From assembly GCA_031291635.1 (NCBI GenBank), contig JARLIR010000253.1, positions 1 through 38,830 of the forward strand: a stretch of 38,830 bases of DNA, given 5' to 3'. How positions within the stretch are numbered: position 1 is the first letter of the stretch; each line of letters opens with the position of its first letter. The notes below the pieces were generated by a model, which saw only the letters and a list, made by a program, of their open reading frames with translations, was not told the DNA's origin and did no database searches. The position numbers and the translations under genes were made by a program. This document shows, piece by piece, positions 1 to 38,830 of the stretch. The DNA comes from Rhizomicrobium sp. GTDB lineage: Bacteria > Pseudomonadota > Alphaproteobacteria > Micropepsales > Micropepsaceae.

Positions 1-783
<783 letters not shown>

Positions 784-938
784 TTAGCGCGCGGCGCCCC
801 CGTCCCGCAGGCTCGGAAACTACCCAGGCCGGAATGTCAAAATGAGTATATGCTGAAGCTGCCGCAGCCCTGCTTCGGTACCTAGTGTCCGTCGGAACAA
901 TGCTTGTGTCTGCGCATTTTTCTTCTGGAGGGACCACC

Positions 939-1346
939 ATGCCAACTCTGACCATTACACCCGATAGCGCTTTTGCGATCCTGCTCAAGGCCCGTGAATT
1001 CGATGTCAAAGTGGCCGAGAGCGATCCCGATAGCGGCTCCAATCCGAGCGATGACGGCGATGTCGATGCGCTGGAATTCGTTCCTGGCGATGAGACTCAG
1101 CGCGAGTTATTTTCCGCCATACGTGATCTCAATGATGATGAGATGCTGGATCTGCTGGCCTTGATTTTTGTCGGGCGCGGCGATTTCACCATCCAAGAAT
1201 GGCACGCGGCGCGGCAAGCGGCGGCGGAAATCGAGCGCGCGAAAGTGCCCCGCTTTATCTCCGACATTCCTTTGGTCAGCGATTTCCTCGAAGAGGGTCT
1301 GTCGCAATTCGACCTAACGCTGACCGATTATCTCGACCGGCATTGA
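939..1346 (+). CDS. DUF3775 domain-containing protein
   Basis: MPTLTITPDSAFAILLKAREFDVKVAESDPDSGSNPSDD... typical of DUF3775 proteins; internal ATG at 939 preferred over the ORF-track start at 885 because of the upstream TCTGGAGGG. Confidence 0.8.
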   Translation: MPTLTITPDSAFAILLKAREFDVKVAESDPDSGSNPSDDGDVDALEFVPGDETQRELFSAIRDLNDDEMLDLLALIFVGRGDFTIQEWHAARQAAAEIERAKVPRFISDIPLVSDFLEEGLSQFDLTLTDYLDRH

Positions 1347-1368
1347 TTGGACTACCCACAATCATCTT

Positions 1369-1456
1369 CGTCATGGCCGCCCGCCGAGGCGGCCATCCCG
1401 TAACGAAGTTTGACCAGACGGAGAGATGGATGGCCGGGTCGAGCCCGGCCATGACG
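1369..1456. repeat. Imperfect inverted-repeat element between convergent genes; possible bidirectional terminator or dispersed palindromic element
   Basis: Ends CGTCATGGCCG (1369-1379) and CGGCCATGACG (1446-1456) are perfect reverse complements; nested palindromes ATGGCCGcccgccgaggCGGCCAT and GGCCGGGtcgaGCCCGGCC. Confidence 0.65.
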
Positions 1457-1461
1457 TGAGG

Positions 1462-2298
1462 TTATTCCTCCGCCCGGCACACCGCTTCCAAGGCGCCGAG
1501 GCGATCGACTTCGATACGGACCAGATCGCCGTCTTTCAGATAGCGGGGTGGTTTCATCGCCATACCGACGCCGCCCGGTGTGCCGGTATAGATGAGATCG
1601 CCCGGTTCTAGTGTCATCACCTGGCAGACGTAAGCGATCTGGTCCCAGACGTTGAAGACCAGATTGCTGGTGTCGGAATCCTGACGTATCTCGCCATTGA
1701 CGAAAGCGCGCACGCCCCGGCCATGGGGATCACCGATCTCGTCGGCGGTGGTGATCCAGGGGCCGAAAGGGGCGTGGGTATCGAAGGATTTGCCCAGCAT
1801 CCATTGGCTGGTCGCCATCTGCCAATCACGGGCGCTGACATCATTGCCGACGCAATAACCGAAGATATGTGAAGGAGCATCTTCTTTGGAAATGGCACGC
1901 CCGCCTTTGCCGATCACCACCACCAACTCGGCTTCGTAATCGATTTGCTGCGCAACCTTGGGCAGAATAATCGGATCATAAGGACCGTTGGCAGCAGTCG
2001 GTTGCTTGCAGAACCAAATTTGACGCTGCGGCAATTCTCCGCCGGTCTCCCGAATGTGATCGGCATAGTTGAGGCCGATAGCGAGGATTTTTCCCGGCCG
2101 CGGAACCGGCGGCAGCAGATGCGCGTCTTTCAAGGCAATGGGCGCGGCGTGGGTGCCTCGAATGAGGGCTTCCCACTCGGGCCAGCCGATTATCAGATCA
2201 ATCATGGAGCCAAAATGCGGGGGCAAAGGCACAATTTGGTCGCCCTCAACGCGGCCGATCGCCGCTTGTCCACCGGTGGCAAACGTCACGAGTTTCAT
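1462..2298 (-). CDS. Fumarylacetoacetate hydrolase family protein
   Basis: MKLVTFATGG...KILAIGLNYADHIRETG...DYEAELVVVIGKGGRAIS...FGYCVGNDVSARDWQ...GDLIYTGTPGGVG: FAH-family signature motifs; RBS-like AAGGTGG upstream of ATG at 2298. Confidence 0.9.
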   Translation of the reverse strand: MKLVTFATGGQAAIGRVEGDQIVPLPPHFGSMIDLIIGWPEWEALIRGTHAAPIALKDAHLLPPVPRPGKILAIGLNYADHIRETGGELPQRQIWFCKQPTAANGPYDPIILPKVAQQIDYEAELVVVIGKGGRAISKEDAPSHIFGYCVGNDVSARDWQMATSQWMLGKSFDTHAPFGPWITTADEIGDPHGRGVRAFVNGEIRQDSDTSNLVFNVWDQIAYVCQVMTLEPGDLIYTGTPGGVGMAMKPPRYLKDGDLVRIEVDRLGALEAVCRAEE

Positions 2299-2321
2299 TC
2301 TTTGGCCCACCTTTTAATACG

Positions 2322-2375
2322 CTGTCTTGAGGTCCATATAAGACAGAGATAGACGACTATCCGATACCATCTCTG
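2322..2375. promoter_or_regulatory. Two interlaced inverted repeats in the divergent FAH / tal-pgi intergenic region
   Basis: CTGTCTT-N11-AAGACAG (2322-2346) and CAGAGAT-N18-ATCTCTG (2344-2375), both with perfect 7-bp arms, sharing CAG at 2344-2346. Confidence 0.4.
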
Positions 2376-2437
2376 ATTTTCGACGGAACGCAATATTCCC
2401 GTTTCGTTCTTCCCGTGTCTCTCGTTCGGAGCAAGCA

Positions 2438-5245
2438 ATGAACCCCCTTAAAGACCTCGAAAAATTCGGTCAGGCCCCCTGGCTCGACAACCTCAGCCGC
2501 GGCCTGGTGCGTGGCGGTGAGCTCGCCAAGCTGGTGCAGGAAGAAGGCATCAAAGGGGTGACCTCCAATCCCGCCATTTTCGAAAAATCGATGGGCCACT
2601 CCAACGAGTATGACGAAGAGATCACCTCTCTGCTCGCCGAGGGCAAGACCGAAGTCGGTCTGATGTTCAACACGCTGGCCATCGCCGACATCCAGGCCGC
2701 CTGTGATGTGCTGCGCGGTGTCTACGACGCCACCAAAAAGGGTGACGGTTTCGTCAGCATGGAATGCAACCCCTATCTCGCCAACGACACCGCGGCCACG
2801 CTGGTCGAAGCGCGTCATCTCTGGAAAGAGATCGCCCGCCCCAACGCGATGATCAAAGTGCCGGCGACCCATGCCGGTATCCCAGCGATCCAGACCTTGT
2901 TGTCGGAAGGCATCAACGTCAACGTCACGCTGCTGTTCGCCACGGACATGTATCGCAAGGTCGCCGAGGCTTATATCGCCGGCCTCGAAGGCTTGCCGGC
3001 CGATTACGATCTGTCCAGCGTCTCCAGTGTTGCCAGCTTCTTCGTCAGCCGCATCGACGCCAAGGTTGATGCGCTTCTCGAAAAGCGCGCCAAAGATGCC
3101 AGCGGCGAAGAGAAAGCCCGCATCGAAGCCCTGGCCGGTAAGACCGCCATCGCCAATGCCAAGATGGCCTATCGCGCGTACGAAGAAATCTTCTCTGGCC
3201 CGCGTTGGGAAAAGCTCGCCGCGCGCGGCGCGCGCGCCCAGCGTTTGCTGTGGGCCTCCACCGGCGTCAAGAGCAAGGCCTATCCCGACACGCTGTATGT
3301 CGACACTTTGATCGGCGACAACACCGTCAACACCATGCCGCCGGGCACGGTCGCCGCCTTCCGCGATCACGGCACCGCTGCCGACACCATCAAACTGGAT
3401 TGGGACGGCGCTGAAAAGACCTTGGCCGCCCTGCCCGGCCTCGGCATCGATCTCGACGCCATCACCACCACGCTGGTGGAAGAAGGCGTGGACTCGTTTG
3501 CTGTCGCCGCTGACCAGCTGTTCGGCGCTATCGCTGCCAAAGCCGATGAGATCACCGGCAAAAAGCTGCGCATCACCTATACGCTCGGCGCCACCGAAGA
3601 AGCGGTGACCGCGGCGCAAAAGGCCTGGACCAAGGCTGGCAAAATCCGCGCTTTGTGGGCGAAGGACACCACCATCTGGAGCCATGGCGATGAAAACCTG
3701 TGGCTGGGCTGGCTCGATGCCCCCGCCAAAGCCAAGGCGGCGCTTGCCGCTCTGGAAGCTTTCGCCGCCAAGGTGAAGGCCGACAAGTGGACCGATGTCG
3801 TGCTGCTCGGTATGGGCGGCTCGAGTCTGGGCGCCGAAGTGCTGCGCGAAGTTCTGGTGCCGAATGGCGCGCCGAAATTCCACATCCTCGACTCCACCGA
3901 TCCCGATGAAGTGCTGTCGCTCGACAAGAAGATCGCGATTGCCACGACGCTGTTCATCGTCGCCTCCAAGTCCGGCTCGACCCTCGAACCGAACCTGTTC
4001 AAGGACTACTATTTCGATCAGGCCGTGAAGGCCGTCGGCCAGGATGCTGGCAGCCATTTCGTGGCCATTACCGATCCGGGCTCGGCGCTCGAAGCCGCGA
4101 GCAAGGCCGAAGGCTTTGCCGCCATCTTCGCCGGCGAAAAGTCCATCGGCGGACGTTATTCGGTGCTCTCCAATTTCGGTCTGGTGGCGGCTGCCGCCAT
4201 GGGCGCCGATCTGAAGAGCTTCGTTGCCGAAGCCTTGGCCGCGGAAGCCGCTTGCGGTCCGCTCTCCCCGCCCGCGACCAATCCTGGTGCCCAGCTCGGC
4301 ATCACGCTCGGCACGCTGGCGACCCGCGGTCGTGACAAGATCACCATCTTGGCTTCCAAAGGTCTGTCGAGCTTTGGCGCCTGGCTGGAACAGCTGGTGG
4401 CCGAATCCACCGGCAAGCACGGCAAGGGCATCATCCCTGTCGACGGCGAGCCGGTCGGCGCGGTGACTTCCTATGGCAAGGACCGCGTTTTCGTCGCTTT
4501 CCGCATCAAGGGTGAAGACGCCCATGACGCTCTGCTTGGCGCGCTCAAGGCGGCTGGCCAGCCGGTGATCGAGATCGAGGTGGACGGCCCTTATCAGTTG
4601 GCGCGTCTGTTCTATGTCTTCGAAATCGCCACGGCGGTTGCTGGTTCTCTTCTCGGCATCAATCCCTTCGACCAACCCGATGTGGAAGCGGCCAAGATCA
4701 AGACCAAGGCCCTGATGGAAGCGGGCGGCGCCAAGGATAGCGACAAGCCGGTCTTCGCGCGTCACGGCATCTCGGTTTACGCCGATGCTGCCAATGCCAA
4801 AGCGATGGCTGGGGCCGAGACCTTGGAAGATTGCCTTGCGGCACATTTCAAGCGCGTCGGCGCGGGCGATTATATTGCCCTGCTCGGCTTCATCGAACGC
4901 AGTGCCGCGCATGCGGCTGAGCTCGATGCCATGCGGGCCGCGTTGCGCGACAAGACAGGTGCCGCCGTGTGCCTGGGCTTCGGTCCGCGCTTCCTGCATT
5001 CCACCGGTCAAGCCTATAAGGGTGGGCCTGCCAGCGGAGTGTTCTTGCAAGTTACAGCCAAGCATGCACACGATGTCGCAGTGCCTGGCCGTGGCTACAG
5101 CTTCGGTGCGGTGATCGATGCACAAGGTGCAGGCGATCTGGCCGTGCTGACGGAACGGGGCCGCCGGGCCATTCGTGTCCACCTCGACGATGTGGACGGA
5201 GGGCTCGTGGCCCTGCGCAAAGCGGTCGAGGCAGCGTTGAAATAA
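2438..5245 (+). CDS. Bifunctional transaldolase / phosphoglucose isomerase
   Basis: N-terminal transaldolase (LEKFGQAPWLDNLSRG...GVTSNPAIFEKSM...IKVPAT...ASFFVSRID...LWASTGVKS) fused to a phosphoglucose isomerase-like SIS region (LLGMGGSSLGAEVLRE...SKSGSTLEPN). Confidence 0.95.
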   Translation: MNPLKDLEKFGQAPWLDNLSRGLVRGGELAKLVQEEGIKGVTSNPAIFEKSMGHSNEYDEEITSLLAEGKTEVGLMFNTLAIADIQAACDVLRGVYDATKKGDGFVSMECNPYLANDTAATLVEARHLWKEIARPNAMIKVPATHAGIPAIQTLLSEGINVNVTLLFATDMYRKVAEAYIAGLEGLPADYDLSSVSSVASFFVSRIDAKVDALLEKRAKDASGEEKARIEALAGKTAIANAKMAYRAYEEIFSGPRWEKLAARGARAQRLLWASTGVKSKAYPDTLYVDTLIGDNTVNTMPPGTVAAFRDHGTAADTIKLDWDGAEKTLAALPGLGIDLDAITTTLVEEGVDSFAVAADQLFGAIAAKADEITGKKLRITYTLGATEEAVTAAQKAWTKAGKIRALWAKDTTIWSHGDENLWLGWLDAPAKAKAALAALEAFAAKVKADKWTDVVLLGMGGSSLGAEVLREVLVPNGAPKFHILDSTDPDEVLSLDKKIAIATTLFIVASKSGSTLEPNLFKDYYFDQAVKAVGQDAGSHFVAITDPGSALEAASKAEGFAAIFAGEKSIGGRYSVLSNFGLVAAAAMGADLKSFVAEALAAEAACGPLSPPATNPGAQLGITLGTLATRGRDKITILASKGLSSFGAWLEQLVAESTGKHGKGIIPVDGEPVGAVTSYGKDRVFVAFRIKGEDAHDALLGALKAAGQPVIEIEVDGPYQLARLFYVFEIATAVAGSLLGINPFDQPDVEAAKIKTKALMEAGGAKDSDKPVFARHGISVYADAANAKAMAGAETLEDCLAAHFKRVGAGDYIALLGFIERSAAHAAELDAMRAALRDKTGAAVCLGFGPRFLHSTGQAYKGGPASGVFLQVTAKHAHDVAVPGRGYSFGAVIDAQGAGDLAVLTERGRRAIRVHLDDVDGGLVALRKAVEAALK

Positions 5246-5254
5246 GGAGCCGGC

Positions 5255-6238
5255 ATGCAACTCGCGATTATCGGACTGGGCCGAATGGGCGCCAATATCG
5301 GGCGCAGGCTTATGCGAGGTGGTCACGAGATCGTCGCTTATGACGTCAGTCCAGACGCCGTAGCGGCTCTAGCGCGCGACGGGGCAAAGCCTGCCAGCTC
5401 TCTAAAGGAGCTGGTGGGGCAATTGACGCCCCCGCGCGCGGTGTGGGTGATGCTGCCAGCTGGCAAGATCACCGAAGACTGCATCACCGAACTGTCCAGC
5501 CTGCTCGCCGCGGGCGACACCGTGATCGATGGCGGCAACACCTTTTACAAAGACGACATTCGCCGCGCCGCCACGCTGCGCGAAAAATCCCTCACCTATA
5601 TCGATGTCGGCACCTCAGGCGGCGTCTGGGGGCTGGAGCGCGGCTATTGCATGATGATCGGCGGCGACAAGACCGCCGTGGATCGTCTCGACCCCATTTT
5701 CGCCACGCTGGCGCCGGGCATCGGCACTATTCCCAAGACCCCCGACCGCGACGGCCGCGATGGCCGTGTCGAGCAAGGCTATATGCATACAGGACCTGCG
5801 GGCTCGGGCCATTTCGTCAAGATGGTCCATAACGGCATCGAATACGGGCTGATGCAGGCCTATGCCGAGGGCTTCGAAATCTTGCAGGAAAAAGGCGGCA
5901 ACGAGCTGCCGGAAGCCCAGCGCTTTCATCTCGACCTGACCGATATCACCGAAGTGTGGCGCCGCGGCAGTGTGGTGTCATCCTGGCTGCTCGACCTCAC
6001 GGCGCAAGCGCTGGCGGAAAAGCCAGCCCTCGACAATTACACCGGCGTAGTGGCGGATTCCGGCGAAGGCCGCTGGACCATCGAAGCGGCGCTGGAAGAA
6101 GCGGTACCAGCCAATGTGCTGTCGGCGGCACTCTACTCACGCTTTTCCTCGCGGCGCCCTGGCAGCTTCGCCAATCGGGTGTTGTCGGCCATGCGCGCCA
6201 AATTCGGCGGTCATGTCGAACCCAAGGCCGATAAGTGA
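5255..6238 (+). CDS. gnd: 6-phosphogluconate dehydrogenase, decarboxylating (short type)
   Basis: [30 protein letters not shown]...[12 protein letters not shown]...[27 protein letters not shown]: 6PGDH motifs; 327 aa. Confidence 0.93.
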
Positions 6239-6942
6239 GCGCGCCCCGAACCGAAATCTTTGCAGATGCCCAGGCTCTGGCGGTGCATGCCGCCGATTGG
6301 ATCGCGGGGCTGATTGCCGCCCATGAGGGGACCTTCCGCATCGCGCTGTCGGGCGGCTCGACCCCACGGCTGCTGTTTGGCGAGCTGTCATTGCGCGCCA
6401 TCGATTGGAGCAAAGTGGTTTTCTATTGGATCGATGAGCGCTTCGTGCCGCCGGATCATCCCGACAGCAATCTGCGTATGGCGCGTGAGACGCTGTTGAC
6501 GCGGATTGACGTGGCGCCGGAGCATATCCGTCCGATGCCGACAGACGGCGATCCCGAGACTGCGGCGCGGGCTTACGAGGCGTTGCTGAAAGCCGATTAC
6601 GGCGCCGCGGTTTTTGATCCGGCACGGCCGCTGTTTGATTTCGTGCTGCTGGGTCTGGGCGGCGACGGCCATATCTGTTCTCTGTTTCCCGGCTCACCTG
6701 TTCTGGAGGAGCGCGTCCGCTGGGTAGCGGCGGTGCCGACTGGGCGGCCGGAAGTGCGCCTGACCCTCACCTACCCGTGCGTGGAATCGAGCCGCGTGAC
6801 GGCCTTCCTGGTCGCTGGTGGCGATAAGGCTGAAGCGGTCGCCAAAGTGCGCGCTGGTGACGCGTCTCTGCCCGGTGGACGCCTCAAGCCGCAAGGCGAA
6901 CTGGTGTGGCTATTGGATAGCCAAGCTGCAAAGCTGCTTTGA
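6235..6942 (+). CDS. pgl: 6-phosphogluconolactonase
   Basis: [15 protein letters not shown]...[23 protein letters not shown]...[20 protein letters not shown]; overlaps gnd by 4 nt (GTGA). Confidence 0.92.
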
Positions 6943-6967
6943 GCATCGGAATCGGAACGGAAACATC

Positions 6968-7675
6968 ATGGCGGCCATTTTGTCTTTCGACATCGGCGGC
7001 ACAGGGCTGAAGGCCGCTTTGCTCAACGCCAAAGGCGAGCTCGTCAGCGATCCCGTGCGGGTTCTGACGCCGCATCCCTGCCCGCCCGCGCTGCTGGTCA
7101 AGATGCTGAAAGAGCTGGCGGCGCCGTTCAAAGCCTATGACCGTGTGGCGATCGGCTTTCCCGGTGTGGTTTGCGGTTCGCGCGTGCTGACGGCGCCCAA
7201 TCTCGGCACCGAAGCCTATGCAGGCTTCGATCTGGCAGGGAAACTTTCCAAAGCCTTGGGCGGCAAGCCTGCCCGCCTTGCCAACGATGCCGACATGCAC
7301 GGTTTTGCGGTGGTCAAAGGCAAAGGCCTGGAGATGGTCATCACGCTCGGCACCGGCTTCGGTTCGGCGCTGTTTCGCGATGGCGTCTTGATGCCTCATA
7401 TGGAGATCGCCCATATGCCGGCGCATAAGGGCAAGAGTTTTGACGAATTCCTGGGCGACAAGGAACGCAAGAAGATCGGCAACGCCGCTTGGAACCGCCA
7501 CGTCGCGCGCATGTTGCCTTATCTATTCACGCTGCTGCATTACGACCATCTGTATGTCAGCGGCGGCAACGCCAAACATCTGCGCATCGAGCTGCCCAAA
7601 GGCGCGCGCATCGTGCCCAATATCTCCGGCATCAAAGGCGGCGCCGGGCTATGGCGGCAGAAGCTGTGGAAGTAA
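6968..7675 (+). CDS. ROK family / polyphosphate glucokinase-like kinase
   Basis: MAAILSFDIGGTGLKAALLN...VAIGFPGVV...LGTGFGSALFRDG...LYVSGGNAKHL; follows pgl. Confidence 0.85.
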   Translation: MAAILSFDIGGTGLKAALLNAKGELVSDPVRVLTPHPCPPALLVKMLKELAAPFKAYDRVAIGFPGVVCGSRVLTAPNLGTEAYAGFDLAGKLSKALGGKPARLANDADMHGFAVVKGKGLEMVITLGTGFGSALFRDGVLMPHMEIAHMPAHKGKSFDEFLGDKERKKIGNAAWNRHVARMLPYLFTLLHYDHLYVSGGNAKHLRIELPKGARIVPNISGIKGGAGLWRQKLWK

Positions 7676-7870
7676 CACTATCCCTTTTGTAGTCGTTGCG
7701 TTGTTTCAACCACCATTCCGTGCAGCTGTATCCATTAGCAGCCGGACGTAGCATTATGCGCTGTCAACTTGGCGCACCTGCCCGGCCGCTTTGCAGGCTT
7801 TCGTTTGGCTCTCGTTAACCCGAGAGGATCACCGTCTGGAGCGGGCAATTTAGAGCTTCGAAAGCTGCCA

Positions 7871-9127
7871 ATGACTGGATCCGTTGCGGCACAGACTCTC
7901 GCGCTTGAGAGCACCCCGAAAAACCACGCACTTGCCTATATCGCCACCATTGGCTTGTTCGCAGTGTGGGGACTGGCGCAATGGACTTACAACTCCATCG
8001 CACCGCAATTCACACAATTCTTCCAGCTCAGCCCGTCGCAAACAACCGCGACCCAAGTCCTGATGAACCTCACCTATTGTCTCCTGGCCGTGCCCGCAGC
8101 ACTGAGCCACCGCAAGGTCGGTTACAAGCTGGGTGTGATCTTTGCACTGAGCATTTTTTCACTCGGCCCGATCCTGCTTTACCCGTCGATCACGCAGCAC
8201 GGCATTCTGTTTTTCCTGGGCTCCATCATTGTGATCGCCGCAGGTTGGGCGTGGCTCGAAACCAGCATCAATCCGCTGATCGTCGAACAAGGTGCGCGCG
8301 AAACGGCTGTGCGCAGACTGAACTTCGCCCAGTCCTTTTATCCCTTGGGTCTGCTCGTTGGCTATTTTGCTTGCCAGTGGCTCATTCAGTCGAACTTCCA
8401 TCTCGCCGTGGGCGAAATGGTCCAGACCGTGGCACGGCCCTTCGTCTGGGTCGGCCTCGCGGTTCTGCTGTTGGCGTTTCTCATCGACAAGATAAAATTT
8501 CCGCCCATCGGCCTCGAACGCGCCGACAAAAACGTAAGCGCTCAAGCGGAATTTCGCACCTTGCTGTCACGGGCGGAATTCCGGCTCGGTGCCGCTGCGC
8601 TGTGCGCCTTGACCATTGCCCAGTGCGCAACCTGGGGGGCCACTTACAGCTATGTGCTGCAAGCGCTGCCGAACGCCACCTATCTGATTGCCGGGAAAGT
8701 CTTCTTGGCGTCGTGCATCCTGTTCACCATCGGACGCTTCGCCAGTACCGCTCTGATGGTTCGCATCGATTCCAACCGGCTGCTGGTGTGGTTTACGGCC
8801 ATAAGCCTGATTGTGACCCTTGCCGCCGCGAGCCTTGGGGGAACACTTGGTTTGGCATGTCTGGTCAGTGCCAGCTTCTTCATGTCGCCCATGTACGCCA
8901 CGATTTTTGGTAGCGCGATCCGCGATTTGGGGAGCATGACGAAGTCCGGCTCGGGCTTGCTGGTGCTGGCGTCGGGTGCAGGTGCCGCCTTGGGGCCCTT
9001 GTTGGTCCAGCACGTTATGGACTTATCCAATGCGCGGGCGCTGACCCTGCTGCCCGCCCCGTGTTTCGTGGTCATTCTGGCCTATACCGTGGCCGTTCGC
9101 CGGGCGCAGAAGCAGCAACAGGCATAG
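7871..9127 (+). CDS. MFS transporter, FHS-type (glucose/galactose/fucose permease-like)
   Basis: About 12 hydrophobic segments; GLFAVWGLAQWTYNSIAPQF, WAWLETSINPLIVE, RRLNFAQSFYPLGLLVG are FHS-family-like. Confidence 0.82.
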   Translation: MTGSVAAQTLALESTPKNHALAYIATIGLFAVWGLAQWTYNSIAPQFTQFFQLSPSQTTATQVLMNLTYCLLAVPAALSHRKVGYKLGVIFALSIFSLGPILLYPSITQHGILFFLGSIIVIAAGWAWLETSINPLIVEQGARETAVRRLNFAQSFYPLGLLVGYFACQWLIQSNFHLAVGEMVQTVARPFVWVGLAVLLLAFLIDKIKFPPIGLERADKNVSAQAEFRTLLSRAEFRLGAAALCALTIAQCATWGATYSYVLQALPNATYLIAGKVFLASCILFTIGRFASTALMVRIDSNRLLVWFTAISLIVTLAAASLGGTLGLACLVSASFFMSPMYATIFGSAIRDLGSMTKSGSGLLVLASGAGAALGPLLVQHVMDLSNARALTLLPAPCFVVILAYTVAVRRAQKQQQA

Positions 9128-9216
9128 TCAGCATTACAGCTGCGACGATCCCTTTTGTGTTGATCTTTGGCAACAAATACACGATATAGCCTGTAGTATT
9201 GATCCGGATACAAGCC

Positions 9217-9666
9217 ATGCTCTCCCAAAAAGCCCGTTATGCCTTGCGTGCGCTTTTCGTCTTGGGCGAACACACTGGCGACGATCCCATCATGATCGCC
9301 GACATCGCCGAAGCCGCGAATGTGCCGCGCAAATTCCTGGAGCAGATCCTGCTCGAGATGAAACGGCGCGGCATCGTTCACAGCATGCGCGGCAAGTTCG
9401 GCGGCTATACGTTGGGGCGTAAGCCGGACGATATTTCCTTCGCCGAAGTCATTCGCTTGATCGACGGGCCCTTGGCACTCAGCCCTTGCGCCAGCCGCAC
9501 CGCCCATCGCACTTGCGATGACTGCGAAGACGAAGTGACCTGTGCCATCCGCAAAGTGCTGCTGCATGTGCGCGATGCGACCTCCGACATTTTGGAAACG
9601 CATACGCTGGCCCACGCCCTGGCCGACCGCAAAGCCGGTGCCAAGCGCCGCCGCCGCGCGGAATAA
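9217..9666 (+). CDS. Rrf2 family transcriptional regulator
   Basis: MLSQKARYALRALFVLGEH...IADIAEAANVPRKFLEQILLEMKRRGIVHSMRGKFGGYTLG; cysteines C-x8-C-x2-C-x5-C could ligate an Fe-S cluster. Confidence 0.9.
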   Translation: MLSQKARYALRALFVLGEHTGDDPIMIADIAEAANVPRKFLEQILLEMKRRGIVHSMRGKFGGYTLGRKPDDISFAEVIRLIDGPLALSPCASRTAHRTCDDCEDEVTCAIRKVLLHVRDATSDILETHTLAHALADRKAGAKRRRRAE

Positions 9667-9832
9667 TACATTCCCGAAGTCTGTGTTTTTTCGGTCACGC
9701 TGGCGCGGCGGGCACGCTTGGCGCTGCCTTGCGCTAAGTCCCCCATATAAAACAGGAAAATCCCGTGGAAGCGGGTAATCCACATAATTTTCACGGACAA
9801 CTCACTTCGGCATATCACCTGCTCGCCCATAA

Positions 9833-9853
9833 ACTCGATTGACTAGATAGAGT
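9833..9853. promoter_or_regulatory. Candidate operator dyad upstream of the porin/sulfate-transport operon
   Basis: ACTCGATTGACTAGATAGAGT: imperfect palindrome, 7 of 10 half-site positions symmetric, in the Rrf2-porin intergenic region. Confidence 0.3.
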
Positions 9854-9912
9854 ATACAGATAAAGTTCCTGTCATTCCGGGGCTGCCCCGGCAGTTCTTC
9901 AAGGGGATGACA

Positions 9913-11562
9913 ATGACATCAAAGAAGGCGCTCACCGCCGTGCTCTTGGCAGGCGTGTCCGTCATGGCGTTCGGCAGCACCGCACTGGCCGCCAAACCGG
10001 CCAGCACGGGAACCTCGCAGCCTATAGCCGCCCCCACCGCGGCGACCGATGAGAAGATCAAGGAACTGCAAGACCAGATCCAGGGCCTCTCGGACCAGAT
10101 CGTGGATTTGAAGCGCTCCACAGGCGATCAGTATACTGATGTTCAGAACCAGCAAGCCGCTTTGGTAAAAGTCTCGCTGGCCAATGGACGGCCGAGCTTC
10201 AGCTCCGCCGACGGCCAGTTTACCGCCGCCATTCGCACCCTGGTGCAGTTCGATTGGGCCTATTATGCCCAAGGTGGCGGCGCCAAGTCGCTGCCGGCGG
10301 CCTACGGCCCCGACCTTTCCAGCGGTTCCAATTTCCGCCGCGTCTATCTCGGCTTGCAGGGCAAGTTGTTCGGCGACTGGTCTTATAATGTCAATTTCGA
10401 TTTCGGCGGTTCCAGCGGCACCGAAACGCCCGGTCATATCCAATCGGTCTACCTGCAATATGACGGCTTTGCGCCTTGGGCATTCCGGGTTGGCGCTTAT
10501 CCCCCGCCCGCCAATATCGAAGACGGCACCTCCTCCCCCGATACGATTTTCCTGGAACGCAATTCGCCGTCCAACCTGCAGCGCGGCCTTGCCGGTGGCG
10601 ACGGGCGCGATGCCTTGACGGTGCTTTATGCAGGCGAACGGTTGTTCGGCGCCATCTCCTATACCGGCGGCAAAGCCCAAGACGCCGCGGTGTTCGATGA
10701 GCAGCAAGCTTTCGTTGGCCGCGCCTCGTATCTCTTGGTCTCCGACAGCGATACGCATTTGCTCGTCGGCGCCAACGCCACCCATATCTTCAAGTTGCCC
10801 GATGCGGTTCCGAATGGTGCCGCCAATTTGGGCACAACACCCGGCGCCACCGCGCTCTCCAGCATCTCTCTGGCCGATCCGCCGGAGCTGACGGTGGATT
10901 CCGGCGGCATCCGCCTCGCCAACACCGGCTCTCTGCCGGCCAATCACCTGACGCAATGGGGTTTGGAAGCCGCGGGTAATTATCAAAGTCTCTATGCGCA
11001 GGGCGGCTATTATAGCTTCGGCGTCGATCGTGCCCCGGTGGCGTACAAAACGTACACCAGCGCTACAGCCAGCAGCACGACGATCTTCCAGCCCAGCAAC
11101 AACACGTTTAGCGGCTGGTATGCGCAGCTCGCCTGGACGCTGACCGGCGAAGAACGCACCTATAATGCCGCTAACGGTGCCTTTTCACCGCCGAAACCCG
11201 CCACCTCTGTCGGCCATGGCGGCTGGGGCGCTTGGGAACTTGCCGCTAGGTTCTCCGACCTCAATCTCAACAGCCATGCGCTGGATTCCACCGCCTTGAT
11301 TACCAATTGGACCGGTGCCTCGACGCAGACATATACTTTCGCCAACACGGTCCGAGGCGGCAATCAGCGGATATTTACGGCAGGACTGAATTGGTACGTG
11401 AGCACGGCTATCCGCTTTGCCTTCGATTACCAGTATATTGACGTCAGCCGGTTGCAGTCTCCTGCTACGGTTACCATATCGTCAGGGACGCCCACGCTGG
11501 GCACTCTGAATGGCGGACAGACGGCCAATACCTTCGCTTTACGCGCGCAATTCTCGCTCTGA
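9913..11562 (+). CDS. Outer-membrane porin (phosphate-selective porin O/P-like), copy 1
   Basis: Signal peptide [27 protein letters not shown], short coiled coil ([21 protein letters not shown]), beta-strand-rich body, terminal aromatic/Leu-rich strand (FALRAQFSL). Confidence 0.85.
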
Positions 11563-11585
11563 CCAGACGGCCAAGGAGCCATACC

Positions 11586-12584
11586 ATGAAAAAACTTGCG
11601 ATTGCCCTCTTCGCCGCCGCGACCATGACCGCCGCGAATGCCGCGAACGTCACGCTGCTCAATGTCAGCTACGATCCGACGCGCGAACTCTACAAAGATG
11701 TCAACGCTGCTTTTGCGGCCCAGTGGAAAAGCAAAACCGGCGACACCGTCACCATCAACCAGAGCCATGGCGGTTCGGGCGCCCAAGCCCGCGCCGTGAT
11801 CGATGGCCTGGACGCCGATGTGGTGACGCTGGCGCTGGCCTATGACATCGATGCGATTTCGTCGAAGGCCAAGCTGTTGCCGCCGACCTGGCAGAAGCGG
11901 CTGGCGGAAAATTCCACGCCCTACACCTCGACCATCGTCTTCCTGGTACGCAAGGGCAATCCGTGGAAGATCCATGAATGGTCCGATCTGGTGAAACCGG
12001 GCATTCAGGTGATCACACCCAATCCGAAGACCTCGGGTGGGGCACGCTGGTCCTATCTCGCGGCCTGGGCCTTTGCACAGAAAGCGCCGGGCGGCACGCC
12101 GGAAAAAGCCAAGGCCTTCGTGCAAGCGCTTTATAAGCACGTGCCGGTACTCGACACCGGCGCGCGCGGTTCGACCACCACCTTCGTGCAGCGCGGCATC
12201 GGCGATGTGCTGCTCTCATGGGAAAACGAAGCCCAGCTGGCGCTGAAGGAATATGGCCCGGATAAGTTTGAAGTGGTTTATCCCAAGGTCTCCATCCTGG
12301 CCGAACCGCCGGTGGCGGTGCTCGACAAGAATGTCGATCGCCACAAGACCCGCGCCGTGGCCGAAGCCTATCTGCAATTCCTCTACACCAAGCAGGCGCA
12401 GGAAATCGAAGCCAAAAACTTCTACCGCCCGCGTGATCAGGAGGTGCTGAAGGCTTATGCCAAGAACTTCCCCGCCATCACCCTCTACAATATTGAGGAC
12501 GTATTCGGCGGCTGGACCAAGGCGCAAGCGACGCATTTCGCCGATGGTGGCGTGTTCGATCAAATCTATAAGCCGGGCCAATGA
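11586..12584 (+). CDS. sbp: Sulfate ABC transporter substrate-binding protein
   Basis: Signal peptide then [28 protein letters not shown]...[26 protein letters not shown]...[16 protein letters not shown]. Confidence 0.94.
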
Positions 12585-13417
12585 ACGTAGCGGTCTCTCG
12601 TTGGCGCAACCCGAGTGCCCTGCCCGGCTTTGGGCTCTCACTCGGGTTCACGCTCTTCTATCTCTCGGTCATCGTTCTGATCCCGATCGCGGCGCTGATT
12701 ATTCGGCCGTGGTCGGCGGGGTTCAGCGGCTTTTGGCATGTCCTGAGCGATCACCGCGTCCTGGCCGCCTTGCGGCTGTCCTTCGGGGGCGCGGCGATTG
12801 CCGCTTTGATCAACGCCATCACCGGCCCGATCATTGCCTGGGTGCTGGTGCGTTATTCCTTTCCGGGAAAACGCATTCTGGATGCGCTGATCGACCTGCC
12901 CTTCGCTTTGCCGACGGCCGTGGCCGGTATCGCCTTGTCGACACTTTATTCGACCAATGGCTGGCTGGGCGAACCGCTTAGCCATCTCGGCATCCGGGTC
13001 GCGTATAACCCGCTGGGTGTCGTGTTGGCTCTAACCTTCATCGGCCTACCGTTTGTGGTGCGGACCATACAGCCGGTGCTGACCGATCTCAGCCGGGAGC
13101 CGGAAGAAGCCGCCGCCACGCTTGGGGCCTCGCGTTTTCAAACCCTGACGCGGGTGGTGCTGCCGTCGCTGATGCCCGCGCTGCTGACCGGTGCGACGCT
13201 GGCCTTTGCACGGGCCGTGGGCGAATACGGTTCGGTTATTTTCATTGCGGGCAATATTCCCGCCGTGTCGGAAATTGCGCCACTGCTGATCATCATCAAG
13301 CTAGAACAATATGATTATGCGGGGGCCTCAGCGATTGGCGTGCTGATGCTGGGAGCATCCTTCGTGCTGATCTTCGCCCTCAATCTCTTGCAGAACTGGA
13401 TCGGAGAACGGCGATGA
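12581..13417 (+). CDS. cysT: Sulfate ABC transporter permease
   Basis: Multi-[13 protein letters not shown]-like [13 protein letters not shown] and EAAATLGAS permease loop; ATGA overlaps with sbp and cysW. Confidence 0.93.
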
Positions 13418-14259
13418 AAAGACGGTATCCGACCCAAGATCATCCCTTGTTGCGCCTGCTCTTGACCGTGATCGCAGTGAGCGTGATCGGACTTTTCCTG
13501 CTCTTGCCGCTCGCCACAGTCTTTTCTCAGGCGTTATCCAAGGGCGTTGTCGCGGCACTGGAGGCGTTAAAGGAGCCGGACGCGCGTTCGGCGATTTGGC
13601 TGACGTTGCTGGTGGCGGCGATTGCGGTGCCGCTGAATGCCGTTTTCGGCGTGGCCGCGTCTTGGGCCATTGCCAAATTCGATTTTCGCGGCAAACAATT
13701 TTTGACCACCCTGATCGACCTGCCGTTCTCGATTTCGCCAGTGGTTTCGGGCCTGATCTATGTGCTGATTTTTGGGCTGCAGGGTTGGTTCGGCGAAAGC
13801 TTGCGCGATGCCAATATCAAAATCATCTTCGCCCTGCCCGGCATTGTCCTCGCCACCGTCTTCGTCACCTTCCCCTTCGTGGCGCGCGAGCTGATTCCGC
13901 TGATGGTCGATCAGGGCCGTGATGAGGAAGAAGCCGCAACGTCGCTCGGCGCCTCGGGCTGGCAGACCTTTCTGCGCGTGACACTGCCCAATATCAAATG
14001 GGGCCTGCTTTACGGCGTGCTGCTTTGCAACGCGCGCGCCATGGGTGAGTTCGGCGCCGTCTCGGTGGTGAGCGGCCATATCCGCGGCCTGACCAATACG
14101 ATGCCGCTGCATGTCGAAGTGCTTTACAACGATTACCAATATGTCGGTGCCTTCGCCATTGCCTCGGTGCTGGCACTCTTGGCCATCGTCACCCTGGTCC
14201 TGAAATCGCTTCTGGAATGGCATTTCGCCGACGAGATCGCCGCCACCCATCGGCACTGA
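13414..14259 (+). CDS. cysW: Sulfate ABC transporter permease
   Basis: Multi-[18 protein letters not shown] loop and [31 protein letters not shown] typical of CysW. Confidence 0.93.
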
Positions 14260-14285
14260 TGGAAAAAGATTTGACGGAGTTTGTG

Positions 14286-15059
14286 ATGAGTTTGGTGGTT
14301 GATTCAGTTGCCAAGAATTTCGAGCGCTTCCCCGCCCTGAACGGCGTCAGCTTGACGGTGCCGCAAGGCGCCTTCCTGGCGCTGGTGGGCCCTTCGGGTT
14401 CCGGTAAGACGACGCTGCTGCGCATCTTGGGCGGACTTGAATTTCCCGATTCCGGGACGGTGCGCTTTGCCGATATCAATTGGCTGGAGGTGCCAGCGCG
14501 CCAGCGCCGGGCGGGATTTGTCTTTCAGCAATATGCGCTGTTCAAACATATGACGGTGGAGAAGAACATCGCCTTTGGCTTGACGGTGCGCCCACGGCAC
14601 GAGCGGCCTGCCAAGAAGGAAATCCACCGTCGCGTGGAAGAGCTTTTGGCGCTGGTGCAGCTCGAAGGCTTGGGCAAGCGTTATCCCAATCAACTCTCCG
14701 GCGGTCAGCGCCAGCGCGTGGCGCTGGCCCGGGCGCTCGCCATCGAGCCGCGTATGCTGCTGCTGGACGAGCCTTTCGGGGCGCTTGATGCAAAAGTGCG
14801 CAAGGAATTGCGTGTCTGGTTACGGGCGTTGCATGAGAAGATGGGCATCACCACGGTGTTCGTGACCCATGATCAGGAAGAAGCCTTTGCCTTGGCGGAT
14901 CTGGTGGCGATTATGAATAAGGGCCGCATCGAACAATACGGCACGCCCGCCGACGTGCGCCGCTCACCCAAGACGCCCTTTGTCGCCGAGTTCCTGGAAA
15001 CCGGTCCGCAGCGCAATGGGCTACTGCCGCCCCATGCTGTCGGCAGTCATCCGGCTTGA
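14286..15059 (+). CDS. cysA: Sulfate ABC transporter ATP-binding protein
   Basis: Walker [10 protein letters not shown], signature [15 protein letters not shown], Walker [13 protein letters not shown]; follows cysTW. Confidence 0.93.
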
Positions 15060-15547
15060 ACGATCGGCTTGCGGACGATGCCGTAATAGTTTTGCACCGA
15101 GGCGAGCCCCTCTAGAATGTGCGTGAGTTCGGTTTCTGAAATCTCTGCGGCCCCAGGAGCGACCATGCGCATGGCCCGCAAAAATACGCTGACGGGCGCC
15201 ACATCACGAATGCCTTTATCGATCATACCGATCACCAAATCGCAGAAGCGTTTGACGACGGTATCGAGACGGTCGAAGTCGTAGGTGCCGGACAGGGTCA
15301 GAATTTGACTAGCACGGCCCAACATGGCGTCGAGGTCGGACACAGCGATGCTCTGCCCGCCGCTGGCTGCGAGGATGGCCTCGAGTGCGGCGATCTCAGC
15401 GGGAATGGCGGCGACGAATTCCTCGCGCAACCTTTCGACATTCGTGTCGGCCGCCTTCAGCGCGAGCCCCCGTGAGATGCCCCCAGGCTTGCGCAAAAGC
15501 TGTCCCAAGCGATTGGGGACTTCGGTGACGATGCATTTGGAGCCCAT
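15047..15547 (-). CDS. Conserved protein of unknown function, probably helical (CheE-position paralog A)
   Basis: 166 aa; clear paralogy with 19796-20329 (PGG[IV]SR...; LTLSGT[YF]..[DE].LD.VVK[RK]FCDL..GM.DK.I...AP..V.L.AMR.V). Follows a receiver gene with 1-nt overlap. Confidence 0.7.
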
Positions 15548-16080
15548 TACGGTACCGCCGGGGGGTGGGGCAAATCATCGGTTCCGTGATCTGAGGCGCG
15601 CCGGCTGAGCCCGACGGCTGCACTGTTCGCCCAGAAGCGGCGATCTGGCCCCGCAAAGGCATCGGCGTCAATAAAGGGGCGCTCGGTCCGTGCCGCCCAG
15701 AGGATATGATCGAACAAAGTGGCGGGAGAAACCGGTTTGCGCACGACGCTGCTCACGCCCGCATCGCGGGCATGGGTCACGCGAGAAAACTGGGTGTAAC
15801 CGGTCAATACCACCACCGGCATGTAGCGGATCTTCGTGTCGTTACGACGACGGAGCCAGCGCACCAGATCGGCCAAGGACATATCCTGCAGCACGCTCTC
15901 GCAGATCAGAAGGTGGAAGCGCCCGCTGGGAAGGAGCTTCTTGGCTGCCTCGCCGGTGCCGACGATGAAGTGGTTGTTGAGCCCGAAGCCGCGCAGAATC
16001 TGGCTGATAATGCCCGTCGAAAAGCGGTCGTGATCGACCACGAGCGCCATAATCTCCGAGAAGTTGAATTTCTTAGCCAC
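15547..16080 (-). CDS. CheY-like receiver protein (copy A), predicted phospho-acceptor Asp replaced by Glu
   Basis: VAKKFNFSEIMALVVDHDRFSTGIISQILRGFGL...FHLLICESVLQD...YMPVVVLTGYTQFSRV...VVRKPVSP; GTG start at 16080 inferred by alignment to copy B. Confidence 0.82.
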   Translation of the reverse strand: MAKKFNFSEIMALVVDHDRFSTGIISQILRGFGLNNHFIVGTGEAAKKLLPSGRFHLLICESVLQDMSLADLVRWLRRRNDTKIRYMPVVVLTGYTQFSRVTHARDAGVSSVVRKPVSPATLFDHILWAARTERPFIDADAFAGPDRRFWANSAAVGLSRRASDHGTDDLPHPPAVP

Positions 16081-16346
16081 GCCCGTGCAGGCCCGCACAA
16101 ATCGCCATGGTCGAGAATGGGGGTAAACTGTTTAAGTCTTGGTTGCAGCTACGGGCCTGTGTGCAAAACTCGCGATCTTCTGCCGACGCGGAAGGTTTAG
16201 GCCCAAGCCGTTACGGAAGCTTGCAATTCGGATGGTTGTTATGGTCCCTACAATCGCACTAAAATAATGTTGCGCGAGGGTGACAAGCCGCGACGACGCG
16301 CATGATGTGCTATTGCAATTCCATCGCAGCAACAGGAGCCCGCATC

Positions 16347-17579
16347 TTGCGTAACAGAGGCACGCTCAGCCTGCACATTCCTCAGCCCCAGAACCGGCCG
16401 GGCGATGCGCCCGACTTCAGCAGCCTCCAGATACCGCCAGCAGGCGCCCTGGAACGCCCCTCTATCGATACCGCTGCGCGCGCGCTCGCGCCCTATGCCT
16501 ACACGCTGATCCGCGTCCTGGATGAAGACGGACGCGCTGTGGGCGCCTGGAACCCGCGTCTGGAGCCGCAGCTGCTCAAAAAAGGCCTACGCGACATGAT
16601 GCTGACGCGCGCCTTCGACGAACACATGTATCGCGTGCAGCGGCAGGGCAAGATTTCGTTCTATGTCAAATCGACGGGCGAAGAAGCCGTGAATGTGGCT
16701 GCCGCTCTCGCCCTCGAAGCCAGCGATATGTGTTTTCCGGCCTATCGCCAGCAGGGCTTTCTGATCGCCCGCGGCTATCCCCTGCTCGATATGATGTGCC
16801 AATGCTTCAACAATGTCCGCGATCCCATCAAGGGCCGCCAGCTGCCGATCATGTATTCGGCCAACGCGTATAATTTCTTCACCGTCTCGGGCAATCTGGG
16901 GACGCAATTTCCGCAAGCCGTGGGCTGGGCCATGGCTTCGGCTTACAAAAACGACGACCGCATTGCCGTCAGCTTTGTCGGTGATGGCACCACGGCCGAG
17001 GGCGATTTCCATCACGCGCTCAATTTTGCCGCCGTTTACCGCGCGCCCGTCATCCTCAATGTCGTCAACAACCAATGGGCCATATCGAGCTTCAACGGCG
17101 TTGCTTGCAATGAGGAAGCGACCTTTGCCGCGCGCGCCATCGGCTATGGCTTGCCGGGCTTGCGTGTGGACGGCAATGATTTTCTGGCGGTCTATGCGGC
17201 GCTGCAATGGGCGGCGGAACGGGCTCGCGCCAATCTCGGCGCCACACTGATCGAACATTACACCTATCGCGCCGACGGCCATTCCACCAGCGACGATCCC
17301 AACCGCTATCGCCCCGCGGATGAGTGGCAAGCCTGGCCTTTGGGTGATCCCATCACGCGGCTGAAGCAGCATCTGATTCAGGTCGGCGTCTGGAGCGAAG
17401 AAGAGCACCAAAGTCTCAGCGATGAGGTCGCCACTCTGACGCGCGAAACCCAGCGCGAAGCCGAAAGCATTGGCACGCTGGCGACCGGTTCGCGCCCGGA
17501 TAAAGCCACCATGTTTGAAGACGTTTTCGAGCAGATACCCTGGCACCTTCAGGCGCAGATGAAAGAAGCTGGGGTCTGA
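16347..17579 (+). CDS. Branched-chain-type 2-oxoacid dehydrogenase E1 component, alpha subunit
   Basis: MLTRAFDEHMYRVQRQGKISFYVKSTGEEAV...GDGTTAEGDFHHALNFAAVYRAPVILNVVNNQWAISS...DGHSTSDDPNRYR: TPP-binding motif. TTG at 16347 preceded by CAGGAG; an ATG at 16302 is the alternative start. Confidence 0.92.
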   Translation: MRNRGTLSLHIPQPQNRPGDAPDFSSLQIPPAGALERPSIDTAARALAPYAYTLIRVLDEDGRAVGAWNPRLEPQLLKKGLRDMMLTRAFDEHMYRVQRQGKISFYVKSTGEEAVNVAAALALEASDMCFPAYRQQGFLIARGYPLLDMMCQCFNNVRDPIKGRQLPIMYSANAYNFFTVSGNLGTQFPQAVGWAMASAYKNDDRIAVSFVGDGTTAEGDFHHALNFAAVYRAPVILNVVNNQWAISSFNGVACNEEATFAARAIGYGLPGLRVDGNDFLAVYAALQWAAERARANLGATLIEHYTYRADGHSTSDDPNRYRPADEWQAWPLGDPITRLKQHLIQVGVWSEEEHQSLSDEVATLTRETQREAESIGTLATGSRPDKATMFEDVFEQIPWHLQAQMKEAGV

Positions 17580-17582
17580 CGC

Positions 17583-18596
17583 ATGACGGCAATGAACATG
17601 ATCCAAGCGCTGAATTCTGCGCTCGATGTGATGCTGGCAAAGGACCCCGATGTGCTGGTCTTCGGACAGGATGTCGGCTATTTCGGCGGCGTTTTCCGGG
17701 CCACCGAGGGTTTGCAGAAAAGGCACGGCCCAACCCGCTGCTTCGATGCGCCGATTGCCGAATCCGGCCTGGTGGCTGTGGGCATCGGCATGAGCGTTTA
17801 TGGGCTGCGCCCGGTGGTCGAAATTCAGTTCGCCGATTACATATATCCTGCCTATGACCAGATTGTCTCGGAAGCCGCCCGCATCCGCTATCGCTCCGGC
17901 GGGGATTTCCACGTGCCGCTGACCATCCGCACGCCCTATGGCGGCGGTATCTATGGCGGCCAAACCCATAGCCAAAGCCCGGAAGCGCTGTTCACCCATG
18001 TCACCGGGCTGAAGACCGTGATCCCCTCCAATCCGCGCGATGCCAAAGGTCTTCTTATCAGCGCCATCGAAGACAATGATCCGGTGCTGTTCCTCGAACC
18101 CAAGCGGCTTTATAGCGGGCCTTTCGACGGCTATCACGACCGTCCGGTGCAGCCCTGGTCCAAACACCCCCAGAGCGAAGTCCCGGATGGCTATTACAAG
18201 GTAGCGCTGGGCGAAGCGGCGGTGGTGCGCGAAGGTTCGGCGCTGACAGTGCTGTGCTATGGCACTATGGTGCATGTGGCCTTGGCCGCCGCAGAGGCGT
18301 CGGGCATCGATGCGGAAATCGTCGATCTCAGAACCCTGATGCCGCTCGACATAGGCACCATCGTGCGCTCCGTGCAAAAGACCGGACGCTGTGTGGTGGC
18401 GCATGAGGCCACCATGACCTGCGGCTTTGGCGCCGAGCTCAGCGCTTTGGTGCAGGAGCATTGCTTCTATCATCTGGAAGCACCGGTGCAGCGGGTGGCG
18501 GGATGGGATACGCCCTACCCGCATGCCTTCGAATGGGATTACTTCCCCGGCCCCGCGCGTGTGGCCGAGGGCATGCGGCGCGTCTTGGCAAGCTGA
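17583..18596 (+). CDS. 2-oxoacid dehydrogenase E1 component, beta subunit
   Basis: MNMIQALNSALDVMLAKDPDVLVFGQDVGYFGGVFRATEGLQ...DAPIAESGLVAVGIGMSVYGLRPVVEIQFADYIYPAYDQI. Confidence 0.94.
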   Translation: MTAMNMIQALNSALDVMLAKDPDVLVFGQDVGYFGGVFRATEGLQKRHGPTRCFDAPIAESGLVAVGIGMSVYGLRPVVEIQFADYIYPAYDQIVSEAARIRYRSGGDFHVPLTIRTPYGGGIYGGQTHSQSPEALFTHVTGLKTVIPSNPRDAKGLLISAIEDNDPVLFLEPKRLYSGPFDGYHDRPVQPWSKHPQSEVPDGYYKVALGEAAVVREGSALTVLCYGTMVHVALAAAEASGIDAEIVDLRTLMPLDIGTIVRSVQKTGRCVVAHEATMTCGFGAELSALVQEHCFYHLEAPVQRVAGWDTPYPHAFEWDYFPGPARVAEGMRRVLAS

Positions 18597-18622
18597 CAGG
18601 ACACTTTTGGCGAGGGCCGGAT

Positions 18623-19813
18623 ATGGGACGTTTTATTTTCAAATTACCGGATGTCGGCGAAGGCACGGCGGAAGCCGAAATCGTAGCCTGGCATGTCGCT
18701 GTGGGCGAACATGTGCGCGAGGACCAACTGCTCGTCGATGTGATGACCGACAAAGCGACGGTGGAAATGACCTCGCCCGTGGCTGGAACCGTCGTGGCGC
18801 TCAAGGCCAATCCCGGCGAAATGGCGACCGTGGGCGCCCCGCTGGTGGAATTCGAATTGGAAACGGTGGCGGCCGTCGCAGCATCGCCCGTCGCCGAGAC
18901 GCCTGCCGCGCCCCAAATCGCGACAGCAGCGGTATCGAATGACGTGGCGCCCGGCATTGTGTTGGCCGCGCCTGCCGTGCGCTTGCGCGCCGCCGATCTT
19001 GGGATCGATTTGCATCGCTTGCGCGGCAGCGGACCCGGTGGTCGCGTCACCCATGGCGATCTCGACGATTTTCTCGCCGGCGGCGGCAAATCGGCCCCTC
19101 GCCAAACGCTGCGCGACGGCGTGGAAGAGATCAAGCTGATCGGGCTGCGCCGCAAGATCGCCGAAAAGATGCAGGAAGCGAAAAGGCGGATTCCGCATTT
19201 CGCTTATGTCGAGGAAATCGACATGAGCGAGATGGAAAGCCTGCGCGCCCAACTCAACGAGACGCGGCGCGGCGGTCAGCCCAAACTGACGGTGCTGCCC
19301 TTTATCATGCTGGCGCTGGTGCGCGCCCTGCCCGATTTTCCGCAGATCAACGCTCATTTCGATGATGAGGCGGGCGTGATCAAACGCTTTCAGGCCGTGC
19401 ATATCGGGATTGCCACCCAAACCGATGCTGGCTTGATGGTTCCCGTTGTCCGCCATGCCGAAGCCCTCGATTTGTGGCAAGCCGCGGCTGCAGTCGCAGC
19501 AATGGCGGCCAAAGCCCGCGACGGCAGCGCCAAGCGCGATGAGTTGAGCGGCTCGACCATCACCATCACCAGTCTCGGCGCGCTCGGCGGCATCGCCTCC
19601 ACACCGATTATCAATCATCCGGAAGTGGCGATTATCGGACCCAACGCCATTGTCGAGCGGCCCGTGGTGCGGGCTGGCCAGGTCGCCATTCGCAAGATGA
19701 TGAATCTATCGTCCAGCTTCGATCACCGCGTGGTCGATGGCGGCGATGCAGCGCTCTTCGTCAAGCGCCTAAAGGCGCTGCTGGAACATCCAGCTCTACT
19801 TTTTATTGGCTGA
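18623..19813 (+). CDS. 2-oxoacid dehydrogenase E2 component (dihydrolipoamide acyltransferase)
   Basis: Lipoyl domain (FKLPDVGEGTAEAEIV...DKATVEM), peripheral subunit-binding domain (APAVRLRAADLGIDLHRLRGSGPGGRVTHGDL), catalytic DHRVVDGGD. Confidence 0.94.
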   Translation: MGRFIFKLPDVGEGTAEAEIVAWHVAVGEHVREDQLLVDVMTDKATVEMTSPVAGTVVALKANPGEMATVGAPLVEFELETVAAVAASPVAETPAAPQIATAAVSNDVAPGIVLAAPAVRLRAADLGIDLHRLRGSGPGGRVTHGDLDDFLAGGGKSAPRQTLRDGVEEIKLIGLRRKIAEKMQEAKRRIPHFAYVEEIDMSEMESLRAQLNETRRGGQPKLTVLPFIMLALVRALPDFPQINAHFDDEAGVIKRFQAVHIGIATQTDAGLMVPVVRHAEALDLWQAAAAVAAMAAKARDGSAKRDELSGSTITITSLGALGGIASTPIINHPEVAIIGPNAIVERPVVRAGQVAIRKMMNLSSSFDHRVVDGGDAALFVKRLKALLEHPALLFIG

Positions 19814-20329
19814 GCGCACGGCAACTGGCGGCGCCGGGACGAATTCCGGCGGCTCCGGAACATGGGCATTGATGCCGTAATGGTCGTGAATGCGCGACAA
19901 CTCAGCCAAAATCGCCACAGCATCGTCGTCGCTGAGATCGGCCTTAAAGACGAGACGCATGGCGCTCAAATGCACTTTCAGCGGCGCCGTTGTCGTGATC
20001 GCCTTGTCCTTCATGCCGAAGGTCAGATCGCAGAACTTCTTCACCACCGCGTCGAGCGTTTCCGATCCGAAGGTTCCCGATAGCGTCAGAAGCGGGTCGA
20101 CCTGATCGAGGATTTCGCCCAGCTCAGCATCGCTGATCTGCGGGCCTGCCGAAGCCACAAGTTGTTCGAGCCGGGTGATTTCCACCGGCACCGCCTTCTC
20201 GCACTCTTCCCGCAACTCTTCGATCAAGGTCTGGGCTTCCTGGACCGCTTCTTCGCGACTGACACCACCCGGCATCGACAAGAGCTCGCCCAAGATATTC
20301 TTGACGCGAATGATCTTACACCCGCTCAT
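19796..20329 (-). CDS. Conserved protein of unknown function, probably helical (CheE-position paralog B)
   Basis: 177 aa, last gene of the che cluster; paralogous to 15047-15547; overlaps the upstream receiver gene by 4 nt. Confidence 0.72.
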   Translation of the reverse strand: MSGCKIIRVKNILGELLSMPGGVSREEAVQEAQTLIEELREECEKAVPVEITRLEQLVASAGPQISDAELGEILDQVDPLLTLSGTFGSETLDAVVKKFCDLTFGMKDKAITTTAPLKVHLSAMRLVFKADLSDDDAVAILAELSRIHDHYGINAHVPEPPEFVPAPPVAVRSANKK

Positions 20330-20910
20330 TCGATTTCTACTTTCGTCGGTTTTAGGAGGTTATCGATTTCATCCTGAGACATATTCGGTTCCAGGGCCGC
20401 ACCGATATCGGCAGTCATATCCGTCTTGCGCCGCCCCGCGCCATCCGGCGGGCCGGTATTCTTGAAACGCCGATCCGGCCCGATGAAATTGTCCGTTTCG
20501 ATAAACGGGCGTTCGGTGCGCGCCGACCAGGCGATGTGATCGAACAGCACGTTGGGAGAGACGGGCTTGCGCACGACGATATTGGCACCGGAATCCCGCA
20601 ACGTCACAACATTGGAAAACTGGGTATAGCCGGTCAGCACCACGATCGGCATGTATTTGATGTTCAACGCGGGCTGCCGCCGGATCCATTTGATGAGATC
20701 GCTGGCATGGGTGTCGGGCAGAATAGCATCGCAAATGAGCAGATCGAAATGCCCCGCGCCCAACCGCCGCTTTGCTTCTTCGCCGGATTCAATAACGATC
20801 TGCCGCGATAGCCCGAAGCCGCGCAGAATCTGACCCAGAATCTGGGTCGAATACTGATCCGCGTCGACGACCAGCGCCTCAATTTGCGTAAAATTTAGCC
20901 GTTCGACCAA
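20326..20910 (-). CDS. CheY-like receiver protein (copy B) with C-terminal FliM-N-like peptide
   Basis: IEALVVDADQYSTQILGQILRGFGL...FDLLICDAILPD...YMPIVVLTGYTQFSNV...VVRKPVSP, then tail ...EPNMSQDEIDNLLKPTKVEIE. Start TTG at 20910. Confidence 0.85.
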   Translation of the reverse strand: MVERLNFTQIEALVVDADQYSTQILGQILRGFGLSRQIVIESGEEAKRRLGAGHFDLLICDAILPDTHASDLIKWIRRQPALNIKYMPIVVLTGYTQFSNVVTLRDSGANIVVRKPVSPNVLFDHIAWSARTERPFIETDNFIGPDRRFKNTGPPDGAGRRKTDMTADIGAALEPNMSQDEIDNLLKPTKVEIE

Positions 20911-20924
20911 GGCAATATTCCGCG

Positions 20925-21308
20925 CTATTCGTTCAGAAACCAGAAGTCTTCAGACGGCTCTTCTTCTTTGTGGGTGTTGTCTTCTCCCGTCACCATCGCC
21001 CGCAACCGCTCGCGGACGCTGAAGAAGGGGACATGGTGCAGAAGCTCGTTCAGTTCCACCGATTCGATCGTGCCATTGTTGATGCGGCCCGAAAGCGCGT
21101 CAATCAGGACGGCGTGCGCCTGTAGGCTTTGCGAAAACAGATCGAATTTCTGCAACAAGCGAATCGATTCATCGCTGCCGACAATCTTGCCGTGGTCGGT
21201 GAGGTTTTCGCCGAAGCGAGCGGTGTCGTGGGCCAGCTCCCGCAGTTCGCCAGCCACGGCCATTAGCAGGCGCATCGTGGTCGAGGCGTTTGCGGGTACA
21301 TGGGCCAT
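20925..21308 (-). CDS. Small chemotaxis-cluster protein of unknown function, probably helical (CheU position)
   Basis: MAHVPANASTTMRLLMAVAGELRELAHD...SIRLLQKFDLFSQSLQAHAVLIDALSG; lies between cheD and the receiver gene. Confidence 0.65.
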   Translation of the reverse strand: MAHVPANASTTMRLLMAVAGELRELAHDTARFGENLTDHGKIVGSDESIRLLQKFDLFSQSLQAHAVLIDALSGRINNGTIESVELNELLHHVPFFSVRERLRAMVTGEDNTHKEEEPSEDFWFLNE

Positions 21309-21913
21309 CAAAAGAACTCCACATCCACTGCTGCTGCCGTCTGCGTCTTTTTGTGAAGAGCGGTAAGTTCCTCTTCCACCAGCCGCGGCTCGGCACCCTT
21401 TACAACTGCTTGACGCGCTCGCCCGGACGCCGGTGCAAACTGAATCCGTCGAGCAAGATCACCGCCGACATCTCCACCGACGATGCTAATGCCTTCGTCG
21501 TTAAGAAACTGCCGCGCAAATGCAATATTTCGCGAGCCCACATCCGTCAGCGCGGCCACAACATTGGCCCCGCCAAAGAGTTTGGCCTCGAGCCGGCGAC
21601 GGTCGCCGCCATGTTTGAGAATATCGTTGATCAAAAGCTCCATGGCGTTGATGCCATAGCAGCGTGCCGCCCGGTCACCCGAATTGCCATCCGGCAACAG
21701 AAAGTGATTCATCCCTCCGATACCGGCCGAGGAATCACGAATGCAGGCTGAGATGCAGGAGCCTAATATCGTCGTCAGCACTTCTTCCGGATCCGCGGTG
21801 ACGTAAGTGTCGCCGAGGGTCAGTTGCACATGCACAAGACCATCGCGCGGATTGCGGAATTTCCGCAATGTCCGCTCGTCACTCTGCTTTGGTCTTCTGC
21901 TCGGTATGTTCAC
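21308..21913 (-). CDS. cheD: Chemoreceptor glutamine deamidase CheD
   Basis: LTTILGSCISACIRDSSAGIGGMNHFLLPDG, with the CheD Cys/His motifs; ...YGINAMELLINDILKHGGDRRRLEAKLFGGANV. Confidence 0.93.
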   Translation of the reverse strand: MNIPSRRPKQSDERTLRKFRNPRDGLVHVQLTLGDTYVTADPEEVLTTILGSCISACIRDSSAGIGGMNHFLLPDGNSGDRAARCYGINAMELLINDILKHGGDRRRLEAKLFGGANVVAALTDVGSRNIAFARQFLNDEGISIVGGDVGGDLARRIQFAPASGRARQAVVKGAEPRLVEEELTALHKKTQTAAAVDVEFF

Positions 21914-22299
21914 GAAAGCACACCAAATATCTGTTCGAGTTTCTGTTTCAACACCGCGACGGTGAACGGCTTGACGAGATAGTTGTTGGCGCCGAACTGC
22001 GCCGCACGCTTGACCAGATCGGCATCAGCTCTGCCGGTCAAAAGAATGAACCCCGTCGATTTGATGGTGGGATCGGCCCGCACCGCCCGCAGGAATTCGA
22101 GACCATCCATCTCCGGCATATTGAAATCGGAAAAGATGATGTGCGCCGGCTGCGCCTTCAGGGCTGCCAAAGCTTCTGGCGCTTTGGGAAATTCACGAAT
22201 GTCGGTGAGGCCAATCTGCTGCAAGCAGGAGCGAACCAGCGTGCGCATGGTGAGTTGGTCGTCGACCACGATAGCTTTGATTTTAGAGGGTGACGGCAT
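21910..22299 (-). CDS. cheY: Chemotaxis response regulator CheY
   Basis: [30 protein letters not shown]...[22 protein letters not shown]...FILLTGR...NNYLVKPFT; single receiver domain. Confidence 0.93.
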
Positions 22300-23353
22300 G
22301 GCGACCTGCCTTCTGACTACGTGCTTCGCAGATATTGAGAACTTCGCGTCCGATCTGATGGAGAGCGACTTGCTTTTCCACAGCTCCGACTTCCAAGGCG
22401 ACGCGTGGCATGCCGTAAACGACGGAAGATGCTTCGTCCTGGCCGATTGTCGAGGCGCCCGCTTTGCGCATTGCCAGGAGACCATCGGCGCCGTCCCGGC
22501 CCATGCCGGTAAGAATAACGCCTATGGCACTGATGCCCGCCACTTTGGCCACAGAATGAAAGAGAACGTCCACAGAGGGCCTATGGCCGTTGACCGCCGT
22601 GGTCTTGCTGAGACGGCAACGCAACGTGCCTTTGCCGTGGACTTCCAAATGGGCCTCGCCACCGGGCGCCAGATAAATCTGACCGGGCGCCAAGACCGCC
22701 CCGTCACGCGCTTCACTGACACTCGGCTGACAGAGCCGGTTCAAGCGATCCGCAAAGCTGGTGGTGAAATGCGGCGGCATATGCTGGGTGATAACGGTGG
22801 CCGGACAATTCTTGGGAAAATGCGACAGCACTTCGATCAGGGCTTCGACACCGCCGGTGGATGAGCCGATTGCCACCACCATATTGGCCGGGTCGAAACT
22901 GGCTGCAGCGGGCGCCGTCGAGGGCTCGCGGCGGACGAAGGGACGAACCCGGGCTCCCGCAGCCGTGCGAACTTTTTCACAGAGTTCGCGGGCGCATTCT
23001 TCAAGATGGGCGCCCACATTGTCTGTTGGCTTGGCGAAGTAATCCACCGCACCGATTTCGAGAGCCGAAACCGTAACGTCGGCGCCGCGCTGGGTCAGGG
23101 TCGAGACCATCACCACCGGCATCGGCCGCAGACGCATGATCTTTTCGAGGAACTCCAGCCCGTTCATATTGGGCATCTCGACGTCGAGGGTGATGACGTC
23201 GGGATTCAAATCCTTGATCATCTGGCGCGCAGCCGCCGCATCAGGGGCGCCGCCAACCACTTCGATGGTCTCATCGCGCGACAACACAGCCGCCAGCAAA
23301 CGCCGGATCGTGGCTGAGTCATCGACAATCAAAACGCGAACACGTTTCATCAT
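22283..23353 (-). CDS. cheB: Protein-glutamate methylesterase/glutaminase CheB
   Basis: Receiver ([14 protein letters not shown]...[21 protein letters not shown]) plus methylesterase ([13 protein letters not shown]...[19 protein letters not shown]...[17 protein letters not shown]). Confidence 0.96.
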
Positions 23354-24222
23354 CTTGCTCCATGCCGGCGGTAAATGGTTTGGCCAACCAAATCATAGGG
23401 ATGGCTGCCGAGGATAATGCGCTCAGAATGACCGATACAAAGCGTTCCGCCCGGACGCAGCAGACCGGCAAAGCGGTCCCACACCGTGCTTTGGGTTTCG
23501 TCGTCGAAATAGATCATGACGTTTCTGCAAAAAATGATTTCAAAACGGCCCTTCATCGGCCATTCGCGCAGCAAATTCAGTTCGCGAAAACGCACCAGTT
23601 CGTGCATTTCCGGCCCGACTTCGAGCTCTGAGACGCTGCCGGGCACAGGCTTGAACCACTTGCGGCGCAGCTCCAGCGGAATGTCGCCCATCTGTGCCAC
23701 CGGATAGACGCCGTTGCTGCCGCGACGCAGCATCTCGGGGTCGATGTCGGAGGCGAGGATGCGGATGTCGCGCTCGGCGGCATTCGGATCCATCCCTAAG
23801 ATGGTCAGCGCGATGGAGTAGGCTTCTTCGCCGGAAGACGAACCCGCCGACCAGATGCGAATTTTACCGCCTTTTCGGGCCGCGTCCAGAAGGTCAGGCA
23901 GAACCTCTGTACGCAGATAATCGAAATGGTGGTTTTCGCGGAAGAAGCGCGTGACGTTGGTCGTCATGGCCGAGATCATCGCCTGACGCTCATCGATGCC
24001 ATCGACACCCTGAACCAGCGCGCAGTAATCGCGGAAATTCCGAAGACCGATGGCCCGCAAGCGTTTGGCGAGGCGCGAATAGACGAGATTGACCTTGGTT
24101 TCGGTCAGCACAATACCCGCTTCCGAATGGACGAGTTCCGCAATCTGGCGGAAATCGTGCCAGGTAAACGGAAACTCGCCGTCGGGTACGGCTATATCGC
24201 GAGGATTTGTGCCAGTCGCCAA
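23350..24222 (-). CDS. cheR: Chemotaxis protein methyltransferase CheR
   Basis: [27 protein letters not shown]...[21 protein letters not shown]...[14 protein letters not shown]. Confidence 0.96.
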
Positions 24223-24234
24223 GACTATTCTCCG

Positions 24235-24720
24235 TCAGGCCGCGTGTTCGACAAGGCCGTCCATGCCACCGAAGGAAGAGGTCAGCTTGGTCATGCCAAG
24301 CAAGGTGACCATCCGTCCATCAAGCACAGCAATGCCTTCGACGTAATCATTCTGCGATTCGCGCATGACATCCGGAACCGACTGAATTTCCTGACGCGCC
24401 ACCGTGAGAATGTCGGACACCGCATCGACCAGAAGACCGATCGTGCGATCACCGGAATTGACCACGATGATGACGTGCTTGGCAGTGGCATCGGTGAGAC
24501 CAAGGCCGAGACGAGCCTTGAGATCGATCACCGGCAACACCATGCCGCGCAGATTGATCACGCCGCGCACATAATCGGGAACGTGCGGCAGTGCCGTGGT
24601 ATCGGTCCAGCCGCGGATTTCGCGAATGGTCATGATGTCCGCGGCAAATTCCTGCCCGGTGGCAAGGAACGTGATGTACTGACGGCGTTCCTGGGCCGTA
24701 TCCTTATCGCTGATGCTCAT
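24235..24720 (-). CDS. cheW: Chemotaxis coupling protein CheW
   Basis: QYITFLATGQEFAADIMTIREIRGWTDTTALPHVPDYVRGVINLRGMVLPVIDLKARLGL. Confidence 0.95.
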   Translation of the reverse strand: MSISDKDTAQERRQYITFLATGQEFAADIMTIREIRGWTDTTALPHVPDYVRGVINLRGMVLPVIDLKARLGLGLTDATAKHVIIVVNSGDRTIGLLVDAVSDILTVARQEIQSVPDVMRESQNDYVEGIAVLDGRMVTLLGMTKLTSSFGGMDGLVEHAA

Positions 24721-24723
24721 TGG

Positions 24724-26844
24724 CTATGCTCCTGCTGCCTGTTGATATTCGATTGGCCGGGCCACACCTTCGCGGCAGCCAGCCACAAGACCATCAATGT
24801 CGAGAATGAGGGCCACACGGCCATCGCCGAGGATGGTGGCGGCGGCGATGCCATCGATGTGGCCGATATTGGATTCGAAGCTCTTGATCACGACCTGGCG
24901 CTGCCCGATGATGCCATCCACAGCGAGCGCCATGCGGCCGATGCCTTCGCTCTCCACCAGGATGACGACACTGCTGGTGACGTCGTAATTGGCGCCGCGC
25001 ACATTGAGCAGACGGCCAACACTGATCAGCGGCACATAGACCCCGCGCACATTGAGCAGCATGCCAGTCGAGCCGAAGGCGTTGATGTCCGATTGCTTGG
25101 GCAGCAGGCTTTCGACGATATGCGACAGCGGCAGGACGAAGGTCTGATCGCCGACGGCGACGATCATGCCATCGAGCACGGCCAGGGTGAGCGGCAAGGT
25201 CAGGCTGAATTTGCTGCCTTTGCCAAGCACCGAGCTGATGGTGATGCGGCCACCGAGATCATTGATGTTGCGGCGGACAACGTCCAAGCCGACGCCGCGG
25301 CCCGAGATGTTCGAGACCTGGCTGGCGGTGGAGAAGCCCGGCAGGAAAATCAGATTGTCGATTTCCTCGTCCGAGAGATTGGCGTTGGCAGCGATGACAC
25401 CGCGTTCGACAGCCTTCTCACGGACCTTGGCGCGATTGATGCCGCGGCCATCGTCAGAGACTTCGATGACAATGCGCCCGCCGCGATGTTCGGCGGAGAG
25501 TTTGACCGTGCCTTCGGCCGGTTTGCCGGCAGCGATGCGGTCTTCCGGCGATTCCAAGCCATGGTCGATGGCGTTCCGGATCATGTGGGTGAGCGGCTCG
25601 CCCAAGCGTTCGATCACGGTCTTATCGACCTCGGTCGCTTCGCCTTCGATCTCGAGGTGAGCTTCTTTGCCGGTCTGGGCCGCAGTTTCGCGGACCAAGC
25701 GCGGCATGCGCTGGAACACCGATTTCACCGGCTGAGTGCGGATCGCCATAACGGCTTCCTGCAACTCGCGCAGCAGATGTTCCAATTCGCCAAGGCCGGT
25801 GCCGATGGTGCTTTGGGCCGAGGTGGTTTCCAGGATGCGCTGGCTCAGCATCGCCTGGGTGATGACGAGCTCACCGACCAGATTGACGAGACGGTCCACT
25901 TTATCGAGATCGACGCGGATCGTGCTCTTGACCACTTCGACAGCGGTCGTAGCAGCGGCGGCGGCAGGCTTTTTCTCAGCAGCGGTGGCCAAATCGACGA
26001 TGACGGCGGAGGTTGGCGCGTCCGGCACCTCTTCCACCACATCTTCGACCACAACAGCGTCCGGCACGATTTCGCTGATGTCGAGATCGCAATCGCCGGA
26101 GACGAATTCAAAAACCTCTTCAATCTTCGTTCTGTCGGCACAATTGTGCAGCACGACATTCCAGGTGAAATAGGCTTGCTCGGACTCCAAGGCGATCAAT
26201 TCGGGGATGGCGGACAGATCAGGCGTCACCTCGATCGCGCCGAGCATGCCGAGCTCACGGATCAAGAGGTAAGGTTCATTGGCCTTAGCATAGAGACCGG
26301 CATGGGGCGTAAAGCGGATGCGCCAAGACGGCAGCTCCGGCTCCAGCGATAGGAATGCAGGGGCTTCATCACCGATGTCGATTTGAACCGGAAAGAAAGC
26401 AAGACCGTCGAAATCCGATGGCGCGGCTTCGCCGCCGATTTCGTCTTCGTCTTCACCGCTGTGGCCAGCCAGCTTATTCAGCTCTTCCTTGACTTCAGCA
26501 TCCTGAACGTCGGCACCGCCATCGCGGGCCAAGGCGACGTGATCGGACAATTTGTCCCCGGCGCGCAATAGCACCTTCACGACGTCGGGCGTCGGATTGA
26601 GCTTGTCCGAACGGATCAAGTCCATCACGTTTTCAAAGATGTGGGCAAACCCAACGAGAACTTCAAAACCGAAGGCGCCGCCGCCACCTTTGATCGAATG
26701 TACCGCGCGGAACACGGCATTGATCATTTCGGAATCGGCTTCGCCATTCTCCATGGCGATGAGGCCTTCTTCCATTGCGAGAAGCAGCTCATCACATTCT
26801 TGGAAGAATGTCTGTTTAATGGCTTCCATCGGATCCATTGGCAT
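24724..26844 (-). CDS. cheA: Chemotaxis histidine kinase CheA
   Basis: HPt (FRAVHSIKGGGGAFGF), dimerisation and H-ATPase domain (LTHMIRNAIDHGLES...VSDDGRGIN...GRGVGLDVVRRNI...GKGSKFSLTLPLTLAVLDGM), CheW-like C-terminus. Confidence 0.96.
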   Translation of the reverse strand: MPMDPMEAIKQTFFQECDELLLAMEEGLIAMENGEADSEMINAVFRAVHSIKGGGGAFGFEVLVGFAHIFENVMDLIRSDKLNPTPDVVKVLLRAGDKLSDHVALARDGGADVQDAEVKEELNKLAGHSGEDEDEIGGEAAPSDFDGLAFFPVQIDIGDEAPAFLSLEPELPSWRIRFTPHAGLYAKANEPYLLIRELGMLGAIEVTPDLSAIPELIALESEQAYFTWNVVLHNCADRTKIEEVFEFVSGDCDLDISEIVPDAVVVEDVVEEVPDAPTSAVIVDLATAAEKKPAAAAATTAVEVVKSTIRVDLDKVDRLVNLVGELVITQAMLSQRILETTSAQSTIGTGLGELEHLLRELQEAVMAIRTQPVKSVFQRMPRLVRETAAQTGKEAHLEIEGEATEVDKTVIERLGEPLTHMIRNAIDHGLESPEDRIAAGKPAEGTVKLSAEHRGGRIVIEVSDDGRGINRAKVREKAVERGVIAANANLSDEEIDNLIFLPGFSTASQVSNISGRGVGLDVVRRNINDLGGRITISSVLGKGSKFSLTLPLTLAVLDGMIVAVGDQTFVLPLSHIVESLLPKQSDINAFGSTGMLLNVRGVYVPLISVGRLLNVRGANYDVTSSVVILVESEGIGRMALAVDGIIGQRQVVIKSFESNIGHIDGIAAATILGDGRVALILDIDGLVAGCREGVARPIEYQQAAGA

Positions 26845-26849
26845 ACGTC

Positions 26850-27218
26850 CTATGGTGAGACCCGACGGATCGCGGCCAGCAGTTTTTCGGGATCGAACGG
26901 TTTGACGATCCAGCCCGTGGCACCGGCATCACGCGCGCGGGTCTTTTTGGCCGGCTCGCTTTCCGTCGTCAGCACCAGGATCGGCGTCATCTTGTTGGCA
27001 GAGCCGCGGCGCACATGCTCGATGAAGCCGTAGCCGTCCATACGCGGCATATTGATGTCGGTGATGATGACGTCGACGAGCCCGGCATTTTCCAGGACCT
27101 CCACGCCATGCACGCCATCATCAGCCTGAATAACGGTATGTCCCGCGCCACTCAGCGCGAGCCGCAGCATATCGCGCATCGTGCGCGAGTCGTCGACGGT
27201 GAGGATCGTCTTGCCCAT
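26850..27218 (-). CDS. cheY: Chemotaxis response regulator CheY
   Basis: MGKTILTVDDSRTMRDMLRLALSGAGH...VDVIITDINMPRMDGYGFIEHVR...LVLTTES...GWIVKPFDPEKLLA. Confidence 0.95.
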   Translation of the reverse strand: MGKTILTVDDSRTMRDMLRLALSGAGHTVIQADDGVHGVEVLENAGLVDVIITDINMPRMDGYGFIEHVRRGSANKMTPILVLTTESEPAKKTRARDAGATGWIVKPFDPEKLLAAIRRVSP

Positions 27219-27219
27219 G

Positions 27220-27498
27220 TTATTTGCCCAACTCTAAAGCGTCCATCAACCCAAGGACCGAAACGGTCTCGCGAAAGGCTACCGAAGGATTGGCGATCAC
27301 CAACGAGGCGCCGCCAGCCTTCGCAAAAGATTGCTTGCCCGCAACAAGCACTTGCAGGCAGGGAGAGGACAGCCGCTGCACCGACGAAGCATCAACCGTG
27401 ACGCTCGTTCCTGCTGTGAATGACTGCATCAGCTGCTCCTTAAGCGGACCGGCATAGGTCAGGTCTGCGACAGCTGGGAGTGTCACTTGCTCGTCCAT
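27220..27498 (-). CDS. STAS-domain protein (CheX position)
   Basis: MDEQVTLPAVADLTYAGPLKEQLMQSFTAGTSVTVDASSVQRLSSPCLQVLVAG...; RBS AGAGGGG upstream; directly precedes cheY. Confidence 0.8.
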   Translation of the reverse strand: MDEQVTLPAVADLTYAGPLKEQLMQSFTAGTSVTVDASSVQRLSSPCLQVLVAGKQSFAKAGGASLVIANPSVAFRETVSVLGLMDALELGK

Positions 27499-27851
27499 TT
27501 GTGCCCCTCTTTCATCCACCGCTGATCCTCGCTCAAAATCGTCAAAATTTTATCCATCCGGTTCACATCCGCTGCTCAAATGCGCATGCGCCGTGGTGGC
27601 AGACGAACCGCGATGCCAGCGACAAATGCCATGATCCCAATGCGATAGGACGGGCTGCGTAGATCTGTTGCTGCACCAATTTCAAAACCCCTCCCACCGG
27701 CCCGGGTATTGCGCCACAAGCCGTTGCGTGTGCTTAAGAGTGCGCTATTTCTGATACCAAGCCATTAATGAATGTACGACCGCCAGCCAAAATGCTGGCA
27801 AAGCGGGAAATTCGTCGCGTTTGTTGGCCCTTTTTGGAGCCGAAAATAACG

Positions 27852-27868
27852 CTTACCAAAACCTTACC
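27852..27868. promoter_or_regulatory. Direct repeat CTTACC-N5-CTTACC (11-nt period) in the long intergenic region upstream of the che operon
   Basis: CTTACC at 27852-27857 and 27863-27868; on the minus strand GGTAAG-N5-GGTAAG. One-helical-turn spacing suggests a possible direct-repeat regulator site. Confidence 0.25.
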
Positions 27869-28093
27869 ACCGCGCGATTTCACCAATGTTTTCCGACTGT
27901 TGAAACCACCACTGCAGTGCCTAACTAGAGCCGTCCGATGTTCGTCTGTGCGCGGACCGTTGGTATTTGTACCTAAAGCTTTGTATTGACGATTTTGGGC
28001 CTCGGAAAAGACCGGCAACAGGGTACAAAATACGGCAGAGACCGCATGCTGTTTGCTGCACCTCATGGCCCCTACGCCCTCGCCCGCGAAACC

Positions 28094-29638
28094 CTAGAAT
28101 TCATCCCAGTCCGAAGCCGGCATCTTGTGGGCCAGCGAACCAGAGGCCGCGCGGCGCGGACGCAAAGCCGGAGCAGGCGATTTTGTCCTTGCCGGGGCGG
28201 AACGTGCTCCAAGCGACGTGCGGCCGCTGCCGACCTCAAAATTCTGCACGAGCGCGGCAAGACCCTTGGCTTCGGCGGCCAGCGCGTGCGAGGCAGCGGT
28301 GCTCTCTTCGACCATTGCGGCATTTTGCTGCGTCATCTGGTCCATCTGATTGATGGCCATGTTGACCTCTTCGATGCCGGTCGATTGCTGCCTGGTGGCC
28401 TGCGCAATTTCGGCGACCAGTTCACTGATTTCCACAATCTCAGCGACGATCTCTTTCAGCGCTTCGCCGGACTGACCGACAAATTTGACGCCCGAGCCGA
28501 CATGGGCGCTGGAAGCGTTGATCAGCGACTTGATCTCTTTGGCGGCCTGACTGGAACGCTGCGCCAGGGCGCGCACTTCGCTCGCCACCACCGCAAAGCC
28601 TTTGCCAGCATCACCCGCCCGCGCCGCCTCAACGCCCGCATTGAGGGCGAGGAGATTGGTCTGGAAGGCGATCTCGTCGATGACCCCGATGATGTCGGTG
28701 ATCTGTTTTGATGACTGCTCGATTTCGCCCATGGCCGAAATCGTGGCGCCGACGACCTCGCCGCTGGCCTGAGCCGCTGTCCGGGTCTTCGCGACGACAG
28801 CACTGGCGCGGCTGGCGTTCTGGGCCGTGGCCTTCAAGGTCACGGTAATTTCTTCAAAGGCCGCGGCTGTTTCTTCCAGGCTGGCTGCCTGACTTTCGGT
28901 GCGATGCGAAAGATCGTCCGAAGCCCGCTCGATTTGCAGGGCGCCTGTCGAAATGGTGTCGATGCTGGCTACCACCGCCGAGAGGGTTTGCTGCAACTTG
29001 GGCGCTGCCTCGTTGAAATCGTCCTTGAGCTTGCTCAGCGAACCCGTGAGTTCGGTCGTTATGCGATGGGTGAGATCGCCTTGCGCCAGCGCGTTGAGGC
29101 CAACACCAATGCTGGCGACGATCAACGCTTCCTGCTGCAATTTCTCCGCCTCGATTGCATTCTGATAGGCGTAGATGGCCAGCTCCATATCGAGCAAGAC
29201 CGCCTTGTTGAGCGCGGACAGCGTGAACCACAGACCGATGGGATTCCAGAAGCCGGTGATGATCGCCAAGCGCACGAGGCGATTGAGCACGAATTGGTAG
29301 CCCGCGATGTACCAGCGTGGTTCGAGGTCGATCTTCTTGTGTGCCAGACCGACGCGATAGACACCTTGGACATAGGATTGATCGAAGCGGCCGGAGAACA
29401 AGCGCTCCCAATGAGACGACTGCGCGCTTTTCAGTCGCGCTTTGTTGGCGCCGGTCAGCCTGGCCAGATGCGGCTCGGATTCCACGTGACGATAGAAATC
29501 GTCGAGAATGCCCGGCAGCGCAAGCTTGGCGATATGCCAGAAGCCGCGCAAACTCCGCCCCGTTGCATTGGTAATACCGGCGTAGCGCAGGCGGCGCTCG
29601 ATATCAAAATCGGGAAGACTTCCGGCCACGTCGTGCAT
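28094..29638 (-). CDS. Methyl-accepting chemotaxis protein with N-terminal globin-coupled sensor domain (HemAT-like), soluble
   Basis: Globin-coupled sensor-like LARLTGANKARLKSAQSSHWERLFSGRFDQSYVQGVYRVGLAHKKIDLEPRWYIAGYQFV; MCP signalling hairpin EIAFQTNLLALNAGVEAARAGDAGKGFAVVASEVRALAQRSSQAAKEI; no evident TM pair. ATG at 29638 preceded by AAGGGG. Confidence 0.88.
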   Translation of the reverse strand: MHDVAGSLPDFDIERRLRYAGITNATGRSLRGFWHIAKLALPGILDDFYRHVESEPHLARLTGANKARLKSAQSSHWERLFSGRFDQSYVQGVYRVGLAHKKIDLEPRWYIAGYQFVLNRLVRLAIITGFWNPIGLWFTLSALNKAVLLDMELAIYAYQNAIEAEKLQQEALIVASIGVGLNALAQGDLTHRITTELTGSLSKLKDDFNEAAPKLQQTLSAVVASIDTISTGALQIERASDDLSHRTESQAASLEETAAAFEEITVTLKATAQNASRASAVVAKTRTAAQASGEVVGATISAMGEIEQSSKQITDIIGVIDEIAFQTNLLALNAGVEAARAGDAGKGFAVVASEVRALAQRSSQAAKEIKSLINASSAHVGSGVKFVGQSGEALKEIVAEIVEISELVAEIAQATRQQSTGIEEVNMAINQMDQMTQQNAAMVEESTAASHALAAEAKGLAALVQNFEVGSGRTSLGARSAPARTKSPAPALRPRRAASGSLAHKMPASDWDEF

Positions 29639-29735
29639 TGCTGCCCCTTGTTTTTTCGCCGAGTGATCGGCCGCAATCTGAATACGCATGCTTCGCGGGT
29701 CCCCACCGCGCGAGAACCAAAGTGCGTCAAATCTG

Positions 29736-29754
29736 ATTTACAATCGGTGTAAAT
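29736..29754. promoter_or_regulatory. Candidate operator: perfect 7-bp-arm dyad upstream of the MCP gene
   Basis: ATTTACA-ATCGG-TGTAAAT. Confidence 0.4.
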
Positions 29755-30055
29755 GGCTGCGACCGGATGGGAAAAATTTGATTTAAATTGAGTGACTTAG
29801 AACAACTCAAAGATGTGCGTAGGCCGCCATTGCGCCCTTATATCGCGGCGAAACCTCGACAATCAGCGCAACCTGTCTGAGCGCGCGAAAATTCACGCTG
29901 CGCTTTTGCCTGCGACATTGCCGACAATACTTATGCGTCAAACGCGACATTCGTTTTTATGTAAAACGCTACTTAACCCTCTTCTTCCTAGCTTGGCTGC
30001 GCGCCCCACGAGCAGCGGCTCCTTTGCCGTTGCAGGTTCGAAGCAAGGAATAGCT

Positions 30056-31741
30056 ATGAAAGCCATCACCACGATCTTTGCCGCTGTTTTGCTGGCAGGC
30101 ACGTCCAGCGCCGCTTTGGCTGCTACGCCCGACGCCCGCATTCAGTCGCTTGAAGACCAGATTCAGTCGCTCGCCAAACAGCTTCAGGATCTGAAGGCAG
30201 ATGCCGCCCAGCAGCAGCAAGCTGTCCAAGCCCAGCAGGAGGCGCTTAAGAAGAGCCAAGCCGACGCGGTGGCGCAGCAAGCGGAATACAAAAAACAGCA
30301 AACCACAACGGCCAAAGCCTCTGTCACCAATGGGCGTTTGGCCGTGGCTTCGGCTGACGGCAATTTCACCGCCGCCGTGCGCGGCCTGCTTCAGGTCGAT
30401 AGCGGCTATTACATGCAGCAAGGCAGCGCCACGAGCCTGCCGACAGCTTATGGCCCCGATCTGTCCAGCGGCACCAATCTGCGCCGTGTCTTTCTCGGCC
30501 TGCAAGGCAAGGTGTTCGGCGATTGGAACTACTATTTCCTCTATGATTTCGGCGGCTCCTCGGTCGAAACCCCCGGCCACATTCTTTATGCCTATCTGCA
30601 GTATGACGGGCTGGCGCCGTGGTCGTTCCGCGTCGGCGCCTATCCCGCACCGATCAATCTCGAAGATTCGACGGCCTCCGCCGATCTGATGTTCTTCGAG
30701 CGCAATTCTTCATCGAACCTGCAGCGCAATATCGCAGGTGCCGAAGGGCGCGACGGCATCAGCGTTCTTTATACCGGCGAGCGCATCTATGGAGCGCTGT
30801 CGCTGACCGGTAACAAAATTGCAGATGGCGCCAAAGCCTATGGCGCGATGGGCGGCACCGCCGTGCCCAATTACGACGAACAATCTGCTGTCTCAGGTCG
30901 CCTGGCGTATTTGCCGGTAGCGACGGATGACGCGCATTGGATCGTGGGTGTAAACGGGCTGGACGTCTTCAGCCTGCCCAATCTGGTGCCCAATGGCGCC
31001 GCCTCTCTGGCGACGGTTCCGGGCGCCACCGCGAAGGGCACGTACAGCTTTGCCGATCTGCCGGAATTTTCTGTGGACTCCAACGGCATCTCGCTGGTCA
31101 GCACCGGGGCGCTCGCTGCCAGCCATGTGACGAGCTGGGGTGTTGAGACGGCCGCCAATTACCAGAACTTTTATGGTCAGGCCGGCTATACCGGCTACGC
31201 TGTCCATCGCACGCCGATCGCCTACAATATCTATTCCGCGGTGGGCACGTTTGCGCCAGCGCCGGTGCAACCCTCGAACAACAGCTTCAGCGGCTGGTAC
31301 GTGCAAGGCAGCTGGATCATCACGGGTGAAAACCGCATCTACAACCCGGCCACAGCCTCGTTCACGGGGCCGAAGGTCAGCAAGCCCCTGTCGTTGAAGG
31401 ATGGCACTTGGGGCGCGCTCGAGTTTGCGGCACGCTTCAGCGATCTCAATCTGAATAGCCACAAGGATGACGCCAGCAATGTCGTCACTGCTTGGACGGC
31501 GGCGTCGCGCACCTACACTTATTATAACACGGTGCGGGGCGGTGATCAGAAGATCGTGACCCTGGCCGTCAACTGGTATCCCAACGCAGCGGTGCGCATT
31601 TCGGCGGACTATCAGTATATCGATGTCTCGCGCTTGCAGACGCCTGCTACCGTCACCACTGCCGCCACTCCGGTCCTGGCGACGCTCAATGGCGGGCAGA
31701 AGCTGAGCACCGTGGCGATGCGGTTCCAGCTGTCGCTGTAG
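30056..31741 (+). CDS. Outer-membrane porin (phosphate-selective porin O/P-like), copy 2
   Basis: Signal peptide MKAITTIFAAVLLAGTSSAALA, coiled coil (RIQSLEDQIQSLAKQLQDLKADAAQQQQ...), and extended similarity to 9913-11562 (AYGPDLSSG[ST]N[FL]RRV[YF]LGLQGK[LV]FGDW, PSNN[TS][16 protein letters not shown][ST]PATVT). Confidence 0.86.
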   Translation: MKAITTIFAAVLLAGTSSAALAATPDARIQSLEDQIQSLAKQLQDLKADAAQQQQAVQAQQEALKKSQADAVAQQAEYKKQQTTTAKASVTNGRLAVASADGNFTAAVRGLLQVDSGYYMQQGSATSLPTAYGPDLSSGTNLRRVFLGLQGKVFGDWNYYFLYDFGGSSVETPGHILYAYLQYDGLAPWSFRVGAYPAPINLEDSTASADLMFFERNSSSNLQRNIAGAEGRDGISVLYTGERIYGALSLTGNKIADGAKAYGAMGGTAVPNYDEQSAVSGRLAYLPVATDDAHWIVGVNGLDVFSLPNLVPNGAASLATVPGATAKGTYSFADLPEFSVDSNGISLVSTGALAASHVTSWGVETAANYQNFYGQAGYTGYAVHRTPIAYNIYSAVGTFAPAPVQPSNNSFSGWYVQGSWIITGENRIYNPATASFTGPKVSKPLSLKDGTWGALEFAARFSDLNLNSHKDDASNVVTAWTAASRTYTYYNTVRGGDQKIVTLAVNWYPNAAVRISADYQYIDVSRLQTPATVTTAATPVLATLNGGQKLSTVAMRFQLSL

Positions 31742-31764
31742 AAACGCGTTGTCGAGATCAGCCT

Positions 31765-31969
31765 AGGTTGTCATCCCCGGCCGACCATCCACCGCGCTTA
31801 GCGCGGTGGATGCGAGGGGAAGGGGATCCAGGTGGTCACCGCAAGACAGTAATCTAGGCCCAGCATGAATTGCGCACGACATTGTACAGAGTGCGTGCGT
31901 TGCTACCTGGATCCCCTTCCCTTCGCATCCGCGCTTTCGCGCGCCTGCTCAGCCGGGGATGACAATCTG
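31765..31969. repeat. About 205-bp inverted-repeat element with nested hairpins between convergent genes; MITE-like or palindromic element / bidirectional terminator
   Basis: Termini AGGTTGTCATCCCCGGC and GCCGGGGATGACAATCT; arms GATGCGAGGGGAAGGGGATCCAGGT (31809-31833) and ACCTGGATCCCCTTCCCTTCGCATC (31905-31929) complementary at 24 of 25; internal perfect 12-bp stem CATCCACCGCGC-TTA-GCGCGGTGGATG (31786-31812). Confidence 0.8.
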
Positions 31970-31971
31970 GC

Positions 31972-32778
31972 TTAAACGCCCAACTCCGTCAGAAATCGCT
32001 CGACCAAAGGGCGGTAACCGCTGCCGAAGAGGCGCAAATGCACCAGAGCTGGCCACAGGCGATAAATCGCTAAGCGTTCCTCGTGGCCGGGCTCTAATGC
32101 TCCGTAGGCAGAGAAAAAGGCCGCACCGGGATGGTCGAACATCTCGAGCATGGCGATATCGACCTCGCTATGGCCATAATAGCAGGCTGGATCGATCAGG
32201 CCGCTGACTTCCTCGCCGCGCACCAGGACATTGCCACCCCACAAATCGCCATGCAGCAAAGCGGGCACGGGCCTTTGCGGCAGACGGCTATAAAGATCAC
32301 TGCACAAATGCTCCAAACGCCGCGCCAAACTGGTGCCGACGCTGCGCAAATGGCAGAGAAGACGATGCTCGGCCCAAAACAAAGGCCAATCCTCTGACCA
32401 GCGATTGGCGATAGCGACGGGGCCGAAGGCGTAATCCTCTTCCCAGCCATAGCGCGTGCCGTGGCTCGCATGGAGTTTGCGCAAGACGGCGCCCAGATCG
32501 GGCCAGACGGTGCCGACACCACCTTCCGAGGGCAGTTCGGCGAGAACCAGCGCCTCGCGGTTCACGGCATAGACTTCCGGAGCCGGAACACCGGCGTCGT
32601 GCAGCGCCTTCAACATGCGGGCTTCGGCGAGCGGCGCCGGGCCGGTCTTGACGATGGCCTCGCGGCCATCTTCCAGCACGATCCGCACCAAGGCCGAAAG
32701 CGAGCCGCCGCCAAGCGGCTGGACATGACGCAGCGCTCCTCCCATGAGCGCGGCGCCTTGTTCGGCCAAAGCGTTCAC
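31972..32778 (-). CDS. Fructosamine/ketosamine 3-kinase family protein
   Basis: HVQPLGGGSLSALVRIVLEDGREAIVKTGPA...LHASHGTRYGWEEDYAFGPVAIANRW...PALLHGDLWGGNVLV...LIDPACYYGHSEVDIAMLEMF. Confidence 0.9.
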   Translation of the reverse strand: MNALAEQGAALMGGALRHVQPLGGGSLSALVRIVLEDGREAIVKTGPAPLAEARMLKALHDAGVPAPEVYAVNREALVLAELPSEGGVGTVWPDLGAVLRKLHASHGTRYGWEEDYAFGPVAIANRWSEDWPLFWAEHRLLCHLRSVGTSLARRLEHLCSDLYSRLPQRPVPALLHGDLWGGNVLVRGEEVSGLIDPACYYGHSEVDIAMLEMFDHPGAAFFSAYGALEPGHEERLAIYRLWPALVHLRLFGSGYRPLVERFLTELGV

Positions 32779-33245
32779 GGCGTCTCCACCAATTCTAGCG
32801 CCAGCGCCTTGGCTCCCGCGGTGACATCTGACCAGGTCACTTCAAAGCCGGACTGCGAGCCATACCAGGGATCAGCGACGGCTTGGCCCTCGCGACCTTT
32901 GACGTGATCGAGCAGAAGGCTGATCTCCGCCGTGGCATCTTCGGGGCGCAGGTCGCGCAAGGCCGCGAGATTTTCGTGGTCCAACGCGATGACATGAGTA
33001 AAGCGATAGAAATCCTCTTCGCACACTTGGCGCGCCCGATAGGCGGAGATGTCGACCCCGTGACGCCGCGCGACAGCTTGCGCCCGACGATCCGGCGGCT
33101 CGCCCGCATGCCAGCCGCCAACGCCCGCCGAATCCACTTGAACCGTCAGGCCCAAGGCAGCGGCTTCCGTGCGAAAGGCCGCTTCGGCCAAGGGCGAACG
33201 GCAGATATTGCCAAGACAAACGAACAAAACAGCCGGATTCTTCAT
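32775..33245 (-). CDS. Low-molecular-weight protein-tyrosine-phosphatase family protein
   Basis: VLFVCLGNICRSPLAEAAF (CX5R P-loop), DPWYGSQSGFE (catalytic Asp loop); 4-nt overlap with the kinase gene. Confidence 0.93.
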   Translation of the reverse strand: MKNPAVLFVCLGNICRSPLAEAAFRTEAAALGLTVQVDSAGVGGWHAGEPPDRRAQAVARRHGVDISAYRARQVCEEDFYRFTHVIALDHENLAALRDLRPEDATAEISLLLDHVKGREGQAVADPWYGSQSGFEVTWSDVTAGAKALALELVETP

Positions 33246-33269
33246 CGCTGCGCCCAAAATAGCGGACCG

Positions 33270-36200
33270 TCAATACTCGAACTGATAGGACAAGCCAATG
33301 CTGTCGCCATTGTCCGTCAAGGGTGTCGAGGTGGTGGTGGTAACGGCACGCGGACCGGTGATGACCTGCGCCTGGGCCTTCAAATGCTTGGTAATATCGA
33401 CTTGGACCAGGGCGCGCGTGCCGCCGGAAAGGTCCTGACGGGCGCCAACATAGACATTGCGGAAGACATATTTACCCGCCTCGATGGTGGTGGAACCCGC
33501 GCCACCACTGGCATCCTGCGTGCTGCCCACCGCGAGGCGATCGAGACCCAAGCTGCTGCGCATGATGCCGACCGGATCAAAGCCCGGGCCGCCGCTGAGC
33601 GAGGCCGCCGCTTGGGCGACGCTGGCGAGCTGCAAGGCCGAGAGGGTCTTGGCGCTCTGCTGGAACAGCAATTGGGCGAGGACCTCATCTTGCGGCAAAG
33701 GTGGTGAACTGGACAGCGCGATCCTGGGCTGCGAGGCGGTGCCGGTGATCTTCAGCGTGGCGGTGATGCCATTGGCCTGGCTTTGCGCCACCAGATCAAG
33801 GGTGGGGTCGAGGCGATGGCGCAGCGCCTGACCGTTGAAGCTGATCTGGCCGGATTGGAAAGTGAGGTTCGTCCCGGCGAGACTGAACGTGCCGCGCCGC
33901 ATCGTCAGCGCGCCATCGACCTGCGGGTACGCGCTGCTGCCGCCAATCTTCAAATCGCCTTCGAATTCTGCTTCCAGGCCGCGACCCCGCACGAAGATCT
34001 GGCCCTCGGAAGCGAGCGTGAGATCCAGAGCGACAAGCGCCGAAGATGGCGGTGGCGGCGGTGGTGCGACGTTGCGCGAACGCGAGATGTTGAGGGTGGC
34101 GATCTCGCGAGGAAATTTCTCCGGGATATTGATGGTGCCGCGCTGCGCCGCGATGCGGCCGCTGAGGAGTAAGCGCTCTGACAAGTGACCCGTCAGCTTC
34201 AAATCGGCATCGACATTGGCCGTGATCAGATCGCTGGTGACGGCCCTGGCATTGCGGGCGGTGAAGCTCATATCCACCGGCATGCCTGCCCCCGCGAGAT
34301 CGATGCTGCCACTGCCGCTGATGCTGCCCGGCCCGGCTTTGCCGGTGAATTTGGTGAAGCGCAGGGCGCTACCTTGGGCCTCGGCTTGCGCCGAAACTTC
34401 GGTGAGGTTGATGCCACGCGGATAATCTTGAACTTGCGCGCCCCGCAATGTCACCCCGCCCGTAACATTGGGCTTGGCCAGTGTGCCGGTGGCGGTGAGA
34501 TCAACGGTGAGGGTGCCGCGGATGACCTGCCCCGCCGCGGCCAGTTCCGAGGTGAGCACGGCCAGATCAGCTTTGCCCACCGCATGCAGAGTCATGGCAT
34601 GTGGCGCGGGCGGGATGTTGCCGGTCAGGGTTAGATCCGCCGCTTTGCCATCGATGAAATGGGCCGCGAAACTGAGGCCATTGGCGAAATCGATGGTGGC
34701 GGGCGCAGCGAGGGTGATGATCTGATCGCGCCATAAGCCCTGCAGATGGGTGACCGTTAGATGTTTGGCAGAGGTGTCGGCCGAAGCATCCGCGTCCACA
34801 CTGAAGTGATGACCATCGGTCAAGGTGAGCGCGGTGGTGAGATTGGCGCTGAGCGCATTCGGCGGACCGTTGAGACGCAAAGCGGCTGAACCCGATACCG
34901 CGCTGGTCGTCAGCTGCGGGATGTTCAGCGTCAAGGCCAGCACCGGACTGCCGAGGGGATCGTGGATCGTGCCGCCGAGTTCAACATGGCCCAACGTGGC
35001 CGTGCCCGAAACGATGGCGTTGCCAACGAGATGAACCGTGGCGAGGCCGGGCTGCAGCTCCGTATCTGCGGCGATGGTGCCGCTGAGGGGCACGCCAGCC
35101 AAGGCGGCGATATCGGCAAGGTTCGCGACCGCCAGTTGCAAGCTGCCGCGCAGCGCAGTACCGGCAAGCGTCACCGCTCCGCCCAGACGCGCACTGCGCC
35201 ACGAGCCTTCCGCTATCGACAGTTTCCAAGCATCAGCACCCGCTGGCGCGATGTCGCTGTTGAGCTTGACAGGGGCGCCATCGAAACTACCTGCGAGCCG
35301 CAACGTGGCGGCCTTCAGCTTGGGCAGACCGCTTGCTTCGGCAGCGATGGTGATGGTTTGACGCGCCATGCCTTTGGTAGCGGCGGCGGCCGTGCCGTTG
35401 AGCGTCAGTTTGGCATTGTCGACGGGCCCTTGCAGGCTACCGCGTAAGGAAAAACTGCCCGCGATTGTGGCGCTGAGACGCGAGAGATCAGTGATGCCGA
35501 CATCACCGGTGAAGTCGCGACGGCCATTGCGCTGCGAACCCGAAATCTCAGCGCGGATGGCAGCGCCCTTAAGGTTGGTGCGCAGGGCAAGCGCGCCCTC
35601 GGCGCCCAGATGCGCAGTGGCCTCCAGCACGGTCTTGCCCAACAGCTTGGCGATGGCGCTGGTGCCCGTGACCGAGACCGTGCCCTTGGCGGTGAGATCG
35701 AGACCCGTAGCATTGCGGGCGAAGTCCAGCGTGGCGCTGGCATTGCCCGGTGTCTTGCTGCCGGTAAGTGGCGAGAAGCGATCCAGAGCCGGTACGGCGG
35801 CGGTGATCCGTCCACTGATGACACCCCGCGTCGCGCTGGTGCCCGTAAGATGCAGCAGCGGATGATCGAGGGCAAAGGTGACAGTGCGGGGCGGCGTGTT
35901 CAAAGCCATCTTGGCGCTGACGGCAAGCGGTGCGGTAGCGAAGAGACCGGCCTTCTCGCCCGGCAAGGTCAAACCCTCAACCGAGAGGCGCAGATTGACC
36001 TGCCCCCCTGCACCTTCCAGCGTGCCACTCAGCGCCGCCATGCGCACGCCATTGGCCGCGAGATCGCCGATGCGCAAGGTGGCCGCAATGTTGGGGGCCG
36101 AAAACGAGCCTTGGACACGGCCTTGCGCTGCGATCGACGACCAAGAGAGGTCTTTGCTCGGATGCATTTCTTGGGCGCGCGCGGAAAACGCGATGTCGGC

Positions 36201-36965
36201 CTGTTCTGCCGCGATGTCCATCGTGCCGTTGCCGGACACATCCATGTGATTGGCTTGGAATTTGAGCTGCACACTGTTGCGCGTGCCTTCCGCGGTGGCG
36301 CGCAGCTCTAGCGCTACCGAGCCAAGATCAGGCAGGCCGATGGCACCACCCGCCAGACCCCTGCCGGTTTCCGCAATCGAAATCGTGCCCGTCAGAATAT
36401 CGTTCGCGATTGCGGCATGAATGTCGTAGCGGCCAGTAGAATCCAAGCGCTGCACGACAAGCTCGGCGGCGACATCGTGGCGTGAGGTGTAGTGCAAAGA
36501 GCCAGTGGCTGTCAGCACCGCCGCATGCCCCAGCGCGGGCGCCTTCAATTCCAGGCGGTCAATGTGCAACGCCCCGATATCGATGGTGGTTGTCGAGGTG
36601 GAAGGCGATGGGTGTGGAATCTTGCGGCGCGCCATGATCACGTTGGCAGCGCTGACACGCGTGATCGCGATGTGATCGCCGAGCGCCGAGACTGCATCCC
36701 AATCGAGGCTGACGTCTTCGATGACAAGCCAAGCACCCGCCGCATCGCGCAAGGTTACGCGGCGGGCATTGAGGTGATTGGGTAAATCGCCCGACAAACC
36801 ACTGACCGCGATACGTCCGCCCGAGAGCGGCTCGATCAAGGCCTCGACCACGCCATGACCGGCAGGGGTAAAGAGGCAAAACACCAGGAAGACAAAGAAG
36901 GCGCCAAGAATGGCGGCGACGATCACCGCCGTGCGCTGCCCCCAGGATTGCCACCACGCGCCCAT
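33270..36965 (-). CDS. tamB: Translocation/assembly module protein TamB
   Basis: 1231 aa; N-terminal TM anchor; repetitive beta-rich body; conserved C-terminal DUF490 features (RRGTFSLAGTNLTFQSGQISFNG, LPQDEVLAQLLFQQSAKTLSALQLASVAQA, ...GLSYQFEY). Confidence 0.9.
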   Translation of the reverse strand: MGAWWQSWGQRTAVIVAAILGAFFVFLVFCLFTPAGHGVVEALIEPLSGGRIAVSGLSGDLPNHLNARRVTLRDAAGAWLVIEDVSLDWDAVSALGDHIAITRVSAANVIMARRKIPHPSPSTSTTTIDIGALHIDRLELKAPALGHAAVLTATGSLHYTSRHDVAAELVVQRLDSTGRYDIHAAIANDILTGTISIAETGRGLAGGAIGLPDLGSVALELRATAEGTRNSVQLKFQANHMDVSGNGTMDIAAEQADIAFSARAQEMHPSKDLSWSSIAAQGRVQGSFSAPNIAATLRIGDLAANGVRMAALSGTLEGAGGQVNLRLSVEGLTLPGEKAGLFATAPLAVSAKMALNTPPRTVTFALDHPLLHLTGTSATRGVISGRITAAVPALDRFSPLTGSKTPGNASATLDFARNATGLDLTAKGTVSVTGTSAIAKLLGKTVLEATAHLGAEGALALRTNLKGAAIRAEISGSQRNGRRDFTGDVGITDLSRLSATIAGSFSLRGSLQGPVDNAKLTLNGTAAAATKGMARQTITIAAEASGLPKLKAATLRLAGSFDGAPVKLNSDIAPAGADAWKLSIAEGSWRSARLGGAVTLAGTALRGSLQLAVANLADIAALAGVPLSGTIAADTELQPGLATVHLVGNAIVSGTATLGHVELGGTIHDPLGSPVLALTLNIPQLTTSAVSGSAALRLNGPPNALSANLTTALTLTDGHHFSVDADASADTSAKHLTVTHLQGLWRDQIITLAAPATIDFANGLSFAAHFIDGKAADLTLTGNIPPAPHAMTLHAVGKADLAVLTSELAAAGQVIRGTLTVDLTATGTLAKPNVTGGVTLRGAQVQDYPRGINLTEVSAQAEAQGSALRFTKFTGKAGPGSISGSGSIDLAGAGMPVDMSFTARNARAVTSDLITANVDADLKLTGHLSERLLLSGRIAAQRGTINIPEKFPREIATLNISRSRNVAPPPPPPSSALVALDLTLASEGQIFVRGRGLEAEFEGDLKIGGSSAYPQVDGALTMRRGTFSLAGTNLTFQSGQISFNGQALRHRLDPTLDLVAQSQANGITATLKITGTASQPRIALSSSPPLPQDEVLAQLLFQQSAKTLSALQLASVAQAAASLSGGPGFDPVGIMRSSLGLDRLAVGSTQDASGGAGSTTIEAGKYVFRNVYVGARQDLSGGTRALVQVDITKHLKAQAQVITGPRAVTTTTSTPLTDNGDSIGLSYQFEY

Positions 36966-38809
36966 CAGAATGCCTGACCGATAGAGATATAAACCTCGAA
37001 AGCGTCGCCCTTGGGAACGCGCGTGACCGGCACCGCGATATCGGCGCGGATGGCGCCGATGGCGGTGTAATAGCGCGCGCCCACGCCAGCGCCGACCTGG
37101 ATGCTGCCGCTGAATGGCAGGCTATCGGCGCTGGCCTGCCCAGCATCGACGAATGCCGCTACGCCGTAACTGCGCAACACGCGCTGGCGATATTCGAGCG
37201 ACACCGCATCGATCGAGGAAGCGCCGGTGGGATTACCATCCGCAAAATGCGGCCCAATGGATTGATAGCGAAAGCCGCGCACGGTGCCGCTGCCACCGGC
37301 ATAAAGCCTTTGGTCCGGCGGCAGATCGAAATTGGAGCCGCCTTGGATCGAGCCGATAAGGCCGCGGGCGGCGATCACCGAGCGGCCGTTATCGGACAGA
37401 TCGACATAGACCGAGCCGGAGGCTTGCAGCACCGCGAAGAAGGCAGTGGTCTTGCCGCGCGATAGCGTGGGCGTGAAGGAGACCGCCGCGCGCGCACCGC
37501 TGGTGGGATCACTGAGGGGGTCTTTGAGGCCGGTGTAATCGAAGGTGCTGCTAAGTGGTCCGGCTATCAGTTCATAGGTGCGCTCGGTGCTTTCCTGCGA
37601 GACCAGATCGTGCGTCACGCTGACACCAGCCGAGGCGCTCCATTGTGGGTTCAAGCGTTTGCGCAGGAAGATGCCGAAGGTCTCGGCCGTCTGGGCGTAA
37701 GCATCCAGATGTTGCTTGATGGCATTGAGATCGGTTTCGAGATCCTGATCATCGCTGAGAAAGCGCGGCTTGATGAATTGCACGCCGAGGCTATAGCCGA
37801 GCCCCGAGGTCGCAGTGCCGCCCAGCCCAATGGTCGATGCTGTGATATTCAACTGCTCGGCACTGCCGAGAAGATTGCGATGCGACCACGAGGCTGAGAC
37901 GCTACCGCCAAGGTCGGTGGAATAGGCGCCGGAAAAGGCCACGGCGTGGCGCGGCCGTTCCTGCAGTTCGAAAACCACGGGCACGGTATTGTCCGTACCC
38001 GCTTTGTCGGCCGCGCGCACCGAGACCGAAGAGAAGACACCGAGGCTGACCAGCTTGCCGCGCGCCGCTTCGATGGCACTGGGTTGATAGAGATCGCCAG
38101 GACGGATGGTGAGGGATTCGCGCACGAAGCTTTCGTTGACGCGGCCAAGGCCCTGAAACGAGAGGGCGCCGATGGTTTCGCGCGGCCCTGCTTTCAGGCG
38201 GTAGCTGATGTCGACCGCGTTGGCGGCGTCATCGGCGAAAGCGACGGGCTCGGCGACATTGGCGAAAGCATAGCCATGTTCTTGCAAAGCCGAGAGCAAG
38301 GCCGCCTGCCCGTTCAGAACATCGCCCGCCACCGCAGGATCGCCAGCGGCCACACCGACGAATTCGGCAGGCTGAAAGCCGGGTGGAATTTCACCTTCAT
38401 AGGAAATCTGGCGCAGACTGTAGAGCGGGCCGCGGGCCACCGTGGTTTTGACCTCGACGGTCTGACCTTGCGGGACCTTCTCCAACAGATCGGGCAGCGT
38501 CTTGTCGGCAATGTCATGACCGGCAATGGTGATGCTGAGCTTGCCTTTGTAATAGCCCAAACTCTCCAGCACGGTCTGGAAACGGCTGGCATCGCCACGC
38601 GCCCGGTCGATCAGGGCAAAAGGTGCCGTTGGGGTCTTGGAGCGCAAGCTGATCAGCAGCGAGGCATCGCGCAGGGCTTCGTCAAGCTCGTCGTCGCCCG
38701 TGTCCGGATTGGACAGCGTATAGATCTGCGGATCGGCAGCCTTCGCCGCCGCAAACAGCAAGATAAGCGCCGCGAGAGCGGGCATCACGCGGGTAAGCAC
38801 ACTGCGCAT
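36965..38809 (-). CDS. tamA: Translocation/assembly module protein TamA (Omp85 family)
   Basis: Signal peptide, POTRA-like N-terminus, beta-barrel C-terminus with GGSGTVRGFRYQSIGP and ...VYISIGQAF; TGATG overlap with tamB. Confidence 0.9.
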   Translation of the reverse strand: MRSVLTRVMPALAALILLFAAAKAADPQIYTLSNPDTGDDELDEALRDASLLISLRSKTPTAPFALIDRARGDASRFQTVLESLGYYKGKLSITIAGHDIADKTLPDLLEKVPQGQTVEVKTTVARGPLYSLRQISYEGEIPPGFQPAEFVGVAAGDPAVAGDVLNGQAALLSALQEHGYAFANVAEPVAFADDAANAVDISYRLKAGPRETIGALSFQGLGRVNESFVRESLTIRPGDLYQPSAIEAARGKLVSLGVFSSVSVRAADKAGTDNTVPVVFELQERPRHAVAFSGAYSTDLGGSVSASWSHRNLLGSAEQLNITASTIGLGGTATSGLGYSLGVQFIKPRFLSDDQDLETDLNAIKQHLDAYAQTAETFGIFLRKRLNPQWSASAGVSVTHDLVSQESTERTYELIAGPLSSTFDYTGLKDPLSDPTSGARAAVSFTPTLSRGKTTAFFAVLQASGSVYVDLSDNGRSVIAARGLIGSIQGGSNFDLPPDQRLYAGGSGTVRGFRYQSIGPHFADGNPTGASSIDAVSLEYRQRVLRSYGVAAFVDAGQASADSLPFSGSIQVGAGVGARYYTAIGAIRADIAVPVTRVPKGDAFEVYISIGQAF

Positions 38810-38830
38810 AAGCGCACTTAGACTGAAAAC

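Follow-up and report, generated by a model that had tools for sequence, protein, structure and literature searches.

A conserved FliM-like tail on a predicted CleA orthologue may plug the motor docking site reversibly or act as a decoy for it

The cleA locus and the parts of its product

The window (the whole stretch of DNA analysed, 38,830 nt) contains a che operon in which genes for a STAS-type protein (CheX position), CheYI, CheA, CheW, CheR, CheB, CheYII, CheD and CheU lie upstream of the gene of interest (Table 1). This gene sits between cheD/cheU and cheE, in the window and in orthologous loci alike, with CheE encoded downstream. Its product consists of a Response_reg domain (E 4e-15), the only recognizable Pfam domain, and a 68-residue extension, and AF2 models of two orthologues have the CheY fold (fold search, TM to target about 0.88). 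The C-terminal stretch reads ...EPNMSQDEIDNLLKPTKVEIE, the final 18 residues being MSQDEIDNLLKPTKVEIE. Because the protein has the defining Arg-rich motif of the Cle family, and because the gene position matches that of cleA (CC0440) in Caulobacter, it is on sequence grounds a CleA orthologue, with c-di-GMP binding predicted. Counted from Met1, residues D67, R111, RR153 and R167 of orthologues L212–L220 agree exactly with the published CleA numbering (family scan). An earlier note on this DNA had described a receiver with MSQDEIDNLL near its C-terminus, and both the translation of the ORF and the match to FliM bear this out. Its reading of the tail as a FliM-type peptide on a receiver stands as well, but it missed the Arg-rich region of the c-di-GMP type and the CleA identity.

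Table 1. Features of the cleA locus and of its product
Feature	Coordinates	Strand	Description
cleA (formerly cheYIII)	20326..20910	-	194 aa, TTG start; receiver, Arg-rich region and FliM-like tail
CleA receiver domain	20533..20874	-	residues 13–126; Pfam, alignment with E. coli CheY, AF2 CheY fold
CleA Arg-rich region (ARR), predicted c-di-GMP-binding type	20419..20487	-	residues 142–164, FIGPDRRFKNTGPPDGAGRRKTD
CleA linker, ARR to tail motif	20383..20418	-	residues 165–176; little constraint among near relatives; low AF2 confidence
FliM-like putative CheY-docking peptide MSQDEIDNLL	20353..20382	-	residues 177–186
Conserved end KPTKVEIE	20329..20352	-	3' of the motif; family form [KQ]Px[KR][VA]; outside the FliM motif
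cheE	19796..20329	-	start overlaps cleA stop; degenerate HPt-type protein
cheYII	21910..22299	-	prime candidate for a partner in trans; D57, T87, Y106, K109, F111, L116 and K119 retained (alignment)
cheYI	26850..27218	-	the cluster's other canonical CheY; W at position 106, A at 119
CleA2, tail-less CleA paralogue	15547..16098	-	paired with second cheE (15047–15547); natural tail-free comparison

In Caulobacter, CleA (CC0440) is a CheY-like effector whose Arg-rich region binds c-di-GMP, after which the protein docks on FliM (Nesper et al. 2017, PMC5677366). Like CleD, CleA uses the CheY site to dock on the N-terminal peptide of FliM, and in CleD this requires c-di-GMP; phosphorylation is dispensable for the docking, and the alpha4 Arg contributes (PMC5677366). 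By analogy, c-di-GMP binding, FliM docking and the role of the alpha4 Arg may carry over to the window protein. It shares with the CleA/Cle family of Caulobacter crescentus the succession of a single receiver, an Arg-rich region and a C-terminal region, along with the che-operon position and the alpha4 Arg, but its tail is closer to FliM than Caulobacter-type tails are. CleD (CC3100), also a Cle protein, differs in having a much longer C-terminal region (constructs reach residue 269).

The Arg-rich region begins with a complete repeat, FIGPDRR (residues 142–148), which fits the pattern [YF]xGP[DE][RK]R of PMC5677366. The second repeat, NTGPPDGAGRR, is degenerate, like that of other CleA orthologues. 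R134 precedes the region and D164 follows it, a flanking Asp as in PMC5677366, and the region is kept across CleA orthologues. R105 is the conserved alpha4 Arg of Cle proteins and is invariant in the alignments.

Alignment with E. coli CheY places D61 at the phospho-acceptor position and K115 at K109. D57, T87 and K109 of CheY are retained; the acidic pocket is incomplete, with A at CheY position 13 and V in place of Y106. Hence CleA lacks the full residue set of a phosphorylation-switched CheY (D12/D13, D57, T87, aromatic Y106 and K109). Several orthologues (L012, L013, L019 and L020) and the paralogue CleA2 have Glu instead of Asp at the phospho-acceptor position, swaps that appear in line with phosphorylation-independent control. 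The phosphate-relay role raised in the earlier note thus finds no support, given the incomplete pocket and the Glu residues.

A second CleA–CheE pair lies outside the che operon (15047–16098, minus strand). Its CleA2 is 55% identical to CleA over residues 3–168, and the FliM-like motif was not found in it. CheE, encoded at both sites, is a constant neighbor of CleA and has the look of an HPt protein that has degenerated. Among distant alphaproteobacteria, an HPt-like gene with AHDMKGQGGSFG comes after several of the tailed cle genes (L188, L189, L190, L193, L195, L196 and L197). These HPt-like neighbors narrowly miss the Pfam cut-off (Hpt E-values of about 3e-4 to 6e-4) and match CheE with an hhalign probability of 99 (E 1.6e-18). 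The His is lost in the window CheE.

Likeness of the tail to FliM, and its conservation

The extreme N-terminus of FliM (and of FliY in Gram-positives) carries a conserved LSQxEIDALL-type peptide that binds phospho-CheY. FliM of the same genome reads LNQDEIDSLLGF and has QDEID.LL in common with the CleA tail, and other FliM proteins of the class read LNQ[DE]EID[SN]LLGF. The tail therefore shares the ten-residue FliM pattern (LSQxEIDxLL), but the CleA copy is C-terminal on a receiver protein and begins with M. The motif is flanked by GF in FliM, and instead by EPN and KPxKV in CleA. The FliM core domain (PF02154) is absent from CleA by Pfam, and the real FliM of the genome is encoded on another contig (C170). 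Searching the genome with the pattern SQxE[IV]D gave six DNA matches, against three for a reversed-pattern control; only the CleA tail and FliM, among the six, fall at credible protein positions. We also built a PSSM from 12 FliM motifs of the class plus three further FliM motifs. The window tail, which fits [LM][SN]Qx[ED]ID.LL, scored 27.2, compared with a background maximum of 19.1. A sequence search of the PDB with the 25-residue tail found no match. The open-access papers searched, including the main text of PMC5677366, make no mention of a FliM-like motif in the C-terminal region of CleA, a region that is called variable among Cle proteins (PMC5677366).

Two further possibilities were considered and set aside. 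NLSDEEIDNLI in the window CheA was put down to coincidence within the kinase core. For a separate product translated from the internal ATG of the tail, inspection of six orthologues revealed no consistent Shine–Dalgarno sequence upstream. As a side observation, FliM of this genome (L165, G000 contig C170) has a docking-like motif, MGSQAEIDAAF, close to its N-terminus and another, ILNQDEIDSLLGF, some 45 residues on, an arrangement shared by the near relatives G394, G391 and G414.

Conservation in orthologues was a test that the earlier note had set for its claim, and tail-blind queries show that the tail is indeed kept. A first scan of the collection included NMSQDEID among its seeds, which biased the distant matches, and these were excluded from the counts. 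For the unbiased repeat, the query ended at residue 164, before the tail; the proteins from such genome searches, together with L008–L013 and L015–L022, make up the orthologue set. Class-wide, 15 of 113 distinct Rec–ARR proteins have the strict motif near the C-terminus (mean for shuffled tails 0.002). The second tail-blind search covered 119 genomes of the family of G356, probably Caulobacteraceae to judge from one member that matches a Caulobacter sp. record (L018) at 92%. Among 92 Rec–ARR proteins found there, 27 have the strict motif (shuffles 0.00) and 68 the broader form N[ML][SD]Q..I[DN].[LM][LM][KQ]P.[KR][VA] (shuffles 0.10); as the broader form was framed after viewing these sequences, the strict count is the safer one. 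Tails scoring above 99.9% of the PSSM background segments were seen in 44/92 proteins of the family (0.09 expected) and in 16/119 of the class (0.12 expected). Chance or composition as the source of the tail is ruled out by the shuffles and the PSSM background, and at the sequence level the tail is conserved.

Most Cle proteins are without the tail. A quick tree gave about 15 gains or losses, at least five of them forced by well-supported branches, an approximate number in that one tailed row (L133) was labelled tail-less. In all tailed CleA orthologues, the order is receiver, Arg-rich region, tail. Codon differences among close orthologues number 60 synonymous to 29 non-synonymous in the motif, and 60 to 65 in the linker before it.

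What is conserved bears on whether the tail could instead be a structural part of the c-di-GMP site, in which the C-terminal region makes up for the degeneracy of the Arg-rich region and resembles FliM only secondarily. We regard this as unlikely. It would suit the finding that the Arg-rich region of CleA binds no c-di-GMP in isolation but does so with the C-terminal region attached (PMC5677366), and the motif flanks, EPN before and KPxKV after, are kept too. Yet the linker joining the Arg-rich region to the motif is little constrained among near relatives, and what stays is the FliM pattern, at all ten motif positions in the PSSM. Moreover, the tail is also found on distant members of the Cle family whose Arg-rich regions and linkers differ (L049, L054, L058, L095, L101 and L120), with sequences such as LSQSEVESLL, LSQDEVNALL and MSQEEVEALM.

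Less probable still is a role unrelated to FliM or CheY, for instance as a C-terminal degron or as a site for another partner. Such a role could explain why the C-terminal end beyond the motif is conserved, and one genome, G210, might be cited in its favor: it encodes a Cle protein (L058) with a good FliM-like tail, and FliM, FliG, FlhA and CheW were not found in this 98% complete assembly. These missing genes fit a recent loss or an assembly gap, however, and the sister genome G378 has the same tail and all four genes. The ten-position likeness also recurs in many genera, far above the shuffle and PSSM backgrounds.

Candidate receivers for the tail

The tail is probably a receiver-docking peptide of some kind, and we infer that it most likely acts as a FliM-mimic pseudo-ligand for the alpha4–beta5–alpha5 face of a receiver. 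Which receiver it would engage is a matter of weighing the two ideas that remain in the lead, both proposed in the earlier note: a decoy and self-docking.

As a decoy in trans, the CleA tail would bind CheYII~P (perhaps also CheYI~P) and either withhold it from FliM or keep it near the motor, lowering reversals. CheYII retains the canonical FliM-binding residues, Y106, F111 and K119 included. The tail also tracks che linkage: it is present in 46 of 49 CleA proteins adjoining cheD (the exceptions being L231, L240 and L283) versus 22 of 43 others (Fisher p 3e-6, a statistic that treats related sequences as independent and rests on short flanks), and the unlinked paralogue in the window is without it. 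In Caulobacter, CleA promotes smooth swimming, antagonizing CheYII, and its loss leads to hyper-reversal that depends on CheYII (PMC5677366). This epistasis, however, is already accounted for by competition at FliM, and the ID motif of FliM is required for CleA localization. The ID pair, moreover, is weakened in Caulobacter-type tails (LSDDEISNMM and MSQEEINNLM), a deviation that a tethered pseudo-ligand could tolerate whereas a strong free decoy could not. Finally, some tailed Cle proteins come from flagellated genomes that yielded no CheW domain (G153, G021, G044 and G315), although in three of these (G153, G021 and G315), all drafts, the tail matches poorly. CheA-phosphorylated CheY is not expected in such genomes. 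Overall, we consider the decoy possible but somewhat doubtful, and favor the face of CleA itself over CheYII~P sequestration as the target of the tail.

A tail aimed at CleA or another Cle protein, and displaced upon c-di-GMP binding, is our tentative choice. Self-docking seems likelier because Caulobacter CleA itself binds the FliM peptide, in a manner set by c-di-GMP and not by phosphorylation. The weakened ID pairs and the tailed proteins of genomes without a detected CheW domain point the same way, as does the fact that the Arg-rich region adjoins the tail and, in CleA, needs the C-terminal region for c-di-GMP binding. The FliM-binding face of Cle proteins is also conserved: across 89 tailed proteins, R is found at position 99 in all, R119 in 82 and R122 in 88, and V/I 95, A103, P113 and L/M 116 are kept as well.

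We therefore propose, with still more reserve, a c-di-GMP-gated intrasteric switch, in which alphaproteobacterial Cle proteins would plug their own FliM-binding face with a tethered copy of the FliM docking peptide. Without c-di-GMP, the tail would lie on the FliM-binding face of CleA itself and close it, docking either within one molecule (in cis) or between two Cle molecules arranged head-to-tail. Binding of c-di-GMP would fold the Arg-rich region onto the alpha4 arginine beside this face, and the folding would pull the tail off. The freed face could then take the LNQDEIDSLL peptide of FliM. As in intrasteric (pseudo-ligand) autoinhibition, the face would stay covered by a tethered copy of the peptide of its target until ligand binding exposed it; for CleA this is a proposed analogy only. 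We infer the binding of the tail to a receiver, the choice of receiver and the displacement by c-di-GMP from a tail whose anatomy, conservation and similarity to FliM are directly observed. AF2 models of two orthologues contain a short helix at the motif (residues 178–184, pLDDT about 50), the extension being otherwise disordered.

Some observations argue against a plug. Most Cle proteins have no tail and yet reportedly need c-di-GMP, so the tail is not required for gating generally. The face of the window CleA differs from that of CheY at V106, R108, V111 and H119 in the alignment, and AF2 confidence over the tail is low. Analysis of covariation between the tail and its own face gave no signal, the face accounting for 2 of the 25 top-ranked pairs against 23% expected.

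Another way to place both activities in one protein is for the receiver to sit on FliM while the tail offers an extra docking site for CheY or Cle at the C ring. CleA does combine a receiver published to bind the FliM peptide with a peptide like that of FliM, and C-terminal extensions have been suggested to bring partner proteins to the motor (PMC5677366). But CleA lowers reversals, the opposite of what recruited CheYII~P should do, and no sign of oligomers was seen; we think this arrangement improbable.

How c-di-GMP activates the receiver of Cle proteins for motor binding was posed as a question by the authors who described them (PMC5677366). A conserved FliM mimic beside the c-di-GMP site offers a concrete, testable mechanism for c-di-GMP-driven motor binding; these data suggest that CleA carries in its tail either a plug for the motor docking site that can be removed or a decoy. 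If this is true, CleA would be a response regulator that bears the peptide of its own output target.
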